NCBI GenBank assembly: GCA_902779645.1
Contig: CACZCH010000004.1
Location: forward strand, 62,001-126,000
Source: an uncultured bacterium
GTDB lineage: Bacteria > Cyanobacteriota > Vampirovibrionia > Gastranaerophilales > Gastranaerophilaceae
Direction of reading: 5' to 3'
DNA: 64,000 bases
Shown: positions 1-64,000 of the stretch, in pieces
How positions within the stretch are numbered: position 1 is the stretch's first letter
Layout of the letters: the number at the start of each line of letters is the position of its first letter
Made by a program: the position numbers and the translations under genes
The notes under the pieces: model-generated
The model's database searches: none
The model's input: the letters and a program-made list of their open reading frames with translations, nothing else
What the model was told of the DNA's origin: nothing

Positions 1-1
1 T

Positions 2-1198
2 GATGCGGTCTATCTTGGCGTAGTTGATTTTAGCCTGAGAGCGATGAGAAAAGGCGAATTGATTACTATGGATAATTTAAAATTCGCAATTGATACGGCT
101 CACCAAATGGGTGCAAAAGTTTATTTAACCTTGAATATTTTCGGGTTTAACAGTGATATAAATGCTCTTGAAGGGTGTATGGATAAAATATCCGATTCAA
201 ATCCTGATGCTCTTATTATAAGCGACCCCGGAATTATGAGATTAGCTCAAAAATATATGCCGAAAACTCAGATACACGTTTCTACTCAGGCAAATATTTT
301 AAATTACGAAGCTGTTGAATTCTGGCAGGATATTGGGGCAACAAGGTGTATTTTAGCCCGTGAACTTCCTATTAAAGATGTTGCAGAGATAAAAAGACGA
401 GTACCTGATATGGAGCTTGAATGCTTTATACATGGTGCTCAGTGTGTGTCTTTTTCAGGAAGATGCTTGTTGAGTGATTATATGACCGGAGGAGAAAGAA
501 AAGCAAATTCCGGTAACTGTTCTCAACCCTGCAGATGGAGCTACAAGCTTCTTGAAGAAACAAGACCAAATGAGTATCAAGAAATTGTTCAAGATGACAA
601 AGGGACGCATATTCTTTCTACAAAGGATTTGTGTCTTGTAAAACACTTGAAAGAGATGATAGAAGCAGGAATTGATTCTTTTAAGGTTGAAGGAAGAACA
701 AAAAGTTTATACTATGTTTCCGCTGTTGCCAAAGCGTATAGAGAAGCAATTGACACGGTTCTTGAAAACCCAGAAGCTGATATGGAGCCGTATTTTGAAG
801 AACTTCTAAAAGTCGGAAACAGAGGTTATACAACGGGATTCTATTTAGGTAACGGTGAATATCCGTCTGACGGATACAGCTATGATATTTCAAAAGGATT
901 AGCCGGCGCTGATTTCTTATGTGAGATTTGGGATAAAGAAGGCGAGTATTACAGAATTAAAACAAAAAATAAATTTTACAAAAATGAAGATATAGAGCTT
1001 ATTACACCGAATGAAAAATTCATAACTCAGGTAACAGAAATAAAAGATTTGAAGGATGAAGAGCAAGAACTCGCAAATACTAATCATGAGCTTTTGGTTA
1101 AGCTATCTAAAGAACCTGAGAACTGGGAATACGGATTAATAAGAACAGTCGGGATAAAAAGCGGAGTTAATGAATCTTCAAAATGTGGATGCTCTTAA
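2..1198 (+). CDS. Peptidase U32-family protein (TrhP/RlhA-like RNA hydroxylase), 5' end cut by window
   Basis: The reading frame is open from base 2, so the gene starts before the window; an internal ATG at 44 is not the true start because coding similarity (GADAVYLG-like segment) continues upstream of it. The visible ~398 residues contain the U32 signature: a cluster of four cysteines (CIHGAQC, GRC, NCSQPC) and the KVEGR motif, plus the NRGYTTGFY segment typical of the family's C-terminal half. Characterised members of this family (TrhP/YegQ, RlhA) hydroxylate RNA using prephenate and probably an Fe-S cluster bound by the cysteines, rather than acting as proteases. Which RNA this one modifies cannot be told. 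It ends in a 4-base convergent overlap with the next gene. Confidence 0.85.
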   Translation, partial: DAVYLGVVDFSLRAMRKGELITMDNLKFAIDTAHQMGAKVYLTLNIFGFNSDINALEGCMDKISDSNPDALIISDPGIMRLAQKYMPKTQIHVSTQANILNYEAVEFWQDIGATRCILARELPIKDVAEIKRRVPDMELECFIHGAQCVSFSGRCLLSDYMTGGERKANSGNCSQPCRWSYKLLEETRPNEYQEIVQDDKGTHILSTKDLCLVKHLKEMIEAGIDSFKVEGRTKSLYYVSAVAKAYREAIDTVLENPEADMEPYFEELLKVGNRGYTTGFYLGNGEYPSDGYSYDISKGLAGADFLCEIWDKEGEYYRIKTKNKFYKNEDIELITPNEKFITQVTEIKDLKDEEQELANTNHELLVKLSKEPENWEYGLIRTVGIKSGVNESSKCGCS

Positions 1199-1812
1199 AC
1201 CAGCGAATAGTACATTAAACCCATTGGAGCATCTTCAGGCTTAAGTTCGCCTGATAGAACGCGTTCCATTATTTTATTATTTTCTTCTTCAACGAACCTG
1301 AATCCGCATTTCCAATGTGTCAGAGCAGGGTTTGGAAATGAATTGTCTTCGAAAAGCTTTCCTGAATATAGAATAATTCTTCCTTCACACCCTTCATCTT
1401 TTGAAATTTCATATAATCTCTTAACAGCATTTTTATAAGCACCCTGTCTTGCAAATTCAGGTTTTATTTTTACGATATGCAAGTATATGTGGGGTTTAAG
1501 TCTTCTATCTCCGTTTGAATCTATACAAACATAATTATTCGGAAATTTATTTGAGTATCCTTCATAATTATATGCTCTGTATTCTGCGCCGAAAAGAGAA
1601 AAACGTTTATCTTCTATTGCATTAATATATTTGCCTTCAACAATCTTAGGATTGTTTAATAGAACTTCAGGCATGCCTTGTTTAAGTTCGATAATATCCT
1701 GTTTTAGCTCTTTAAGAATCGGCATATCGAATCTTATAGGCTTGGTTATACTGTGAAATTTTGTCAAAGCTTTTGTTTTTATATTACTAAAAGAGGTTAT
1801 TTTTTCTATCAT
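1195..1812 (-). CDS. GNAT-like N-acetyltransferase-fold protein
   Basis: A 205-residue protein. The middle (about residues 108-170) has an acetyltransferase-like layout: a beta-strand IYLHIVKIKPEF, a RQGAYKNAVKRLYE segment in the place of the acetyl-CoA pyrophosphate-binding loop and helix, and later HWKCGFRFVEE resembling the GNAT 'YekxGF' strand. The canonical Q/RxxGxG/A loop is only partly kept. The first ~50 residues are basic with no signal peptide. ATG start preceded by AGGAA. It converges on the U32 gene with overlapping stops. Substrate unknown. Confidence 0.5.
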   Translation of the reverse strand: MIEKITSFSNIKTKALTKFHSITKPIRFDMPILKELKQDIIELKQGMPEVLLNNPKIVEGKYINAIEDKRFSLFGAEYRAYNYEGYSNKFPNNYVCIDSNGDRRLKPHIYLHIVKIKPEFARQGAYKNAVKRLYEISKDEGCEGRIILYSGKLFEDNSFPNPALTHWKCGFRFVEEENNKIMERVLSGELKPEDAPMGLMYYSLV

Positions 1813-1900
1813 ATTTTTGTTCCTATTTTATTATAAACGTGTAAAAATTTTTTTTGACACGGGGCATAAATTATGTCACTATAAGTAAAGAGGAGTTTTT

Positions 1901-2377
1901 ATGTTTTTAAAACCGGATTATAACTTAAAGAATATTTACGAGATTAATTTTAATGAGCTTAAACAACAAGGGATAAAATGTATAATGTTTGATTTGGATT
2001 CAACCGTAATGCTTTCTAAGTCAGCTTCTTTTACACAGGAAACTGTTGAATGGTTTAATACATTCATTAATGATTTTGAGGTTGCTATAATATCTAATAA
2101 CCCGAATAAAGATTACATAGAAAACGCCTCTAAACTCGCTCCTTGCAGAGTTATAGGGCATGCAAAAAAACCGAATCCAAAAGTTGCCAAACAATACCTT
2201 GATGAAGTTGGGATAAAGCCTAATGAAGCCGTTATGGTAGGAGATAGACCATTAACAGATATATTGGTTGGAAAAAATTTAGGTTGTAAAACAATTTTAG
2301 TTGGTTCAATTAATCCCAATGAAAATTTACTGACAAAATTTGTACGAGCATTAGAGCGTAGTACAATAAAAAAATAA
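1901..2377 (+). CDS. YqeG-type HAD phosphatase (phosphatidylglycerophosphatase family)
   Basis: 158 residues, normal length for YqeG/GEP4 HAD subfamily IIIA. Motif I is DLDST at residues 31-35 (Asp31 nucleophile, Asp33 acid/base), motif II is the ISNN segment near residue 65, the motif III lysine lies in AKKPNPK, and motif IV is GDRPLTDI near 114-121. In yeast, plants and cyanobacteria, homologues dephosphorylate phosphatidylglycerophosphate to make phosphatidylglycerol, so a membrane-lipid role is likely but inferred. Good ribosome site (AGAGGAG) before ATG. The stop is one base from the convergent aminotransferase gene. Confidence 0.85.
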   Translation: MFLKPDYNLKNIYEINFNELKQQGIKCIMFDLDSTVMLSKSASFTQETVEWFNTFINDFEVAIISNNPNKDYIENASKLAPCRVIGHAKKPNPKVAKQYLDEVGIKPNEAVMVGDRPLTDILVGKNLGCKTILVGSINPNENLLTKFVRALERSTIKK

Positions 2378-2378
2378 A

Positions 2379-3476
2379 TTATTGGTGAAGGAATTCAGAG
2401 AACATTTCCAGAGCAGCTTTGAGGGCAATAGCACAAAAACCGATTCTTACATACCCTTCCATTTCCATTGTTTCGCCCGGAAGAAGTGCTACGCCGGTTC
2501 TGTTTTGAAGTCTTCTGCATAGCTCGCGAGACGGCATGTCTTTTTTGTATTTAACTAAAGCGGTTGTACCCCCGTTTGGGATAACACATTCAACTAAATC
2601 TTCTTTTGTGAGCCAATCTGTAAAAGAGTTCATACCTGCTTGAAGTATGTTAAAGTTGCGCTCTTGTATCCAACCCCTATTTTCTAAAGCAACGGAAGCA
2701 AAATAATCATCTAAAATCCCGACGCTTATTGTATTATACTGCCTTTGGTGATTAATCTCATTTATCAAATCTTCTCTTGCGCAAACCCAGCCGAGCCTTA
2801 ATCCCGGAAGCGAATATGTTTTTGACATGCTTCCAACTGAGATACCTTTTTCATAGATATCTGCAATTGAAATGGAATACGGATTTCCTATCATATTTAG
2901 TCCTCTGTACACTTCGTCTGACAGAATCCAAATATTTTTTTGTTTAGCAAGCTCTGCAATATCCTCTAAAAGCCAATTAGGAATTACAGACCCTGTCGGA
3001 TTATTTGGGTTGTTAAGACATAAAAGCTTTGTTTTAGTGGTTATTACCTCTTCCAAATCTTCGATTGTCGGAAGCCAGTTATTTTCTTCTTTTAGAAAAT
3101 AAAGCTTAACATTAGCTCCGATTGATTCGGGAATAGAATAATGCTGCTGATAAGTCGGTACAACACAAACAACTTCGTCGCCGGCTTCAAGAAGCGAATA
3201 AAATACAAGCTGATTAGCTCCTATTGCACCATGCGTTACAGTTATATTATTTAAATTTTGATTTGAGTATAATGATTGGATATTGGTTTTAAGCCTTTCA
3301 CTTCCTGTAATATCGCCATAATTAAGCGGAATCTCTTTATAATCGTGTAAATCTCCTATCGAATACAACAGTTCATTTATTGTAAGCGGTTTTATGCAAG
3401 TTGTGGTCAAATCATACAGCGCACCTGCTTCATACCTGTTCATCCATTCTTCTATTTTAAAAGGCGATATCTTCAT
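2379..3476 (-). CDS. Class I/II PLP-dependent aminotransferase
   Basis: 365 residues with the fold-type I hallmarks: NNPNNPTGS around residue 155 (substrate/PLP ring contacts), SDEVYRGL around 187, and the PLP lysine in SMSKTYSLPGLRLGW at about residue 218. A C-terminal arginine in GYVRIGFC binds the substrate carboxylate in this family. No pathway neighbour indicates the amino acid used. There is no Shine-Dalgarno sequence before the ATG; instead TGATAAAAT sits 6 bases upstream, resembling an extended -10 box, so the transcript may be leaderless. Confidence 0.85.
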   Translation of the reverse strand: MKISPFKIEEWMNRYEAGALYDLTTTCIKPLTINELLYSIGDLHDYKEIPLNYGDITGSERLKTNIQSLYSNQNLNNITVTHGAIGANQLVFYSLLEAGDEVVCVVPTYQQHYSIPESIGANVKLYFLKEENNWLPTIEDLEEVITTKTKLLCLNNPNNPTGSVIPNWLLEDIAELAKQKNIWILSDEVYRGLNMIGNPYSISIADIYEKGISVGSMSKTYSLPGLRLGWVCAREDLINEINHQRQYNTISVGILDDYFASVALENRGWIQERNFNILQAGMNSFTDWLTKEDLVECVIPNGGTTALVKYKKDMPSRELCRRLQNRTGVALLPGETMEMEGYVRIGFCAIALKAALEMFSEFLHQ

Positions 3477-3616
3477 ATAAAAATTTTATCACAGAGAAGG
3501 TGGAAGGGGGTAAAGTGCTAAATGGGTAAAGGGGTAAAGGAGTAAATAAAATTAAGTAAAATTATTTTTTTATAATGCAATCAGATTACGTGTACTATAT
3601 TTCACAAATAGCTGAA

Positions 3617-3943
3617 TTATTCTTTCATCAAGCTTTTTGTAACATTGTACAAAACATCTAATTTTTCAGGATTTTGTGAGATTATAACCAAATCGGACTG
3701 AATCTCTGAGATAATATCTTCTTTTTCTTTCAAATGATTTGTGGCAAATAGTTCTTCAGTTGTTGTATTAAGAGCCTTTACGAGTCTATCAAGGGTTTCT
3801 GCTGTAACAAAATTTTCTCCAATTTCAATCCCGCTAAGCGTTCTTTGTGAAATATCAACGGCTTCAGAGAGTTGTTCTTGAGTCAGCCCTCTGTTTATAC
3901 GCATTCTTTTTATTTTTTTACCTAATTCTTCTTTTACGCCCAT
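3617..3943 (-). CDS. XRE-family (Cro/CI-like) helix-turn-helix regulator
   Basis: 108 residues from the ATG at 3943; an alternative ATG at 3964 adds seven residues and neither has a clear ribosome site. Residues ~6-62 form an HTH_3 domain (IKRMRINRGLTQEQLSEAVDIS recognition region, then GIEIGENFVTAETLDRLVKALNT). The ~45-residue C-terminal tail is helical and could mediate dimerisation. It is divergent from the barrel-like gene at 4195 across a 250-base spacer that contains three copies of a 9-base word (see operator feature), suggesting local regulation. Confidence 0.85.
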   Translation of the reverse strand: MGVKEELGKKIKRMRINRGLTQEQLSEAVDISQRTLSGIEIGENFVTAETLDRLVKALNTTTEELFATNHLKEKEDIISEIQSDLVIISQNPEKLDVLYNVTKSLMKE

Positions 3944-3969
3944 AAATTTACCAACAATATACATTTTGT

Positions 3970-4081
3970 TTCATAAAAATTACAAATTATGAACTTAAGA
4001 GTATTTTATATTAAGTTTTATGAAGCTGTAATGTGGCGTTATTTCTATATTCAACGATTTTAGAAATTTAATTTCATAAAA
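3970..4081. promoter_or_regulatory. Candidate operator region: three copies of TTCATAAAA
   Basis: The 9-mer TTCATAAAA occurs at 3970-3978 and 4073-4081 and in inverted orientation (TTTTATGAA) at 4016-4024, all between the XRE regulator and the divergent 4195 gene. Three exact copies within 112 bases, one inverted, is what an operator for the adjacent HTH protein would look like, although the AT-rich background raises the chance expectation. No direct evidence of binding. Confidence 0.35.
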
Positions 4082-4194
4082 TTAGGCAATTTCTGAGAAG
4101 AGAAATACTTTATATATACATAAGCGATAAGAAAAATAAAACAAAATAAATTATAACACGAGAATACACAAAAAAAAGAAAAGGAGAAAGTATT

Positions 4195-4935
4195 ATGACA
4201 AACCCAGTATCAAAATCAAACAAAGTTCAATTCACAGGTTACGCAGGAGCACAAGCAGGCTTAGTAAGAAATGTATCTAATGAAATTTATGCAAATGCAG
4301 GTGCTATGTTAGGCGGAGAAATCAATTACAAAGGTACATTTTTAAGAGCACAAATCGGCAGAGGTACAGCAACAAGTAAGTCAGTTGAATTGGGTCACAC
4401 ATTTGATATCGGAAGAAATATGGGACTTGAATTATCAGCAAAAGCTCAAGACAGCAGAAGTTTAATCGCAAAAGGTGATGCTTGCGCAACAATCAATTCA
4501 AAAGCTCAAGGAACTGTTACTGATAAAAATAAAGAAACAGGAGAGAATGTTCAAGTTTTATATAATTACAGCGATTCTGCTAAGATTAAAACAAAATGGT
4601 CAATGGCTGATTCAAGATTGGGCGGTCAAGCAAAATTAACATTCGGTTCTTCAACAGCAAGATTCGGAGTCGGTGTTGAAGCGGGTATTCATTATGATAA
4701 TAAACCAACTGTGGGCTATAATTACAGTAGCAACTATACTTTAGATGCAGATATATACGGAGAAAAGAAAACTATTCAGTTTCAATCAAAAGCTGATGGG
4801 ACTCTTGTAGAAAATACAACCAAAGGATATGTAACTCCGGCTGTATCAGCTGATATTAAATTGAATAAACACTTATCATTTAATGCAAATGCTGATTTGT
4901 ACCAAGCACAAGCAGGTATAAGATATAATTTCTAA
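4195..4935 (+). CDS. Barrel-like repetitive beta protein with N-terminal F-x-G tag
   Basis: 246 residues with no recognised domain. The sequence is rich in Gly, Ala, Ser, Thr and alternating short beta segments (LRAQIGRG, LELSAKAQ, ARFGVGVEAG, LSFNANADLY) and ends in an aromatic residue (AGIRYNF), features of outer-membrane barrels. However, there is no signal peptide: the N-terminus is hydrophilic and contains VQFTGY at residues 11-16, matching the short tag seen in other proteins of this window. Strong ribosome site AAAGGAGAAAG before ATG. A strong terminator follows at 4952. Could be a surface or secreted protein exported by a non-Sec route; function unknown. Confidence 0.6.
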   Translation: MTNPVSKSNKVQFTGYAGAQAGLVRNVSNEIYANAGAMLGGEINYKGTFLRAQIGRGTATSKSVELGHTFDIGRNMGLELSAKAQDSRSLIAKGDACATINSKAQGTVTDKNKETGENVQVLYNYSDSAKIKTKWSMADSRLGGQAKLTFGSSTARFGVGVEAGIHYDNKPTVGYNYSSNYTLDADIYGEKKTIQFQSKADGTLVENTTKGYVTPAVSADIKLNKHLSFNANADLYQAQAGIRYNF

Positions 4936-4951
4936 TTTATTTATCAAAGAA

Positions 4952-4990
4952 AAACAGCGGGTTTGAGATTTTCTCAAACCCGCTGTTTCG
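4952..4990 (+). terminator. Rho-independent terminator
   Basis: Perfect 17-bp stem (4952-4968 with 4972-4988), three-base loop, GC-rich middle (GCGGG/CCCGC), A-rich before and T-rich at the end of the stem. It ends transcription of the barrel-like gene. Confidence 0.8.
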
Positions 4991-5086
4991 TATTTAATTT
5001 TTGTAAGCTGTTCAAGAGGCGGGACGTGGCGGTTTTAAATAATTTGGTTTATTTTTCCCCGCCGACGTTTGCCGAAAAGTTTTTCG

Positions 5087-5108
5087 CTTCCTTTTTTCAA
5101 AAAGGAAG
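5087..5108 (-). terminator. Probable terminator of pgi
   Basis: CTTCCTTTTT at 5087-5096 can pair with AAAAAGGAAG at 5099-5108; on the minus strand the stem lies just downstream of the pgi stop and is followed by further U-rich sequence. The two-base gap means that the outermost loop pairs must open. Confidence 0.45.
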
Positions 5109-5131
5109 AATCCTTTCTTTTATATTTACCC

Positions 5132-6427
5132 CTAGCCGATTCTTCCCGGTACTACTACACCGCCTTTAAGGTTCTTTTTATAGAATTCTACGTGCGGTTG
5201 AAGTACGCTGTCTAAGACTTCAGGGAGTTCTTTGTTTTGCATAATTGCTTCTACTATTTCTTGATAGCAAGTTGCAAATGCTCTTAATTGAGTAACTGCA
5301 CCTGCAGCTTCAGGAGTTAGACCGAGTTTAGAAGTTTCTACTGTTTCCATAAAGAATGCGCCTGTAACTTCGTAGGATTTGCTAAGAGCACCAATGTATG
5401 CTTCCGCATTTGATTTGCAAACACCATTATCAGCAGGAACAGTAAGAGCGAATGCTAATTTGTTAGCAGGGTTAAAGTGAGCTTCTGCTGAGTGGTGCAT
5501 AGCATCAGGAACTTTAGCAATTTGTTTAAGTGTATCTTTTTGAGATTCGTTTTGCATTTGAGCATGCCAGTAAACAGTATTTTCAAACATTGAACCCATG
5601 TATTGGTGAACAGATGCTGTGATGCCGTTTAGTTTAGCATTAGCCCAGAAAATACCTTCTTTTAATGCATCATTAAGTTCTAAATCAGCAGTTAAAGAAA
5701 GTGAAGATATTTCTTGAGCACTTCTAAGCATTGAAGCCATATCTTCTTTTTTCATACCTGCGAAAGCTAGTGCAAACAAAGCATGATCATCGAAAGCTGA
5801 AAAACGTCCGCCTACGTCATCGTGGATGAATAAGTCGCCTAACCAGTTTTGTTCGATAGAAGTTCTTCTGAGTTCGGATTTTTCAGCGTTTTTATCTGTT
5901 ACTGCGATAAAGTGTTTAGCGGTTGCTTTGTCAGCATCAGATTCAGATAGACCTTTAGCTAAATATGCGTCTTTAACAAGTTTTTGTATTCTCAAAAATC
6001 CGTCTTTTGTTTCAAAAGTAGAACCTGATTTAGAAGCGATTAGGTAGTTTGAAGAAAGTACGTCGCCCAGTTTAGCGAGGTATCTTTCCCAGCTTATTGA
6101 ATCAACGTCGGAGTAGAACAGGATTGATTCACCGCTAAGGTTAAGTCCGTTAATGCCGAGCATGTGTTCAACGGTGTGTTTTGAACCGCCGATACCCATA
6201 ACGCTCAATTTAGATGCGCCTGAGTTTGATTTAAGAGCTGATACCATAGAATAGATATCATCTAATCTTGTAAGCTGATAGTTCGGAAGGTCAACCCAAT
6301 TAAGGAATTTACCCTCTTTATTAGCTCTCTTTGAGAACTCGTTTACGAACTCAGATGTTTTTGAAGCGTATTTGCCAAAATCAACACCTGAGAAAATAGT
6401 TTTAAGTGATGAACTTTTTGTTAACAT
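5132..6427 (-). CDS. pgi: Glucose-6-phosphate isomerase
   Basis: 431 residues, matching the short bacterial PGI type. Interconverts glucose-6-phosphate and fructose-6-phosphate in glycolysis/gluconeogenesis. SIS fold motifs are visible: GIGGSK at 78-83, the phosphate-binding SKSGSTFET at 132-140, DDVGGRFS at 203-210, an active-site glutamate in NES at 293-295, and the histidine segment HHSAEAHF at 311-318. Start chosen at the ATG preceded by AAGGAGA. It is a single-gene unit on the minus strand. Confidence 0.96.
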   Translation of the reverse strand: MLTKSSSLKTIFSGVDFGKYASKTSEFVNEFSKRANKEGKFLNWVDLPNYQLTRLDDIYSMVSALKSNSGASKLSVMGIGGSKHTVEHMLGINGLNLSGESILFYSDVDSISWERYLAKLGDVLSSNYLIASKSGSTFETKDGFLRIQKLVKDAYLAKGLSESDADKATAKHFIAVTDKNAEKSELRRTSIEQNWLGDLFIHDDVGGRFSAFDDHALFALAFAGMKKEDMASMLRSAQEISSLSLTADLELNDALKEGIFWANAKLNGITASVHQYMGSMFENTVYWHAQMQNESQKDTLKQIAKVPDAMHHSAEAHFNPANKLAFALTVPADNGVCKSNAEAYIGALSKSYEVTGAFFMETVETSKLGLTPEAAGAVTQLRAFATCYQEIVEAIMQNKELPEVLDSVLQPHVEFYKKNLKGGVVVPGRIG

Positions 6428-6520
6428 ATTATCTCTCCTTTTTATATAAATATTGTACTATAAAAGTGGAAAGTTATTATTGTCATTTTATGAAAATAAT
6501 AATTTAGCCCGAAAAACTAT

Positions 6521-6632
6521 TACAAGGAAGTCTGAGATACTTCGCCCTGAATGATTATTTGGCTCAGTATGACGGACGATAAGTCATTCTGAGGCGATAT
6601 TAATTTATGCCGAAGAATCTTATACAAGTTTA
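6521..6632. repeat. Degenerate palindromic repeat element
   Basis: Left part contains GAGATACTTCGCC and CTCAGTATGACG, right part contains GTCATTCTGAG and GCCGAAGAATCT, so the arms are imperfect reverse complements of each other. This layout (GAGATTCTTCGC...CTCAGAATGAC and its complement) is a common dispersed bacterial hairpin repeat. Non-coding; decayed copy. Confidence 0.5.
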
Positions 6633-6656
6633 TATGTCAGGTTTTAACCCGACATA
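6633..6656. repeat. Short hairpin of the GTCGGG/CCCGAC family
   Basis: TATGTCAGGTT at 6633-6643 pairs with AACCCGACATA at 6646-6656, ten of eleven positions. It resembles the second hairpin of the repeats at 53013 and 57109. It lies just after the stop of the first permease on the minus strand and could act as a weak terminator. Confidence 0.45.
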
Positions 6657-6680
6657 TTTACTATTTACTTGGCTTATAAA

Positions 6681-8222
6681 CTACTCTTCTCTCTCTTCTT
6701 CTCTCTTTGACCTGTAACTATATGCAGCATAGATTAAGACTCCGATTCCGAGCCAAACGAGGAAGTATAGAGCAGAATCTGCTTTTGCTGAGAATTTGCA
6801 GTACATAAGCGCAAGACATATTAAGATACCAAAGATTGGGAACCAAGGACAGAAAGGCACTTTAAACGGTCTGGGTCTGTTTGGTTCGGTTTTCCTTAAT
6901 ATAAGTACTGCAATACAGATTATAATGAATGAAGTGAATGTACCGAAGTTACATAGTTCAGCTGACAAATTCAAATCCATAAACAAAGCGCAGATTATTA
7001 CGACAAGTCCTGAGAGCCAAGTCATAATGTGCGGAGTTTTAAACTTAGGGTGAATTGCATTAAGCGACTTTGGTAAAAATCTGTCACGGCTCATTGCCCA
7101 AAGGATTCTCGTTGTGCCTAATTGATAGATAAGAAGAACGGAAGTCAAGGCACAAAGTGCGCCTACTGAAAGCAGTCCGGCATACCAGTTCTTTCCGATA
7201 AATCTCATTGCGTGAGCTAAAGGTGCCTGCGTATCAATATAACTAAACGGTACAATGCCTGTTAAAACTAACGCTGCGCAAACATATAAAACTGTACATA
7301 TCAAAAGTGTTCCCATAATTGCTATCGGCAAATCTCTCTGCGGATTTTTTGTTTCTTCTGCGGCAGTAGAAACTGCATCAAAACCTATATATGCAAAGAA
7401 AATTATAAAAGCACCCGAAAAGATTCCTTCTATTCCGTTCGGTGCAAATGTTGCTAAGCTTGTACCCCAATTTTCCGGAGCAACATAAAAAGAACCAACA
7501 ACAATGAACGATAATATGATAAACATATTTACACCAACCATTATTGTTGCGACTTTTGTAGATTCTTTAACCCCTTTTATTAAAAGCAGAGTTAATATAA
7601 ATACGATTGCAATGGCAGGGATATTAACAGCAAGTGGTATATCAATCCCGAAAGGAAGGTGCAAAAAAGGCATTTTGTCGTGAACATCCCAACCGTATTT
7701 ATTGCAGAGTTCGTACATAGTACGATAGTCATTTCTAAGCCACAGCGGACAGTTAATAACAAAAGCCGGAAGTATGTGTTTGAACCCTTTCAAGAACTGA
7801 ACAAAATAACCTGTCCAAGCACTTGCAACAGTAATATTTCCTATCGCATATTCTAACATAAGAATCCAGCCGACCATCCAAGCCATGAATTCACCCATTG
7901 TTGCGTAGGTGTATGTATATGCACTCCCTGCAACAGGTATCATTGCAGCAATCTCAGAATAGGAAAGTGCTGAAAATACGCTTGCTATTGCCGCTAATAG
8001 CATTGAAATGATAATTGCAGTACCTGCACCGGCACCGTCAGAACTTCCTACTATTGCGCTTCCTATAATGGTGAAGATACCTGTACCTACGACGGCTCCA
8101 ATACCTATAATTATAAGATCAAAAGCGTTTAAGGTTTTTTTTAGCCCTGAATTTTCACCTTCATCAATTAATTCCTGAGGGCTTTTGCATTTAATTAAGT
8201 TATTGAATATTGTTTTTAACAT
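6681..8222 (-). CDS. APC-superfamily amino acid permease (cationic amino acid transporter-like), copy 2
   Basis: 513 residues with about 12-14 hydrophobic segments. The N-terminal GIGAVVGTGIFTIIG segment is the substrate-binding unwound helix 1 of APC transporters, and the family-typical FFAYIGFDAVSTAAEETKNPQRDLP stretch lies near residue 275. Closest known architecture is the YfnA/CAT-type permease, a proton-coupled inner-membrane uptake system for amino acids; the actual substrate is unknown. It lies 34 bases downstream of a clearly homologous permease (8257-9828), so the pair arose by tandem duplication. The ribosome site before its ATG is weak. Confidence 0.9.
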   Translation of the reverse strand: MLKTIFNNLIKCKSPQELIDEGENSGLKKTLNAFDLIIIGIGAVVGTGIFTIIGSAIVGSSDGAGAGTAIIISMLLAAIASVFSALSYSEIAAMIPVAGSAYTYTYATMGEFMAWMVGWILMLEYAIGNITVASAWTGYFVQFLKGFKHILPAFVINCPLWLRNDYRTMYELCNKYGWDVHDKMPFLHLPFGIDIPLAVNIPAIAIVFILTLLLIKGVKESTKVATIMVGVNMFIILSFIVVGSFYVAPENWGTSLATFAPNGIEGIFSGAFIIFFAYIGFDAVSTAAEETKNPQRDLPIAIMGTLLICTVLYVCAALVLTGIVPFSYIDTQAPLAHAMRFIGKNWYAGLLSVGALCALTSVLLIYQLGTTRILWAMSRDRFLPKSLNAIHPKFKTPHIMTWLSGLVVIICALFMDLNLSAELCNFGTFTSFIIICIAVLILRKTEPNRPRPFKVPFCPWFPIFGILICLALMYCKFSAKADSALYFLVWLGIGVLIYAAYSYRSKREEEREE

Positions 8223-8256
8223 ATTATATTTCCGCTATTTTTATTAATTGTAAAAT

Positions 8257-9828
8257 CTATTTATTTTTTTCTTCAAGCTCTGCTTTTCTGTTTTTGTGAT
8301 ATCCGTATGCTGCATATATCATAATACCCATAATAATCCAAGCTATGAATAATTCCGTTGAAAGTTTTGCACTATGACCTTTTGCTGTTGCCATCATAAA
8401 AACCATCAAGCCTCCGCAGCAAAGTATTCCTGCAAGCGGGAACCAAGGACAGAAAGGTACTTTAAAAGGTCTGGGTCTATCGGGATCAATTTTTCTTAAA
8501 ATCAAGATAGCTCCGCATACTATTATGAAAGAAGTGAAAGTTCCGAAGTTACATAAAGCAGCAGCAGCATCAAGGTTAAGTGTTAATGTTCCGAAAATTG
8601 AAACTATACAAACAACCCAAGTTAAGATATGAGGAGTGTTGAATTTTGGGTGTAATTTTTGGAAAACTTCAGGCAGGAAGTGGTCACGGCTCATAGCGTA
8701 AAGAATTCTTGTAGCTGCCATCTGCATAACAAGAAGGACTGAAGTTAATCCTGCAATAATACCTACTGACATAAATCCCGGTACAGCTTTAGCTATCCAG
8801 CCGTGTAATACATTTCCCATGGCGAATGCTAAAGGCGCACCCAAGAAAGCTTGGTCAACATTACCTTGAGTTCTGTACATACCTGTAAGAACTAAAGCAA
8901 CAAGAGTATAAACAATTGTTGTTACAACCAAAGAACCTATAATTCCAATAGGTAAATCTCTTTGCGGGTTTTTACATTCTTCCGCTGTTGTAGCAAGAGC
9001 ATCAAAACCGATGTATGCAAAGAATATTATAAAAGCACCCATAAATACACCGCTGAATCCGTTCGGAGCAAACGGCGTCCAATTAGCCGGTTCTACAAAG
9101 AAGAAACCTGTTACTACAAATAAAGCTATAATGCCGAGCTTCAACGCAACCATAAAAGCTGCAAATTTTGTTGAATCTTTTGTACCTTTAACAAGAGTCA
9201 TAGTTATAAATAATATAATCAAAATTGCAGGAAGATTTATAGAAAACGGAATCCCGCAGATTGATGGTATAACAGAATGATAGTCAATTCCTTGGGATGA
9301 CAAAGTGTGAACAGCGCTTCTAAAGTCGCTTACTAACCATAATGGCGGGTTCACTATCCACGCAGGAAGTATATGTCCAAACCCTTTTAAGAATTGAACA
9401 ACATAGTTTGCCCAAGCGCAGGATACTGCAATGAATGCAATCACGTATTCTAGCATTAATATCCAGCCGACAAGCCAAGCAGCGCATTCCCCGAGTGTTG
9501 CATAGGTATAAGAATAAGCTCCGCCTGAAACAGGTATCATAGCCGCAAATTCACTAAAACAAAGTGCTGAAAAAACACAAGCTATCGCTGCAACAATCAT
9601 TGATAATACTAATGCAGGACCTGCACCGGGGCTTGCACCGTCAGCAGATCCTGCTGCTGCAATACCGACAACTGCAAAAATTCCTGAACCGATAATTGCA
9701 CCTACACCCAAGATTATTAAATCCCAAACCCCGAGAGTTTTTTCCAAACCTCCCTTTGAAGCACCTTCTACTGCATCATCAGGAGTTTTTCTTTTTAACA
9801 TATTTGCAATTATATTTTGTAGTGTCAT
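8257..9828 (-). CDS. APC-superfamily amino acid permease (cationic amino acid transporter-like), copy 1
   Basis: 523 residues. Same layout as its neighbour: helix-1 motif GVGAIIGSGIFAVVG, GGAYSYTYATLGE in helix 3, FFAYIGFDALATTAEECKNPQRDLP mid-protein, and DPDRPRPFKVPFCPWFP before the last helices, which is shared nearly word-for-word with the downstream paralogue. Predicted inner-membrane amino acid uptake. AAAGGTA ribosome site before ATG. The two differ most in the loop after helix 4 and in the C-terminal tail, so they may have diverged in substrate. Confidence 0.9.
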   Translation of the reverse strand: MTLQNIIANMLKRKTPDDAVEGASKGGLEKTLGVWDLIILGVGAIIGSGIFAVVGIAAAGSADGASPGAGPALVLSMIVAAIACVFSALCFSEFAAMIPVSGGAYSYTYATLGECAAWLVGWILMLEYVIAFIAVSCAWANYVVQFLKGFGHILPAWIVNPPLWLVSDFRSAVHTLSSQGIDYHSVIPSICGIPFSINLPAILIILFITMTLVKGTKDSTKFAAFMVALKLGIIALFVVTGFFFVEPANWTPFAPNGFSGVFMGAFIIFFAYIGFDALATTAEECKNPQRDLPIGIIGSLVVTTIVYTLVALVLTGMYRTQGNVDQAFLGAPLAFAMGNVLHGWIAKAVPGFMSVGIIAGLTSVLLVMQMAATRILYAMSRDHFLPEVFQKLHPKFNTPHILTWVVCIVSIFGTLTLNLDAAAALCNFGTFTSFIIVCGAILILRKIDPDRPRPFKVPFCPWFPLAGILCCGGLMVFMMATAKGHSAKLSTELFIAWIIMGIMIYAAYGYHKNRKAELEEKNK

Positions 9829-9865
9829 TTTTTACCTTTTGTTTTTTTTGAAAGTAGAGTAGTAT

Positions 9866-10087
9866 TTATTTTCCAAAAATTTCTTTATTAATATTTTTAA
9901 TTTTTTCCGAAAAATCTACATTTTCTTTTTCTGCAATTATCTCAGACAGCTTTGGTTCTTCTTTGGGTGTGTTAATTAATAAAATCTTGTTCATCTTAGT
10001 TCTTTCTCTCAGTATAGATGCCCTTAACAAAGCATTAAGTCTGTCTTTTTGAGAAAAATCCGCAATTATAATCGGTAAGGTTTTCAT
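9866..10087 (-). CDS. Small hypothetical protein downstream of glyQ
   Basis: 73 residues: a hydrophobic N-terminal strand (LPIIIADF), a basic helix, a second strand (KILLINTP) and an acidic/lysine-rich C-terminal half. No signal peptide or recognised domain. It starts 20 bases after the glyQ stop with AAAGGAA upstream, so it is probably cotranscribed with glyQ. Function unknown. Confidence 0.55.
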   Translation of the reverse strand: MKTLPIIIADFSQKDRLNALLRASILRERTKMNKILLINTPKEEPKLSEIIAEKENVDFSEKIKNINKEIFGK

Positions 10088-10107
10088 ATCAAACAGTTAT
10101 TCCTTTA

Positions 10108-10980
10108 TTACTTGCAGAGCGGAAAACCAAGTTTTTCTCTCTGTTCAACATAAAGCTTTGCAACGGCGGAAGCCATTGTACGTACTCTGTTAATAAAGTT
10201 TATGCGCTCGTCTTTTGAGATAACACCTCTTGCATCAAGAAGGTTAAAAGTGTGAGAACATTTTAGAACGTAATCATAAGCAGGAAGTACAAGCTCAGCC
10301 TGTACGCAGTTATCAACTTCTTTTTGATAAGCATCAAACAAGCTGAAAAGTCTTTCTGCATCAGAATATTCAAAGTTGTATTTTGACTGTTCGATTTCGT
10401 TTTGGAGGTAAATATCTCCGTATTTAAGCGAATTGTTCCACATAATGTCAAAAACGGATTCTTTGTTTTGAATATACATTGCGATTCTTTCTAAACCGTA
10501 AGTTATTTCTAAAGCAACCGGTTTAACTTCTAAACCGCCGACTTGCTGGAAGTACGTAAATTGAGTGATTTCCATACCGTCTAACCAAACTTCCCAGCCT
10601 ACACCTGCTGCCCCTAATGTCGGAGACTCCCAGTTATCTTCAACAAATCTGACATCGTGTTTTGATAAGTCAATTCCCATAGCTTCAAGACTCTTTAGAT
10701 AAAGTTCTTGAGCATTGTCCGGGGAAGGCTTAAGTATAACCTGATACTGAAAATAATGTCCTAAACGGTTCGGGTTTTCGCCGTATCTTGCGTCGGTAGG
10801 TCTTCTGCAAGGTTCTACCATCGCGGTTTGCCAAGGTTCAGGGCCTAAAGCTCTCAAGAAAGTTGCAGGGTTCATAGTTGATGCACCTTTCTCAATATCA
10901 TAAGGCTGTTGAATTATACAGCCGTAGTCAGACCAAAAACGTGACAAATTTAAAATCAAATCTTGAAAATTTAGCGCCAT
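10108..10980 (-). CDS. glyQ: Glycyl-tRNA synthetase alpha subunit
   Basis: 290 residues, the normal size of the catalytic alpha chain of the bacterial alpha2beta2 glycyl-tRNA synthetase. It opens with the characteristic [17 protein letters not shown] segment and contains the class II aminoacyl-tRNA synthetase motifs, including [13 protein letters not shown] and [12 protein letters not shown]. Charges tRNA-Gly with glycine in the cytoplasm. The partner glyS (beta) is not next to it, so the two subunits are encoded separately in this genome. AGGAAAT ribosome site. Confidence 0.97.
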
Positions 10981-11097
10981 TTTATATTTCCTATGTTGTA
11001 AAATTTACACTTTATTTAGTATACATAGAAATTGGGTAAATATCAAATGGAGGTAAATGTAAATATAAAGATTTGTTAATTTTTATTAAGAACCATG

Positions 11098-11337
11098 TTA
11101 GTAGACAATTTTTGCTCCGTTTTTTGTTTCTTCTTTAAATTCAGTTTTAGACGCATCCATGATATCTTTAGCTGTTTGTATCATATTTTTGAAAAAATTT
11201 TTTATTGGATTTTTTTTCTCTTTCAGTTGAGGCATAAAATAATATTCATCAAACGGTTTTGCTTTTGGTGTATGTTTTGAATATCCGTTAATATGAAACT
11301 TGCTTTGAAAAGAAATATTATTAATTTTATTTATCAT
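11098..11337 (-). CDS. Small orphan protein with N-terminal SFQSK tag
   Basis: 79 residues starting at the ATG at 11337, which has a good ribosome site (AAAGGAG). The frame stays open upstream to 11508, but that extension overlaps the peptidase gene and lacks a site, so it is not used. The N-terminus reads MINKINNISFQSK and fits the recurring tag. The rest is basic with a helical stretch (IKNFFKNMIQTAKDIMDASK). No known domain. It follows the M20 peptidase by 67 bases but has its own ribosome site. Confidence 0.6.
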   Translation of the reverse strand: MINKINNISFQSKFHINGYSKHTPKAKPFDEYYFMPQLKEKKNPIKNFFKNMIQTAKDIMDASKTEFKEETKNGAKIVY

Positions 11338-11404
11338 ATTCTTCTCCTTTTTCTGTATATTAGAAACCCCGTAAAAATAAAATTTGCTAAGTGTAAATAA
11401 ATTT

Positions 11405-12652
11405 TTATTTTTCATTAAATACAACAAAAGTATTTTTAATAACCTCATATCCTTTAAGTAAGCTTTTAAGATATACTTTTTCATTTGCTGAATGCATATT
11501 ATATACATCAGCCAAGCCTAAGAGCATCGGCATAAAAGTTTCACCTTTTGAGTTTTTATGCTGGCAATAAATATGAGTTTCAGCACCTGCGTGGAAAGAT
11601 GAGATATCGTTTTTGATTCCTGCCATTTCGCAAGCACGCGTATGAACTCTTTCAATTCTGTCGTCTTGGGCTCTTTCAAACGGTGGTAAATGTATCTCAA
11701 ACTCAATCGTTGCTTCTGCCAAACCTTCATATTTTGCGTTAAATTTAGCTACTATTGATGCCATAAGAGTCTTTAGAGCTTCTTCTCTTGCAATGCTTGC
11801 ACTTCTGATTGAATAAGATGCCATACCTAAAACGTTAATTATGTTTGTAGAAGTTTTTTTCATAATTTCCGTTATGTAATCGTTTGTTTTAATTCCTTTT
11901 TCAACAATAGATGCAACAGAGTTTTGAATCCCGCCTGCAACCATTGCGCCGAGGTTGCAAGAAGTTATAACTCCCGTTTCATCTTCATAGAAAACTCCCT
12001 GCGGGAATTCAGCGATTAGTTCTGCAAGCAGTTTTGCAGCATTCAATCTTGTTTTATCACCGATATCAATACCCGAGTGACCGCCTTTAAGACCTATTAC
12101 GGTAATTTTAGCGTTAGTATAGCTTGCGCCTGAAATCTGAAGCTGACCTAACTTATCAGCATCGTTTACAAGAACATACTTAGATAAAATCTTGTCAAAT
12201 TCAACATGCTCAATTCCGCTCATACCCGTTTCTTCATCACGTGTAAAAGTTATTTCTAAACCGCCATGATTACCTAATTTGCCATTTACCACCTCTTTTG
12301 CAAGCATCAAAGCACAAGCAACACCGACTTTGTCGTCTGCTCCGAGGGTTCTGCCTTTTGCGTGGATAAATCCTTCTTCGTCAAGATAAATATCAACGGG
12401 ACTGTCATCACCAACAACGTCCATGTGAGAGGAGAGCATTATAGGCTCTTTGGAACTATCTGTCGCCGGTACGTGAATATAAACATTTCCGTAATTGTCT
12501 TTTTTTCCGTCGATTTTATTTTTAGCACAAAAATCTAAAATCCAGTCAATAACTTTTTCTTCTTTCAGTGATGGTGAAGGTATCGAAACCAAATTACAAA
12601 AAATATCCAAAACTTCGTTTTCTTTTCTTAAAATGTCTAAGTCAGCTAACAT
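11405..12652 (-). CDS. M20-family metallopeptidase (peptidase T/D-like)
   Basis: 415 residues. The two-zinc site of clan MH peptidases is complete: His76 and Asp78 in SSHMDVVG, bridging Asp106 in GADDKVG, catalytic Glu140 and ligand Glu141 in DEETG, Asp164 in NDAD, and a late histidine in MHSANEK. Its length and the HAGAETHIY segment in the lid region point to a tripeptidase/dipeptidase (PepT or PepD-like) acting on short peptides in the cytoplasm. Strong AAGGAGA site before ATG. Confidence 0.87.
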   Translation of the reverse strand: MLADLDILRKENEVLDIFCNLVSIPSPSLKEEKVIDWILDFCAKNKIDGKKDNYGNVYIHVPATDSSKEPIMLSSHMDVVGDDSPVDIYLDEEGFIHAKGRTLGADDKVGVACALMLAKEVVNGKLGNHGGLEITFTRDEETGMSGIEHVEFDKILSKYVLVNDADKLGQLQISGASYTNAKITVIGLKGGHSGIDIGDKTRLNAAKLLAELIAEFPQGVFYEDETGVITSCNLGAMVAGGIQNSVASIVEKGIKTNDYITEIMKKTSTNIINVLGMASYSIRSASIAREEALKTLMASIVAKFNAKYEGLAEATIEFEIHLPPFERAQDDRIERVHTRACEMAGIKNDISSFHAGAETHIYCQHKNSKGETFMPMLLGLADVYNMHSANEKVYLKSLLKGYEVIKNTFVVFNEK

Positions 12653-12672
12653 ATAATAGTCTCCTTTACTCT

Positions 12673-12873
12673 CTAGCTTCCGCGGAAAAACCTTCTGTTT
12701 GTAGCTTTTTCACTTTCAGCATTTATCGGCACTTTTATAGGTCTTAGGCATTTAGGACACCTTCCCCTGTAAAGTGTGCCTTCTTTGTTTTTATATAATC
12801 TTCCGTATGTGTGACAGCATTCAAACCACACACCTATGAATTTTCTGGTATTAGAATTGTTATCTTCCGGCAT
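12673..12873 (-). CDS. Small CC..CxxC zinc-ribbon-like protein
   Basis: 66 residues from the ATG at 12873 with AGAGGCGG upstream (a GTG two codons earlier is also possible). It has a CC pair and a CPKC knuckle (RGRCPKCLRPIKVP), suggesting one zinc site, and a basic C-terminus. The start overlaps the end of the upstream glycosidase-like gene by 14 bases, which implies translational coupling. Function unknown. Confidence 0.6.
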   Translation of the reverse strand: MPEDNNSNTRKFIGVWFECCHTYGRLYKNKEGTLYRGRCPKCLRPIKVPINAESEKATNRRFFRGS

Positions 12874-14653
12874 ATACACCGCCTCTTCTGGCAGAACTTG
12901 TAACTATTGGTTTAAATATGCTTTGGGTAAGCATTTCTATATAGCTGTCTTTTAGGTGTGCGTAATCAAAAATTATGACTCCGTTTACGGCATATCTTCT
13001 CGACGCATGGATTTGTTTGATTAAATCTGCATTTGAACCGTTCATAAAAGTAACAAAAAGACCTGCATAAAGCTTTGTATTAGGAGCTTTATTTCTGAGA
13101 ACATTGCCCATTAAATTCATAGCAGTTTTGTCGTCGCAGGTTAGAAACAGAGGTGTAAATCCGTCGATATAGTTATTCAAAGACCACGTTTTCCAGTCTT
13201 GGAGTTTTGTATCGTAAGCCATTTGCATGTTCGGAAAAATTACAGCAGTCAGAGTTATTCTATTCATCTTAGCTAACCTTCCGATTCGTTTTACAAACTC
13301 GTTAACTTTACCTGCGCGGTATATTTTCCATTCATACCACATTGGGTCAGAGGTTGTTAAGTCGTAAGGGTCAATGTGGTACATCCTTTGGAATTCCATT
13401 CTTGCAAATTTAGTGTAACCCCAATTCGACATATCATAGTTTGAGTAGCTTGGGGCAAGCGATTGCGGATATCTTATATAATCAAGGTTAATTCCGTCCG
13501 GTCTGTATCTCAGAATAATTTCGTCTATCAGATTATACAAGAAAGCTTGCACGTCCGGATTTGCAGGGTCTAAAAAATATCCGTTATGCTCTGATACTGA
13601 ATAAGGTATTGTTTCAGAATCCACATTTTTTTTCTGGTAATTAGCCCACTCCGGTTTTACAGCAAGAATATATTGCGGGTTGCTTTCAGGCGGTTTATTG
13701 CCTACATAAAAAGATTCAAACCAGATGTGTACTTTAATACCGCGTCTGTGAGCTTCCGTTATCCAAATCCTCAAAGGGTCAAAACCTGCGTATTCGGGGT
13801 TTTGTTTTATGAACCCGTATTCTTCCATTGTTCTTGACGGGAAAATTGTTTGACCGTGGTAATAGGTTTCTATAAAAATATTATTTATACCGGCATTTGC
13901 TATTCTATCTAGAACTGATATAATGTCTTCTCTTGTGTGATAAGTTGGTCTAATCCAAACCCCTTTAAACTCCTGCGGATCATAAGGAATTACGGTAGAC
14001 ATTGCTGTATCTGCATACTCGATTGCCTTTGTAGCGTATTTTTGACAATCACTGCTATCTCGTTGAGCTCTGTATATGTAATCTTTTGCCCTGTTTAAAT
14101 TCTGTTCGGTTTTTCTTTGAGTGTAGAGATTAGCCTGCGGATAAAAGAACATCATATTCTCAACTTCTTTTACCTTTTCTCTTGCGCCATAGAGAAATGT
14201 ATCCGAAGTTATATAGGAAGTTATGAGCTTGTTTTCCAAATCGATAGATATTTTAGAGCCAACCATAACATTTTCGTTAATCCATTTTTTTGCTTTTCCA
14301 TGTCCGCTTATTACTAAACCGTTAGCGGGGATGAGAGAATCCGCACCGCTTAGTGAAGTAACTGTATCTCCTTGAATAACGGCTTCTGTTCCAAATTCAT
14401 TGGTGTTTGTTCTGAAACCGAAAGCCGGAGTATAGACTACAAGCTGATTAGCTCCTCTCAGTCCCGGATAATTTGCTCCGCTTGCATTTGTATTTGTTTG
14501 CGGGTCAATTACGTTTATGGGAAAGGTTGATTGGTTAAAAACAACTTCGTTTTCCTGAGGAATATAAGGAGCATAAATATCCTGCGCAAAAACATTTGCA
14601 CAAAATGTCAGTGATATAAATGCAATAAATATTTTTTGAAAAAATCTCTCCAT
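12860..14653 (-). CDS. Secreted GHL10 (glycosyl-hydrolase-like) protein
   Basis: 597 residues with a Sec signal peptide (hydrophobic residues 8-20, cleavage after VFAQ at ~24). Residues ~225-570 form a glycosyl-hydrolase-like family 10 (YddW/COG1649) TIM barrel: FKGVWIRPTYH, the GINNIFIETYYHG strand, KVHIWFESFYVG, and DGINLDYIRYPQS. Proteins of this family act on cell-envelope or extracellular polysaccharides. The N-terminal part (25-220) holds a beta-rich segment resembling phosphodiester-glycosidase-associated domains. GGGGAAG ribosome site. It overlaps the small zinc-ribbon gene. Confidence 0.85.
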   Translation of the reverse strand: MERFFQKIFIAFISLTFCANVFAQDIYAPYIPQENEVVFNQSTFPINVIDPQTNTNASGANYPGLRGANQLVVYTPAFGFRTNTNEFGTEAVIQGDTVTSLSGADSLIPANGLVISGHGKAKKWINENVMVGSKISIDLENKLITSYITSDTFLYGAREKVKEVENMMFFYPQANLYTQRKTEQNLNRAKDYIYRAQRDSSDCQKYATKAIEYADTAMSTVIPYDPQEFKGVWIRPTYHTREDIISVLDRIANAGINNIFIETYYHGQTIFPSRTMEEYGFIKQNPEYAGFDPLRIWITEAHRRGIKVHIWFESFYVGNKPPESNPQYILAVKPEWANYQKKNVDSETIPYSVSEHNGYFLDPANPDVQAFLYNLIDEIILRYRPDGINLDYIRYPQSLAPSYSNYDMSNWGYTKFARMEFQRMYHIDPYDLTTSDPMWYEWKIYRAGKVNEFVKRIGRLAKMNRITLTAVIFPNMQMAYDTKLQDWKTWSLNNYIDGFTPLFLTCDDKTAMNLMGNVLRNKAPNTKLYAGLFVTFMNGSNADLIKQIHASRRYAVNGVIIFDYAHLKDSYIEMLTQSIFKPIVTSSARRGGVYAGR

Positions 14654-14778
14654 CCCAATCTTCCCCTAATACAATTATTATAGAGCTATAAATTGAGAAA
14701 TACAAGAGAAAAGTCACCTTGTACTATTCACTTATGATTGTATTTAATGTAATATAAAACTAAAGCTAGAGGTAACAA

Positions 14779-15267
14779 ATGAGTAAGCTAAATTTTAGAA
14801 TAGGTATCGGATATGATTTGCACCGTTTGGAAGAAAATCGTGATTTGATAATCGGCGGTGTTAAAATACCATACGAAAAAGGATTGTTGGGGCATTCGGA
14901 TGCTGATGTTTTGGTTCACGCAATCATTGACGCACTTTTAGGTGCACTGGCACTTCCTGATATAGGAACTCTTTTCCCCGATACGGATGAAAAATATAAA
15001 AATGCAGACAGTATAGAACTGTTAAAGCAAGTTTACTCTATGGTCAAGGAAAAAGGTTATTTGATTAATAATCTTGATACAAATATAATTGCTCAAGCTC
15101 CGAAAATGATGGGATATATTCCTCAAATGAAGGAAGTTTTATCAAAAACGCTTGATTTGGACGCAGATTACATATCAATAAAAGCCAAGACAAAAGAACA
15201 TCTTGATGCGGTTGGTGAAAAACGTGCAATTGAGGCCCAAGCAGTAGTTATAGTTTATAAAAATTAA
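14779..15267 (+). CDS. ispF: 2-C-methyl-D-erythritol 2,4-cyclodiphosphate synthase
   Basis: 162 residues, standard length. Fifth enzyme of the MEP isoprenoid pathway: converts CDP-ME 2-phosphate to MEcPP and CMP. Zinc ligands are visible as Asp13, His15 (GYDLH) and His47 (ADVLVHAI), along with the GHSDAD motif and the TKTKEHLDAVG substrate segment near the C-terminus (as AKTKEHLDAVGEK). Trimeric cytosolic enzyme. The stop overlaps the convergent asparaginase gene by 4 bases. Confidence 0.96.
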   Translation: MSKLNFRIGIGYDLHRLEENRDLIIGGVKIPYEKGLLGHSDADVLVHAIIDALLGALALPDIGTLFPDTDEKYKNADSIELLKQVYSMVKEKGYLINNLDTNIIAQAPKMMGYIPQMKEVLSKTLDLDADYISIKAKTKEHLDAVGEKRAIEAQAVVIVYKN

Positions 15268-16172
15268 ATTTTTACTACAACCTGTCCGACAACTTTACCG
15301 GCGATAGTTTTAATTCTGTTATCGTACTTAATATCGCCCCAACCGAGACGGTTTATTATTTCAAAAAGAGCAAATCTTCTGGCTTCAGGTGATGCGTCAT
15401 CAATTTTTACAACAAAGGCGTTGCATTCTTGAACATTCAGCACCGCACAAAGTCCGCCTGCGCCTACTTTTGCAATAAGCTTATCTGTTTTAGATATAAT
15501 TTCCGTATCAGTTCTGTTTTCTCCCCCGAAAATATACGGATTAGCTTTTATTGCATTAAGGATTTGCGGGTACTCTAACAATCTTACAAAACCTTGTGCC
15601 AGATTTTTAAGAGGCATACTTACAATCGGCACTCCGCAGCCATCCGTTGTCATAGGATAATCTTTTGTAACATTGCACATATTATAGATTTTTTCTTTAA
15701 CTGCTATTTGAAGCGGGTGAGTCGGTTCTTCATAACTTGATACATCCCAGCCGTTTGCTAAGCATAAAGCTAAAAATCCCAAATGTTTTCCTGAACAATT
15801 GTTGTGAAGCTGAGTCGGAACATCTCCTCGAACTATCATTTTATTTTGCATGTCTCTTGATAGCGGAGCGTGTATTCCGCATTTAAGCCACGCATCGTTA
15901 ATTCTATGCTTCTTCATTATTTTTACGGCAACTTTTATATGACAATCTTCGCCGGCATGAGAAGCACAGCAGAAAGCAAGTTCTTCAGGGGTTAAATCAA
16001 TATTATAATCAATTAGCAAAGACGCTTGCAAAGGTTTTGCGCAAGAACGCAAAAAATATGGTGTATCATGATTGTTATCCGGTGAAAATCCTTCTATGGG
16101 TTTGGCCAAAACCCAAACGCCGGTATGTTTTTCTTCTATTAATCCATCTCTTATATATTCTACTTTCAGCAT
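15264..16172 (-). CDS. Asparaginase II-type (R. etli AnsA-like) protein
   Basis: 302 residues. It matches the thermolabile Rhizobium-type asparaginase family, unrelated in sequence to E. coli AnsA/AnsB: FLRSCAKPLQA near 40-50, CCASHAGEDCH near 68-78, NNCSGKHLGF near 123-132, and TDGCGVPIVSMPL near 176. The serine-lysine pairs in SCAK and SGKH are the catalytic residues in characterised members. Hydrolyses asparagine to aspartate and ammonia. It begins just after the 250-residue gene and its GGAAGA ribosome site lies inside that gene's end, so the two are likely cotranscribed. Confidence 0.87.
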   Translation of the reverse strand: MLKVEYIRDGLIEEKHTGVWVLAKPIEGFSPDNNHDTPYFLRSCAKPLQASLLIDYNIDLTPEELAFCCASHAGEDCHIKVAVKIMKKHRINDAWLKCGIHAPLSRDMQNKMIVRGDVPTQLHNNCSGKHLGFLALCLANGWDVSSYEEPTHPLQIAVKEKIYNMCNVTKDYPMTTDGCGVPIVSMPLKNLAQGFVRLLEYPQILNAIKANPYIFGGENRTDTEIISKTDKLIAKVGAGGLCAVLNVQECNAFVVKIDDASPEARRFALFEIINRLGWGDIKYDNRIKTIAGKVVGQVVVKI

Positions 16173-16173
16173 A

Positions 16174-16926
16174 TTATTCTTCCGACTTATGGTCTTTTAT
16201 ATAGGTTAAAATTGCATCCATTTTCTGACGCAAAATTTCATTTTCTTCTTTTAGGCGTGTGTTTTCAACTCTGATGTCATAGCTTTCTTTTTCTAATGTA
16301 ATGTTAGGCATTTCATCTGGATTTAAAGAAAAGCGTTTTCCCGCTTCTTCTTTCATAAATATAATACTTTTTACATCTACTTCTTTTACAAATCCCATTT
16401 GAACCATTAATTCCGCAATGAATACGTGTTTTCCGGAATTCTTAATTTCCTGCTGTTTATTAAGTACTTCATCCAACTGCTCAATTGTCATTTTCCCTGC
16501 CCGAACAAGATATTCGCCGGTTCTGTAATTCCCTGCAATAAATCCTGCGATTGCACTTACCAGATTAGGAACTTCCGCAGAAAATAATTTTGATTTTCGG
16601 CAGAACATAAAAGCTTTTGCAACTTCCTCCATTGTAAGATTATTTTCAATCGCAATTTCTATTAATGACATGTTTTTTGTACAACAAGTCAAAAATGCAT
16701 ATATGCTTTCGTCATAACCTGATTCTTTCGTTAAAAGCTCATTCTTGCCATGTTCTGAGAGTGATGGTTTATAAACGTGAAAAAGGTCTCCTTCTTCCAC
16801 GTCAAGGAATTCATTACTTAAATATTGGGTTAAATCATTTGACAAGTTCAAAAATATGGTCTGTTTAATCCAAAGCGGATATGAACACATTTTTTCCATA
16901 TAGTCAACAAATAAACTTTTGCTCAT
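16174..16926 (-). CDS. MshEN-like protein with C-terminal coiled coil
   Basis: 250 residues, cytoplasmic. Residues ~135-195 (GEYLVRAGKMTIEQLDEVLNKQ ... IAELMVQMGFVKEVDVKS) follow the two-repeat pattern of the N-terminal domain of GspE/PilB/MshE ATPases (MshEN), which in MshE binds cyclic di-GMP. There is no ATPase domain attached. Residues ~215-245 form a coiled coil. It is divergent from the flagellar genes at 17018, so a role linked to motility or surface appendages is possible but inferred. The consensus RLG residues of c-di-GMP-binding MshEN repeats are only partly kept. Confidence 0.5.
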   Translation of the reverse strand: MSKSLFVDYMEKMCSYPLWIKQTIFLNLSNDLTQYLSNEFLDVEEGDLFHVYKPSLSEHGKNELLTKESGYDESIYAFLTCCTKNMSLIEIAIENNLTMEEVAKAFMFCRKSKLFSAEVPNLVSAIAGFIAGNYRTGEYLVRAGKMTIEQLDEVLNKQQEIKNSGKHVFIAELMVQMGFVKEVDVKSIIFMKEEAGKRFSLNPDEMPNITLEKESYDIRVENTRLKEENEILRQKMDAILTYIKDHKSEE

Positions 16927-17017
16927 AATAAAATAACCCTTCTTTTATATGATGTAACAAAAAGAATTATATCATAATATAATAATTAAGTTAATATATG
17001 TAAAGGAAGCTTTTATT

Positions 17018-17470
17018 ATGGGAATGGATGGTCTTTCTATTGCAAATACTGGTGCAATAAAAGAACAAACCTCAGCAGAATATACCAACAGGGTGGATCA
17101 GTCAATAGCATCTGACCCAGCAAATTCTGCACAACAAGTACATGGTTTAACAAATAACAAACGAGTTAAAGAAAAAGAAGAGGGCGAAGAATCAAACAAA
17201 AAACAAGGCAGAGGAGCTAATTCTCAAGCGGAGTTCAAAGACGGTCTTGTAGAAGAAAAACCCGAAGAAGAGCTTAATGATTTTGATGTTGAGGATTTTG
17301 AAAATCCTGACAGAGAATTTTATGTTAAATTAAATGTAAAGGATGATATAATAGAATTATACGATAGTTCGTCTGACAGATTAATTGAAACAATATCCGG
17401 TGATGAACTGGGACAGCTGGTACAAAAACTGAACATGGCTTCAGGAATATTCGTGAATAAGAAGGTATAA
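17018..17470 (+). CDS. FlaG-like flagellar protein
   Basis: 150 residues. The first ~90 are low-complexity, charged and probably disordered. The last ~55 (FYVKLNVKDDIIELYDSSSDRLIETISGDEL...) match FlaG: a beta hairpin, a 'D..T.EVIRQIP'-like strand and a closing GIFVNKKV strand. FlaG modulates filament length and attachment. AAAGGAAG site before ATG. It is followed after 1 base by fliS, the usual flagellar arrangement. Assignment rests on the C-terminal pattern plus context. Confidence 0.7.
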   Translation: MGMDGLSIANTGAIKEQTSAEYTNRVDQSIASDPANSAQQVHGLTNNKRVKEKEEGEESNKKQGRGANSQAEFKDGLVEEKPEEELNDFDVEDFENPDREFYVKLNVKDDIIELYDSSSDRLIETISGDELGQLVQKLNMASGIFVNKKV

Positions 17471-17471
17471 A

Positions 17472-17963
17472 ATGCCTGTTAATCCATACGCAAAATACAT
17501 TAAACAATATCAAACAAGCAATATCACAACTGCAACACCTGAAAAATTGATGATACTGCTTTTTGATGGTGCAATTCAGTTCCTTAAGAAAGCCAAAACC
17601 GCAATAGCGGAAAACGATTACAAAGCTCGTTCTGAGAATATTGACGGCGCAAGAAAGATTATAAGAGAATTTATGAGAACGATTGATTTGGAGAACGGTA
17701 ACGATGTTTCCAAACAATTATTTAAATTATACAATCGCATGGCAATGAATCTTATTAAAGCAAATGTACAAAGAAATAGTGAAAAAATAGACGAAGTAAT
17801 CGAAGATTTGTCTAATATTCGCTGGGGCTTCCAAAAAGCTATTGAGATTCAAAGCGGGGTTACAACTGTTGAAGATGCTCTAAAAGAGCAGGAAGCTTCA
17901 GAAAATGTTCAAAATCCTGCAATTAATGAAAATCCGGCACAAGGAGAAGAAAATGCAGAGTGA
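17472..17963 (+). CDS. fliS: Flagellin export chaperone FliS
   Basis: 163 residues. The N-terminal YAKYIKQYQT...ATPEKLMILLFDGAIQFL signature and the four-helix layout (LYNRMAMNLIKANVQRN) are typical. FliS binds the C-terminus of flagellin in the cytosol and prevents premature polymerisation. It carries a ~35-residue Glu/Asn-rich C-terminal extension beyond the usual ~125 residues. It overlaps the next gene by 11 bases. Flagellin itself is not in this window. Confidence 0.92.
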   Translation: MPVNPYAKYIKQYQTSNITTATPEKLMILLFDGAIQFLKKAKTAIAENDYKARSENIDGARKIIREFMRTIDLENGNDVSKQLFKLYNRMAMNLIKANVQRNSEKIDEVIEDLSNIRWGFQKAIEIQSGVTTVEDALKEQEASENVQNPAINENPAQGEENAE

Positions 17964-18330
17964 ACAACAGTTTAATCAGCTAATGATGCAGTATGAACAG
18001 CTTAAAAACGGTGCGATAGATATTGCAGCAATGATTGAGCGGGAGGATTATGATAGCGCAATTACCATGCTAAAATCACGTGAACAGTTATTTTTGAGCT
18101 GTAAGTGTATTCGCAGATATCTTGAATTAACTTCTGTACAACAAAAAGAAGCTGATAAAATTGTTGAAGAAATAAAAACTTTAGAACAGAATAATATTAA
18201 AAAATTAAAAGCAAACATGGATGCTGTTCAGTTAGAACTTGCTAAAACCCAGAAATCACAAAAAATCCAAAAAGCTTATAACAGTGACTTATCAAACTCC
18301 AACGGCAGTATTTTAAACATAGAAAAATAA
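17953..18330 (+). CDS. FliT-like small helical flagellar chaperone
   Basis: 125 residues starting at ATG 17953 with AAGGAGAAG upstream; an earlier in-frame ATG at 17905 lies deep in fliS and lacks a site. All-helical, glutamine/glutamate-rich, with the FliT-like pattern 'yeqL..gaidIa.mierEDyDsa..ml..RE.l' near residues 10-45. In enterobacteria FliT is the FliD chaperone and follows fliS; this position supports the call but sequence similarity is weak. Confidence 0.6.
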   Translation: MQSEQQFNQLMMQYEQLKNGAIDIAAMIEREDYDSAITMLKSREQLFLSCKCIRRYLELTSVQQKEADKIVEEIKTLEQNNIKKLKANMDAVQLELAKTQKSQKIQKAYNSDLSNSNGSILNIEK

Positions 18331-18426
18331 GTGCCGATTGTGATTATATGATGATTTGAATTAGCTTTGGTATTCCATTACCACCTAAATGACAGAATAA
18401 ATCATACTTTTGACTGAAAAAAAAGC

Positions 18427-18454
18427 TTGCATTCTTTTAATAATGCGCTATAAT
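18427..18454 (+). promoter_or_regulatory. Sigma-70-type promoter of the HU gene
   Basis: TTGCAT at 18427-18432, 16-base spacer, TATAAT at 18449-18454, about 33 bases before the HU start and upstream of its AAAGGAG ribosome site. Confidence 0.65.
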
Positions 18455-18486
18455 AGTTTTTGTAAATTGAAGAAAGGAGTTTTATA

Positions 18487-18765
18487 ATGAACAAAGAAGA
18501 ATTAGTAGCAGAAATTTCAAAGAAATCAAAAGTTACTCAAAAAGAAGCTAATGAAGTATTATCAGCTTTAATCGAAACAGTTGAAAAAACAGTTTCTAAA
18601 GGTAAAAAAGTAACTTTAGTAGGTTTTGGTACTTTCGAACCACGTAAGAGAGCTGCAAGAAACGGCAGAAATCCTCAAACTGGTAAAGCTATCAAGATTC
18701 CTGCAAAGACAGTTCCTGTATTCTCTGCTGGTAAGAAATTCAAAGATGTTGTTAACGGAAAATAG
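18487..18765 (+). CDS. HU-family DNA-binding protein
   Basis: 92 residues, standard HU size. N-terminal MNKEELVAEISKKSKVTQKEA helices, then GFGTFEPRKRAARNGRNPQTG, the DNA-contacting beta-arm with the invariant proline in RNPQTG, and the final KVPxF-type strand (PVFSAGKKFKDVV). Nucleoid-associated protein that bends DNA. Monocistronic: own promoter at 18427 and strong terminator at 18791. Confidence 0.95.
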   Translation: MNKEELVAEISKKSKVTQKEANEVLSALIETVEKTVSKGKKVTLVGFGTFEPRKRAARNGRNPQTGKAIKIPAKTVPVFSAGKKFKDVVNGK

Positions 18766-18790
18766 TTAACGGCTTTTGAATATAAGCTAT

Positions 18791-18826
18791 TTAGGGCGGT
18801 TTGCTTTGCAAACCGCCCTAATTTTA
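18791..18826 (+). terminator. Rho-independent terminator of the HU gene
   Basis: Perfect 14-bp stem (18791-18804 with 18808-18821), TTT loop, GGGCGG core, followed by ATTTTAT. It also overlaps the 3' end of miaA on the other strand and may serve both convergent units. Confidence 0.85.
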
Positions 18827-19675
18827 TATGTTTATTATTAAATTCGGATTTCTTCTAAACCAAGTTAGTTGGCGCTTTGCGTAATTCCTTGTATGTTGTT
18901 TGAGTTTATCTTTTGCTTCTTCTATGCTCCAGACTCCGTCAAGATATGCAAGGATTTCTTTGTATCCGATTGTTTCGGTAAAATTAGGTATTCTGCCGTG
19001 TTTTTCAAGCAGTTGTTTTGTTTCTTCCACTATTCCATGCTCAAACATTATATCTACGCGTTTATTTATCCTTTCGTAGAGCCATTCACGGCTTTTAAGC
19101 TCAGGCATAATCCATTCAACGTCATATTCAGGCTCTTTTTGACCTTCAATTTCATAAAGCGGTTTTTTTAAAGTTGTAACCAGCTCTATAATTCTTATAA
19201 TACGTCTTTTGCTGGTATCAGGAGTCAGGTTTTCGAATGCTTTTAAATCAAGAGTTTTTAGTTCTTGTTTTAACTCTTCTTTTTCTTTCTGTTCCAGCTT
19301 TGCTCTGAGTTCATAATTTGTTTCTACTTGCGGTAAATCGTAGTGTTCCAGCAGAACTCTGAAATACAATCCGGTGCCTCCGGCTATGATAGGAGTTTTA
19401 CCTCGTGATAGAATCTCTTCAGTAGCTTTTTTGCCGTCGCGAGCGTAATCACCGGCTGTATAGTTGACTTCCGGTTCTACTATATCGATTAAGTGATGCG
19501 GAATCCCTTCTCTTTCCTCAATTGTCGGTTTAGCTGAAGCTATGTCAAACCCTTTGTATACAAGACGAGAATCAGCAGAAATTATTTCTCCGTTTCTTAA
19601 GTGTGCAAGTTTTATTGCTAATGCTGTTTTCCCGCTTGCAGTAGGTCCAACAACTGCTATAACTTTTTTCTTCAT
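18824..19675 (-). CDS. miaA: tRNA dimethylallyltransferase
   Basis: 283 residues. P-loop GPTASGKT at 10-17, ADSRLVYKGFDIASAKP (the DSRQVY-like substrate motif), GIPHHLIDIV, AGGTGLYFRVLL, and RRIIRIIELV. Adds a dimethylallyl group to A37 of tRNAs reading UNN codons. Slightly shorter than the ~300-residue norm. The C-terminal RNYAKRQLTWFRRNPN motif is intact. No Shine-Dalgarno before the ATG; only 45 bases separate it from the divergent gene at 19721. Confidence 0.95.
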   Translation of the reverse strand: MKKKVIAVVGPTASGKTALAIKLAHLRNGEIISADSRLVYKGFDIASAKPTIEEREGIPHHLIDIVEPEVNYTAGDYARDGKKATEEILSRGKTPIIAGGTGLYFRVLLEHYDLPQVETNYELRAKLEQKEKEELKQELKTLDLKAFENLTPDTSKRRIIRIIELVTTLKKPLYEIEGQKEPEYDVEWIMPELKSREWLYERINKRVDIMFEHGIVEETKQLLEKHGRIPNFTETIGYKEILAYLDGVWSIEEAKDKLKQHTRNYAKRQLTWFRRNPNLIINI

Positions 19676-19708
19676 AATTATATTCTATCTTAAAATCAAA
19701 AAGTATGA

Positions 19709-19714
19709 TATAAT
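19709..19714 (+). promoter_or_regulatory. -10 box placing the start point at the ATG (leaderless candidate)
   Basis: TATAAT at 19709-19714 lies six bases before the ATG at 19721, so initiation at the normal distance would start the mRNA at or next to the start codon. The -35 region is weak. No ribosome site exists for this gene. Confidence 0.45.
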
Positions 19715-19720
19715 AGTTAT

Positions 19721-20548
19721 ATGTTAAAAAGAATAGCCTGCATTTTAATGTTATCGACTTGTTTATCTGCTTATGCGGCAGAGATTCCTGTTGATGCAAA
19801 ACTTGATTACAATCAGGGTATAGATTTTTATAAACTCGGCATGTATGAAAGAGCAATTGAATCTTTTCGTTCGGCGGTGAGAGCTTATCCTGATTATGTT
19901 GATGCATATTATAATTTGGGTACGGTTTTGGAGTACCTCAAGCAGTACGCTGAAGCTCTAAATGTTTATAAACAGGTTTATGTAAGGAATCCTAATGATT
20001 ATGAAGTTGTTTATAAACTTGCTCTTATGAGTTCAAAGATAGAGGATTATACCAAAGCGGAAGAATATATCAAACTTATTCCTCCTACAAGCCAATATTA
20101 TCAAAGAGGACAAGAACTCGCGGAATCGTGTAAGCTTGCCGTTAATTTACCTCCGCAAAAGCCTGTGAATTCGCCGTCTAAGATTGCTCAGTACTCAGGA
20201 GTTTATGAAAATGTACCAAGCCCGACAGGAGTAACAACTGATGCAAACGGAAATCTTTATGTTGCGGCTTTTTCGGATAATGTGATTTATAAAATTACTC
20301 CCGATAATAAAAGGCAAATATTTATAAAAAGTGAATTAATCAGCGGGCCTATAAGCTTGGCAAGTGACAGCGTCGGAAATATTTATGTTTCAAACTATTC
20401 AGCCAATAATGTTGTTAGAATAACTCCGCAGGGTAATGCAACGGTTATAGTCGGAAGGGTAGATAAACCATACGGATTGCACGTAGAAGGAAATATGCTT
20501 TTCATAACCTGCCAAGGGTCTAACTCTGTAATGAGACACAGATTATAA
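19721..20548 (+). CDS. Exported TPR plus NHL-repeat protein
   Basis: 275 residues with a Sec signal peptide (cleavage near AYAA, residue ~20). Residues ~28-130 hold three TPR units (LDYNQGIDFYKLGMYERAIESF ...). Residues ~160-270 hold NHL/beta-propeller strands (PSPTGVTTDANGNLYVAAFSDNVIYKI, NIYVSNYSANNVVRI), too few for a full propeller, so the propeller may be truncated or completed by oligomerisation. Likely a periplasmic scaffold. No clear ribosome site. Confidence 0.75.
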   Translation: MLKRIACILMLSTCLSAYAAEIPVDAKLDYNQGIDFYKLGMYERAIESFRSAVRAYPDYVDAYYNLGTVLEYLKQYAEALNVYKQVYVRNPNDYEVVYKLALMSSKIEDYTKAEEYIKLIPPTSQYYQRGQELAESCKLAVNLPPQKPVNSPSKIAQYSGVYENVPSPTGVTTDANGNLYVAAFSDNVIYKITPDNKRQIFIKSELISGPISLASDSVGNIYVSNYSANNVVRITPQGNATVIVGRVDKPYGLHVEGNMLFITCQGSNSVMRHRL

Positions 20549-20566
20549 TTAATTCGATTTGAAACT

Positions 20567-21442
20567 TTACTTAATCTGCTTTCTAAGACTTTTCTTTGCC
20601 CTGTTCAAAGGACCGTTATACGGGTTGATAATGTTTATGTAATAATTTTTTGCGTAAACAAACGGAAATTTCGGAAGCCAGGTACATTTTATAAATACAG
20701 AGACCGTATCTGCACCTTGCGAAAACATTAATTCGTCTATTGTTTGTTCATAAGCAGGAGAAATAGACGAAAAAAGCTTAAGAACATAATCAGTAAAGGT
20801 TACTCCGTAATAACCGGTTGAAGCAAGGGGGCTTGAGGTAATGTCAGATAATTGGAGGTTTCCGTTTTTTAAGTTTTTAAAATCAAAATCAAACGGTGTA
20901 TCGGAGGATACTCCCGAACGTTTAAATTCCATAATTTTCCCGGCATATACTATTACTATTGTATCTTTATCCGTCATGTAAATATCATCAAAAACATTAT
21001 CAAGTTCTATTTTCCCGTTAAAGGATTTAAGCCCGTATTTGTTGTTTTTAGATGTAACTATTAGCCCTCCGTATAATAAATCAATGGAAGAATACATTTC
21101 GTTTTTATTGCTTAGAATATTTTCACCGTGTTCATTGAGCAGACAATATTTAATCCCTTTTCTGAATTTAACATATTTCCCGAGAATTCTTTCTGCTTGG
21201 TTGTAAGCAGGTTTAACCAGAATATCTCCGTCATCGCTTATTATGCCGAATTTTGTTCTTTTTTGCATAATCCAAGAGGTTTCACCTAATCTCACGAGTT
21301 TTTTATATTCAGGCTCAACCAAGATTTGGCCTTTAGAGTCTTTAAGCCCGAATTTGCCGTTTTCTGAAAACACAGAAACATCAGCCAAGGCGCATAATTG
21401 GCAAAAAATTAATAATAAAATCGATAAAGCCGGCTTCTTCAT
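20567..21442 (-). CDS. Secreted WG-repeat protein
   Basis: 291 residues from ATG 21442, chosen because it places a classic signal peptide (MKKPALSILLLIFCQLCALA) at the N-terminus; an ATG six codons upstream is also open. Residues ~28-150 contain WG-like repeats ('ngkfGLkdskGqilvePeYkkl', 'tkfGIISDDGDILVKPAYNQ', 'nkYGLKSFNGKI'). The C-terminal 120 residues are not recognised. Periplasmic or surface protein of unknown role. Confidence 0.7.
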   Translation of the reverse strand: MKKPALSILLLIFCQLCALADVSVFSENGKFGLKDSKGQILVEPEYKKLVRLGETSWIMQKRTKFGIISDDGDILVKPAYNQAERILGKYVKFRKGIKYCLLNEHGENILSNKNEMYSSIDLLYGGLIVTSKNNKYGLKSFNGKIELDNVFDDIYMTDKDTIVIVYAGKIMEFKRSGVSSDTPFDFDFKNLKNGNLQLSDITSSPLASTGYYGVTFTDYVLKLFSSISPAYEQTIDELMFSQGADTVSVFIKCTWLPKFPFVYAKNYYINIINPYNGPLNRAKKSLRKQIK

Positions 21443-21468
21443 ATAATAAAAGATTAGCATAAAAGATT

Positions 21469-22170
21469 TTAATCGTTAATTTTTGTTTTATTGTACCAGC
21501 GATCCTCAGAATTTTGTAAAGGTTTTGTAAAAAATTCAATATATTTAGGGTAATCATTTCGTCTCTTTGAAAGATAATCAATAATTTCTTTTTGTCCGTT
21601 GATTGAATCTGAAAGCGCTTTAAATCCTAATTTTTCATAAAAACCGCAAGCGCTTCTGTCACCGGTTAGAAATGCATCTGTGAAAGTGTTTTTCGCTGAT
21701 TCGAGAGTCTTTTCTATAAGAATTTTTCCTATTTTTAACCCTCTGAATGCAGGATTTACTGCAATTGAATCGATATAACAGACCAATTCTTTTGAACCGG
21801 GAATTCTGTCATATCCGTATGAAAGGCATGCCCCCTGGATTTTATTTCGTTTGTCTTTTACGAGAAGAAGTGTCATATTGTCGTTTTTATGCTTGATTTT
21901 TGAATTATAGTATTTTGCAAAATCATTAAGTATTTGCTCACTTTTAAAGCACCGGCTGTTTTTAAAAACTCTCCAATTCGGGTCTTTTGTTTTTGAGGCA
22001 AAGTTTTTACAGAAAAATTTCGTTAAATTATAAATAAACCCTTCTCTTTTTAAATCTTTTTGAGTCACTTCACTAATATTAAGCCTTCCGTGCTTCGTCT
22101 TTATAATAAAAGGTTTTACGGGATAAGCTTTAGACTTAAAACTTGTAAAATTATTTATGCGGATATCCAT
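21469..22170 (-). CDS. GNAT acetyltransferase with N-terminal SFKSK tag
   Basis: 233 residues from the ATG at 22170; the longer open frame to 22287 would run through the divergent nitroreductase start region and is rejected. Residues ~125-215 are a GNAT domain: CYIDSIAVNPAFRGLKIGKILIEKTL includes the acetyl-CoA-binding R/Q-x-x-G-x-G/A loop (RGLKIG), and CGFYEKLGF is the final 'YxKxGF' motif. The N-terminus, MDIRINNFTSFKSKAYP, carries the recurring tag. No Shine-Dalgarno. Substrate unknown. Confidence 0.75.
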   Translation of the reverse strand: MDIRINNFTSFKSKAYPVKPFIIKTKHGRLNISEVTQKDLKREGFIYNLTKFFCKNFASKTKDPNWRVFKNSRCFKSEQILNDFAKYYNSKIKHKNDNMTLLLVKDKRNKIQGACLSYGYDRIPGSKELVCYIDSIAVNPAFRGLKIGKILIEKTLESAKNTFTDAFLTGDRSACGFYEKLGFKALSDSINGQKEIIDYLSKRRNDYPKYIEFFTKPLQNSEDRWYNKTKIND

Positions 22171-22248
22171 TATACATATATAAAAATCTATAAAAAAATT
22201 TTTTGCTATTAAAATTTTTATGTTAAATTGAATAAAAAGGAGTTTGTT

Positions 22249-23118
22249 ATGAATACAATAATTATTGATAAGGAAAAATGTGTTCAATGCGGTTTATGTG
22301 TAAGCGACTGTGTCTCAAAATGCTTGGATATTAATCAAAATAACTATCCATATATGAAGGAAGAAAATATGTGTTTAAAATGCCAGCATTGCATGATGAT
22401 ATGTCCGGCAGGAGCATTGAGTTTCAACGACAAAAAACCGGAGGATTCCGAACCTGTAAAAAATGATGATATTCTTTCTCTTATCAAATCAAGAAGAAGT
22501 ATAAGACAGTTTAAAGATGAAGAACTATCAGAAGAAGAAATTCAGAAAATAAAGGATATGCTTCCGTATATTCCGACAGGGTGCAATTCTCACAAACTTC
22601 ATTTTTCTTTTGTAGAGAAAAAATCGGTTATGAGAGCTTTAAAAGAAAAGGTTAACCAGACATTTATTAAGCTTTTAAATAACAAAATTCTTTCTCCGCT
22701 TGTAAGTCATTTTAAGGTCTACAAAGATTGCTTTGAAAAAGGAGAAGATATCATATTCAGAGACGCTCCGCATATGATAGTTGTATCTTCACCAATAACA
22801 GCTCCTTGTGCACCGCAGGACCCTGTTATCGCACTCAGTTATATAGAACTGTATGCCAACAGTCTGGGGTTTGGAACATGCTGGTGCGGATATGCGGAAA
22901 TTTGTATAAAACTTTTCCCTGAACTTAGTGAAATACTTGATATTCCAAAAGGGTATACACCAGTTTATGCAATGCTTTTAGGTAAACCTGCCGTAAAATA
23001 CCAGCGAACACCACAGCCGGAGCCTTATACAATATCGGAAATTAAGGATGTTGTGCCGAAAGATTCTTGTATATGGTGCAAAACAAAAAGATTACTTATG
23101 AATTTTTTACGCGGATAA
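22249..23118 (+). CDS. Ferredoxin-nitroreductase fusion protein
   Basis: 289 residues from the ATG at 22249, which has AAGGAG upstream; an ATG seven codons earlier is disfavoured. Residues ~1-65 are a 2[4Fe-4S] ferredoxin: CVQCGLCVSDC and CLKCQHCMMICP give two CxxCxxCxxxC sets. Residues ~75-270 are an FMN nitroreductase (SIKSRRSIRQFKDEEL, then GFGTCWCGYAE). Cys residues near the end (CIWC) are extra. Such fusions, common in anaerobes, move electrons from ferredoxin to FMN for reducing an unidentified substrate. Confidence 0.87.
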   Translation: MNTIIIDKEKCVQCGLCVSDCVSKCLDINQNNYPYMKEENMCLKCQHCMMICPAGALSFNDKKPEDSEPVKNDDILSLIKSRRSIRQFKDEELSEEEIQKIKDMLPYIPTGCNSHKLHFSFVEKKSVMRALKEKVNQTFIKLLNNKILSPLVSHFKVYKDCFEKGEDIIFRDAPHMIVVSSPITAPCAPQDPVIALSYIELYANSLGFGTCWCGYAEICIKLFPELSEILDIPKGYTPVYAMLLGKPAVKYQRTPQPEPYTISEIKDVVPKDSCIWCKTKRLLMNFLRG

Positions 23119-23124
23119 ATTTAA

Positions 23125-23895
23125 TTAGACAATCGTAAATTTGTTTTCTTTAGAAAAATGTTCGGTACGCAATTCTTTAACCCGTTCGCGGGCGAAAGCG
23201 GCATCTTCGGAAAATTGTTTAATTCCCAAGAACTTTTTGTAATAACGAACAGCATCTTTGTATTTAGCCATTTTATCAAAACTCATAGCAATCCCTAAGT
23301 ATGCTTTATAATAGTCAGGATTGAGTTTTATAAGCTGGAAGAAAGTTCTTGATGCTTCCATATAATTGCCCATTCCCATTAGCATAGCAGCTTTATTGTA
23401 GTATGCTTTCAAAAATTCAGGGTTTGTTTCTATAAGTTTGTTATAAATCATTAATGATAAATCAGTTTCGTCAACAAGCTCGTGTGCAATAGCAAGCTGA
23501 ATTTGTGCTTCTAAATTTTCTCTGTTTATTAAAATTGATTTAATTAAGTATTGAATAGCATTCTCGGGATGCCCGTCAAGCATGTGGCAGACTCCGAGTT
23601 CAAAGAAATAATTATCATTTTTATCATCAATATTTGTGAGTTTTTCAAGTGTTTTAATGGCTTTTTTGTATTCTTTAAGATACTTGTAAGCACAAGCAAG
23701 CCCGTAGTATGCCTTTTCTTCTGACCTATCAAGCATAATTGCCTGCAAATAAGTTTGTATGGCATCCTGATAAAGCTTTGCGAATCTTAAAGCGTCTGCT
23801 TTTACGCAAAGATTATATGCCCGTGTACGCTGAGGGTTAGTTACCCTTGTGCTTACTTTTGCTAAGTTTTTATCAACGGATACATCTATGTGCAT
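23125..23895 (-). CDS. Cytoplasmic TPR-repeat protein
   Basis: 256 residues, about five to six tandem tetratricopeptide units (for example ARAYNLCVKADALRFAKLYQDA, KAYYGLACAYKYLKEYKKAIKTL, KAYYNKAAMLMGMGNYMEASRTF, KAYLGIAMSFDKMAKYKDAVRYY). No signal peptide, so probably a cytosolic protein-interaction scaffold. GGGAGAAG ribosome site. Upstream, a TAGACC-GAAT-GGTCTA palindrome at 23963-23978 could be an operator. It is divergent from the sigma-28 unit. Confidence 0.8.
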   Translation of the reverse strand: MHIDVSVDKNLAKVSTRVTNPQRTRAYNLCVKADALRFAKLYQDAIQTYLQAIMLDRSEEKAYYGLACAYKYLKEYKKAIKTLEKLTNIDDKNDNYFFELGVCHMLDGHPENAIQYLIKSILINRENLEAQIQLAIAHELVDETDLSLMIYNKLIETNPEFLKAYYNKAAMLMGMGNYMEASRTFFQLIKLNPDYYKAYLGIAMSFDKMAKYKDAVRYYKKFLGIKQFSEDAAFARERVKELRTEHFSKENKFTIV

Positions 23896-24080
23896 ACTCT
23901 TCTCCCAATTCTATGGTACGTTATAGAGCATGTGAGAGTAACGACCAAAGGGTTAAACTTTTTAGACCGAATGGTCTATTAAGTCATCCGAAAAATTAAA
24001 GTCATAAAAACTAAATCACAATAGAATTAATTGTTTTTGACTAATTATGTAACGTTTTGTAACAAATTCTTTAAAAACCC

Positions 24081-24107
24081 TAAAGTTTTTCAAAAAAATG
24101 CCGATAA
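24081..24107 (+). promoter_or_regulatory. Perfect sigma-28 (FliA) flagellar promoter
   Basis: TAAAGTTT at 24081-24088, 11-base spacer, GCCGATAA at 24100-24107: all 16 defined bases match the E. coli/Salmonella sigma-28 consensus with the canonical spacing. It lies ~100 bases upstream of the small gene at 24208. The 23896-24207 interval contains otherwise only the palindrome at 23963 and AT-rich sequence. Confidence 0.85.
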
Positions 24108-24207
24108 CTAAAATGTAAGGACAAAGAAGAATGAATTAATTATCTGAATAGTTGTTAATTAGGGAACAGTCGTAAAAGGAAAAACAGTAAAACAGAAGGA
24201 GTATGTA

Positions 24208-24390
24208 ATGGAACACTTAGATGAACAAGAAATGCTAATACAGTATTCTGAAATGTCAGCTTTCGATTTTAATTCTGAGGAGTTTCAAAGAGTACGTGAA
24301 GATTACTCGGAATGCAAGAATTTTATTACAAACATTGGATGGAAATTGAGTCGTTTAATTAACAAATTCACACCTGCAAGAAATTGCTAA
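24208..24390 (+). CDS. Small acidic orphan protein under sigma-28 promoter
   Basis: 60 residues, acidic N-terminal half (MEHLDEQEMLIQYSEM), then a basic helix (WKLSRLINKFTPARNC). No signal peptide or known domain. GAAGGAG ribosome site seven bases before ATG supports translation. First gene after the sigma-28 promoter, so predicted to be a late (class 3) flagellar or chemotaxis-linked gene product. Function unknown. Confidence 0.6.
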   Translation: MEHLDEQEMLIQYSEMSAFDFNSEEFQRVREDYSECKNFITNIGWKLSRLINKFTPARNC

Positions 24391-24447
24391 AACAGAATTC
24401 AGTCAGTATAAGTATTAAAGTATTACTAAATTTGAGGGACAAAGTGT

Positions 24448-24696
24448 ATGTCGAAAAAAGATTTTAACAATAACTGCTTTTCGCCGAATTGGCTTGAAGT
24501 CGACTTAAGCGAAAGTGCGAAAAGTAGAGAGGGTACATTTAATAAGGAGGTACGCCTAGAGAGCAAACAACGTAAAGACTTAAAAACATTATTAAAAGAG
24601 CTTGATGAAATCAAGAAAAACATTGAAAAAGCTGTGGAAAAGCAGCATCGTCTGGCAAACCTTGTCGGGTTTTATACCGGTGAACTTGCGCAATAG
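24448..24696 (+). CDS. Small coiled-coil orphan protein, second gene of the sigma-28 unit
   Basis: 82 residues. N-terminal half polar (FSPNWLEVDLSES), C-terminal half a strong coiled coil (KDLKTLLKELDEIKKNIEKAVEKQ). GAGGG upstream of ATG. It lies 57 bases after the first small gene and is followed by a terminator at 24729, so the two form a transcription unit. Possibly a flagellar chaperone- or regulator-like small helical protein, but no family is recognised. Confidence 0.6.
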   Translation: MSKKDFNNNCFSPNWLEVDLSESAKSREGTFNKEVRLESKQRKDLKTLLKELDEIKKNIEKAVEKQHRLANLVGFYTGELAQ

Positions 24697-24728
24697 CCGA
24701 TAAGCAGTCAGTGAAATTTTAGAACGGA

Positions 24729-24766
24729 AGCAGGCAGAAGTTATGAGATTCTGTCTGCTTTTGTTT
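24729..24766 (+). terminator. Rho-independent terminator of the sigma-28 unit
   Basis: AGCAGGCAGA at 24729-24738 pairs with TCTGTCTGCT at 24750-24759 (nine of ten), followed by TTTGTTTT. Confidence 0.75.
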
Positions 24767-24804
24767 TGTGATAGAATAAAGATTAAGAAGTTTGGAGCAA
24801 ACTA

Positions 24805-26013
24805 TTGGTTGAATTTGAAAATTTATATATTGAGGGGGATAATTTAGATGTACTCAGAAAAATACAAACGGAGTACAAAGATAAAATCCGTATGATTTAT
24901 ATCGACCCTCCGTATAATACAGGTAATGATTTTGTTTATAACGATTCTTTCAAGAATTGGGCTGATATGATTGCTCCAAGACTTGAGCTTGGACGGGAGT
25001 TATTGACTGATAACGGTGTAATATTTATATCTATTGGAGAAGAAGAGGTTGATACACTCAAAACAGTTTGCGATAGAATCTTTGGAAGAGAAAACTTTAT
25101 AACAAAATTTATTTATGAAAAAACTCAGCATTTCGGCAGACAAAAACTAAATGCTTATTCTAATGCTGAATATATTTTGTGCTATGCAAAGGAGCTTATC
25201 AAAAATGGTAAGATAAAAGAGCTTTTAGTTGAAGGGGTAAATACGAATCTGCTTGACGCGCCTTTATATAATGCGTCAAATAATCTTTCTGAGATTACAT
25301 TTCCTGCTGGAAGCGTAAAGTTTAATATTGAGGACGGTTTTTATACTAATACGACTTCGGATAAATATGTTTTAAAAAATAAGGTTAGAGTAAACGGAGG
25401 AAAGAATTTTAATGATTTTACGCTTTGTTTTCGCTCAAGATGGTCTGAAAAAACAGTAAAAGAAGAAATTGAAAAAGGTACGACTTTTTGGATAAAAACA
25501 ACAGACTTTGCAATTCGTGCTGTATATGCTGGCGGGCGTATATCTAAAAAAGCTCCGAAGCAGATAATTTTTACGAATCCTAAAAATCCTACAATTTCAA
25601 GGTTCGGTGAGCGTGTTACAACGAGTGAAACCGCTACTGCACATTTAGAAAAACTTATGGGCGGGAAATATTTTAATTACCCCAAAGCAGTATCACTTAT
25701 ATCTTATTTAATATCTTTGATTTTTGATGAGGAAACTCAAACTTTCCCCAATAATTTTACTGTTTTGGATTTCTTTTCAGGTTCAGGTACAACAGCTCAT
25801 GCTTGTATGCATCTAAATTCTTTAGATAACGGAGACAGGAAATTTATTCTTGTACAAAAACCAGAGATGCCTTCAAAAAATTCTCCGGCACAAAAAGCCG
25901 GATTCAAAACTATATGCGAGATAGGGAGAGAGAGAATCAAAAGAGCAGGTGAAGAAATTAAAAAGATTAATCCGAATGTGAATACAGAATTTATAATTTA
26001 TAATTGCAAATAA
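24805..26013 (+). CDS. Beta-class DNA adenine methyltransferase (type III Mod-like)
   Basis: 402 residues from a TTG start with GGAG seven bases upstream. Motif IV DPPY is at 34-37 (IYIDPPYNTGNDFVYND, as in type III Mod subunits), and the AdoMet-binding motif I FSGSGTTAHA comes later (~322), the beta-class order. The region between (~110-300) would hold target recognition. It is shorter than usual Mod proteins (~600) and has little sequence before motif IV. No res gene is adjacent. Methylates the N6 of adenine in a specific site, unknown here. Confidence 0.87.
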   Translation: MVEFENLYIEGDNLDVLRKIQTEYKDKIRMIYIDPPYNTGNDFVYNDSFKNWADMIAPRLELGRELLTDNGVIFISIGEEEVDTLKTVCDRIFGRENFITKFIYEKTQHFGRQKLNAYSNAEYILCYAKELIKNGKIKELLVEGVNTNLLDAPLYNASNNLSEITFPAGSVKFNIEDGFYTNTTSDKYVLKNKVRVNGGKNFNDFTLCFRSRWSEKTVKEEIEKGTTFWIKTTDFAIRAVYAGGRISKKAPKQIIFTNPKNPTISRFGERVTTSETATAHLEKLMGGKYFNYPKAVSLISYLISLIFDEETQTFPNNFTVLDFFSGSGTTAHACMHLNSLDNGDRKFILVQKPEMPSKNSPAQKAGFKTICEIGRERIKRAGEEIKKINPNVNTEFIIYNCK

Positions 26014-26851
26014 GAACTTCTTGTGTTTCTTTGTCTTTATTTTTACGTTGATAGCTGGAGTTATTGTAGCTTTTTTCTATATGTTTAACATTGTATTTTT
26101 TACTCCACCCAATAAGTTTAGTATTTTCTAATCCTTTATGAACCAATACATTCGAAAGTGCAAATTTTACATTCTTGCAATTCAAATAATCAAGTAATTC
26201 AAGAAGTTGTTCTTCCTCATTTCCCCCCCAGTTTTTAAATCCGCGTTTCCCGTCATTATATGAAGCATTTGATATTAAATACGGCGGGTCTGCATAAACA
26301 AAATCATTTTCCCCTAAATCCATATTGTATAAAAAAGTAAAATCTTTTGAATAAAATTTAATATTTTTACTTTGCAAAGCTTTTAAAAAATTAATTAAAT
26401 TCTCTTCTATTGTTTTATTGTATTCACTTCTCATTTTTCCGAACGGAGTATTAAATTCATGTCGTGAATTAAACCTTATTTGGTGATTAAAAGAATAACA
26501 AGTCAGTATAAACAAATCCAAAATGTTTTTTGTCTTGTTATATTCACTTCTCAGAGTTAAATATCCATCGATGTTATCTATGCTTAAAGAGAATTCTTTT
26601 ATGCGTGAGTAAATTTTGTCAATAACATTTGTTCCTTCTTTTTGAAAGTATTCAAACATTTGGGATAAAAATAGGTTGTGGTCGTTATATACAATACTTT
26701 TTGCTTTAACATTTATACCCACATTAAAACCGCCTCCAAAGAGGTCAATAAAAGTTCCAATGTTTTTAGGAAAACAAGGTATGATTGAGTCTAAAATTTT
26801 ATATTTGCCTCCTGTGTAGTTTAAAGGAGATTTGATATATTTTGACATCAT
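25991..26851 (-). CDS. D12-class (Dam-like) DNA adenine methyltransferase
   Basis: 286 residues. Alpha-class order: N-terminal NYTGGKYKIL, motif I FIDLFGGGFNVG near residues 34-45, motif IV ADPPY near 190. Transfers a methyl group from AdoMet to N6-adenine. The ATG overlaps the stop of the upstream methyltransferase gene as ATGA, with AAGGAAG as ribosome site, so the two are translationally coupled. The 3' end overlaps the convergent Mod-like gene by 23 bases. Confidence 0.87.
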   Translation of the reverse strand: MMSKYIKSPLNYTGGKYKILDSIIPCFPKNIGTFIDLFGGGFNVGINVKAKSIVYNDHNLFLSQMFEYFQKEGTNVIDKIYSRIKEFSLSIDNIDGYLTLRSEYNKTKNILDLFILTCYSFNHQIRFNSRHEFNTPFGKMRSEYNKTIEENLINFLKALQSKNIKFYSKDFTFLYNMDLGENDFVYADPPYLISNASYNDGKRGFKNWGGNEEEQLLELLDYLNCKNVKFALSNVLVHKGLENTKLIGWSKKYNVKHIEKSYNNSSYQRKNKDKETQEVLICNYKL

Positions 26852-27876
26852 ACTTCCTTCCTTGCATAAAAAATCAACTCTTTCAGATTACCTTCACAGT
26901 TACATTTCCCCCTGCATTTACCCCTGCTTTTGAACCTTCTGTAATCTATTTCATACATTTTATAGTTTGTACCGTATTTACACAGTACATTTTCTATTTC
27001 ATTTATCCCCATAAGTCCTTCCGTACTGTAACTCACAATGATATGTTTGAATTTTGCATTTTTAACTAAATCTTCAAAAGCATTTAGCACTACTTTCTTT
27101 TTACAGTAATCGGATTTTATTTCATTCTCTCTTATACCTGTTACACCTTTAAGAATAGGGAAATCATATTTTGCAACTGTTTCGAGGAGGTGATAATTAG
27201 ATGAGTATTGACGCTTGTTGTACGGCGGGTCGATATATAAAATATCTCCTTCAATATTTTTTATCAGAGTATTTGCGTCGGTGTTAAACGCGGTATTATT
27301 CTTTTTATTATCAAGAATTTCTATTTCTTTTAGTGTTAAATCCTTAAGCGCCCTTTTGTCCCAGAATTTGTTATAAGCTCCATAAGTTCCGGAAATATTT
27401 GAGACAAATGGTATTGCTTCAATTAAGACTGCAATCAAATAGTAAAATTCGGATTCATTTATCTTTTCTTTTTTTAACCAATCATTAATCTTAGTTCTTA
27501 TAAAGTCTATTTTTAGCGCGTTTTCTCCGCTAAGATACATTCTGCCTCCTGCGGGAGAGTAATTATTCAAGCAAAAACGCTTTTTATTGGGTAAACTTTC
27601 GATCTCATTTTCTTTTAAGTTATTAAAATACTCTACAGGATCAAATCCAAGCTTGTTAAAATTTGGTCTTATGTTATTTTCTATAACCCCTTTTTGGATA
27701 CAAAAAGAAAAATACATTAAGTCATTGGACAGGATTCTGAATCTGCTCTTAAAATAGTTTGCGACAGATGCCGTACCGGAAAAAATATCACAAAAAGATT
27801 CGGCAGATTCTATGTTTTCATCGATAACCCGCTCGATTTCTCCCAGTAATAACTTCTTACTCCCTATATAGCGCAT
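26848..27876 (-). CDS. Second D12-class DNA adenine methyltransferase
   Basis: 342 residues. RYIGSKKLLLGEI N-terminus, motif I CDIFSGTASVA near residues 29-39, motif IV IDPPYNKRQYSSNYHLLET near 210, typical of the larger M.FokI/M.MboII-like D12 enzymes. C-terminal RGKCRGKCNCEG gives three closely spaced cysteines that are unusual for the family. Coupled to the next methyltransferase; pairs of alpha-class enzymes commonly methylate the two strands of an asymmetric site. No ribosome site; TGATAAAAT lies six bases before ATG, suggesting a leaderless start. Confidence 0.87.
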   Translation of the reverse strand: MRYIGSKKLLLGEIERVIDENIESAESFCDIFSGTASVANYFKSRFRILSNDLMYFSFCIQKGVIENNIRPNFNKLGFDPVEYFNNLKENEIESLPNKKRFCLNNYSPAGGRMYLSGENALKIDFIRTKINDWLKKEKINESEFYYLIAVLIEAIPFVSNISGTYGAYNKFWDKRALKDLTLKEIEILDNKKNNTAFNTDANTLIKNIEGDILYIDPPYNKRQYSSNYHLLETVAKYDFPILKGVTGIRENEIKSDYCKKKVVLNAFEDLVKNAKFKHIIVSYSTEGLMGINEIENVLCKYGTNYKMYEIDYRRFKSRGKCRGKCNCEGNLKELIFYARKEV

Positions 27877-27916
27877 AGTTAAATTTTATCATAAATTAAG
27901 AAATAAAAAATGAAAA

Positions 27917-29065
27917 TTACAAATCAAACGGGTCATCTTCTTTGTAATAGTTTTTCTTTCCCTGTCTCATTTTATCATTTCGTTTTTTAACATCTTTTGC
28001 CACATTTTTGTATGCGTTATCCAAAGATATTTTTGCTATTGGTCTGTTTTTAGTCCTGTCGTTTACAGTAAGCCAATATGTATCTTTTATGTTGTTTACG
28101 CTGAATGATATTTTTCCGGCAAATCTGTCTCCCGGTTTTAACTGCGAGAAAAACAGCTTTGTGTCTCCGAAAATTGAAGGATTAAATATAGTATTATAGT
28201 CGTTTACCAAAGCTAAATCCATACCGGAAAATGTTTTCTTTGACATATTGGAAATAGAAAGGGATAAGGTTATAGTATTAACTTCTCCAAACGGGTCTTT
28301 TTCATAAAGAATATTTGCAATTCTGATATCAAGTCCGGGGTAGAAAAGCTCTTCGTCTCTCAAAGCTTCTTCTTTGTATACAGGAAGGTCAATACTTGAA
28401 ATCATTTTTAAGCGAATCTCATCTCCGGGGGATATAAGAACATTTTTACCTTTTCTATACAGTGACATGCCAAGTCCTATTGTTCCACCTATTGCTGCAC
28501 CGCCTGCTATGGTATATCCGTTAGAAGCAATTGCAGCCGCAGGTCCTAGGGCTTGAAGAGCAAAAAATCCCCCCATAACTCCGCCTGCAGCGGTATATCC
28601 TATATCTGTTGCTACGATTTTTCCCGTTTCTTTTATCGGATGGAGTTTTGTAGACATTTTCCCTTCAATATCTATTTCTCTTCCGTCGGGGGTAATAAGT
28701 TTATCAAAGCTCAGGTTTATATATCCGTTTCTTCCGAGACGTTTTGCTTCGCCGACTTGAGTAATTGTACCGTGTGCAATTGTACCTTTTGGAATAATAA
28801 CTCCTTTATCACTTACTACATCAGATGTTACTTTAGCAAAGAATTCATCTCCTTCAAGAGAAAAAGAGCCATCCAGTACTTGAGAGACCGTTAATCTTAT
28901 GTCGTCTTTTCTGTCTAGCGTATCTACTTTATCAGTAAATAAATCTTCTTGAGGACGTTTGTATGAATCATCATACTCCGCATGCCCCTGAAAGAAATCG
29001 CCTGCGTACACAGCAGGATTCAACAGCATTAAGCATGTTAATAATATGGCTAACCTCTTCCTCAT
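27917..29065 (-). CDS. Exported beta-rich protein with glycine-rich hydrophobic segment
   Basis: 382 residues with a Sec signal peptide (LAILLTCLMLLNPAVYAG, cleavage ~22). Residues ~65-150 form a beta module with an IPKGTIAHGTITQV segment and LITPDGREIDIEG, a pattern reminiscent of the VirB10/TrbI C-terminal barrel and shared with the protein at 45566. Residues ~155-210 are Gly/Ala-rich and hydrophobic (GGVMGGFFALQALG..AIGGTIGLGMSLY), possibly membrane-inserting. The C-terminus is lysine-rich. Envelope protein of unknown function. No ribosome site; promoter directly upstream. Confidence 0.6.
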   Translation of the reverse strand: MRKRLAILLTCLMLLNPAVYAGDFFQGHAEYDDSYKRPQEDLFTDKVDTLDRKDDIRLTVSQVLDGSFSLEGDEFFAKVTSDVVSDKGVIIPKGTIAHGTITQVGEAKRLGRNGYINLSFDKLITPDGREIDIEGKMSTKLHPIKETGKIVATDIGYTAAGGVMGGFFALQALGPAAAIASNGYTIAGGAAIGGTIGLGMSLYRKGKNVLISPGDEIRLKMISSIDLPVYKEEALRDEELFYPGLDIRIANILYEKDPFGEVNTITLSLSISNMSKKTFSGMDLALVNDYNTIFNPSIFGDTKLFFSQLKPGDRFAGKISFSVNNIKDTYWLTVNDRTKNRPIAKISLDNAYKNVAKDVKKRNDKMRQGKKNYYKEDDPFDL

Positions 29066-29072
29066 ATTTAAT

Positions 29073-29100
29073 ATTATACTCTATTTTGGTTTTTATTCAA
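29073..29100 (-). promoter_or_regulatory. Promoter of the exported protein gene, leaderless candidate
   Basis: On the minus strand TTGAAT (complement of 29095-29100), 16-base spacer, TATAAT (complement of 29073-29078), then seven bases to the ATG at 29065. The start point would fall at the start codon; no Shine-Dalgarno is possible. Confidence 0.55.
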
Positions 29101-29153
29101 TTTTTAACAAAAAAATATCGGATAAAAGTTGTATTGAGAGGTTTACGATATGT

Positions 29154-29735
29154 CTAAACTTTTATATTGCCGTTATAGATTTGATATCCATAAGCAGAAG
29201 GGTTCTTTTGCATATCTATATAGTTCTTTTGTACTCTGGAAGCTGTTGCATTGCGAATTAGAGGGGTTACAATATTACATGACAAAACGCTTGCACCTAC
29301 TGTCCCCATCGTAGTAACAAAGTTTTTATATGATTCGTAAGATTTGGAAACGTCAGAATTTTTTGGCAGTATATCGCCTACATTAAAGTCAAGCTTACCA
29401 ACTTTGTCTTTGTATACAGAATGTTTGTTAAGAATATCTCTTACGCTTTGCGGTGCAATTTTACCGGTAGTTGCCATTCTTGAAATAAATTTTTTGGTAA
29501 GCATTGTTATAGTGAAGAATGCACCTATATTTACAACCGCATCCATTATTTCTTGTGGTAGAAGGAAGCTTTTTTTCTCGGCAGAGATTTTATTGTTTCC
29601 TAAAATACCGCAGATTTGTGCCAATGAAGACAATCCCCAACCTAAAGTGCCTGTCGCAATAAGCATTTTAGAGGTATCTTCTTCAAAGTGCTTGCATATC
29701 CATTTAAAACTTTTTTGAAGTACTGAATTAGGCAT
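29154..29735 (-). CDS. Membrane-associated orphan protein
   Basis: 193 residues with two to three hydrophobic segments (MLIATGTLGWGLSSLAQICGIL, AVVNIGAFFTITMLT, TMGTVGASVLSCNIVTPLI). No signal peptide or known domain. Very strong ribosome site AAGGAGGT located inside the end of the upstream gene, overlapping it by 8 bases, so the two are coupled and probably interact. Function unknown. Confidence 0.65.
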   Translation of the reverse strand: MPNSVLQKSFKWICKHFEEDTSKMLIATGTLGWGLSSLAQICGILGNNKISAEKKSFLLPQEIMDAVVNIGAFFTITMLTKKFISRMATTGKIAPQSVRDILNKHSVYKDKVGKLDFNVGDILPKNSDVSKSYESYKNFVTTMGTVGASVLSCNIVTPLIRNATASRVQKNYIDMQKNPSAYGYQIYNGNIKV

Positions 29736-30375
29736 TAGCTACCTCCTTCAGTGTTTCAGAATCTTGTTTTAGTTCATTTCTCATTGATTTCTTTGATTTA
29801 TCGTTAAGCAGGTTTGTTAAAATAATTGTTAGCGGAGCATCAAGAACAAAATTTGTAACGCACATTGCACCAAGAGCCAGTACCATTGCAAGTGTAGCGC
29901 GATAATTTTTTAAATGAGTTTCGTTTTTAGAAAGTTTTTCGATGTAATCAATTGGGAGAAGAGCTTTACTGTATTTACCTTTTCCAAACGGATTTGTCAT
30001 TTTTTCAACAAGTTTGTGTATAGGTCCTCTTACTACAAACATACCTACAAGCGTCCCTGCGACGATTTTAGCAATAGTTCTGTTTCGGGAAACAGTTCTT
30101 GTTTCATCGTCTACTCTGTGGTTGTAGTAGTCAATTGTCGGCTGTGTAAGAAGTGCAGTTGCTCCTAATATACCTCTGTTCCACATAGGATGTGAAAACC
30201 AGTATGTTGTTTTATCCCAATTTTTAATTGAATTTTTACTCTCTTTAGAAGTGTGCGAAGGAGACGCATCGATGACATATTGCTCGAAACGCCTAAACTG
30301 TCTTATAAGCCAATTCGGGTTGTTTGGTTTTCCCTGCATGGATATATTGCTGGTATTAACAGGATAAATATTCAT
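29728..30375 (-). CDS. Membrane orphan protein with N-terminal ISMQGK tag
   Basis: 215 residues from ATG 30375 with GGAAGAAG upstream; the frame is open further to 30405 but without a site. The N-terminus contains NISMQGKP, a variant of the recurring tag with Met in place of Phe. Hydrophobic segments at ~105-125 (IAKIVAGTLVGMFVVRG) and ~155-190 (ATLAMVLALGAMCVTNFVLDAPLTIILTNLL). Coupled with the next membrane gene. No known family. Confidence 0.65.
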   Translation of the reverse strand: MNIYPVNTSNISMQGKPNNPNWLIRQFRRFEQYVIDASPSHTSKESKNSIKNWDKTTYWFSHPMWNRGILGATALLTQPTIDYYNHRVDDETRTVSRNRTIAKIVAGTLVGMFVVRGPIHKLVEKMTNPFGKGKYSKALLPIDYIEKLSKNETHLKNYRATLAMVLALGAMCVTNFVLDAPLTIILTNLLNDKSKKSMRNELKQDSETLKEVANA

Positions 30376-30568
30376 ACAACACTTCTTCCATGTATATAAA
30401 AACATTTGCTAATCAGAAATTGACATATTTTTTACAAAAGTTAACAAATATAATATGAATGTTGTTAAATTACTAAAATAACTAAAATAACCTACTCGGC
30501 TAATGTACTAAGAATCTTGGGTATTATTAAATAGACTTGTACAAGAAAATAGGAGGATTTTAAGAGCG

Positions 30569-31255
30569 ATGGTTACAGCAGTACAAACGGAAAAGAGTAT
30601 AATAAGCGTTATAATAATTGAAGATTTCAAGCTTACGCGTGTAGGACTCAGATGCGCATTAAATTCTAACGACGATATCAATGTTGTGGCGGAAAGTGAG
30701 AATGCGACAGATGGATTGCAGTTGATAGAACGGCATAAACCGGATGTTGTATTAATGGATTTAGGGCTTGCAGGTATGAACGGGATAGAAGCGACCCTAA
30801 AGCTCAGAGAAACAATGCCTGATGTTAAGGTTATAGCCCTAACATCCCACGATAGAGAAGAAGAGGTTATATCTGCTCTTTCTGCAGGAGCGATGGCATA
30901 CTGCCTTAAAGATATCGACCCGATAAAACTTGCAGATGTTATTCGAGACGTTAAGGAAGGTGTCTGCTGGCTTGATCCGGTTATTGCAAGAAAAGTCCTT
31001 GATTCTTTTCCGAAACAGGAAACTCTCGGAATTTTAAGCGACAGAAGCTCCGAAGAGGGTAGAGTTCCTTTGACTGAAAGAGAATATGAAGTTTTGAAAC
31101 ACTTAGTTGAGGGAAAAAGCAATACTGAAATTGCAAAAGAACTTATAGTAAGCGTGCACACAGCAAAAGCTCACGTATGTTCAATTCTTCAAAAAATGTG
31201 TGTAAACGATAGAGTCCAAGCGGCAGTAAAAGCCGTAAAAGAAGGTCTTGTCTAG
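30569..31255 (+). CDS. NarL/FixJ-type response regulator
   Basis: 228 residues. Receiver domain 12-130: acidic pair Glu18/Asp19, phospho-acceptor Asp64 in VLMDLGLAGMNG, Thr in IALTSHD and Lys in AYCLKDID. LuxR-type HTH at ~165-225 (LTEREYEVLKHLVEGKSNTEIAKELIVSVHTAKAHV). Activated by a histidine kinase that is not in the window (orphan). AGGAGG ribosome site. Single-gene unit ended by the terminator at 31271. Cyanobacteria carry many such regulators; targets unknown. Confidence 0.93.
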   Translation: MVTAVQTEKSIISVIIIEDFKLTRVGLRCALNSNDDINVVAESENATDGLQLIERHKPDVVLMDLGLAGMNGIEATLKLRETMPDVKVIALTSHDREEEVISALSAGAMAYCLKDIDPIKLADVIRDVKEGVCWLDPVIARKVLDSFPKQETLGILSDRSSEEGRVPLTEREYEVLKHLVEGKSNTEIAKELIVSVHTAKAHVCSILQKMCVNDRVQAAVKAVKEGLV

Positions 31256-31270
31256 TGTGAATATATAATA

Positions 31271-31312
31271 AAAAAGTTAATGCCAAAGTTTTCTTTTGGC
31301 ATTAACTTTTTT
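31271..31312 (+). terminator. Rho-independent terminator of the response regulator gene
   Basis: 17-bp stem (31271-31287 with 31295-31311) containing AGTTAATGCCAAA and its complement, followed by T residues. Confidence 0.8.
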
Positions 31313-31347
31313 ATTGTTTTATTGTATAATCTACTCGGGAGCAAAGT

Positions 31348-32484
31348 TTGAAAAAGATTAAAAAACATATAAAAATACAGTTGTTTAAACTCAAACACAT
31401 GAGACAGCTTGATAAATATCTTTTAAAACAGGTTATAGAGATGTTTATCATGGGTGTTCTTGTGTTCACTTCAATTATATTTGCTTCCGATACATTTATT
31501 ACTCTTATTAAACAGATATCAATGTATGGTATTCCGTTTAAGATAGCATTTTTAATAATTATTTTGCACTTGCCGTCAGTTTTCGTAATGACAATTCCGA
31601 TGGGAGTGCTTCTTGCAACCGTTATGACCTTAAACGGATTAAGTTTAAGCTCTGAGATTACTGTTATGAGAGCTTGCGGAATAGGGTTGAACAGAATAGC
31701 GAAGCCCATATTTATTTTTGCAATTATTATGTCTTGTATAAGCTTTGTAGTCAATGAAACAGTTGTACCTGTTATGACAAAACAGTCAACGGATTTGGCT
31801 CTTTATGCATTCAGTAAAAAAAATATTCCTGAAGGTAAAGAAAATTTTACTTTTAAAGAAGTAAAAGATGACGGAATGCTAAAACGTTTATTTTATGTAG
31901 GAAATTGCAGTGACGGACTTTTGCATAATATAACGGTGTTAGATGCATCAAAAGACGGTACTATACAGATTTTACAAGCAAAAGAAGGTACTACTGCTGA
32001 AGAAGGATGGCAGTTCCAAAAAGGTGCAATCTACACTGTAACTAATAGAGGAAATGCTCTTGATACAACTCTGTTTGAGGATACAAATATCAAATTCGGT
32101 ATGGATTTATCTGACGAGATGAACCGGAATTTAGCTAATGAACATAATTTTATCCAGCTTTGCAAACTCATACCAAAAACAAATCCGGAAGATAGGGGTT
32201 GGCTTACAATAAGTTTGTTTGATAAAATTGCACTTCCATTAACCACAATTGTTTTTGTTTTGATAGGAGTTCCGCTTGCAATAACTCCACCCAGAGTCAG
32301 GTATAACAGGGGATTTTTATTTAGCATTTTGATAATATTCGCATATTATCTTGTAAGAGCACTTTCTATATCCTTTGGTGAAGCGGGTTCACTTGCTCCG
32401 GTTCTCGCTGCTTTTATGCCGGATATTGTATTAACAATAATAGGTGTGGGTTTATATTACAGAAAAGTCTATACTATCTGTTAG
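31348..32484 (+). CDS. LptF/LptG-family lipopolysaccharide export permease
   Basis: 378 residues from a TTG start preceded by GGGAG. YjgP/YjgQ family: N-terminal LDKYLLKQVIEMFIMG, three N-terminal membrane helices, a periplasmic beta-jellyroll (~130-270, 'AKEGTTAEEGWQFQKGAIYT'), and three C-terminal helices. In the Lpt ABC exporter two such subunits extract lipopolysaccharide from the inner membrane; here a single gene may serve both roles, as in cyanobacteria. Supports a Gram-negative envelope. A TATAAT at 31325-31330 may be its -10 box. Confidence 0.85.
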   Translation: MKKIKKHIKIQLFKLKHMRQLDKYLLKQVIEMFIMGVLVFTSIIFASDTFITLIKQISMYGIPFKIAFLIIILHLPSVFVMTIPMGVLLATVMTLNGLSLSSEITVMRACGIGLNRIAKPIFIFAIIMSCISFVVNETVVPVMTKQSTDLALYAFSKKNIPEGKENFTFKEVKDDGMLKRLFYVGNCSDGLLHNITVLDASKDGTIQILQAKEGTTAEEGWQFQKGAIYTVTNRGNALDTTLFEDTNIKFGMDLSDEMNRNLANEHNFIQLCKLIPKTNPEDRGWLTISLFDKIALPLTTIVFVLIGVPLAITPPRVRYNRGFLFSILIIFAYYLVRALSISFGEAGSLAPVLAAFMPDIVLTIIGVGLYYRKVYTIC

Positions 32485-32499
32485 GAGGCAATTAGATAA

Positions 32500-33258
32500 G
32501 TGGACAGATATAGATTGATAGCTTCTATTGTTGTTTTATTGATATATCTGTTATCATTATATCCTTGGCAGACAATAGTTGTTACAGCTATTTTATGTAT
32601 CGGATATTTAATTATTAGGAATCTTGGCTCGGCAAATACTTCACGTCAGGCAAAAACAAGACGCAGATTGGAAGCTTTGTCTCAAGCAAAAATTTATTTA
32701 GCACCATATACCGATATATGGAAAAATTTAAGAGTCTCTAATAAATTCTGTACACTAAGATTAGCAAGAGACGGACAAACAATTACTGCAAAAGAAAGCA
32801 TAATATACGGGAATCGAATATTAAGAGTTATAAAATCTAAAGTGCATCCTATTGATGATTTGTGGGATATGCTATGCATGAGCTTTGATCATAATACTTC
32901 TTTTGAGGGTTTGGTTGAACTTTTTAGGCGATTTGAAGTTCAAGTATACATTGAAGGAGAAGTTGTACAAAAAAATCAGGTGCTTGATGTAAAAAATGTT
33001 AAAGAAAAAGAGAAACTTGATGTTAATAATGCTTCAGAGGTTGAACTTACTGCACTTCCCGGAGTTAGCATTGTTATGGCAAAAAAACTTATCAAAAAAC
33101 GTGAAGATATCGGCGGATTTAAGAGTGTAAGTGATGTTTGCATATTTTTAAGATTAAAACCCCATATGCAAAAACAATTAGAAGAGTTAATTTGTGTCAA
33201 AAAAATGAAGGGTAGTGTCAGCATAAAACGTTACGAAGAAAGAAAAATTGATTTGTAA
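32500..33258 (+). CDS. Membrane-anchored helix-hairpin-helix (ComEA-like) protein
   Basis: 252 residues from GTG with AGGAGG upstream. N-terminal hydrophobic segment (~8-40). Residues ~170-225 form a ComEA-type HhH domain: LDVNNASEVELTALPGVSIVMAKKLIKKREDIGGFKSVSDV. In competence, ComEA binds incoming DNA outside the membrane; here the anchor is followed by a basic linker and no other com gene is nearby, so a DNA-uptake role is only a possibility. It is cotranscribed with the lptF/G gene (15-base gap). Confidence 0.75.
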   Translation: MDRYRLIASIVVLLIYLLSLYPWQTIVVTAILCIGYLIIRNLGSANTSRQAKTRRRLEALSQAKIYLAPYTDIWKNLRVSNKFCTLRLARDGQTITAKESIIYGNRILRVIKSKVHPIDDLWDMLCMSFDHNTSFEGLVELFRRFEVQVYIEGEVVQKNQVLDVKNVKEKEKLDVNNASEVELTALPGVSIVMAKKLIKKREDIGGFKSVSDVCIFLRLKPHMQKQLEELICVKKMKGSVSIKRYEERKIDL

Positions 33259-33259
33259 T

Positions 33260-33853
33260 ATGAAGCTTAGAGTATTCAATATAATTAAAAACACAAAAGT
33301 AGAAGGTCCGGGGAATCGGTATTGTATATGGGTGCAAGGTTGCTCAAGACATTGTAGAGGGTGCCAGGCGGTTCATACTTGGTCACACAAAGGCGGTGAA
33401 TTGTATGATGTTGAAGTAATTCTAGATGATATATTTAATCAAAAAGATAAAATTGAAGGCGTAACTTTTCTGGGAGGTGAGCCTTTTGAACAGGCCGAGG
33501 CTTTGGGAATTATTGCACAAAAAGTAAAAGAAAAAGGTCTTAGTGTCCTTTGTTTTACGGGGGGTAAACTGGAAGAACTCAGAGAAAATCAGATTAATAA
33601 AAAGTTGTTAGATAATACAGATTTATTGATAGACGGCAAATTTATTGAAAAATTAACCGATTATTCCCGTCCGTGGTGCGGTTCAAGCAACCAAAGATAC
33701 CACTTTTTGACTGACAGATATAATGAAGAAATTTTTACAAAATATAAAAACAAAGTTGAGGTAAATATCTCAAAAAACGGGCAAATTTTTATGAACGGAA
33801 TGGGAAATTTTGATGAGATACTTCGTAAGGTTGATTTAATGGGGATTAAATAA
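33260..33853 (+). CDS. Radical-SAM activating protein (NrdG-like)
   Basis: 197 residues from ATG 33260; an upstream TTG at 33248 overlapping the previous gene is possible. Contains the 4Fe-4S/AdoMet motif CSRHCRGC (CxxxCxxC) near residue 28, the GNRYCIWVQGC lead-in typical of glycyl-radical-enzyme activases, and TFLGGEPFEQ (GGEP AdoMet motif). Family members activate anaerobic ribonucleotide reductase or related enzymes. The matching large subunit is not in the window. Follows the HhH gene by one base. Confidence 0.8.
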   Translation: MKLRVFNIIKNTKVEGPGNRYCIWVQGCSRHCRGCQAVHTWSHKGGELYDVEVILDDIFNQKDKIEGVTFLGGEPFEQAEALGIIAQKVKEKGLSVLCFTGGKLEELRENQINKKLLDNTDLLIDGKFIEKLTDYSRPWCGSSNQRYHFLTDRYNEEIFTKYKNKVEVNISKNGQIFMNGMGNFDEILRKVDLMGIK

Positions 33854-33884
33854 TGGTACTATAACTGAAAGACAGGAGAATAGT

Positions 33885-35498
33885 ATGAGTAATTATAAGC
33901 TGGCAAATTTAATCCGAGCTAGGTTTCCGATGATTTATATTACTACTTTTGAGGAAGATAGAGTTACAAAATTTATAAAATCTGTTGTATCTGATGAAAA
34001 ACAAGTTAAGTACCCGAGAGAAGTTTTCACATGGACTCAAACTAACGGGCTTTTTAATGATAATACTCAAAAAGGAGTTGCAGATACCGCTTGCCCGTGT
34101 AAAGCATTAGAATTTATCAGAAAGTATGATAAAGATTCTGTTTTTATTCTTTATGATTTTCATGTAAACTTCGGGCCAAAAGGCAGACAGCCTGATTATA
34201 ATACTATAAGAAAAGTCAGAGATATTATTCCTGATTTAAAGCTGGGTGCTGTTAGGAAAACAGTTTTCTTTGTATCAACAGAACTTTTAATCCCTGAATC
34301 TCTGCAAAAAGAGATTACAATATATGATTTTGCTCTCCCGACTTTGGATGAAATTAAAGCAAAATTTGACAGTATGATTAATCAGAATTCAGGTGTAGTA
34401 AATGAGTTAAGCGATGAAGATAAAGATAAACTCTGCAAAGCCGCATTGGGTTTAACATTGCAGGAAGCTGAAAGTGCATTTGCTCTTGCAATGGTAAATG
34501 ACGGCAAAATTAACATAAAAGATTTGCAGGTTGTACTTGAAGAAAAAGTACAGGTTATAAAGAAAACAGGAATTTTAGAATTTATCCGTTCAGATTATAC
34601 AATTAAAGATATCGGCGGATTGGATAATCTTAAAAATTGGCTTTTAAAGAGAAATAATTCATGGTCTGAACAGGCTAAAAAATATTGTATTCCCGCACCA
34701 AAGGGTGTTCTTGTTACCGGTGTCCCAGGGTGTGGAAAGAGTTTAACAGCAAAAGCTATGAGTACAATTTGGGGACTTCCGCTTTTGAAGCTTGATTTTG
34801 GTAAAGTTTTTTCAGGTCTTGTAGGAAGTTCGGAAGAAAATATGAGAAGAGCGCTTCAAACCGCTGAGGCAGTTGCACCGTCTATTTTGTGGATAGATGA
34901 GATTGAAAAAGGATTAAGCGGACTCGGTTCAAATGGTGACAGCGGTGTTTCATCACGTATATTCGGACAATTCTTAACCTGGATGCAAGAAAAAGAATCT
35001 CCTGTATTTGTTATAGCAACAGCTAACAATATTAGCGGACTTCCGCCGGAACTTTTAAGAAAAGGTCGTTTTGATGAGATTTTCTTTGTTGACCTGCCTA
35101 CGGAAGAAGAAAGAAAAGAAATCTTTAAACTTCATCTTGAAAGAAGATTAAAAGATAAAGAGGTCGCAAGTGAAATTGTTCAGGTTAAAAACTTGTGCGG
35201 AGAACTTGCAAAAATGACAGAAGGATTTATTGGTTCTGAGATTGAACAAGTTGTTGTATCAGCTCTTTGTGATGCATTCTTTGAAAACAGGCCGCTTAAA
35301 TTTGAAGATTTAGCTAAAAATATTCAAACAACAGTACCATTATCAATGACACAAAGAGAACAGGTTCTTGCACTGAGACAGTGGGCAAACGTAAGGGCTG
35401 TTTCTGCAGCAAAAACATCAAAAATGAAAAAATATTCAAAAGAAATTGATGAACAAAATGCAACAACAAGCAGAGGCGGAAGAACTTTAGATTTTTGA
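33885..35498 (+). CDS. ycf46: Ycf46-type AAA+ ATPase
   Basis: 537 residues. N-terminal ~230-residue domain typical of Ycf46 (LIRARFPMIYITTFEEDR), then an AAA+ module: Walker A GVPGCGKS at ~279-286, Walker B ILWIDEIEK at ~331, sensor 1 TANN and arginine finger region LLRKGRFDE. Found in cyanobacteria and algal plastids; cyanobacterial homologues are linked to CO2/redox stress, but the molecular role is unclear. Its presence in a lineage without photosynthesis is notable. AGGAGA ribosome site. Confidence 0.88.
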   Translation: MSNYKLANLIRARFPMIYITTFEEDRVTKFIKSVVSDEKQVKYPREVFTWTQTNGLFNDNTQKGVADTACPCKALEFIRKYDKDSVFILYDFHVNFGPKGRQPDYNTIRKVRDIIPDLKLGAVRKTVFFVSTELLIPESLQKEITIYDFALPTLDEIKAKFDSMINQNSGVVNELSDEDKDKLCKAALGLTLQEAESAFALAMVNDGKINIKDLQVVLEEKVQVIKKTGILEFIRSDYTIKDIGGLDNLKNWLLKRNNSWSEQAKKYCIPAPKGVLVTGVPGCGKSLTAKAMSTIWGLPLLKLDFGKVFSGLVGSSEENMRRALQTAEAVAPSILWIDEIEKGLSGLGSNGDSGVSSRIFGQFLTWMQEKESPVFVIATANNISGLPPELLRKGRFDEIFFVDLPTEEERKEIFKLHLERRLKDKEVASEIVQVKNLCGELAKMTEGFIGSEIEQVVVSALCDAFFENRPLKFEDLAKNIQTTVPLSMTQREQVLALRQWANVRAVSAAKTSKMKKYSKEIDEQNATTSRGGRTLDF

Positions 35499-35529
35499 TA
35501 AACTGAAATAACTAAAAAGGAGATAACGT

Positions 35530-36054
35530 ATGTCATGTACAGTAGTAGCAGTTCCCTACGCATTAATGTGGGTAGTAGGTGCAATCGCAACGGCCGCAGC
35601 GACAAGTGTTAACAATGATGAAAATATTGATATATTTAATTTAGAAACAACAGAAGAAAATTGTACTGAAGACAGGGTTATAACAGAAAAACATTTTATT
35701 GAAAAAACATTTGATACACCGTTTATGGATAAAAGTATTTTGATGAAAACTCTGGAAGAACATGGGGTTAAAAACATTTTCGAATGGGAAACAGGTTTGT
35801 CGGGAGAAGTGGATAATTATAAACTGACATTTGAAAAAACTGCAGAAGACAAACCGTATAATTTAAGGATTTCTTGTTTAGAAAATGCTAATGCAGAAGA
35901 AAAAGCCGGAGATTTGAGTGGAGAATATGCTCTGAATGTCCAAGAGGATGCCTATTTGCATATAATTGATAAATTGAAAGAAAATAATATGCAAATTGAG
36001 GAAGAAGAGGTTATGGAAGACAATACAATCGTACTAACGGTGAATATTGATTAG
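35530..36054 (+). CDS. Ycf35/DUF1257-like protein with N-terminal membrane segment (tentative)
   Basis: 174 residues. Residues ~5-27 are a hydrophobic segment (VVAVPYALMWVVGAIATAAAT). The C-terminal ~110 (DKSILMKTLEEHG..., ending EEEEVMEDNTIVLTVNID) resemble in layout DUF1257/Ycf35, which commonly neighbours DUF2997 and Ycf46 in cyanobacteria. The resemblance is weak and partly guided by context. AAGGAGA ribosome site, 31 bases after ycf46. Confidence 0.45.
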   Translation: MSCTVVAVPYALMWVVGAIATAAATSVNNDENIDIFNLETTEENCTEDRVITEKHFIEKTFDTPFMDKSILMKTLEEHGVKNIFEWETGLSGEVDNYKLTFEKTAEDKPYNLRISCLENANAEEKAGDLSGEYALNVQEDAYLHIIDKLKENNMQIEEEEVMEDNTIVLTVNID

Positions 36055-36066
36055 AGGTAAAAAACA

Positions 36067-36279
36067 ATGTCTGATAAAAAATTAAAAATTAAATTATTAC
36101 CAAACGGTGAAATTCAAATGGAAACTCACGGCATTAAAGGTAAAAAATGCTTGGATTATATAGAAGTTTTAAAAAAACTTGTTGACGTAAAAATTACAGA
36201 CACACAGCTTTCACAGGAATATTATGAAATAGAAACTGATATAAATAATGAAGAACAAAGTTCAATTCGTTACGATTAG
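36067..36279 (+). CDS. DUF2997-like small protein
   Basis: 70 residues. Pattern 'kIkllPnGeIqmEthGiKGkkCldyievL..lvd....t...qEYYE' fits DUF2997, a small cyanobacterial family encoded next to Ycf35-like genes. Function unknown. AGAGGT ribosome site, 12 bases after the previous gene; the three genes from 33885 form an operon. Confidence 0.65.
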   Translation: MSDKKLKIKLLPNGEIQMETHGIKGKKCLDYIEVLKKLVDVKITDTQLSQEYYEIETDINNEEQSSIRYD

Positions 36280-36346
36280 TCTTTTTGCTGTATTTGCTTA
36301 AAGTATAAAAGTATGGTAAAATTGACTGCAAGAAGAGAGGTTTTTA

Positions 36347-37042
36347 ATGAGCGAAGGACACTGGATTGTTAACACAGTAATTGCAGGTAATCCGATGGCA
36401 TTTAATATGGATACGCTTGTAACAATGTGGGCTGCAATGATATTTTTGATTGTTGTTGCTTTTATTGCGACAAGACATCTTTCAATCTTCCCTAATAAGC
36501 TTCAATACTTTGTAGAAGGTATTCTGGGCTACTTTGACAACCTCATAAAAAGTATGATTAATAAAGACGGCGAAAAACATTTTCCGCTTATTGCGTCACT
36601 GTTCTTATTTATTGTGACTGCAAATTTAATGGGACAATTACCGCTAAAAATGCTTGAACTTAAACACGGCGAATTTGCTTCACCTACAAACGATATTAAT
36701 ATGACGGCAGGTCTTGCTATCATTGTTCTTATATATTACGTAACAGCAGGATTGATGAAGAAAAAGGGCAAATTTTTGCTTCATGAATTTTCTTTTGTCG
36801 GTATTATATCCATGCTTGTTGAGATATTAGAACTGTTTACAAGACCTCTAACACTGGCTCTCCGTCTTTTTGGAAACATTTTAGCCGGTGAAATATTAAT
36901 CGGAGCATTATTGGGAATCTGTGCGTGGGGCTTACCGCTTCCGATAATGTTCTTTGAAATACTTGTAGCTTGTGTTCAGGCTCTTGTATTTACAATGTTG
37001 ACAACTGTATACATCGCAACAGCGGTAAACGAAGAACACTAA
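36347..37042 (+). CDS. atpB: ATP synthase subunit a
   Basis: 231 residues, five to six membrane helices. Helix 4/5 carries the essential arginine in PLTLALRLFGNILAGE near residue 172, which faces the c-ring carboxylate in the proton path. Inner-membrane Fo component. GAGAGG ribosome site. First gene of the atp operon in this window; no atpI is seen upstream. Confidence 0.96.
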   Translation: MSEGHWIVNTVIAGNPMAFNMDTLVTMWAAMIFLIVVAFIATRHLSIFPNKLQYFVEGILGYFDNLIKSMINKDGEKHFPLIASLFLFIVTANLMGQLPLKMLELKHGEFASPTNDINMTAGLAIIVLIYYVTAGLMKKKGKFLLHEFSFVGIISMLVEILELFTRPLTLALRLFGNILAGEILIGALLGICAWGLPLPIMFFEILVACVQALVFTMLTTVYIATAVNEEH

Positions 37043-37051
37043 AAACAAAAT

Positions 37052-37086
37052 CCCCTCGCCCTTTGGGAGAGGGTTAGGGTGAGGGG
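37052..37086. repeat. Hairpin repeat inside the atp operon
   Basis: CCCCTCGCCCT at 37052-37062 pairs with AGGGTGAGGGG at 37076-37086 (one G-T pair), around a second short GGGAGAGGG block. GC-rich in an AT-rich context and of the widespread 'CCCTCACCCTAACCCTCTCCC' type. It lies between atpB and atpE and could attenuate transcription or mark an mRNA-processing site. Confidence 0.65.
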
Positions 37087-37138
37087 GAAACTTCTCAGAG
37101 AATAATAAATTAAATATAAAATAAAAAGGAGAAAGAAA

Positions 37139-37384
37139 ATGGAAGAAGTAAAAACAATTTCTGATTTAGCACAGTTAGGTGCAGGTATTGCAATGGGTTT
37201 TGGTGCAGTAGGTGCAGGACTTGGTATCGGTATTGCAACAAAAGGCTTATTGGAATCAATCGCAAGACAACCTGAAATCGCAGGTAAAGCAGTTGGTTTC
37301 TTCTTAGTTGGTGCAGCTCTAGCAGAAGCTTGTGCTATTTACGCTTTAGTTATCGCTATGAAATTATCAGGAATGATGGGCTAG
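37139..37384 (+). CDS. atpE: ATP synthase subunit c
   Basis: 81 residues, two helices joined by the polar loop RQP (43-45). The ion-carrying carboxylate is Glu63 in LAEACAIYAL. The residues that define sodium-binding rings (Gln in helix 1 and Ser after the Glu) are replaced by Ile/Ala, so the ring is predicted to carry protons. Strong AAGGAGA site, consistent with the need for many copies. Confidence 0.96.
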   Translation: MEEVKTISDLAQLGAGIAMGFGAVGAGLGIGIATKGLLESIARQPEIAGKAVGFFLVGAALAEACAIYALVIAMKLSGMMG

Positions 37385-37399
37385 GGGTAAATATAGCAA

Positions 37400-37879
37400 A
37401 TGGAATTTAACGGAACTTTTTTTGCAGCAATAATATCATTTTTAGTATTTGTGTTCGTAATGAACAAAATGCTTTATGAGCCTGTTCGTAAAATTGTTAA
37501 TGAAAGAAATGATTTTATTAACGGTAATTATTCTAAAGCAAATGAAAATAATTCTAAAGCAGAAGAGCTTACGAAAGAACGTGATGAAAAGCTTGCGGAA
37601 TCAAATGAAAAAGCAAGGGGTAAATACAATGAAATCCTTGCAGATTTTAAAGAACAAAGAGCAGATATTTTAAAAGAAGCTCAGGATAAATCACGTGAAG
37701 AACTTGATGAAGCTTATTCAAACTTGAAAGACGTCTCTAATGAAGCTAAGGAAGGCTTAAAATGGAAAATGACGGATTTGGCAAATGATATTGTTGAAAA
37801 AGTTCTTGGTTACAGAAGTGAAGTTCAAGTTTTTGACAATGACAAAGTAAACGACATTCTTTATCAAGATAGAGGTTGA
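37400..37879 (+). CDS. atpG: ATP synthase subunit b' (b-type, first copy)
   Basis: 159 residues: one N-terminal membrane helix (FFAAIISFLVFVFVMNKMLYEPV) and a long charged coiled coil. The PVRKIVNERNDFI segment follows the b/b' pattern. With the second copy at 37937 it forms the heterodimeric stator stalk of cyanobacterial and plastid type. Ribosome site GGGGTAAA. Symbol follows cyanobacterial use (atpG for b'). Confidence 0.9.
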   Translation: MEFNGTFFAAIISFLVFVFVMNKMLYEPVRKIVNERNDFINGNYSKANENNSKAEELTKERDEKLAESNEKARGKYNEILADFKEQRADILKEAQDKSREELDEAYSNLKDVSNEAKEGLKWKMTDLANDIVEKVLGYRSEVQVFDNDKVNDILYQDRG

Positions 37880-37936
37880 TAGTTTATACTTCAAAAAATA
37901 CACAGGTAAAGTCTGTGTAAAAGAAAGGTAAAAATA

Positions 37937-38440
37937 ATGTTTGAGACGGTTCTAGATTATATAGCTCGGACAAATTTATTCAATTTTATAATTTTTGCAG
38001 GTATTATTGCGTATCTTTTTGTAAAGCTTGACGTTATTGGCGGATTAAAGAAAGGTACGGACTGTGTTGCGGAAAAAATTGAAGATTCAAAAAATGCTAA
38101 GCAAGAATCTGAAACAAAGCTTCAAACGATAGAAGACAAAGTGTCTCATTTGGGAGAAGAAATCGAGACAATTATAAACCAATCTGTAAAAAATGCGGAA
38201 ATTGTCGGCAGTCAAATTATAAGCGATGCTGAAAATTCAGTTGAAAATATTAAAACAAATACAGTTAAATTGGTTGAACACAGAACTGCGGTTTTGAAAA
38301 ATGATATTATGCGCAGAGCATCTCTGGCTTCTGTTGAAGTCGCTCGCGAGCATATAATAAAAGAACTAAATGATAATAAAGATTTGCACAACAAACTCAT
38401 TGATGAAAGTGTTGATGCAATTAACGGAGTGGAGTTGTAG
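37937..38440 (+). CDS. atpF: ATP synthase subunit b (second copy)
   Basis: 167 residues: short N-terminus, membrane helix (~15-32, LFNFIIFAGIIAYLFVKL), then a coiled-coil stalk. Differs in sequence from b', consistent with a heterodimer. AAAGGT ribosome site. The stop directly abuts the atpH start. Confidence 0.9.
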   Translation: MFETVLDYIARTNLFNFIIFAGIIAYLFVKLDVIGGLKKGTDCVAEKIEDSKNAKQESETKLQTIEDKVSHLGEEIETIINQSVKNAEIVGSQIISDAENSVENIKTNTVKLVEHRTAVLKNDIMRRASLASVEVAREHIIKELNDNKDLHNKLIDESVDAINGVEL

Positions 38441-38983
38441 ATGACAGAACTTGCATCAAAAAAGTGGGCAAAAGCTCTTATTGAACTGACTCAAGAAGAT
38501 GAAACAATATCAAAGGATAGAGTTTTATCGGAATTAATTTTTGTGGAAGAAACGATTCATTCATCAGAAGAGCTTGCGGAAGCTGTCAATAATCCGTCAA
38601 TATCCACGGAAGAAAAACAAATTGTTTTATGTAAACTATTCCAAGAAAGAATTTCTTCTATTGTTTACAACTTTTTGTTTGTGCTCAATTTGAAAAAACG
38701 ATTAAATTTAATTTCAGATATAAGAATTGAATTTGAAAAAGAATTGGAAGAACTTAAAAATATTGTTAGAGTCGATATAACTTCTGCAATAGATTTAACA
38801 GAAGAAAGAAAGACCAAGATAAGAAACAGAATTGCAGAAAAACTTCAAAAAGATGTAAAAGTTGAATGGGGAGTTGATTCTGATATTATTGCAGGTTTAG
38901 TTTTTAACATTAATGATACTGTTGTTGATAACAGTATTAAACATAAGTTAGATAAATTAACAGAAGAAATAATAAAGGGGTAA
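38441..38983 (+). CDS. atpH: ATP synthase subunit delta
   Basis: 180 residues. N-terminal helical domain (ASKKWAKALIELTQ) binds the top of alpha3beta3; the C-terminal end (VKVEWGVDSDIIAGLVFNIND) carries the conserved GLVxxxxD pattern that joins the b stalk. Starts immediately after atpF, implying translational coupling. Confidence 0.93.
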   Translation: MTELASKKWAKALIELTQEDETISKDRVLSELIFVEETIHSSEELAEAVNNPSISTEEKQIVLCKLFQERISSIVYNFLFVLNLKKRLNLISDIRIEFEKELEELKNIVRVDITSAIDLTEERKTKIRNRIAEKLQKDVKVEWGVDSDIIAGLVFNINDTVVDNSIKHKLDKLTEEIIKG

Positions 38984-38986
38984 GAA

Positions 38987-40498
38987 ATGGCAGTAATTAA
39001 TCCTGATGAAATCAGTTCAATATTAAAAGAGAACATCAGAAACTATGAAGCAAAGGCTGAGGTTTCAAATATTGGCTCGGTTCTGGAAGTAGGTGACGGT
39101 ATAGCGCGCATATACGGTTTGCGTAATGTTATGTCAAACGAGCTTGTAGAATTTGAGGACGGAAACGGAACGTTAGGTATGGCATTAAACCTTGAAGAAG
39201 GAAATGTCGGTGTTGTAATCTTGGGTGAATATACACACATTAAAGAAGGTATGACAGTTAAAACAACCGGCAGAATTGCATCTGTTCCGGTTGGTGATTC
39301 ATTAATAGGCAGAATAGTTAACCCGACAGGTAAAGCGATTGACGGTAAAGGCGATATTATATCAGATAAAACAAGACCAATTGAACGTGTAGCTCCGGGT
39401 ATTGTTGCAAGAAAATCAGTTCACCAACCGCTTCAAACAGGATTAACCGCTATTGATGCTTTGACTCCTATCGGCAGAGGTCAGCGTGAGTTGATTATCG
39501 GTGACAGACAAACAGGTAAGACTGCTGTCGCGATTGATACAATCATTAACCAAAAAGGCGGAGATGTTATTTGTATCTATGTTGCTATCGGTCAAAAGGC
39601 TTCTACCGTTGCTCAAATTGCAAAAACATTAGAAAAACACGGTGCAATGGATTATTCAATAATTGTAGCATCTACTGCTAACGAACCTGCACCGTTACAA
39701 TATATCGCACCGTTTGCAGGTGTTGCTATTGCAGAAGAATTTATGGAACAAGGCAAACATGTCTTAATCGTTTATGATGATTTAACTAAACACGCTCAAG
39801 CATACCGTGCAATGAGTTTGCTTCTTAAAAGACCGCCGGGACGTGAAGCATACCCCGGTGACGTATTCTACTTGCACTCACGTTTACTTGAAAGAGCTGT
39901 TAAGTTGAATGATGAGCTTGGTGGCGGAAGTATTACTGCGCTTCCGATTATTGAAACTCAGGCAGGCGACGTTTCTGCATACATTCCGACTAACGTAATA
40001 TCTATTACGGACGGTCAGATATTCTTGGAAACTTCACTGTTTAACTCAGGTGTAAGACCGGCTATAAATGCAGGTATATCAGTATCTCGTGTAGGCGGTG
40101 CTGCGCAGACTAAAGGTATTAAGCAAGTTGCAGGTAAGTTAAGACTAGACCTTGCACAGTTCAGAGAACTTGAAGCATTCGCTCAATTTGCATCAGATTT
40201 GGACGCTGCAACTAAGAAACAGTTACTCAGAGGTCAAAAGCTTACAGAAGTATTGAAACAACCTCAATACAAGCCTTTAACCGTTGCTCAGCAAGTTACA
40301 ATTCTGTTTGCGGCGAATGAAGGTTATTTAGATGAAGTTGATAACAAAAATATCAATTCATACAAAACAGGCTGGTTTGAATACTTTGAGGCAAATCTTC
40401 CGGAAATGAGCAAGGCTCTTAATGAAGGAGCAAAACTCTCCGACGATGATATGGCAACTTTGAAATCCAAGCTCGATGAGTATGGAAAAACCTTATAA
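38987..40498 (+). CDS. atpA: ATP synthase subunit alpha
   Basis: 503 residues. Non-catalytic nucleotide-binding subunit. P-loop GDRQTGKT near residue 172, [14 protein letters not shown], alpha-type signature [17 protein letters not shown] near 360. Full length. GGGGTAAG ribosome site. Beta and epsilon are encoded elsewhere, the cyanobacterial split. Confidence 0.97.
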
Positions 40499-40512
40499 AT
40501 GGAATATGGGAA

Positions 40513-41424
40513 ATGGCAAATTCAAAAGACATCAAAAGCAGAATAAGCAGTGTTCAAAACACTAAAAAAATTACTAAAGCAATGAAAATGGTTGCTGCCG
40601 CTAAGGTTAAAAAAGCCGAATCTACGGTTAAAGCGGCAAGACCTTTCTCTGATGAACTTTTGCACTTATTCAGAAAAATGCTTGCAACAGTAGGTGATTA
40701 TTCCTCTCACGGATTGAAGGTAGAAAGAGCTTTGGATAATTATGCAGAGCTCATTAAACCGAGAGAGGTCAAAGCTGAAGGACTTTTAGTATTGACTTCC
40801 AATAAAGGGCTTGCAGGTGCTTATAATGCCAATATTATTAAAGCGGCTTTCAAACGAATAAAAGAAAATAAACAAAACGGAATAAAAACTTATGTTTATC
40901 CTGTTGGTCAAAAAGCAATTTCAGCGTTTAAAAACAAACAGAGCGAAGATTTCGTTCTTAAAAAAGGATATATGGCAATTGCTAATAACCCGACTGCTAC
41001 GGGCGCAACAGTGATAGCCGAAGATTTGGCAGAAGATTTTGTTAAGGGTGAACTTGATAGCATTGATGTATTCACGACTCACTTTAATAATATGATGTCT
41101 TATAATGTTGTTGCTTGGGAAATTTTACCTGTTAAAGTAGAAAAAGATGAAGAACAGGAACTTGATCCGCTGATGGTGTTTGAACCTTCAGGCCATGCTA
41201 TTTTACAGCAGTTAGTCCCGATGTATATTACAAATTCTATTTATCAGGCGCTGCTTGAAGCTAACGCATCAGAACTTGCTTCAAGAATGACAGCGATGTC
41301 AGCTGCTTCAAATAATGCAGAAGAGATGATTAATACGTTAACTGTTGATTATAATAAGGCTCGTCAATCGGCAATTACACAAGAATTGGTAGAAATTGTT
41401 TCCGGTGCCAACAGCGTTAATTAA
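40513..41424 (+). CDS. atpC: ATP synthase subunit gamma
   Basis: 303 residues. Central rotor: N-terminal SRISSVQNTKKITKAMKMVAAAKVKKAE and C-terminal RMTAMSAASNNAEEMI...YNKARQSAITQEL helices are intact. It lacks an obvious counterpart of the ~35-residue insertion that cyanobacterial and plastid gamma use for light/redox control, in keeping with a non-photosynthetic lifestyle. Symbol follows cyanobacterial use. Last gene of the operon in the window. Confidence 0.94.
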   Translation: MANSKDIKSRISSVQNTKKITKAMKMVAAAKVKKAESTVKAARPFSDELLHLFRKMLATVGDYSSHGLKVERALDNYAELIKPREVKAEGLLVLTSNKGLAGAYNANIIKAAFKRIKENKQNGIKTYVYPVGQKAISAFKNKQSEDFVLKKGYMAIANNPTATGATVIAEDLAEDFVKGELDSIDVFTTHFNNMMSYNVVAWEILPVKVEKDEEQELDPLMVFEPSGHAILQQLVPMYITNSIYQALLEANASELASRMTAMSAASNNAEEMINTLTVDYNKARQSAITQELVEIVSGANSVN

Positions 41425-41493
41425 AATTTAACTAGCAAAATATTTTTTTACGGGTTTTATAATAAAATATAAAAATCTAAGGAGTTGTATTAT

Positions 41494-41919
41494 ATGGAAA
41501 TAGATTTAGGCCCGATTGTAAAATACGAAGATGCAAGATCGAATGCTTATTGGTCTAGAGCAGGAATTGATACTCGTTTGTTGGCCAGCAGTATGAATGT
41601 TAGTGATTACAAAAACCATTTGTTAGATTGTGAAAAGAATCCTACTGTTGGTATGATTATTCGTAAAAAATATATAACGGGCAGTCCGATGAACTATCCT
41701 GAAGGTGCAAGACGTAATATTAAATTTATGAAACAGCAACCTGAAATATCTGATTTGATAAAAAGTGTAGATAAAAAAATTCAAGAATTATACCCAAGAA
41801 CAAAACATATTAGAGAATATATTATAGATAGCAGACGAGTATTGTTAGACGAAGTAAAAAAGAGTAAGAAATATACAATATTTAATAAATTAGCAATACT
41901 TTTCAATAAAGTTTTATAA
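41494..41919 (+). CDS. Hypothetical protein downstream of the atp operon
   Basis: 141 residues starting at ATG 41494, nine bases after TAAGGAG; the TTG at 41485 directly follows the ribosome site and is too close. Mixed helical, basic (about 20 Lys/Arg in the last 70 residues), no signal peptide, no recognised domain. Own AT-rich upstream region (41425-41478), so it may be separately transcribed. Confidence 0.6.
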   Translation: MEIDLGPIVKYEDARSNAYWSRAGIDTRLLASSMNVSDYKNHLLDCEKNPTVGMIIRKKYITGSPMNYPEGARRNIKFMKQQPEISDLIKSVDKKIQELYPRTKHIREYIIDSRRVLLDEVKKSKKYTIFNKLAILFNKVL

Positions 41920-42011
41920 AAAGTTTAATATTAAATATGTAAGAACATTAAGTTTGATAATAATAGGAATTTTTAATCATATTCGTATTCTAAGCTTGTT
42001 AGTTTAAACGG

Positions 42012-42355
42012 TTATCCTATATGAAACAATCCCGCAATTGTTCCTGTTATAAGCGTTGCAGCCATTAAACTTCTGTAGCAAATTGAAGTTATTAATCCTG
42101 TTTTTCGGGTACAAGAGCAACTGCAGCGCCAACAGCGATGCTTAAGGATTCAATACTTGTAAATCCGCATAAAACATAAGATGCAATAATTGCACTATGT
42201 GCAGATATAGTACCGGCTTTAATTGCTTCGCTTAATCCTACGTATGACGGTGCTTCTGTCATAATAAGTCTTGTCCCTAAAAATTCTCTGACTATTGATG
42301 TATCTTGCGGAGCAATACCCATTAAGAAAGCAACCGGTTTAAATATAAATATAAA
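42012..42355 (-). pseudogene. 3' fragment of a concentrative nucleoside transporter (NupC/CNT), frameshifted
   Basis: On the minus strand the frame from ~42355 gives FKPVAFLMGIAPQD..GTRLIMTEAPSYVGLSEA..CGFTSIESLSIAVGAAVALVPEK, which follows the C-terminal half of CNT permeases (PIAWVMGV...TKLVxNEFVA...FANFSSIGI). It stops at 42092, but a shifted frame continues as GLITSICYRSLMAATLITGTIAGLF to a stop at 42012-42014, the expected last helix. The N-terminal two thirds of the transporter are missing, replaced by the cupin gene region. Clear decayed gene. Confidence 0.8.
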
Positions 42356-42431
42356 TATTGATTGTTTTTTATAAGAAATTACTATATTATGAACATAAGT
42401 CAGTATTTTGAAATTAAAGGAATAAACAACC

Positions 42432-42845
42432 ATGAAAAAAGCAATCAAATTCGCAGCTATGCTCTTTATAATAATTTTATGTACAGCAGGTGTATCATAT
42501 TCAGCAGAAAAACAAGTATTATTAAAAACAACATCTACCTGGGATAATGCGCAATATAAAAAATTAAAAATAAAAAATCCGGAAGCTACCGTATTAAAGA
42601 TTGTCATAGGTGTTAATGAAGAATTACCTATGCATAAGCATGATTTAGTTAATATTGCTTATGTAAAAAAAGGAACTTTAACGGTTATTACCGATGATAA
42701 TAAAGAAATAACACTCCACGAGGGAGAAGTTCTACCGGAATTAGTCGGAAAATATCATTACGGTAAAAATACAGGAAAAGAACCTGTTGAACTTATTGTC
42801 TTTTATCTCGGACAAAAAGGAACACCTTTGTCTGTTAATAAATAA
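42432..42845 (+). CDS. Exported single-domain cupin protein
   Basis: 137 residues with a Sec signal peptide (FAAMLFIIILCTAGVSYSA, cleavage ~24). Cupin motif 1: LPMHKHDLVNIAYVKKGTLTV, with metal ligands His and His (MHKH) and no obvious Glu at the usual place; motif 2: ELVGKYHYGKNTGKEPVEL with a histidine. Periplasmic, possibly a metal-binding or small-molecule-binding protein. AAAGGA ribosome site. It overlaps the remains of the CNT pseudogene locus. Confidence 0.8.
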   Translation: MKKAIKFAAMLFIIILCTAGVSYSAEKQVLLKTTSTWDNAQYKKLKIKNPEATVLKIVIGVNEELPMHKHDLVNIAYVKKGTLTVITDDNKEITLHEGEVLPELVGKYHYGKNTGKEPVELIVFYLGQKGTPLSVNK

Positions 42846-43179
42846 TAAAATTTAAGAAAAGGGTAAACAGACTTACTATGTAACATATTATTTGTACTAC
42901 TGTGTATTTTTTTAATGTTTCATGTTTTACAATTTTTCCTATTATAAAATGTGAGATTATACATAAAAATAAAACTAAACTATAAATATAATGTTTTATT
43001 AATAATCCAAATATTAAAGGTAAGCTCAGTGTTACAATATATAAAATCATACTTCCTGCAATTAAATATCCGTATATAGCCTTATTTTTTGGTTGCTTAA
43101 AATTGTATAAAAGCCCGATTAGTAACATTATGATAGATAATATATTTACAATAATTGCAGATATTAAAACTATATACAT
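42835..43179 (-). CDS. Four-helix membrane orphan protein
   Basis: 114 residues, almost all hydrophobic, with about four membrane helices (LISAIIVNILSIIMLLIGLLY, AIYGYLIAGSMILYIVTLSL, YIYSLVLFLCIISHFIIG, VVQIICYIVSLFTLFLNFI). AAAGAGG ribosome site within the upstream hydrolase gene, which it overlaps by 10 bases. No known family. Its 3' end overlaps the convergent cupin gene by 11 bases. Confidence 0.65.
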   Translation of the reverse strand: MYIVLISAIIVNILSIIMLLIGLLYNFKQPKNKAIYGYLIAGSMILYIVTLSLPLIFGLLIKHYIYSLVLFLCIISHFIIGKIVKHETLKKYTVVQIICYIVSLFTLFLNFIIY

Positions 43180-44009
43180 ACAGCCTCTTTTTCATTTTCG
43201 ACAGTTATAAGTTTGCTTAAGAATTCTTTAACAGTATTCATCACAAATTCTTTTTCATTATCATATAAAACCATGTGATAACTGTCATTAAGTTCTACAT
43301 ATTGTTTGACTTTGGATGAAATACCCTCTAAAACGACTTTTGCACTCTTTGGACTTGATAAATTATCATATTTGGAATGAATACATAAAACAGGACAAGT
43401 AACATTTTTGAGATTTTTTCTGACATTTTTAGATAATTTTAATAATCCGTCAACACAATTAAGCGGATAATTGTCCATGCTTATATTTGCCTTAGCTGTA
43501 ATTTTGGCAAGACTTTTTCTTGTTCGTTCGTTTTTTACGCCAAAACAGTCATCTTCAGGAAATGTATAATAAAATTTTGTAATAGTACTTAGCGCAAAAG
43601 GCAGTAAAGATATTGTCCAAGGAATACAAAAACCGTCTAAAAATAAAGTTGTTGAAAGTGCAACTACCCCTGTTAAATTGTTATTATGTTCTGCAAGATA
43701 TATTGACATTGCAGCGCCAAGACATAAACCGGAAACAAAAAACTGATTATAATTATTTCTTAATCCATTATATTTTTCTTGAGCAAAATTACACCAATCC
43801 TGCCAAGTAACTGATTCTATTTCGTTTATTCTCTCGCCATGCCCTGGAAATGAATAACAAAAAACGTCATACCCGTTTTTAAACAGAAAATCACCGTATT
43901 TTTTCATCTCAAAAGGACTTCCTGTCAATCCATGAAACAACAACACAGCATTTTTGTTCTCAGTACCAAAGCCATCATGTACCAGTTCAAAATCTATGCT
44001 TTCGCTCAC
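43170..44009 (-). CDS. Alpha/beta hydrolase with cysteine nucleophile
   Basis: 279 residues from a GTG start (TAAGTG junction with the upstream aminotransferase, GAGG nine bases before). Esterase/monoacylglycerol-lipase-like core: LFHGLTGSPFEM oxyanion loop at 25-34, nucleophile elbow GLCLG at 94-98, Asp215 (HSKYDNL) and His245 (DSYHMVL). The usual Ser is Cys96, as in dienelactone hydrolases and PHA synthases, so the chemistry may differ from a simple esterase. Coupled to the aminotransferase. Confidence 0.8.
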   Translation of the reverse strand: MSESIDFELVHDGFGTENKNAVLLFHGLTGSPFEMKKYGDFLFKNGYDVFCYSFPGHGERINEIESVTWQDWCNFAQEKYNGLRNNYNQFFVSGLCLGAAMSIYLAEHNNNLTGVVALSTTLFLDGFCIPWTISLLPFALSTITKFYYTFPEDDCFGVKNERTRKSLAKITAKANISMDNYPLNCVDGLLKLSKNVRKNLKNVTCPVLCIHSKYDNLSSPKSAKVVLEGISSKVKQYVELNDSYHMVLYDNEKEFVMNTVKEFLSKLITVENEKEAVCI

Positions 44010-45452
44010 TTATGATAACCTCGTAAAAAGTTGATCAAGCAAGCTTAATGCCATATCAATTTCAGCATAAGATATAGTAACAGCAGGAACTAAAGTTATT
44101 GTATTATTATAATGGCTTCCTTTATTAAGAATTAATCCGCATTTTTTGCCATTATAAGTTAAATCACCTTTCAATCCTTCAGAAACGATTTTCTTTAATA
44201 GTTCAGCATCAGGAGTATATCCGTCTTCTGTTACACATTCTATTCTTAAAGCTAATCCCAATCCGTCAACATTTCCGATACGTTTATGACGTTTTTCTAA
44301 TTCTTTTAAGCCATTTAAGAAATATGCACCCTTGTTCGCAATTTCTCTTTCAAAATCGCCTTCTTCAAACGTACTCATAACTTCATATCCAGCTCTCATA
44401 CCAATCGGATTGTTGCAGAAAGTTGAATGAGTTCTGCCATTCGGCCATATTTCAGGGTTAATTAATTCTTCTTTTGCCCACATACCGCCAAGTGGGTTTA
44501 ATCCGTTTGTTAAAGACTTACCAAAAGTAATAACATCAGGTTTAACGTCATAATGTTCTATTGCCCATAATTTTCCTGTTCTATAAAAGCCCATTTGAAT
44601 TTCATCATCAACAAAAAGGACTCCAAAATCGTCAAGAACTTTCTTCAGTTCTTTAAAATATCCTTTAGGCGGTACTATATATCCGCCTGAACCTTGAACC
44701 GGCTCAACGAAGAATGCACCCATTGCACATTCTTTAGATGAATGGTCATAAATACCTGCACAATTGTCTTCAAATTCGCGTCTTAATTGTTGAACACAAT
44801 AATAATTGCAAGAGTCACATTTCTTTCCGTATGGACATCTGTAACAATATGGATATGGAACAAAGTGTGCTTCTTCCCCAAAATGTCCAAAAGGCTTTCT
44901 ATATCTATATCCTGCCGTCAAACAGCTTGCACCCAAAGTACGTCCGTGAAAACCGCCAAAAAATGAAAACATTCTGCTTTTATGAGTGTAATTTCTAACA
45001 AGCTTCAGGGCATCTTCTATAACTTGAGAACCGCCGACATTAAAGTGTACACGACCTTTTCTTCCAAATCTTTTTATATTTGCTTTTGCAATTTTTTCTG
45101 ACAATAAAACTTTATAATCGTATTGAAAATGTGAAGAAATTTGTGGCAAAGTGTCCAGTTGATTAACAACTGCATCTCTTATTCTTTTATTTTTGTAACC
45201 CAAATTACAAGAAGCAAACCACATTTCTAAATCTAAAAACGGAGTATTTTCAGAATCATACATGAATGAACCATTACAATCCCTAAAAACTTTAGGATTG
45301 GCTTCTGCGTGAATTTTATCGCCGTAAGTACAATATTCCTTATCAATGCTTGCTAATTCTTCATCTGAAAAATTTAGTCTTGTCGGTAATGTTGCGTCTT
45401 TGCTGTTGATTTTCTTTAAATTTGTTACAAGGTCTTTTTCTAATACTGCCAT
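44010..45452 (-). CDS. Class III PLP-dependent aminotransferase with cysteine-rich insertion
   Basis: 480 residues. Omega-amino-acid transaminase fold: FNVGGSQVIEDALKLVRN, FFGGFHGRTLGA, DDEIQMGFYRTGKLWA, and the PLP lysine in TFGKSLTNGL at ~310. Between about residues 200 and 220 is CYRCPYGKKCDSCNYYC, five cysteines in 17 residues, resembling a metal site; such an insertion occurs in some 4-aminobutyrate/lysine-type aminotransferases. Heads a three-gene operon with the Cys-hydrolase and a membrane protein. Substrate unknown. Confidence 0.87.
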   Translation of the reverse strand: MAVLEKDLVTNLKKINSKDATLPTRLNFSDEELASIDKEYCTYGDKIHAEANPKVFRDCNGSFMYDSENTPFLDLEMWFASCNLGYKNKRIRDAVVNQLDTLPQISSHFQYDYKVLLSEKIAKANIKRFGRKGRVHFNVGGSQVIEDALKLVRNYTHKSRMFSFFGGFHGRTLGASCLTAGYRYRKPFGHFGEEAHFVPYPYCYRCPYGKKCDSCNYYCVQQLRREFEDNCAGIYDHSSKECAMGAFFVEPVQGSGGYIVPPKGYFKELKKVLDDFGVLFVDDEIQMGFYRTGKLWAIEHYDVKPDVITFGKSLTNGLNPLGGMWAKEELINPEIWPNGRTHSTFCNNPIGMRAGYEVMSTFEEGDFEREIANKGAYFLNGLKELEKRHKRIGNVDGLGLALRIECVTEDGYTPDAELLKKIVSEGLKGDLTYNGKKCGLILNKGSHYNNTITLVPAVTISYAEIDMALSLLDQLFTRLS

Positions 45453-45565
45453 ATTTCATTCCATTTTATATTTTTCTAAAATTACATTTCTCATTATACT
45501 GCTAAAAAAAACAAAAAAAAATTTTTTTGCTCTTTTATTACAAAATGTAATATTTATTTACACTT

Positions 45566-46381
45566 TTATTGTGTTTCGTAGAATAAAGTAAAAGATTCAG
45601 ACGTTAGTAATTTTGCTTTTCCACCGTGTATTGGTACAAATACAAAACCTGCAACATATAAGCAAATATTTCCGGCTTGATACAAAGGATAAACCCAAAT
45701 AGATCTGTTTGCTCCGGTTTTTGAGATGGAACCTGAAAGATCAACTTCTTTTGCATCAGGAATATAAAAATTACTTATTTTTATACTCTCAGGAGTACCC
45801 ATTTTATCTGATTCGGAAATGGTTTCCACTCTGCCTAAAATTTTGGTACCTTTATCGTATTTTTTCCCGTTTATTTCAAAATCATGTTGTGCGATAAAAG
45901 GGATTGTTGAACCTTCTAATATTTCTCTGGTTGATTTTAATTGTTCTGCAATTTTTACCTGTATGGGAACTAATTTTTTAGTAAAATCATATTTATTTTT
46001 AGATGTTATTTTTCTGACTTTAGATAGGTCAATATTTTTTTCTATAAAAAATTCATCCGGTACAAATTTTTCCGGCAAAACGTAATTTTCAGCGTTAACA
46101 ATAAATCCGCTATCTTCCAATAATTCGTCTTTTATAGGTTCATTTTCATATTTATTTGTATAAGCACTTAATTTAAACGGAACGTCTTTATATAAATCCG
46201 GATTTAGCAGTTCGTCGGTTATAGGATTATTTTGAATCTTAGAAGATGTTTCTGGATAGTTTTTGAAAGAATTATTTTGCAAAAGCTCTTCTTCTATTGA
46301 ATCAGCATACACCTTAGCATTAATAAAAAATGTCAGGCATAAAAATATAATTAATATTAATTTATAATAATTTCTTTTCAT
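45566..46381 (-). CDS. Exported beta-rich protein related in layout to the one at 27917
   Basis: 271 residues with signal peptide (LILIIFLCLTFFINAKVYA). N-terminal half has repeats of 'I.DELL...' (EEELLQNN, ITDELLNPD, IKDELLEDS). Residues ~150-225 hold the module 'eGSTIPFIAQHDFEINGKKYDKGTKILGRVETISESDKMG...IPDAKEVDLSG', comparable to the IPKG.../PDGREIDIEG module at 27917. A hydrophobic segment follows. Starts two bases after the upstream gene and lacks its own site, so coupled. Unknown function. Confidence 0.6.
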   Translation of the reverse strand: MKRNYYKLILIIFLCLTFFINAKVYADSIEEELLQNNSFKNYPETSSKIQNNPITDELLNPDLYKDVPFKLSAYTNKYENEPIKDELLEDSGFIVNAENYVLPEKFVPDEFFIEKNIDLSKVRKITSKNKYDFTKKLVPIQVKIAEQLKSTREILEGSTIPFIAQHDFEINGKKYDKGTKILGRVETISESDKMGTPESIKISNFYIPDAKEVDLSGSISKTGANRSIWVYPLYQAGNICLYVAGFVFVPIHGGKAKLLTSESFTLFYETQ

Positions 46382-46382
46382 A

Positions 46383-47081
46383 TTAGTAAGTGTATTTTAT
46401 TTTCTTGTTCGAATTTTTTTGTATTTTATCTAACAATTTCATTCTGTTATTTCTTGAGGTTAACAAAAAGTTCTGATAATATATATTGTCCTTATATTCA
46501 TTATTTACAAGAACATGTGGATATTTTGTATAAATATATTCATATATTAACATCATTCTTCTTGATACAAGCGTGTGATTAGAGAATATATCGTATCTGT
46601 ATTGCTTACCGATTTTATTTAGTATTGTAATAAGTGCAAGAGGATTATAATCTGCATTAACCATATAATCTACCGCTGTTTTATCGGCTTTCAAATCGTA
46701 TTTATTAGGAGCAACCCAATAGTTTAATATTGAGATATAACCTCTAAGAATTCCTTCATACGTATCAACACCATGTGCAATAGAGTGGCTTAATATTGCT
46801 GCAAGTTCATCATCACTGTCTATATAAGGAATTACCACTGGTTTAATCCATACTATTCTGTTAACGGAACTTACGTCTGTCCAAAAATCCCTTGTATAAA
46901 CTCTATTGATTGCCATAAAAGTAAGTCTTTGTTCAATTCTGTTAGCATTCAATATTCTAAAACCAACAGAATTCATACGAGTTTGCAGTTCGGCAGTTGT
47001 CTTAACGTCCCAAGCAAACACCGGTTGAATAACAGATATAAATAAAAATATTATCAATGTTAAAATAAAGTTTTTATGCAT
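46383..47081 (-). CDS. Exported M48-like protein lacking the catalytic residues
   Basis: 232 residues, signal peptide ending ~VFAW (23). The region DELAAILSHSIAHGVD aligns with the M48 peptidase helix HExxH, but reads H99-S-I-A-H103, so the catalytic Glu is Ser. The second motif reads YDLKADKTAVDYMVNADYNPLA where metallopeptidases have ExEAD..G...M..AGYdP, again without the metal-ligand Glu. Predicted to be a non-enzymatic homologue of BepA/LoiP-type outer-membrane quality-control proteases. Confidence 0.7.
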   Translation of the reverse strand: MHKNFILTLIIFLFISVIQPVFAWDVKTTAELQTRMNSVGFRILNANRIEQRLTFMAINRVYTRDFWTDVSSVNRIVWIKPVVIPYIDSDDELAAILSHSIAHGVDTYEGILRGYISILNYWVAPNKYDLKADKTAVDYMVNADYNPLALITILNKIGKQYRYDIFSNHTLVSRRMMLIYEYIYTKYPHVLVNNEYKDNIYYQNFLLTSRNNRMKLLDKIQKNSNKKIKYTY

Positions 47082-47113
47082 CCTTAAAGCTTCCCTTCTT
47101 TTACCAAATTTTT

Positions 47114-47749
47114 TTACCCATTTAATATATCTATGATATTACGAAATGAAGTAAAATGTGAATGATTTATATTATTTTTTTTACAATATTCGTGCAAATT
47201 TTTTGAAGCAAAAAGAAAATCAGCTTTGGAAGCAATACATAAATCACTTGTGCCGTCACCTATATAACAAAATCTGTTTTCTTTAACTTTTTGGCATTTA
47301 CACATGCCTGCCTTTTTAGCACAATTTTCGTTATAATAAGGGAATTCAATATTAAATTCCCCGTTATTATATATAAGCTTATTCGCATAATATGGAATAT
47401 CTAAATCGTAACGTTCAAGAACTTTCTTGATAAATAAATCAAATCCGTCACTTAATATTGTTAATTTAATATTATTTGACTTTATGTAATCGACAAAATC
47501 CAAAAAATAATCATCAATCTCAATAGAGTTAATATAATCATTCAATTGTTTTTGAGAAATATTTTTCAGCAAACCGACTTGAATTATTGCATTTTCTCTT
47601 GAGGAAATTTTACCTTCTATCCACAGTTTTTCTGACTCAAACCATTTGTCACCGGTGTATTTTTCAAAAAATCCGTTAACAGAATCTTTTTTTGTAATTG
47701 TTCCGTCAAAATCGCAGTATATTGCATCTATTGTATTGATTATACTCAT
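47114..47749 (-). CDS. HAD phosphatase, MtnX/PSPase-like
   Basis: 211 residues. Motif I YCDFDGTIT (Asp13, Asp15), motif II ILSDGFDLFI near residue 95, motif IV IGDGTSDLC near 165. A small cap with CKCQK follows. Closest to 2-hydroxy-3-keto-5-methylthiopentenyl-1-phosphate phosphatase (MtnX) of methionine salvage and to phosphoserine phosphatase; no other mtn genes are nearby, so the substrate is uncertain. Part of the leftward envelope operon. Confidence 0.75.
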   Translation of the reverse strand: MSIINTIDAIYCDFDGTITKKDSVNGFFEKYTGDKWFESEKLWIEGKISSRENAIIQVGLLKNISQKQLNDYINSIEIDDYFLDFVDYIKSNNIKLTILSDGFDLFIKKVLERYDLDIPYYANKLIYNNGEFNIEFPYYNENCAKKAGMCKCQKVKENRFCYIGDGTSDLCIASKADFLFASKNLHEYCKKNNINHSHFTSFRNIIDILNG

Positions 47750-47753
47750 TGTT

Positions 47754-50366
47754 TTACCTGATTTCTTTTAATTGCAAGTTTGTTTTGTCTTTGTTAATAT
47801 CACCTTTTAAATGAATTCTGTAATAATTTGAATTCTTACTATCACTTTTAATTTTAGGTATTAGCCTTAATTTTGACTCATATAATTCTTTTGAATGCTC
47901 AGGTCTGAATACTACTTTTAAAATCCAGCTCATTGGTATGCCGAATATTCTTATCCCTTTTGGTGCATCTTTACTGTACTGCCAAAATAACTGCAAATCT
48001 GCATACTGTTTTTCCATTTCATAATTACCCTCTAAATACATTGCAGATAATTCATGCCATGTTGTTAGATTAATATTTTTAATTTCGGTATTATGAACGT
48101 CAAACGAACCTTTTATATCATCTTTCATTAAATCTTTTTGTGATAAATCAATATTGATAATATCAGCCAATTTATATTTTGAATTATCTATCATAAACTC
48201 TGTGTCACCGAGTTTTGGCAAGAATCCTTCTTTTACTTCAAAAGCGCAATGAGCATCTAAAAATTTGAACATATCTCTTGCTTTGAGTTCAACTTTAGCA
48301 CTTGCAATTCCATCTATTTGATTCTGAAGGTTCAATGTCATTTCTGCTACTTTATTAGAATCAATATTTTTAGCTTCAAAAGTCATATTTGATGTATCTT
48401 TGGCAAAATCATAAACTCCTTTTGCGTGAATTAAACCATCTGCAAAATTTAAGTCTTTCATATTGAAATCAAATATGTGATTTTTAAAACTTCCGATGAG
48501 TTTTGCATTTTTAAGAACAAACGCTTCTCTTCTTATTTCATTAATTACTATTTCCCAATTATTGATTGTTAAGGGAACGTCTTTAACTTCTTTGGAAAAT
48601 TCTTTAGAATCTAATTTATTCTCCGGTTTACCCTCTGATTTATCCCTATCAGGAGTTGTTTCAAAAACCAGTTTATCTAAAAACAGTTTCATGTTGTAAA
48701 TCAGAGTATCGCCAAAAATATTATTCTTTGCACTTAATTCTGCCGTGTATTTTTCGCCTTTAAATAATCCGTTTGAGGTTATATTAAACACGCCATTTCC
48801 CGATACAACATGAGCTTGGGCAATATGGAAATCTTTATGCCTTGCTTTTATTACATCAAAAGTTCCCAAAACCTGATTGTTTGCAAAATCGTATTTTAAA
48901 TCGCCTTTAAATTCACCATCTAAAATTTGCTGCTTAAAAGAGCCGACAAATGAATTCGGAACATAACCGTTTGTGTTCAAAGTTACGTATTGCGGAGTCA
49001 TTTTGCCGTCTATGATTTTAAAATATCCCCTTCCAAATAATATGTCTTTGTACTCATTATTTTCTTGAACAGAAAATCTGTAATCTTTTAAGAAAAACTC
49101 TTTATCTATTTTTTGAGTTTCAGCGAATATTTTCTTATTTTTGTTTCGGATTCCTGCATAAAAATCATTAAACATTATGCCTGAATCAGCAGGAATGTTT
49201 ATATAATATTTAGCATTAGGTTTCTTTTGCTTTATATAATAATCAACTTCCATATCAAGATAATTTTTGACCTTAATATTGGAAGGCAGATATTTTTTAG
49301 CCAAAGCCGTTGTAATTTTTGAATTAACTTTTCCGAAAACTTCTTTTTTCTGCTTGTCATACATTTCCTTTATGAGAAGTTCATGTACCAATTTTTCCGT
49401 TCCAAATGTTCCGACGGCAAGTGACTTTACTTCACCGTTCTTTATGAAGAATTCTGCTTTTTTACAGGTAACAGGAACATAAAACGGAAGAAATTTAGCA
49501 AACAAATCATTAGCTGTTATTACACCAGATAAATCATTGTCTTTATAAACCAAATCAATATCCGCAGTACCTTTAAAATCCGTAAAATTCTCTACAAACT
49601 TTCTTTCATCTATACCATATTTTTGAAGGAATAATACAGTTGCCATTGTTTCATTTACAGGAACTTTATCCCCTTTAATCGTAAAATTATCTAATTTTTT
49701 GTCATTTAGAATACTGCCATCTATAACAACTTTCGTTTTCCCAACTGAGAGCGGGAAGTTTTTTGCTATTAACTTTTTATTTTCTATATATAAACTTCCA
49801 ACCTCACCTATTAATATTGGATGTAAAACTCTATCAAGCGTTATATTGAAAACTATATCAATATTTTTAATCCCGTTATTTTCTTTGATTGCAAACTGAT
49901 TTGATGATATTGATAATTTTTCTCCTTCTTTACGTACAATATCTATTTTCTTTATATTCACATAAGGTATTTTATTTATATCAAAAGACTTTTTCTTTTT
50001 TGAATCTTTTTTCTTTTCACTTTTTAGTTTTTTTAAGATATCGAGATTTGCATAGATTAAATCTGCATCTAAATTTTTTAATTCCCCTATGTTAATAAAT
50101 GTATTCAAATTTTCTATATTTAATCCGACTTTATCATTATCTTTAATAGTAATGTTTTTTGCCGTTACTTTAACAGATAACAATGGTGATATTTTTACTT
50201 TAAAACCGCTTATATCAGAATTCATTTTATATTTGGTTTTAATAAAGTTATTTGAGATTTTAATAAAATTATCCGAATTTAAAAATAAAGAAATTGCATA
50301 AATAAACCCTAAATACAGTACAATTAATGTCGAAAGAATTATAATCGGAAATTTAAACTTTTTCAT
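47754..50366 (-). CDS. AsmA-like large inner-membrane-anchored protein
   Basis: 870 residues: one N-terminal membrane helix (IIILSTLIVLYLGFIYAISLFL) and a long, beta-rich periplasmic part. The start (SNNFIKTKYKMNSDISGFKVKISPLLSVKVTAKNITIKDN) follows the AsmA N-terminal pattern. Later repeats of strand pairs ending in 'hakGvYdFak..' and a C-terminal 'lkGdinKDKTNLQLKEIR' fit the AsmA/TamB bridge-like lipid-transfer superfamily. A lysine-rich stretch near residue 120 is unusual. Probably moves phospholipids to the outer membrane. Codons are extremely AT-rich. Confidence 0.7.
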   Translation of the reverse strand: MKKFKFPIIILSTLIVLYLGFIYAISLFLNSDNFIKISNNFIKTKYKMNSDISGFKVKISPLLSVKVTAKNITIKDNDKVGLNIENLNTFINIGELKNLDADLIYANLDILKKLKSEKKKDSKKKKSFDINKIPYVNIKKIDIVRKEGEKLSISSNQFAIKENNGIKNIDIVFNITLDRVLHPILIGEVGSLYIENKKLIAKNFPLSVGKTKVVIDGSILNDKKLDNFTIKGDKVPVNETMATVLFLQKYGIDERKFVENFTDFKGTADIDLVYKDNDLSGVITANDLFAKFLPFYVPVTCKKAEFFIKNGEVKSLAVGTFGTEKLVHELLIKEMYDKQKKEVFGKVNSKITTALAKKYLPSNIKVKNYLDMEVDYYIKQKKPNAKYYINIPADSGIMFNDFYAGIRNKNKKIFAETQKIDKEFFLKDYRFSVQENNEYKDILFGRGYFKIIDGKMTPQYVTLNTNGYVPNSFVGSFKQQILDGEFKGDLKYDFANNQVLGTFDVIKARHKDFHIAQAHVVSGNGVFNITSNGLFKGEKYTAELSAKNNIFGDTLIYNMKLFLDKLVFETTPDRDKSEGKPENKLDSKEFSKEVKDVPLTINNWEIVINEIRREAFVLKNAKLIGSFKNHIFDFNMKDLNFADGLIHAKGVYDFAKDTSNMTFEAKNIDSNKVAEMTLNLQNQIDGIASAKVELKARDMFKFLDAHCAFEVKEGFLPKLGDTEFMIDNSKYKLADIINIDLSQKDLMKDDIKGSFDVHNTEIKNINLTTWHELSAMYLEGNYEMEKQYADLQLFWQYSKDAPKGIRIFGIPMSWILKVVFRPEHSKELYESKLRLIPKIKSDSKNSNYYRIHLKGDINKDKTNLQLKEIR

Positions 50367-50401
50367 TGATTAATACCATCCCCTAATATCTTAAATAATA
50401 A

Positions 50402-50440
50402 AAATATATGGTTGAATAAAAATTATTCAACCATATATTT
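50402..50440 (-). terminator. Hairpin terminator between the 343-residue gene and the AsmA-like gene
   Basis: 16-bp perfect stem (50402-50417 with 50425-50440), 7-base loop, on the minus strand followed by T-rich sequence. It follows the stop of the upstream gene and precedes the AsmA-like start, so the two are probably separate or attenuated units. Confidence 0.6.
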
Positions 50441-50451
50441 GCAAAAATTTA

Positions 50452-51483
50452 TTAATATGCAAACTGATAAGTTTGTCCTTGTTTTTTAATCGTAAATTGA
50501 AGCGGCTGAGGATCTTCTTTAAATTTTAAACAAAGTATTCTCATTGAAGAATTTGCCTTCAAATCATAATTTTCAGGTAATGAATGTGCATATCTTGTAG
50601 CTTCTTTAACAACCATTGCAAGTCTTACATTGTTTGCAACAGTAAAGCCTAGTGATAAACCACCGGTAGCAACGGCTAACGGAACACCCAAGTTATCGGC
50701 AAGGTCTAATCTGTCCATATCTACAAAAGTTGATGTTGTAACATCTTTTAATCCTGCAAGTCTTTCTGAGTAAACTTTTTCTACTTTTATATCAGTATTT
50801 GAATTATTTTTAACAATGTATTCAAACGCGTGAACATATTTATTTTCTTTGTTTTTTAAACGATATTCATTGATTGTAACCGTAACGTTCGCATCAGCAT
50901 TATAAAACTCTTCTTGGTCAACACAAGTTAAATCAATCGGGTCATTATCCTCTGAATATGGAATAGCAGAGGTTTTGTCATTTCCTTTTGACATTTTGTC
51001 ATTTAATTTACTCATACCTTTTTTGAGCGGTTTCAACCCGTCAGGAAGAGTAAATAAACCGTCTAAAGCACCAGATCTTGCATAATCTATAAAATCAAAC
51101 TTGTATTCTTTATAAGCTTCGTTATCCTCTAACGTTTCATATACGAACTTTTGACTTTTAAAGAACTCTGTAACGTCGTTATTTTCTTTGTCATAGTTTT
51201 CGTCTGTTACAATGTATACATCAGTATCTTGTAAGGCCGGATAGAATTTCATATAATAATGTCCGTCACCATATGTTGCATAGTATGCATTTCTTTCAAG
51301 TTTTTTTACCTCTGCTTCATTGCTTAAAATGCTGTCTACAACAGGTACTACTGTTCTTATATTCTGACCTTTTATTCTATATGCATGATAATCTTTAATC
51401 ATGCCGGCAGCATTTGCAGTTGTAGTTGTCACAAACATTACAAGTAATGATACAACGCAAACATTTTTTAATATTTTTCTCAT
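50452..51483 (-). CDS. Exported hypothetical protein
   Basis: 343 residues with a signal peptide (VSLLVMFVTTTTANAA, cleavage ~26). No recognised domain. Middle segment is Lys/Asn/Asp-rich (~165-190), then a beta module (VTVTINEYRLKNKENKYVHAFEYIVKNNSNTDIKVEKVY), a hydrophobic Gly-rich segment (VPLAVATGGLSLGFTVA), and a final beta region ending QTYQFAY, aromatic. The layout (beta module, hydrophobic Gly stretch, beta end) parallels the 27917 protein. AAAGGAG ribosome site; directly follows the AI-2E family gene. Confidence 0.6.
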   Translation of the reverse strand: MRKILKNVCVVSLLVMFVTTTTANAAGMIKDYHAYRIKGQNIRTVVPVVDSILSNEAEVKKLERNAYYATYGDGHYYMKFYPALQDTDVYIVTDENYDKENNDVTEFFKSQKFVYETLEDNEAYKEYKFDFIDYARSGALDGLFTLPDGLKPLKKGMSKLNDKMSKGNDKTSAIPYSEDNDPIDLTCVDQEEFYNADANVTVTINEYRLKNKENKYVHAFEYIVKNNSNTDIKVEKVYSERLAGLKDVTTSTFVDMDRLDLADNLGVPLAVATGGLSLGFTVANNVRLAMVVKEATRYAHSLPENYDLKANSSMRILCLKFKEDPQPLQFTIKKQGQTYQFAY

Positions 51484-51484
51484 A

Positions 51485-52549
51485 TTAATTATTCTCCTTT
51501 GTTTCTAATTCCACATTTTCTTCTTTTTCTTTTATATTTTTTACATATAATTCGTCAAGTAAAACACAAATTGTTGCTGCCATTGCAGGTCCGAAAAGAA
51601 CTCCGATAAAACCGAAGTATTTTCCGCCCAAAATTAATGACAAGAAAATAATTGTTGGATGTAAATCCATTAATTTGCTGAAAGCATAAGGTCTGACTAA
51701 ATTATTTTCTATAAGTTGTGCTGCAACCATTACAATAAGTGTTGTAATAAGAACTTTTGCACCAAATTCATAAACACCTATTAAACAAATTACAATTGCG
51801 ATAGCGGGCCCGACAACAGGGACGATGTCCAAAATTGCAGCTATGATTGCGATAGATATCGCATAAGGATTTTGTAAAATTAATAGACCGACTGCATTTA
51901 CAACAAAAACACTTAATACAGCCATTGTTTGAGCAAATACATATCCACCCATTTTTGATGATATATTGTCAATGATTTCTTCAGTTCTATCTTTTATATT
52001 CATAGGAAAATACTTTAAAACAGTTTCTTTAATGCTCTTTTTATCCTGCATAAAGAAAAACAAAAAGATTAAACCTGTTAAGCAATAAGCGAAACCGGAG
52101 CCCATATTTTTTAATAATCCTGCAACATAATCTATTGCATTTTCGGTTGAACTTGCCATAGATGCAGTTAAGCCGTCAAGGTCCAGCTTGGTTATACCCA
52201 TTGCTTGACATAAAGCACTGCCTTGAATGGCTTCATTCAAATTCTTAACATAATTCGGATATTCTTTAATCAATTCCGTTATTTGATATGCACCTAACAT
52301 AAATATAAATGCAAGTAATATACCTAATATAGATAATGCACCAAATAAAACAATGCAGGTTGCAGCAGGTCTTGGCATTTTCTTTTCTAATTTGTCAACA
52401 ATTGGATTTAGAGAGCATGCAAATACCAATGAAATAAACAGCATTATTGCAATGTCAACATTTGTGAACATAAAAAATAAAAACAGGACAATAAAAAACC
52501 CAAAAAGAACAGTATTTAATGGAATTTCATTATTAAACAATCTTATCAT
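51485..52549 (-). CDS. AI-2E/PerM-family (UPF0118) membrane transporter
   Basis: 354 residues, about eight membrane helices. Family pattern: paired N-terminal helices with NPIVDKLEKKMPRPAATCIVL, a periplasmic-facing amphipathic middle (~80-150), KKSIKETVLKYFP, and the C-terminal DIVPVVGPAIAIVICL and LDLHPTIIFLSLILGGKYFGFIGVLFGPA motifs. Members export autoinducer-2 (TqsA), or act as Na+/H+ antiporters or permeases; substrate unknown. Strong AGGAGG ribosome site. First gene of the leftward series. Confidence 0.87.
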   Translation of the reverse strand: MIRLFNNEIPLNTVLFGFFIVLFLFFMFTNVDIAIMLFISLVFACSLNPIVDKLEKKMPRPAATCIVLFGALSILGILLAFIFMLGAYQITELIKEYPNYVKNLNEAIQGSALCQAMGITKLDLDGLTASMASSTENAIDYVAGLLKNMGSGFAYCLTGLIFLFFFMQDKKSIKETVLKYFPMNIKDRTEEIIDNISSKMGGYVFAQTMAVLSVFVVNAVGLLILQNPYAISIAIIAAILDIVPVVGPAIAIVICLIGVYEFGAKVLITTLIVMVAAQLIENNLVRPYAFSKLMDLHPTIIFLSLILGGKYFGFIGVLFGPAMAATICVLLDELYVKNIKEKEENVELETKENN

Positions 52550-52861
52550 ATTTCCTCCTGATATTTTGGTAACACTTATAAATTATATATTAAATATAAC
52601 GATTATGCAATTTATATTATTCTTTGCGATTTTTTCGCAGACGGAACAGTATACTACATTAAATTTTAGAAAGTGTTATTTAAAAAACGGCGCTGTTATT
52701 AATTTTAACAGGAAGATTGAGAAATATTTTGTACAAATAATTGCACCTTACAGATTACGACATTATTAACTTATTATGCAGAGTATTCTTTTCAAGTCTA
52801 TATTAGAGCCATTAGGTCGTTTTCAACAATTGACATTGAATACGATAACATAAAAATATTG

Positions 52862-53107
52862 TCGTGTGGGATTAAACTGTCCAACACGACCTACTTATTA
52901 GTGCAAATATGGTGCAAAAAAAAGGACATTTTTGTTCCCAAAATCGGACATTTCGGACATTTTGAATCAAACAATTTCCGACCTTACAAAATTGCTATAA
53001 TTTACTAAAATTAGCTAATAGGTCGGGTTTCAACCCGACAAAAATAAATAAAATATGTGTCGGGCTAAAGCCCGACCTATTTTTAGAAATTAAATTTTCA
53101 AATTACC
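52862..53107. repeat. Hairpin repeat cluster
   Basis: The gene-free stretch 52550-53507 contains: a hairpin GTCGTGTGGGA (52862) with TCCAACACGAC (to ~52891); a 68-base unit at 53013-53080 with two hairpins, GGTCGGGTT/AACCCGAC and GTCGGGC/GCCCGAC, whose outer arms also pair; and TTTCAAATTACC at 53096-53107, which is exactly complementary to 53215-53226. The 68-base unit recurs at 57109. No coding potential seen. Confidence 0.75.
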
Positions 53108-53300
53108 TATTTTTGTTCATTTGTGAGATTGAGGTTTAGTTGGCATTTGAGTCGAATGTTTATCATTTTAATTTTTCAAAATTGGAATTTTCAGGATAGA
53201 AAATGTACTTTTGAGGTAATTTGAAATTTTTATTTCCGACCACGCAAAATCGCTATGATTTACTGAAATTAGTAATCTTGCCAACTAAAATTATTTACCC

Positions 53301-53382
53301 CTTCCGACCAAATGTCCTGAAAAAAGTATTACCCTCGCAATGACATTTATTTCTTCCGAGCAAAAATCCTGTTAAAAGGTAC
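53301..53382. repeat. CTTCCGA-type repeat block, two adjacent copies
   Basis: A block CTTCCGA(C/G)CAAA followed by TCCTG and, in the fuller copies, TTAAAAGGTA occurs at 53301 (short) and 53353; further copies are at 55088 and 58441. The 53353 and 55088 copies continue alike for ~35 bases (CGGTTTGAGAA). Non-coding dispersed repeat. Confidence 0.65.
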
Positions 53383-53507
53383 TCTGTAAAATAACAGTCG
53401 GTTTGAGAAAATAGAACATATATTTTGACAATTATAAATATAAAAAAACTTGTTATTGTTAGGTTTCACCCAACCTACAAACTTATTTTTGACATTGTTT
53501 TTACCTT

Positions 53508-54542
53508 TTATAGATATGAATAATTCGTTTTATAAACGACTCCTAATTCATCGGCATAGTCTTGCCAAAATCTGTGAATGCCTTTGATTTGTTCATAGCC
53601 GATATCAAATTCATTTTCTGATTTTATTTTCTGTATTTCTTGCTGGAATTATTGTGCTACCGTTTTATATTTAGATTGTAATTCTTCAGCGCTGTATTTT
53701 CCTGTTGATTTTAGTTCTTTAATTTTAGCGGCTAATTGTTTGATAGTTGTGATACCATGAAACTCTTTTGGTAATCTATCTGTGAGTGCACCCAAAATTT
53801 CCGGATACATGTAAAATACATGCTCTGCTTCATATAAAGCCATTTGTTTTTTATCAATAGCCTTAAATTTAGGTGTTTTCATTAAAAGAGAAAATTCCCC
53901 GTTCTTATTAAAGGCTATAATATCATCACAATGTCTGAACATATATCCAAAATCATCAAAACTGATTGGAGTAGATAGCGATTTATCACCGCATTTATAC
54001 GATGCAGGGTGACCATGAATAACTGAACAACTTTTTGGAAAATGTAATTGATCAAATCCTGCACTAACTTGAAGTTCATCGCCCTTATATTCTCCAAATA
54101 TTTTATGAGATTTTTTATCAATAATAACCAAATGTTCGTAAGGTTCATCCGAATGCAATGCGCAAACAGCTCGTTCTTTTGCATATTTACGTGCACCTTT
54201 TAAACTCGTAAAGTTACTTTGTAACGATGGAATCTTATTTTCAGGAGATATACTACTTTTACCCGAAATCATATCTTCAATCCATTTCATTACAGTTTTT
54301 CTAGCATTTGAACCATCAACAGTTACATTTTCAATAATTTCATTTGAAGTTGCACTTTTTATACTTTTATTAGTTATTCCACTTTTAATAACTGTTTTAA
54401 AATTAACTGCATCCGTTTTTAGGGGCACATATTTCAAGCCGACGGTATTTGCAATTTTTTGTGGTTTAGTGCATAGCATGCTCTTGGCAAGTTTTCCGCC
54501 ACGTTCAACCATAAAATTAAATGCAACTTTTTGTAATCCCAT
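53508..54542 (-). pseudogene. JAMM/MPN-like protein gene interrupted by an in-frame TAA
   Basis: The frame from ATG 54542 (AAGGAAA site) runs 297 residues to TAA at 53649, then continues in the same frame for 46 more sensible codons (FQQEIQKIKSENEF...QIKGIHRFWQDYADELGVVYK) to a second stop at 53508. The upstream part has H176-G-H-P179 and S194-x-x-D197, the HxHP...SxxD pattern of JAMM metalloproteases, though the spacing is longer than the usual seven residues and the catalytic Glu is not obvious. Flanked by hairpin repeats. Either a recent nonsense mutation or a 297-residue functional product. Confidence 0.55.
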
Positions 54543-54632
54543 TACAAAATTTTCCTTATTATTCCCTGTATATATATAAAGTATTTTTTCTATGAGAAAT
54601 TGACTAATTTATAATTGAATTTTAAATTTTTG

Positions 54633-54783
54633 TTACACATCCAATATCTCTTCCAAATTATAATTTTGTTTTTGGGCTCCATTCACGTTGAATTCATAAT
54701 CCGGATTCAAATTTTTAACAAGTTCCTCTTTAACCTTTTTGGATTCTGCACAATATTTGGAATCATCTCTGATTGCCCAACCT
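54633..54783 (-). pseudogene. Remnant of a gene truncated by repeat sequence
   Basis: Reading leftward, about 49 codons are open (RDDSKYCAESKKVKEELVKN, then NPDYEFNVNGAQKQNYNLEE and a stop at 54633-54635). No start codon or ribosome site; upstream the frame runs straight into the CCCAACCTACATTTGTTT repeat end at 54776. It looks like the 3' end of a gene whose 5' part was replaced by the repeat. Confidence 0.5.
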
Positions 54784-55083
54784 ACATTTGTTTACTTCCG
54801 AGCAAAATGGACAAAAAAATATACTCTGCTCGCAACCCGCTCTAACCGGACAAGTCTGTAGGTTGGGTTTTCAACCCAACAATAACTTTTGGGTGCAATT
54901 TTGTGCAATAGGGTGCAAGAATAGTGCAAAAAATGAGTAAAAAAGTGCAAGAAAAGTCACTTTTGGAGTAGTTTGGAATTTAAATCATCAATCATGTTCC
55001 GACCGCTACAATTTAGTGGTGTTGGGGTAGAAACCCCAACCTACATTTGTTTGCTTCCGAGCAAAACGGACAAAAAAATATAT
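54776..55083. repeat. Hairpin repeat unit, copy A, with a partial copy before it
   Basis: 54776-54830 is a partial copy of the unit's right end (CCCAACCTACATTTGTTTACTTCCGAGCAAAA). A fuller unit spans ~54857-55083: hairpin GTTGGGTT/AACCCAAC, a GGGTGCAA-rich part, an AAAGTGCAAGAAAAGTCAC core, then hairpin GTTGGGG/CCCCAAC and the CCTACATTTGTTT end. It matches 58199-58428 for ~160 bases with few differences. No gene lies in 54784-55239. Confidence 0.8.
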
Positions 55084-55116
55084 ATTTCTTCCGAGCAAAA
55101 ATCCTGTTAAAAGGTA

Positions 55117-55218
55117 CCTGTTGTAAAAGAACATGCGGTTTGAGAAGAAAGAACAGAGAGTTTGATGACAGTTTTAGTGCAAAAATTTGTACCCTGCTGA
55201 CTGTCATTTTACAACAGG
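55117..55218. repeat. Nested inverted repeat upstream of the nitrilase gene
   Basis: CCTGTTGTAAAA at 55117-55128 is exactly complementary to TTTTACAACAGG at 55207-55218; inside it ATGACAG (55165-55171) pairs with CTGTCAT (55201-55207). The right arm ends 22 bases before the nitrilase ATG, so it could fold in the mRNA leader or be the end of a small mobile element. Confidence 0.6.
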
Positions 55219-55239
55219 TTTTATGGTAATATTTATACT

Positions 55240-56052
55240 ATGAGTAGAGTTTTGTGTTTACAATATAATCCGAAAATCGGTGATAAAGAATTTAATTTGA
55301 ATAGAGTCGAACAATTTATTTTAGAATATTCAAATAAATCTATTGATTTGGTATTGTTGCCTGAATTTTTTTCTACAGGCATAGATCACAATTCATTTTT
55401 AAACTTTTATGAAGATGAATATGGTGGATATGTCGTTAAGAAAGTAAAAGATATTGCAAAAAAATATTCTGTAAATATTGTTGCAGGCTCTGTTATCGAA
55501 AAATCAGACAATAAACTATACAATACTTCTTTTGTTATAAATAGAGATGGCGAATCTATCTGTAAATATAGAAAAATTCACCTCTTCAATTATAATGGCG
55601 GGACAGAAGGACAAAGAATTACTGCAGGAAATGAGCCTGTCGTAGTAGAGCTGGATTTTGCAAAAATCGGCTTAAATATTTGTTATGATTTTCGTTATCC
55701 TGTTATGCAAAAAGAATTATCGAAAATGGGGGCAGAACTTCTTGTTTGCCCTACTGCATGGTGTATACCAAATTGCATTTATAATAACAACCAAAAATTA
55801 AAGCATGAACAAGATATTTGGGAATCATTAAATAAAATACGAGCTTATGACAACTTGGTTTATGTTGTATCTTGTAATCAAGTAGGAATGGTTAATAACA
55901 GATTAAGCAATATAGGGTGTTCTATGGTCGTTTCACCTGATGGTAAAATTTTAGCAAATGCAGAAAATAATGAGTGTGCACTATTTGCTGAAATTGATTT
56001 AGAAACAGTAAGAAATTATAAGAAAGTTTATCCAATTTCTGAAATAGATTAA
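55240..56052 (+). CDS. Carbon-nitrogen hydrolase (nitrilase superfamily, omega-amidase-like)
   Basis: 270 residues with the complete catalytic triad of the superfamily: Glu42 (LLPEFFSTG), Lys112 (CKYRKIHLF) and Cys148 (GLNICYDFRYP). Hydrolyses an amide or nitrile; the size and motifs are close to the Nit2/YafV omega-amidase branch that repairs alpha-ketoglutaramate-type metabolites, but also to N-carbamoyl-putrescine amidase-like enzymes. No convincing Shine-Dalgarno; the nested inverted repeat sits immediately upstream. It lies alone within the repeat-rich zone. Confidence 0.85.
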   Translation: MSRVLCLQYNPKIGDKEFNLNRVEQFILEYSNKSIDLVLLPEFFSTGIDHNSFLNFYEDEYGGYVVKKVKDIAKKYSVNIVAGSVIEKSDNKLYNTSFVINRDGESICKYRKIHLFNYNGGTEGQRITAGNEPVVVELDFAKIGLNICYDFRYPVMQKELSKMGAELLVCPTAWCIPNCIYNNNQKLKHEQDIWESLNKIRAYDNLVYVVSCNQVGMVNNRLSNIGCSMVVSPDGKILANAENNECALFAEIDLETVRNYKKVYPISEID

Positions 56053-56239
56053 TCAAAACTTTTCTTAAAAACAATCAGATTAACTCTTGTCGGTAACAAT
56101 ATCAACTAGCCAACTGGCTATATTTTTGTCTAATTTTTGGACTATTTTTGTAAACTATAAAAATTACTATTAAAATTTTTCAAAATAACTGCTGTTTTAC
56201 AATGGTTGATCTATAACATACAGCTTTTTTATTAAACTT

Positions 56240-56941
56240 TTAGCTTGGCAAATCGTGGATTTCGAACACATCCAATAGTCCGGTCTGCTCTAACAAGTGA
56301 TATCTAATCCCCCGACTTTCACAGATAGACGGATAGTAATAGTTTGTTGATGATGCTGTAACTTGTTCTGAATTTAATTTATCTTTATGGGAAGTTTTTT
56401 GCATAGCTTTTTTTAAATTATTATAAAAATCTTTTATTGGCTTCAAAGACCAGTCAAAATGTGAATATGTTTTCTTTTTTTTACTAAAGCGTTTCATTTT
56501 GCTTTTTAAATTTTCTATCATTTCTTCTTCAGCAAATTTAAGTAAACTTGGTTCTGGTCTTGTTTCTGCTGGTATATCAATAGACAAGAGGTTTTTTAGG
56601 TAATGATAAACTGCTTTGTTAAAAAGTTTTCGTTGTTCATTTTTAGATAATTGGTCATATTTTGGCTTTAATTCTTTTAAAATTTGTTCAAAATCGTCTT
56701 CGTTCATACCATAGTTATTATTTTTTGTATTCACTCTAATCGCTCGCAACTTATAAACTTTTTCAGTATACACATCATGTGTTTTGTATTCTTTTGTTCC
56801 AATTACTACAACATCTTCTGTCGGTAGTAATCTTGCCAACTTTTTAAGTTTTAATTTCTGTATTAAGTTAAGCATATTTCCACCGTCATAAATGAATGCT
56901 TTACCATTAAAACTTGTATTATTTGTTTTATTTATCTGCAT
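56240..56941 (-). CDS. Orphan protein with N-terminal SFNGK tag
   Basis: 233 residues; GGAG before ATG. The N-terminus MQINKTNNTSFNGKAFIYDGG has the recurring tag at residues 9-14. The body is mostly helical and basic, with KKKKTYSHFDWSLKPIKDFYNNLKKAM, and ends in a leucine-rich segment (YHLLEQTGLLDVFEIHDL). No recognised domain. It lies between nitrilase and the small tagged genes, in opposite direction to them. Confidence 0.65.
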   Translation of the reverse strand: MQINKTNNTSFNGKAFIYDGGNMLNLIQKLKLKKLARLLPTEDVVVIGTKEYKTHDVYTEKVYKLRAIRVNTKNNNYGMNEDDFEQILKELKPKYDQLSKNEQRKLFNKAVYHYLKNLLSIDIPAETRPEPSLLKFAEEEMIENLKSKMKRFSKKKKTYSHFDWSLKPIKDFYNNLKKAMQKTSHKDKLNSEQVTASSTNYYYPSICESRGIRYHLLEQTGLLDVFEIHDLPS

Positions 56942-57014
56942 TTTTTACTCCATATCTAATACTATATAAATATAAAAAAAAATTTTTTTGCTATTAAATA
57001 ATATAATATTAAAA

Positions 57015-57053
57015 ATTATAGTCCGACAACCAAAAAGGTCATCGGACTATAAT
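57015..57053. repeat. Inverted repeat
   Basis: ATTATAGTCCGA at 57015-57026 is exactly complementary to TCGGACTATAAT at 57042-57053, 15-base loop. Lies in the divergent spacer between two tagged genes; may be a terminator-like hairpin or part of the repeat zone. Confidence 0.55.
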
Positions 57054-57108
57054 TCGGAGTGACAGGGATTTGTCTTGGTCGCTCGCATTTAAGGGGTCTG
57101 CGGTTGTC

Positions 57109-57176
57109 AGCTAATAGGTCGGGTTTCAACCCGACAAAAATAAATAAAATATGTGTCGGGTTAAAACCCGACCTAT
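57109..57176. repeat. 68-base double-hairpin repeat, second copy
   Basis: Identical to 53013-53080 except for two bases, which are the two sides of one stem pair: GTCGGGC..GCCCGAC at 53 kb is GTCGGGT..ACCCGAC here. It ends seven bases before the ATG at 57184. Confidence 0.85.
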
Positions 57177-57183
57177 AAACTGT

Positions 57184-57501
57184 ATGACAAATGTTGGTAA
57201 TGTAGGTTTTCAAGAATCAAATTTAGCATTCAAAGGTTCTAAAAATAAAGGAAAAGATATGCTAGCGAACGCTTTAGATGATGCAACAAAAAAGATTGCA
57301 AAAATGAATTCAAGTATCCCTGCAAATCAACAAATGGATGTAGCATGGAAAGATGCTGTCGATTCTCTAAAAGGTAAATTTTCCCCTAATAGTGTTAAAG
57401 GAGCAGAAGCATTAGAAAGAGAAATGATAAATGAAGCCCTTATGGGACGTGTTATGGCAGATTTATGTAACCCTAAAATTAATACTCCTCTTAAAAAGTA
57501 G
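57184..57501 (+). CDS. Small orphan protein with N-terminal AFKGS tag
   Basis: 105 residues from ATG 57184; the frame is open upstream through the repeat but that translation is not protein-like. N-terminal GNVGFQESNLAFKGSKNKGKD contains the tag at ~residues 14-19. The rest is helical (ANALDDATKKIAKMN..., ALEREMINEALMGRVMADL). No ribosome site, since the repeat ends next to the ATG, so expression may have been altered by the repeat's arrival. Confidence 0.55.
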   Translation: MTNVGNVGFQESNLAFKGSKNKGKDMLANALDDATKKIAKMNSSIPANQQMDVAWKDAVDSLKGKFSPNSVKGAEALEREMINEALMGRVMADLCNPKINTPLKK

Positions 57502-57548
57502 CTATATTATAAAGTAACAACAATAATACAATATGAAAGTAGGTCATA

Positions 57549-57827
57549 ATGAATAATATTCAAAATTACGGTGTAATACCTTTTAAAGGTAATATAGTAA
57601 TAAAAGATAAAAACGGGGATAGAACATTTATTCCCGCAAAACAAGTTAAATACATAGAAGAAAAAACTACCGGATTGTCAAAAGGTGTATATATAGTTAC
57701 AAATATTGATGAAGATTGGGGGAACACTTTTTATCGCTTTAAAAATATCCCATACGAAAAAGTTGTTGAACTGTATAAAAATGCAATAAATTCAGATAAT
57801 GATGTAGAAATACCAAATGATAAATAA
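57549..57827 (+). CDS. Small orphan protein with N-terminal PFKGN tag
   Basis: 92 residues. MNNIQNYGVIPFKGNIVIKDKNG carries the tag at residues 10-15, followed by beta strands (RTFIPAKQVKYIEEK, GVYIVTNIDEDWGNTFYRFKNIPY). AGTAGGT upstream of ATG. 47 bases after the previous tagged gene; probably cotranscribed. Function unknown. Confidence 0.65.
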   Translation: MNNIQNYGVIPFKGNIVIKDKNGDRTFIPAKQVKYIEEKTTGLSKGVYIVTNIDEDWGNTFYRFKNIPYEKVVELYKNAINSDNDVEIPNDK

Positions 57828-57871
57828 TAATATGATACAAATAAAATATATCAAAATAGAAAGGTTTATAT

Positions 57872-58174
57872 ATGAATGTTTCAATGCAATATAACAATAC
57901 AAATTTTAGAAGTAAGTATCAGATAAATGCAAATGAATTTTTGGCTGATAATAATAAAAAATGTAAAGATAGAGATTTTATTCTAGGTTTTTGGCAAACA
58001 AAAGCAAAAAATGGCATACAACTTCATAAAGACAGTCATGATTTTTTCTATGGTGAATACAAAAAAAATCCTAAAGCGGATTTTATTCAAATCTATGATT
58101 TAGATAATAAATATGATAGTGATTTTGAAAAATCTTTAAAATCTGTTGGGCAAAGCTATAATAAATTAGCGTAA
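57872..58174 (+). CDS. Small orphan protein with N-terminal NFRSK tag
   Basis: 100 residues. MNVSMQYNNTNFRSKYQINANEF has the tag at ~residues 10-15. The rest is polar with aromatic residues (DFILGFWQTKAKNG, SHDFFYGEYKKNPKADFIQIYD). AAAGG upstream of ATG. Third of three consecutive small tagged genes, 44 bases after the second. Confidence 0.65.
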   Translation: MNVSMQYNNTNFRSKYQINANEFLADNNKKCKDRDFILGFWQTKAKNGIQLHKDSHDFFYGEYKKNPKADFIQIYDLDNKYDSDFEKSLKSVGQSYNKLA

Positions 58175-58198
58175 TATACCAATAATTTCTCAGACCAA

Positions 58199-58465
58199 AT
58201 TATAGATTGGGGGTTCTACCCCAACATTAACGTTTGGGTGCAAATCTGTGCACAATGGGTGCAATTTATTGCAAAAAATGAGTACAAAAGTGCAAGAAAA
58301 GTCACTTTTGGAGTAGTTTGGAATTTAAATCATCAATCATATTCCGACCGCTAAGATTTAGTGGTGTTGGGCAAGAATGCCCAACCTACATTTGTTTGTT
58401 TATCGTCAAAACGGACAAAAAAATACAAAAACATTTACCCCTTCCGACCAAATGTCCTGTTAAAA
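58199..58465. repeat. Hairpin repeat unit, copy B, plus CTTCCGA block
   Basis: Matches copy A (54857-55083): hairpin TTGGGG/CCCCAA, GGGTGCAA-rich part, the same ~75-base core, hairpin GTTGGGC/GCCCAAC, then CCTACATTTGTTT. It is followed by the CTTCCGACCAAA...GTTAAAAGGTA block at 58441. It fills most of the gene-free stretch 58175-58535. Confidence 0.8.
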
Positions 58466-58535
58466 GGTACATGTTAAAAGGTAAGTTAAAAGGTAAATAA
58501 AAAACAGTCTGACTGAAGTCAAACTATTTTTTATT

Positions 58536-58622
58536 CAGAGGGGATGGGATTCGAACCCACGGTGGAGCAAGCCCCACACAACCCTTCCAAGATTGCACCA
58601 TCAACCGCTCGGACACCCCTCT
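58536..58622 (-). tRNA. tRNA-Ser (anticodon GGA)
   Basis: 87 bases. Acceptor stem AGAGGGG/CCCCTCT with discriminator G; D-arm TCCGAGCGGTTGA; anticodon stem CAATC/GGTTG with loop TTGGAAG, anticodon GGA, reading UCC and UCU; long serine-type variable arm; T-arm GGGTTCGAATCCC. CCA is not encoded. Confidence 0.93.
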
Positions 58623-58747
58623 TTGGTTACCAGTCTATTATATATAAGACAATTACGCTTGTAAAGATGTTGAATTCTCTTTTTTTTCGGTAGTATAATC
58701 GTTATGTTTTAGTAATAAGATTTATACTCAGTCGGGAAGAAGAAATA

Positions 58748-60013
58748 ATGAACATTGGTAAAATAGACAGACAAGTTTTAAAATTATATAATGCAGCAAA
58801 GGTTATCCGCAAAGTACAGATTAGCTCACGGGAACAGAAGTATATGCAGGATACTTGTTCAAGCTTGAGTCAATTCTCAGGTATTCCTTTGTCTAATATT
58901 CAAAAATTGACAAAAGGTGCGACATATGATCAATTTACACTTTTAAGAACTTTAATAAATAAATTTAATTACGACAAATTTAATTCTTTTGAAGAAAGAG
59001 CAAACCGTATATTTAATATATACTCGGAAGTAAAAAAACCGTCAGTGTTGCATCTTAATATCATCAGAAAATCAAAAGAGCCTTTTGAGTCTTTGGAAAA
59101 GGTATTTTCATTAGCTAAAGATGAAGAAAGTTTACAGTTTGTTGAAAATTTGCAATATGGTGAATTAAAGAATTCAAAAAATCCGTTAAAGATTATAGCT
59201 GATTTGCTGAATTCAAAAAACAGAGACAGATATATATCAAAAACGGAAAGATATTCTTCTTATATAGAGCTTCATGCAAGCAATGATGATGCTGTTAAAA
59301 AACTTGATTATTTAATTGAAACAGGTAAATACAGTCGTTTTCGTTCAGACGCTCAGCTTGCAGTAAAAAAACTTTTTAAGAAACAAAGAATAGAAACTGC
59401 CATGTCAGGTAAATCAGAAGAACTTGAAAAAATGTATACAAAAGACAGAGCAAACTTTTTAAAAACTTTAGTTAACAATTATATGCCGGCTAAAAAAGTT
59501 CAGAATGAAGATACCAAAGCTGTTGTATTAAATATGTACGGTTCTATGGACAAAGCAAATTTAAAATTAAGACAAGCGATTGTGGAAAGATTTAAAATCT
59601 CTTCTATTAAAGATAAAACAGCTGAAATTGTTGAGATGCAAAGTTTATTTAATAAAATTGATAAAGATTCAGACGCAAAAAGTTTTGTGCAAAAAGCAAT
59701 TGATAAAGATTTAAAAATAGGCTCAATAAAAGAATTAAATGAAGTTCTTTCGGTTACTCCTCTAAAGAAGGCTAATATATTTTTTAATAACGCAAAAAGA
59801 ATCATAGAGCGTTCAACCGGTAAGGAAAGAACACAAGCTTTGGTAGAAGAACTTGAAAACCCGTTTTTTGAGTCAAAAGCTCCAAAAATTCAAAAAGCAA
59901 GAATTGTAAGAATGTTTTCCGACAGACCTCAAAAAGAGGGTTTTTTCTCAAGAACGGTAAAGATTATAGAAAACAAGTTCAACCAATTCCGATATAACAG
60001 AATGTCAGCATAA
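58748..60013 (+). CDS. Large helical orphan protein
   Basis: 421 residues, almost entirely predicted alpha-helix, lysine-rich, no signal peptide or membrane segment. Recurrent short helices with 'A..K.F.K...IE.A..GK' character suggest internal repeats but none is clear enough to name. The end (GFFSRTVKIIENKFNQFRYNRMSA) is basic. Ribosome site GGGAAGAAG before ATG. Function unknown; possibly a surface, secreted or scaffold protein. Confidence 0.65.
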   Translation: MNIGKIDRQVLKLYNAAKVIRKVQISSREQKYMQDTCSSLSQFSGIPLSNIQKLTKGATYDQFTLLRTLINKFNYDKFNSFEERANRIFNIYSEVKKPSVLHLNIIRKSKEPFESLEKVFSLAKDEESLQFVENLQYGELKNSKNPLKIIADLLNSKNRDRYISKTERYSSYIELHASNDDAVKKLDYLIETGKYSRFRSDAQLAVKKLFKKQRIETAMSGKSEELEKMYTKDRANFLKTLVNNYMPAKKVQNEDTKAVVLNMYGSMDKANLKLRQAIVERFKISSIKDKTAEIVEMQSLFNKIDKDSDAKSFVQKAIDKDLKIGSIKELNEVLSVTPLKKANIFFNNAKRIIERSTGKERTQALVEELENPFFESKAPKIQKARIVRMFSDRPQKEGFFSRTVKIIENKFNQFRYNRMSA

Positions 60014-60101
60014 AACATATCTTAACATCGCCCCGCTTACCTCTTGAATTTGAGCTTTTGTGATGATAAACTCCATGTTATAAGAAGAAAAGGAGTGAAA
60101 T

Positions 60102-61970
60102 ATGGTTTGTTTAACATCACAAAAAAATGACGCTAAACTTGTAAGTGAAGCGTTAAAAGTTCTGGGTAAAGATAATTTAGCGTTGATTATACACGGAAGC
60201 AGTTTTCCTTCAAAAGACGGAGAGGATACAGGCTTCGGTACATTCAATTCTGAGGCAGGGCATTCAGTAATTGATTACGCATCAGGGATATTTAATGCCT
60301 TGCAGCTCGGTCCTGCCGGCAAAACAAAAAGCTCTGATTCTTCACCTTATACAGGTACAATTTTTTCAGGTAATCCTCTGTTTATAGATCTTAAACAATT
60401 AACAGATAAAAAATGGGATTCAATCTTGTCCAAAGAAACTTTCAATAAAGTCGTAGAAAATAACCCAAAACAGAATACAGGCAGAACTTGTTATTCTTAT
60501 ATTTTTAACGCACAAAACGAAGCATTAAAAGAAGCATGGGAAAACTTTAAGAAAAAAGAACACGGCGGAATTTTCGGTTCACACCTGAAAAAAGAATTTG
60601 AAAGTTTTAAGAAAGAAAACGAATTCTGGCTGGATAACGATTCTTTATATGAAGCACTTTCTATTGAGAATAAAAATGACTATTGGTATATTTGGAAAAA
60701 CGAAACAGATAAAAGATTATTAAATCCAAAAACTGATGACGAAAAGAAAGCTTTCGCAAAAAGAATTGATGAAATAAAGAAAAAATACGCAGATGAAATA
60801 GATTTTTATAAATTCTGCCAATTTGTATTAGAAAAACAAAACGAAGAAACTAAAAAATACGCACTTTCTAAAGGTATAAAAATGATTGCGGACAGACAAG
60901 TCGCTTTCTCTGATAGAGATGCTTGGGCTTATCAATCATTATTCTTGGAAGGCTGGCTTTTAGGCTGTCCTCCTGATTATTTCTCAAAAGACGGTCAGGC
61001 TTGGGGCTTCCCTGTAATGGACCCTGACAAAATGTATAATGAAGACGGTTCTTTGGGTGAAGGCGGAATCTTGATGAAAAATCTTTTCAAAAAGATGTTC
61101 AAAGAAAACCCCGGCGGTGTAAGAATTGACCACATCGTAGGGTTGATTGACCCTTGGGTATACAAGGCTGGTAAAAAACCTATGTGTGAAGACGGGGCAG
61201 GAAGATTGTATTCTTCACCTGAACACCCTGAACTCAAAAAGTATGCTATTGCAACTGAGGCTGATTTAGATTGGACTCTTGAAGCTGATAAGGAAAAGAG
61301 AGTTAAATCTTTATCCGATGAACAAATTGCTTTGTATGGCAGATTAATAGAAAAAATTGTAATAGGTGCCGCTAAAGAATGCGGTTTGGACAAAAACGCA
61401 ATTGTTTGTGAAGACTTGGGTACACTTACAAACCCTGTTGACGCTGTTATGAAAAAATACGGTTTACAAGGAATGAGACTTACTCAATTCGTTATCCCTG
61501 AAAAGCCTGAACATCCATACAGATGCAAAAATATTACGGAAAATGTTTGGAATATGGTCGGTACACACGATAATAAACCTATTGAAAAATGGGCGGAATC
61601 TATGATTAATACTCACGAAGGCTATCTTCATGCAAAGAATTTGGTAGAAGATTTGTTTGCAGAAGCTGAAAACAAAGATGACATTATCGTTAAAATGACA
61701 ACAGATAAGAATTATTTGAAGTTTATTAAATTGGTAGAGATTTTTGCTTCTAAAGCAAGAAATGTTCAAATATTCTTTACTGACTTCTTCCAAATTAATG
61801 AAACCTACAATACTCCGGGAACATCAGGAGACCAAAACTGGTCCTTGAGATTGCCGAATAATTATAAAGATTTAAACGCAATCGATTTGCAAGCAATTTT
61901 GAAGCAGGCAATAATTTCACGCGGAAAAGATTTTGCAGACAAGCACTCAAAGCTGATTGCAAAATTATAA
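60102..61970 (+). CDS. malQ: 4-alpha-glucanotransferase (GH77, amylomaltase)
   Basis: 622 residues. GH77 catalytic set: nucleophile Asp in VRIDHIVGL (~344), acid/base Glu in CEDLG (~436), third Asp in GTHDN (~488), plus PPDYFSKDGQAWGFPVMD. Transfers alpha-1,4-glucans during glycogen or maltodextrin metabolism. Longer than the ~500-residue bacterial norm because of an insertion of about 100 residues (~105-210, Lys/Glu-rich). AAAGGAG ribosome site; terminator follows. Confidence 0.93.
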   Translation: MVCLTSQKNDAKLVSEALKVLGKDNLALIIHGSSFPSKDGEDTGFGTFNSEAGHSVIDYASGIFNALQLGPAGKTKSSDSSPYTGTIFSGNPLFIDLKQLTDKKWDSILSKETFNKVVENNPKQNTGRTCYSYIFNAQNEALKEAWENFKKKEHGGIFGSHLKKEFESFKKENEFWLDNDSLYEALSIENKNDYWYIWKNETDKRLLNPKTDDEKKAFAKRIDEIKKKYADEIDFYKFCQFVLEKQNEETKKYALSKGIKMIADRQVAFSDRDAWAYQSLFLEGWLLGCPPDYFSKDGQAWGFPVMDPDKMYNEDGSLGEGGILMKNLFKKMFKENPGGVRIDHIVGLIDPWVYKAGKKPMCEDGAGRLYSSPEHPELKKYAIATEADLDWTLEADKEKRVKSLSDEQIALYGRLIEKIVIGAAKECGLDKNAIVCEDLGTLTNPVDAVMKKYGLQGMRLTQFVIPEKPEHPYRCKNITENVWNMVGTHDNKPIEKWAESMINTHEGYLHAKNLVEDLFAEAENKDDIIVKMTTDKNYLKFIKLVEIFASKARNVQIFFTDFFQINETYNTPGTSGDQNWSLRLPNNYKDLNAIDLQAILKQAIISRGKDFADKHSKLIAKL

Positions 61971-61988
61971 GAATAGTAAAAACATAAT

Positions 61989-62026
61989 AAAAAAAACAGA
62001 CGAACAGTAATTCGTCTGTTTTTTTA
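61989..62026 (+). terminator. Rho-independent terminator of malQ
   Basis: ACAGACGAA pairs with TTCGTCTGT within a longer A/T-flanked stem (61989-62004 with 62011-62025), ending in a T-run. Confidence 0.85.
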
Positions 62027-62122
62027 TAAAAGTGTAATATTCAAAACCTAATGTAAATTTTTGTAAATCTTTTTTCAAAGGTATAAAAATATACATTTAC
62101 CCCTGTTGACACTGATTTTTGT

Positions 62123-62148
62123 TTGACATACGATTAGAATGCTATAAG
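62123..62148 (+). promoter_or_regulatory. Likely S10 operon promoter
   Basis: TTGACA at 62123-62128 and an extended -10 TGC-TATAAG ending at 62148; the spacer is short (14 bases), so the extended -10 would be the main element. About 100 bases of leader separate it from rpsJ. Confidence 0.4.
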
Positions 62149-62248
62149 TCGAAAGTAATAGCATAATCTTGCGCGGTTGGAAGGTAAAACCCTTTTAGCT
62201 TACGAGTTACAGGATTATAAAGTTAATACAAAAATAAAGGAAAAAACA

Positions 62249-62569
62249 ATGGCAACAGATTCAAAAAGACAAAGAATTAGAGTTTGTTTAAGATCTTACG
62301 AACACAAATTAGTTGATGTATCAGCTGAAAAAATCGTAGAAACTGCAAAAAGAACAGACGCTAAAGTTGCCGGTCCTATTCCTTTACCAACAAAAAGACG
62401 TATCTATTGTGTATTACGTTCACCACACGTTGATAAGAAATCACGTGAACACTTTGAGATTAGAACTCATAAACGTATTATCGATATTTACGAACCTACT
62501 CAACAAACAACTGAAGAATTGAGTAGATTGGACTTACCTGCTGGTGTAGATATTGAAGTTAAATTATAG
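62249..62569 (+). CDS. rpsJ: 30S ribosomal protein S10
   Basis: 106 residues from ATG 62249 with AAAGGA upstream; the frame is open 24 codons earlier but the family starts here. [57 protein letters not shown] and the [11 protein letters not shown]-terminal region are standard S10. Also acts as NusE in transcription antitermination. First gene of the S10 operon. Confidence 0.97.
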
Positions 62570-62902
62570 GCGTTAGCCGGTGCGAGTCCGGTGTTGCGTT
62601 TGCAAAGGCAAATGCAAGCAGGGACGAAGCACTACGAAGCCGCCGTTGTGACGAAGCGTAAGCGAAGGAACGAAGCAATCTGTGATTGCACAGGCGGAAA
62701 ACAACAATAACACACTAGTTCCGAATTTGAAAATTTCATAATAGCATTATGCATATAATGTGAACTACGGCACCCGAAGCGGTGTATGGTAAAGTCCCTA
62801 AGGGATGGTAAAGAGACTAGAACGGTAGCGCTCGCAAGATGAAAGGCATAATTGTACGACGGAATATTTTCTGTGCGTATTTATGTCGGAAAGGAAAAAC
62901 AC
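62570..62902 (+). ncRNA. Highly structured spacer between rpsJ and rplC, group II intron domain I-like (tentative)
   Basis: 333 bases, GC-richer than its surroundings, without a plausible gene. Hairpins include CCGGTGCGAGTCCGG (62578-62592), TTGCGTTTGC/GCAAATGCAA (~62594-62617), GCAATCTGTGATTGC, CATTATGCATATAATG, CACCCGAAGCGGTG and TCCCTAAGGGA; ACGAAGC occurs four times (62624, 62634, 62651, 62670). The style (GGTGCGAGTCC, repeated GACGAAGC, AGAACGGTAG) recalls domain I of bacterial group II introns, but no domain V is recognised. Alternatively an L3/L4 regulatory leader. Confidence 0.35.
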
Positions 62903-63538
62903 ATGACATTAGGTGTAATAGGTAAAAAAGTTGGAATGACTCAAATCTTTGATTCAGAAGGTTTGGCAGTTCCTGTTACAGTTATCCAAGTTGGTAAAAC
63001 TGTTGTAACTCAAGTAAAAACAGTTGAAACTGACGGATACAATGCAATCCAAGTTGGTACAATTGAAGCTAAAGAAAAACACTTAACAAAAGCAGAATTA
63101 GGCCACTTCAAGAAAAACGGTTTGGATAACTTCAGACATCTTCAAGAATTCAGAGTAGAAAATCCTGCTGACTACAAAGTTGGTCAAGAAATTGATTTAT
63201 CTGTATTAAATGATGTTCAAAAAGTTGATGTAACAGGTATTTCTATTGGTAAAGGTTTCCAAGGTACAGTAAAAAGATGGAACTTTGGAAGAGGGCCAAT
63301 GGCACACGGTTCTAAGAACCACAGAGAACCGGGTTCAATCGGTGCAGGTACAACTCCATCACGTGTTATCAAGGGCAAAAGAATGGCTGGTAACATGGGT
63401 AATGAAAGAGTTACAATAACAAAACTTAAACTTGTTAAAGTCGATTCAGAAAATGGTTTAGTTTTGATTAAGGGTTCAGTGCCCGGTTGCGAAGGCAGAT
63501 TGGTAACAATCGTTCCTACAAGAACTAAGTGGAATTAA
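62903..63538 (+). CDS. rplC: 50S ribosomal protein L3
   Basis: 211 residues from ATG 62903 with AAAGGA upstream; an open frame begins 17 codons earlier but lies in the structured spacer. N-terminal LGVIGKKVGMTQIF and the central loop GFQGTVKRWNFGRGPMAHGSKNHREPGSIG, which reaches the peptidyl transferase centre, are diagnostic. Confidence 0.97.
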   Translation: MTLGVIGKKVGMTQIFDSEGLAVPVTVIQVGKTVVTQVKTVETDGYNAIQVGTIEAKEKHLTKAELGHFKKNGLDNFRHLQEFRVENPADYKVGQEIDLSVLNDVQKVDVTGISIGKGFQGTVKRWNFGRGPMAHGSKNHREPGSIGAGTTPSRVIKGKRMAGNMGNERVTITKLKLVKVDSENGLVLIKGSVPGCEGRLVTIVPTRTKWN

Positions 63539-63666
63539 CAAAAAGGCATCAAGGCATTAGGACATTAAGGTACTAAGAATTGATGCACATTGAAAAGATA
63601 ACCCGCTTCTGCCATATAAAACTCAAAAAGAGTAAGGGGTAGACGGAAAGCAAAAGGAAAAAGAAA

Positions 63667-64000
63667 ATGTCAAAACAATTATTAAATACAAATGGTGAAG
63701 CATTAGGCGAAATCACATTAGCAAAAGAAGTGTTCGGTGTTGAGCCTAACTTACACGTAATGCATTTAGCATTAAGAAGACAATTAAACAATGCAAGACA
63801 AGGTTCAGCTTGTGCAAAAACAAGAGCTGAAGTATCAGGCGGCGGTAAAAAACCTTGGAAACAAAAAGGTACAGGTCGTGCTAGAGCAGGTTCGCTTCGT
63901 TCTCCGTTATTTGCAGGCGGTGGTGTTATATTTGGACCAAAACCACACAGTTATGCAATTAACATGCCTCAAAAAGCAAGAAAATTAGCTCTTAAATCAG
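63667..64000 (+). CDS. rplD: 50S ribosomal protein L4, 3' end cut by window
   Basis: 111 residues visible from ATG 63667; the window ends before the stop. Contains the L4 signature [31 protein letters not shown] and the [13 protein letters not shown] segment. In E. coli, L4 represses its own operon. A 128-base spacer separates it from rplC and has partly paired arms around 63607-63660, a possible regulatory hairpin. Confidence 0.95.

What the first reader, a model, noticed from the sequence alone, without database searches (positions are those of the whole stretch)
24081..24766. Perfect sigma-28 promoter driving two unknown small genes
TAAAGTTT-N11-GCCGATAA matches the flagellar sigma-28 consensus at every defined base. 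It is followed by two small genes with good ribosome sites (60 and 82 residues) and a terminator. Genes under sigma-28 in other bacteria are late flagellar, chemotaxis or export-chaperone genes, so these two are candidates for undescribed flagellar components. The flaG-fliS-fliT-like trio is only 6 kb away.
Basis: partly seen in the sequence, partly recalled or inferred. Interest (0 to 1): 0.75.

Follow-up and report, generated by a model that had tools for sequence, protein, structure and literature searches.

The report
Sigma-28 gene pair outside the flagellum
Two tiny unknown genes of a gut cyanobacterial relative are switched on by a real flagellar-type promoter, but the same genes, promoter and sigma factor persist in relatives that have no flagellin, alongside a second flagellum-like export machine, so they probably serve that machine rather than swimming.

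Summary
TAAAGTTT-N11-GCCGATAA at 24081-24107 is exact and far above chance: 8 exact copies in the genome against 0 for the reversed pattern, 30 relaxed copies. It drives two real genes (60 and 82 aa), found as an adjacent pair in 32 of 33 congeners with the promoter conserved in front. The genome, a Gastranaerophilales MAG, has FliA and flagellins.

Of 215 genomes with the 82-aa gene, 149 have no flagellin, and 100 flagellated genomes lack it. FliA is nonetheless found in 371 of 383 genomes, and a sigma-28-like promoter precedes the pair in 17 of 17 flagellin-less loci. Nearly all of 80 genomes tested carry a second FlhA, distinct from the flagellar one. In one flagellin-less genome it lies among FliE/F/H/J/K/M-N/O/P/Q/R, FlhB and rod genes.

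Best reading: the pair is a FliA-regulon operon serving a second, filament-less flagellar-type export system, most likely as a small cytoplasmic helper (chaperone/adaptor) for exported proteins. Its biochemical role is unproven. Earlier papers read these leftover genes as flagellum loss.

The parts
24048..24064 (+). Upstream direct repeat TGTAACG-N3-TGTAACA (10 bp period), candidate activator site or UP-like element
   Evidence: Sequence; TGTAACA within 65 bp upstream of 17 of 30 sigma-28 sites of this genome against 1.1% of background 65-mers, mostly at -22/-23 from the -35 box; TGTAA element also upstream of the pair in 15 of 17 flagellin-less loci
24081..24107 (+). Sigma-28 (FliA) promoter: -35 TAAAGTTT (24081-24088), 11-nt spacer, -10 GCCGATAA (24100-24107)
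   Evidence: conserved upstream of the pair in all congeners examined and, degenerate, in 17 of 17 flagellin-less loci against 1.1% of control upstream regions
24196..24201 (+). Ribosome site AAGGAG of the first gene
   Evidence: Sequence; aligned ribosome sites in homologues
24208..24390 (+). orf60, 60 aa, unknown small helical protein; conserved motif DExExx[IV]xYSEMxxFxFxS
   Evidence: Homologues in 33 of 57 relatives and 220 of 383 order genomes; alignment A2; AlphaFold2 pLDDT 82, helices 6-17 and 24-54; no Pfam, NCBIfam or PDB relative
24434..24439 (+). Ribosome site GAGGGA of the second gene
   Evidence: Sequence
24448..24696 (+). orf82, 82 aa, unknown; near-invariant N-terminal CFSPNWxExxL motif and C-terminal coiled-coil-like helix (45-77)
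   Evidence: Homologues in 34 of 57 relatives and 215 of 383 order genomes; alignment A1; AlphaFold2 pLDDT 68; no family above cut-off
24720..24768 (+). Terminator-like hairpin
   Evidence: RNA fold -28 kcal/mol, z -3.5

Best explanation
orf60-orf82 is a bicistronic operon of the FliA (sigma-28) regulon of Gastranaerophilales. In this clade the regulon is not restricted to the flagellum. It also serves a second, filament-less flagellar-type (type III) export apparatus that occurs beside the true flagellum in flagellated species and alone in flagellin-less ones. FliA transcribes the operon, probably helped by a factor or UP-like contact at the TGTAA repeat, together with genes for large unknown proteins and several other very small proteins. 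The two small helical proteins most likely act together in the cytoplasm as a two-part helper (export chaperone/adaptor) for substrates of the second apparatus. Shown: promoter, regulon of sites, pairing, conservation in flagellin-less genomes, second apparatus. Inferred: that FliA is the sigma factor used, that the second apparatus is what the pair serves, and the chaperone role.
For: Promoter and regulon. FliA in 371 of 383 genomes, flagellin in 166 of 383. Pair in 215-220 of 383, including 149 flagellin-less. Promoter before the pair in 17 of 17 flagellin-less loci, 1.1% in controls. A second FlhA kind in nearly all of 80 genomes; it is 84% identical between the window's genome and flagellin-less G060 but 37% identical to the flagellar FlhA of the same genome, so it is under constraint and not decaying. 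G060 holds FliE, FliF, FliH, FliJ, FliK, FliM/N, FliO, FliP, FliQ, FliR, FlhA, FlhB and FlgB/C/F/G. The window's genome also has the second FliE/FliF/FliH and FlhB. The G060 regulon repeats that of the window's genome: the pair, a 44-aa protein, a 51-aa protein, and the X90-subB operon about 6 kb from the second fliE-fliF-fliH-flhA cluster. An orf60 paralogue (40 aa) lies behind another sigma-28 site.
Against: No experiment. The pair is missing from several flagellin-less genera that have FliA and the second FlhA (g36, g38, g40, g43, g47, g51), so it is not an obligatory part of the second apparatus. It has no fixed neighbour and does not lie beside the export genes. A second sigma-28-like factor sits by the second flhB and could be the one used. 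The chaperone role rests on size, helicity and pairing only.
Confidence: 0.5

Rival explanations
1. One reading: the pair encodes late flagellar components (filament, chemotaxis or flagellar export chaperones).
For: Perfect sigma-28 promoter shared with fliD and a flagellin gene; every genome of the window's genus that was searched has flagellin.
Against: 149 flagellin-less genomes keep the pair, with a sigma-28-type promoter in all flagellin-less loci read; 100 flagellated genomes lack it, among them G139 of the same genus, 99% complete.
Confidence: 0.08
2. The two small proteins are themselves exported: small secreted subunits (needle- or rod-like) or effectors of the second apparatus.
For: Late, flagellin-like promoter class; size and helicity recall T3SS needle or inner-rod subunits (general knowledge); other regulon members look like large exported proteins.
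Against: A Cys in orf82 is invariant within the genus and kept in nearly all the other genera sampled, unusual for polymerising T3 substrates; no confident helical-hairpin fold; no PDB relative.
Confidence: 0.2
3. One of the two is a feedback regulator of FliA (an anti-sigma factor replacing FlgM), made under FliA control.
For: FlgM is often under sigma-28 itself (general knowledge); a crude scan for a FlgM-like C-terminus found no credible candidate in the 94% of G060 held or in the parts of the window's genome scanned.
Against: No FlgM match in Pfam or NCBIfam; more than 150 of the genomes with FliA have no detectable pair.
Confidence: 0.12
4. The flagellar genes of flagellin-less species and the retained regulon are remnants of a lost flagellum, the pair a leftover.
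For: Published reading of partial gene sets: Di Rienzi 2013 (PMC3787301) and Soo 2014 (PMC4040986).
Against: The retained FlhA is the second paralogue, 84% identical across genera and present beside an intact flagellar FlhA; promoters and small ORFs are conserved in all flagellin-less genera sampled.
Confidence: 0.05

Closest known systems
Canonical FliA (sigma-28) late flagellar regulon
   Same: Same promoter grammar (TAAA-N15-GCCGATAA); fliD and a flagellin gene are in it here too; a clear FliA is encoded
   Different: Most targets are unknown proteins; the regulon and the pair survive without flagellin; many promoters carry an extra TGTAA repeat
Legionella oakridgensis FliA-FlgM kept without a flagellum (Tlapak 2017, described in PMC5655016)
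   Same: FliA retained in a non-flagellated species
   Different: There the rest of the flagellar regulon is gone; here an export apparatus with rod genes is kept, across many genera
Flagellar-type T3SS of non-flagellated Lysobacter enzymogenes (PMC7277350)
   Same: Export apparatus without a flagellin gene; it was shown to export a heterologous flagellin
   Different: Single lineage that lost its flagellum; here a second paralogous system is conserved even beside a full flagellum
Small T3SS chaperone pairs of the YscE-YscG/PscE-PscG kind (general knowledge)
   Same: Two small helical proteins from adjacent genes
   Different: No sequence relation detected; not tested for binding

Membership tests
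Sigma-28 (FliA) dependent promoter | TAAA -35, about 15 nt, GCCGATAA -10, upstream of genes | tested here: met
Sigma-28 (FliA) dependent promoter | Cognate sigma factor in the genome | tested here: met
   FliA, TIGR02479 230 bits, above the curated cut-off
Sigma-28 (FliA) dependent promoter | Transcription start 7-10 nt past the -10 and loss of it without FliA | not testable with these tools
   Needs RNA and genetics
Flagellar component | Distribution limited to flagellated genomes | tested here: not met
   149 flagellin-less genomes have the pair, 100 flagellated ones do not
Flagellar component | Homology to a known flagellar or chemotaxis family | tested here: not met
   No match for orf60 or orf82
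FlgM anti-sigma factor | Match to FlgM models | tested here: not met
   None in Pfam or NCBIfam up to E = 1
Export chaperone (FliS/FliT/FlgN type) | Match to chaperone models | tested here: not met
   lowers 'is an X', not 'works like one'
Export chaperone (FliS/FliT/FlgN type) | Binds a substrate and the export gate | not testable with these tools
   Needs pull-down or two-hybrid
Second flagellar-type T3SS (the machine proposed to be served) | FlhA, FlhB, FliP, FliQ, FliR and an MS-ring protein present without flagellin | tested here: met
   G060:
Second flagellar-type T3SS (the machine proposed to be served) | Distinct from the true flagellum where both occur | tested here: met
   Two FlhA and two FlhB in the window's genome; FlhA paralogues 37% identical, FlhA2 84% identical across genera; a second FliPQR set in the window's genome was not seen in the part held
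Second flagellar-type T3SS (the machine proposed to be served) | Dedicated ATPase (FliI) | not tested
   About 6% of G060 (part of contig 4) could not be fetched; no FliI model was run

The most novel reading that the evidence does not exclude
Gut Gastranaerophilales run a conserved second, filament-less flagellar-type secretion machine under FliA and a TGTAA-repeat element, with its own family of exported proteins; orf60-orf82 is a widely conserved small operon of that regulon and a dedicated two-part helper for it.
Probability: 0.45. Interest if true: 0.78.

Novelty: new variant of a known kind. Interest (0 to 1): 0.6.

Why it matters
Sigma-28 is the textbook flagellar sigma factor. Here an order of gut bacteria, many of them without flagellin, keeps sigma-28, its promoters and a flagellum-like export machine, and uses them on genes nobody has named. 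That changes the reading of these leftover flagellar genes from a dying flagellum to a probable working secretion system in common animal-gut bacteria. The conserved promoters also give a direct list of candidate exported proteins and helpers to test.

Tried and rejected
Pfam, NCBIfam, PHROGs and PDB searches with both proteins, singly or as profiles, gave nothing above cut-offs; weak hits such as SPT16 or IcmL are coiled-coil or chance. Foldseek of the orf60 model gave no match; the orf82 model was judged too uncertain to search. A link to the neighbouring TPR protein (best NCBIfam hits MamA and LcrH/SycD, below their cut-offs) was dropped because the neighbours of the pair are not conserved. 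The DNA methyltransferase genes downstream stay beside the pair in only a few close relatives. Scanning G060 small ORFs for FlgM through an alignment was dropped because the output would hide single hits; a regex gave no credible candidate. Looser sigma-28 patterns alone in G060 were near the reversed control (20 against 13), so only sites with the full -35, intergenic position or the TGTAA element were used.

Full report
1. Observation. The motif TAAAGTTTTTCAAAAAAATGCCGATAA lies at 24081-24107 exactly as described and is the only one in the window. In the whole genome (2.06 Mb, 40 contigs) the exact pattern occurs 8 times and its reversed control 0 times; 0.003 would be expected from base composition. 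With A or T at two -10 positions it occurs 30 times against 0. It is followed by an ORF of 60 aa (24208-24390) and one of 82 aa (24448-24696), each with a ribosome site, and by a strong hairpin at 24720-24768. FliS is certain and FlaG and FliT are likely at 17018-18330.

2. Organism and sigma factor. Close relatives of orf82 in named records are Candidatus Gastranaerophilales MAGs, largely rumen-derived where the title tells, so this is a non-photosynthetic cyanobacterial lineage. FliA is present above the curated cut-off. Flagellins are present; one has the motif about 70 bp upstream, and fliD is preceded by another. These are internal positive controls.

3. The genes are real. Both proteins occur as an adjacent pair in 32 of 33 other genomes of the genus. 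In every congener locus examined the -35 TAAAGTTT and the 11-nt spacer are unchanged and the -10 is GCCGATAA, GCCGTTAA or a near variant. Profiles built from the genus then found orf82 in 215 and orf60 in 220 of 383 genomes of the order, all in the same family as the window's genome.

4. The pair does not follow the flagellum. Over the same 383 genomes FliA is found in 371 and flagellin in 166. Counting by hand from the listed rows, 66 genomes have orf82 and flagellin, 149 have orf82 without flagellin, 100 have flagellin without orf82 and 68 have neither (odds ratio 0.30). The genomes are related by descent, so the P value should not be taken at face value; the direction is the point. Flagellin-less genera include many genomes 99% complete in few contigs, so gaps do not explain it.

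5. The promoter persists without flagellin. In 17 of 17 flagellin-less loci a TAAAG-N13..16-CCG[A/T] site lies within 150 bp upstream of orf60, against 19 of 1676 control upstream regions (1.1%). The spacer is often one base longer there. A TGTAA repeat lies just upstream in most of them. In the window's genome the word TGTAACA occurs within 65 bp upstream of 17 of 30 sigma-28 sites against 1.1% of background stretches, usually 22-23 nt before the -35 box. In the window it is at 24058-24064, with a second copy (TGTAACG) at 24048-24054.

6. A second export machine. A search for the FlhA family found it in 80 of 80 genomes. There are two full-length kinds: one scoring near 1e-260, only in genomes with flagellin, and one near 1e-217, seen in the flagellin-less genomes too (the exception is G079, which shows only weaker matches). 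The second kind is 84% identical between the window's genome and flagellin-less genome G060 but only 37% identical to the flagellar FlhA of the same genome. In both genomes it sits in the order fliE-fliF-unknown-fliH-flhA. Pfam confirms in G060 FliE, FliF, FliH, FliJ (weak), FliK (weak), FliM/N, FliO, FliP, FliQ, FliR, FlhB and rod proteins of the FlgB/C/F/G kind, while FliD and flagellin have no homologue in the part held (flagellin). The window's genome has a second FlhB too, 78% identical to that of G060.

7. The regulon. In the window's genome the sites stand before fliD, flagellin, several tiny genes (40, 42, 51, 52 and 60 aa) and large unknown proteins, nearly all without a Pfam match. 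In G060 comparable promoters stand before the pair, homologues of the 42- and 52-aa proteins, the X90-subB operon whose homologues are sigma-28-driven in the window's genome, and large proteins of the MGMAASQAR type. So a core regulon is shared between a flagellated and a flagellin-less genome. A 40-aa protein behind another sigma-28 site is 56% identical over 32 aa to the C-terminus of an orf60 homologue, so orf60 has a paralogue in the regulon.

8. What the pair may do. AlphaFold2 gives orf60 two helices (pLDDT 82) and orf82 a confident C-terminal helix only (pLDDT 68). No sequence or fold relative is known. Two small helical proteins always made together, from a late promoter, fit a two-part export chaperone or adaptor; this is inference. 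Secreted subunits and an anti-sigma role remain open and are listed as rivals.

9. Literature. [quoted passage not shown] Soo 2014 (PMC4040986) inferred repeated loss of flagella from partial sets. Neither passage names a second system. Text searches for type III secretion in this group found no title or abstract on it; the hits were not read in full. Precedents elsewhere are FliA and FlgM kept in non-flagellated Legionella oakridgensis (PMC5655016) and a working flagellar-type export apparatus in Lysobacter (PMC7277350).

10. Limits. All evidence is comparative. The link between FliA and the second machine is by co-retention and shared regulon. Whether the flagellum of the window's genome has its own MS-ring, whether the second apparatus has its own ATPase, and which of two FliA-like sigma factors reads the promoter were not settled. 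Some flagellin-less genera with FliA and the second FlhA lack the pair, so it is a clade-level part and not a universal one.

Noticed in passing
L217/L218 (genome contig 1, 216626-222547) and L210:13158-19136: Second fliE-fliF-unknown-fliH-flhA cluster conserved in flagellated and flagellin-less genomes; the unknown 340-346 aa protein sits where fliG would be expected but has no FliG match.
   Followed up: partly
L036 (genome contig 1, 285304-285966, minus strand) and G060 contig 2, 386829-387491: A second sigma-factor-like gene lies beside the second flhB in the window's genome (FliA/WhiG model at 79 bits, below the cut-off), and a sigma-like ORF directly follows flhB2 in G060.
   Followed up: partly
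L213 (G060 contig 3, 317223-318701): A soluble protein of about 495 aa matching only the cytoplasmic part of FlhA; similar hits occur in most of the 80 genomes searched.
   Followed up: no
L015, L008/L223, L018, L012 and L210:4560-7457: Family of sigma-28-driven proteins starting MGxxxSQxRxLxLTxR (108 to about 500 aa), unknown to Pfam; candidates for exported parts of the second machine.
   Followed up: partly
L016, L019, L022, L026: Large sigma-28-driven proteins with acidic, EF-hand-like N-termini (weak EF-hand hit in L022), without a Pfam match above cut-off where scanned.
   Followed up: no
window 24805-27876: Three DNA methyltransferase genes (one N6/N4 type, two Dam-type) directly downstream, kept beside the pair in several close relatives but not in other genera.
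   Followed up: partly

Follow-up and report, generated by a model that had tools for sequence, protein, structure and literature searches.

The long spacer between rpsJ and rplC in the 64,000-nt stretch of DNA that we analyzed (hereafter the window) consists of two unrelated structured modules joined together, which we named LEFT and RIGHT. RIGHT likely represents a new ribosomal-protein leader of Gastranaerophilales and LEFT a new dispersed structured repeat found at stop codons. The genes and modules are arranged as follows:

62249 to 62569, + strand: rpsJ (S10), the upstream gene, from its open reading frame and translation.
62570 to 62703, + strand: LEFT, a dispersed two-domain structured repeat whose first base directly follows the stop codon of rpsJ, delimited by covariance model R1 and by the BLAST split.
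62727 to 62902, + strand: RIGHT, the conserved rplC leader RNA in its genus form, from alignment A2 (37 sequences) and its position before rplC.
62903 to 63538, + strand: rplC (L3), the downstream gene.

The stop codon of rpsJ at 62569 and the ATG of rplC at 62903 leave a gap of 333 nt (62570-62902), in agreement with the initial annotation of this region. The four ACGAAGC words reported there are present at 62624, 62634, 62651 and 62670, out of six on the + strand of the whole window. The gap had also been described as GC-richer, which is true overall (0.46, relative to 0.34 for the window), although only its first half is GC-rich (0.55; second half, 0.40). Its richness in hairpins exceeds chance when the whole gap is folded as RNA (z = -3.52; 0 of 100 shuffles as stable). 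Folded by itself, the second half stands out only weakly (z = -1.75), its stability being matched by 10 of 200 shuffles. A spacing of tens of bases, assumed to be normal for these two genes, was indeed observed at most loci outside the order but not in the window's genus, where the gap is always long and distinct spacers mostly measure 183-336 nt. A BLAST search of the gap against 57 whole genomes (own genome included) split it into two modules: query positions 1-142 gave many scattered matches across these genomes and query positions 150-351 gave mostly one match per genome, located before rplC where this was checked. The suggestion that the gap might be a novel ribosomal-protein leader fits its second half well, as this half is structured and found across the order, always before rplC; the first half is instead a dispersed repeat.

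We compared the rpsJ-rplC spacer among relatives, as had been proposed, and found the second half conserved before rplC across the order. Within the genus, 18 spacers share a conserved stretch that runs from TTGAAAA up to the start of rplC, and all the sequence before it differs. Alignment A2 comprises 37 of the 40 distinct leaders, three of them (L033, L062 and L092) being left out for their very long inserts. The parts of RIGHT in the window are:

62745 to 62760, + strand: a near-invariant palindromic hairpin of the genus form, CATTAT-GCAT-ATAATG.
62760 to 62768, + strand: the 5' strand of the core helix, GTGA-A-CTAC, found ahead of rplC in every family of the order that could be read.
62825 to 62835, + strand: the 3' strand of the core helix, GTAG-CGC-TCGC.
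62845 to 62887, + strand: a genus-type hairpin, GGCATA..TATGTC, between the core and the Shine-Dalgarno sequence, from alignment A5 and pair counts.
62890 to 62894, + strand: AAAGG, a Shine-Dalgarno-like sequence 8 nt before the rplC ATG, conserved in A2.

The order's other families have a leader reduced to GTGA-W-CTRC, a loop and GYAG-CGC-TCRC, followed by the Shine-Dalgarno sequence and the ATG. The core consensus is a GUGA-W-CURC / GYAG-CGC-UCRC helix, which in the minimal forms mostly ends 15-20 nt upstream of the ATG. RIGHT matched no Rfam family at gathering score and so belongs to none of the ribosomal-protein leader families known to Rfam.

The distribution of this core is tightly linked to rplC. 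In the GTDB contig collection, all 43 matches to the genus word GTAGCGCTCGCAAGANGNAAGGCATA are followed by rplC in the same orientation, which starts 48-62 nt after the end of the match; many of these records are named Candidatus Gastranaerophilales (Melainabacteria), and others uncultured bacterium, cyanobacterium or, apparently by error, Acinetobacter or Brachyspira. We also fetched 21 loci by their RplC protein rather than by the motif: the core was present in 20 of them, namely 17 of the 18 from other families of the order and, within the same family, all three that represent other genera. The single exception is a contig that has rplC from its very first base. RplC itself was not found in four of the 22 genomes of other families, including both genomes of family f2 and the only one of family f5, so that these two families lie outside the survey; the core precedes rplC in all five Gastranaerophilales families that could be read there. 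Altogether, the core sits just upstream of rplC in 73 of 74 loci of the order, 53 of which were chosen by the pattern or by the places of the pattern, and neither of its halves was found within 400 nt at 27 loci outside the order. The strict core pattern followed by a Shine-Dalgarno sequence occurs once each in 93 of 286 genomes of the order (reversed control: 0 of the 286), a lower bound because this pattern misses genera with an extra hairpin before the Shine-Dalgarno sequence, such as those of loci L105-L107. Across a sample of the phylum, it was detected in 28 of 291 genomes, all 28 inside the order.

We observed conserved secondary structure with covariation in RIGHT, although its extent is modest overall. 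The core pairs were evaluated on the short-loop forms (loops of up to 20 nt), which represent 23 of the 59 distinct cores, and all 206 cells scored for the nine proposed pairs are paired. One A-U pair is replaced by G-C in four of these minimal forms from three families (L039, L051, L211 and L212) and in one longer form (L044); in the outer helix, U-G takes the place of the U-A pair twice. Since compensatory change is confined to one pair, the covariation support for the core is real but modest, and the count of covarying pairs is not above the shuffled control (reached by 268 of 500 shuffles). The core helix is invariant within the window's genus and hence uninformative on pairing there. The genus-type 3' hairpin presents 39 doubly changed cells relative to 19.4 ± 3.6 after shuffling, with slid versions of the hairpin reaching up to 25 and a basal helix that hardly varies. 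The minimum-energy fold of the window's leader lacks the core helix; the centroid fold of a relative (L080) contains it. Across families, the bulged W of the core is mostly U with UCAC and mostly A with UCGC (exceptions: L208 and L051), a correlation that may reflect a tertiary contact.

The position of RIGHT, its conservation and its closeness to the start codon point to a control of rplC translation. Judging from the sequence, RIGHT is probably an autogenous translational repressor site, and we consider it a candidate site for L3 or L4. Under the proposed mechanism, a ribosomal protein of the operon made in excess over rRNA, with L3 and L4 as the likeliest candidates, would attach to the core helix and hide the downstream Shine-Dalgarno sequence, which would lower the translation of rplC and its coupled genes. 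In the window's genus, a second hairpin is placed between the core and the Shine-Dalgarno sequence. In eight of the 21 RplC-fetched loci, no rpsJ was found upstream and the core still precedes rplC; this makes S10 an unlikely ligand, and the gene for the ligand is probably rplC itself or one downstream of it. L3 is the product of the gene closest to RIGHT, and L4 regulates the S10 operon of E. coli, as stated in the part of PMC10931766 that concerns this operon.

A second motif bears on the choice between these two proteins:

63602 to 63646, + strand: a second leader-like structured motif before rplD (L4), CCGCTTCTGCCATATAAA..AAGGGGTAGACGG, based on 38 distinct copies and on covariation.

These 38 distinct copies precede rplD in the genus and in near genera, and the motif was not found before rplD in other families. 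An alignment of 32 of the 38 distinct rplD leaders presents 61 doubly changed cells relative to 21.7 ± 4.3 after shuffling. The motif has no Rfam match and its words are absent from the one 23S gene searched. Because rplD has its own covarying motif in the genus, we infer that L3 is somewhat more likely to be the ligand of the rplC leader. No counterpart of the rplC core was found by sequence in the LSU genes of three genomes, relatives being used for this comparison because the own genome gave no 23S match at the cut-off. A scan of one 23S for a helix with a CGC loop returned two matches, neither convincing; one of them joins parts that presumably pair elsewhere in the E. coli structure.

Two other explanations of RIGHT deserve consideration. 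It could be a riboswitch or the site of another trans-acting factor rather than of a ribosomal protein, given that the multi-arm variable region and the near-invariant palindromic hairpin of the genus form exceed the needs of a minimal protein site. However, RIGHT always precedes one ribosomal-protein gene, and the short hairpins that make up 23 of the 59 distinct forms are small for a typical aptamer, which leaves this explanation quite improbable. RIGHT might otherwise be a mere translation-start context (a standby site or an enhancer) or an RNase processing site, devoid of feedback: it is operon-internal and close to the Shine-Dalgarno sequence, and clade-specific conserved pieces are also present in other spacers of the operon. 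We regard this as unlikely, since generic starts need no sequence-specific core and this one, including its unpaired CGC, is kept in five families.

As a candidate repressor site, RIGHT resembles the leader of the E. coli S10 operon, which contains the uL4 site, and the L4 leader candidate of Archaeoglobi, the latter compared by description only: all are structured RNAs preceding an operon with rplC and rplD, and the feedback by a protein of the operon that we predict for RIGHT operates in E. coli. In contrast to the E. coli leader, RIGHT directly precedes rplC, with or without rpsJ on its other side, and belongs to another phylum; the text of PMC10931766 on the uL4 site places it in the 5' UTR that serves the S10 operon as a whole. 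The evidence for RIGHT is of the same kind as that for the leaders of Eckert and Weinberg 2020 (PMC7247131), as far as that article's account of them goes: conserved structure before ribosomal-protein genes. Among the 20 leaders in Table 1 of that article, which includes the Archaeoglobi L4 leader motif, none is from Cyanobacteria/Melainabacteria and rplC is listed first for the Archaeoglobi candidate only. In the literature searched (subscription papers and supplements lay outside it), we found neither a description of a Melainabacteria leader for rplC nor a bacterial ribosomal-protein leader with L3 as ligand. RIGHT would thus add a ribosomal-protein leader for a mostly uncultured gut lineage in which this search found none, and its minimal core is short enough for an easy ligand test with L3, L4 or another protein of the operon.

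The first half of the gap presents a different picture. LEFT is a unit of about 135 nt, described by a covariance model of 137 positions, with two domains in the window:

62580 to 62632, + strand: domain 1, with a GTGC/GCAC stem, a purine internal loop, a GTCC/GGAC stem and an apical hairpin at 62596-62617, from the fold, the alignment and pair counts.
62640 to 62697, + strand: domain 2, with a CCGCC/GGCGG closing stem, a three-way junction and a near-invariant GCAATC..GATTGC hairpin at 62675-62689, from the same evidence.

An alignment of 25 copies supports these two RNA domains, and 11 of their 27 pairs show double changes. The model built from them (R1) yielded 127 matches in 32 of 54 genomes, with one to 20 copies each, and scored the window copy, itself in the training set, at 129.5 bits. 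Three copies are present in the own genome: the gap copy, one at C7:175306-175437 and, in the rpsH-rplF spacer, one that is truncated. We then considered 92 copies from 79 sources, which are not independent since they were picked as the top matches of the 127 plus BLAST matches and include tandem copies and close relatives. In their alignment (A3), pairing is kept in 95.5% of cells, and doubly changed cells number 293 relative to 71.6 ± 8.0 after shuffling; these counts lean toward the structure because A3 was fitted to the model and 25 of the copies trained it.

The initial annotation had seen in the gap a likeness to domain I of a group II intron and had suggested a degraded ribozyme inside an essential operon. 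The first half contains a phrase, GGTGCGAGTCC..GACGAAGC, that we take to resemble bacterial group II domain I, and the domain I-IV model group-II-D1D4-4 (RF02003) does align with this half. This match, the only resemblance to a group II intron model, scores 14.1 bits (E = 0.58), far below the cut-off of 49; no Rfam family reaches its cut-off within the gap and none was found for LEFT. At six other loci with LEFT copies, no group II match was detected up to E = 2. The annotation had itself reported that no domain V was recognizable and that no maturase was present; we found no match to a domain V family in the gap and no RVT_1 match in the own genome, which is 99.94% complete. In addition, LEFT is a repeated unit with its own covarying three-way junction, reverse transcriptases are not associated with it across 54 genomes, and the second half of the gap is a conserved leader. 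That the gap is the remnant of a group II intron is thus extremely unlikely. We rejected this candidate on the absence of domain V, of a gathering-level Rfam match and of a reverse transcriptase, which corrects a plausible reading of the gap.

What distinguishes LEFT is its position relative to genes. Half of the copies (46/92) begin between -12 and +30 nt from the stop of a sense open reading frame of at least 70 aa, and 45 of these 46 fall within -8 to +5; at mirror positions on the other strand, the corresponding numbers are five of 92 and one. The upstream gene encodes a ribosomal protein for 33 of the 46 stop-adjacent copies: L6 (10), S8 (7), L3 (5), L23, S10 and L11 (2 each), and L14, L20, S9, S11 and S13 (1 each). 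The other 13 upstream genes include groES, groEL, ATP synthase gamma, biotin carrier, yidD and PC4 (twice), as well as two without a Pfam match. Where LEFT starts at offset -6, as it does after L11 and PC4 for instance, the gene ends on a stop codon that belongs to the element (GCG-TAA/TAG); at loci L148 and L156, LEFT adds a few residues to the product of rplK (L11) and supplies the stop codon of this gene. The remaining 46 copies lack such a sense stop; some are tandem second units or parts of larger repeats and some, examined by eye, lie behind genes of fewer than 70 aa, among them the L33-like genes in L154 and L164.

LEFT was found between rpsJ and rplC in just four of 18 spacers of the genus, several of the others holding other repeats. 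The window copy has its closest relative (91%) in the L3-L4 spacer of another species (G016), whose rpsJ-rplC spacer lacks LEFT, and the L3-L4 spacer of the window lacks LEFT as well. LEFT therefore moves or is copied between spacers and is probably mobile. The nearest neighbor of a copy was in the same genome in 33 cases (inflated by tandem copies), at the same site of another genome in eight and at neither in 51, with sites labeled by hand for part of the 92 copies. No clear target-site duplication was seen by eye for the window copy. Y1_Tnp is encoded in 16 of 32 genomes with LEFT and eight of 22 without (P = 0.41), and four times in the own genome; the presence of reverse transcriptase genes is likewise not associated with LEFT over the 54 genomes (P = 0.79; Fisher test). 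As candidate mobilizers of LEFT, RAYT and reverse transcriptase thus showed no association with it over these genomes.

A REP is a short single palindrome of about 20-40 nt. Like the REPs of E. coli, LEFT is made of dispersed palindromic units in intergenic DNA, some of them within 15 nt of stop codons. A subset of E. coli REPs lies at this distance from stops and is reported to stall ribosomes, as PMC12306157 puts it in citing Liang 2015. Unlike REPs, LEFT has two domains over about 135 nt and few copies, is found at stops in sense orientation only, prefers ribosomal-protein genes and may even carry the stop codon of the gene it follows. LEFT is thus a new family of REP-like post-stop repeats with an unusual site preference, for which no paper was found in the literature searched (again outside subscription papers and supplements).

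Any effect of LEFT on the message upstream of it would at most be a tuning of its termination, stability or translation, as E. coli REPs close to stop codons are reported to do. The strong covariation of LEFT and the 33 of 46 stop-adjacent copies that follow ribosomal-protein genes in sense orientation might suggest that it co-regulates ribosomal-protein operons as a common element through a shared factor. This seems doubtful, however, because LEFT is patchy among close relatives (four of 18 spacers), its site differs between species, it also follows groEL, groES, ATP synthase gamma, PC4 and unrelated genes, and half of its copies (46/92) are not beside a sense stop. An extended scenario, drawn from sequence data, would make LEFT a mobile RNA inserted specifically, and in sense only, at the stops of ribosomal-protein and other highly expressed genes, where it would serve across the order as a common post-termination device of ribosome-synthesis operons (ribosome release, reinitiation or message stability), beside a separate autogenous leader with L3 as ligand; we give this scenario little credence. 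As a dispersed repeat at stop codons, LEFT raises a testable question: how do repeats find, or survive at, the stops of ribosomal-protein genes, and does the expression of essential operons change?

Other elements were noticed in the same operons. In the rpsJ-rplC spacers of L012, L014, L015 and L026, other repeat-like sequences (of the CCCTCGCCCC..GGGTGAGGGG type, among others) occupy the same post-stop position, as do further repeat-like sequences in several rplC-rplD spacers of relatives, so that spacers behind ribosomal-protein genes seem to be repeat hot spots. Upstream of rpsJ, a strong terminator-like hairpin is located at 61990-62025, to which sRNA models match below cut-off; the gene that precedes it is presumably 4-alpha-glucanotransferase-like. 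Finally, the rpsH-rplF spacers of L028, L136 and L137 contain conserved words (of type TCGGTTCAATTGACAGAAAAGCCGA) before rplF, and others are found before rplR, which suggests that these operons contain more intercistronic RNA elements.
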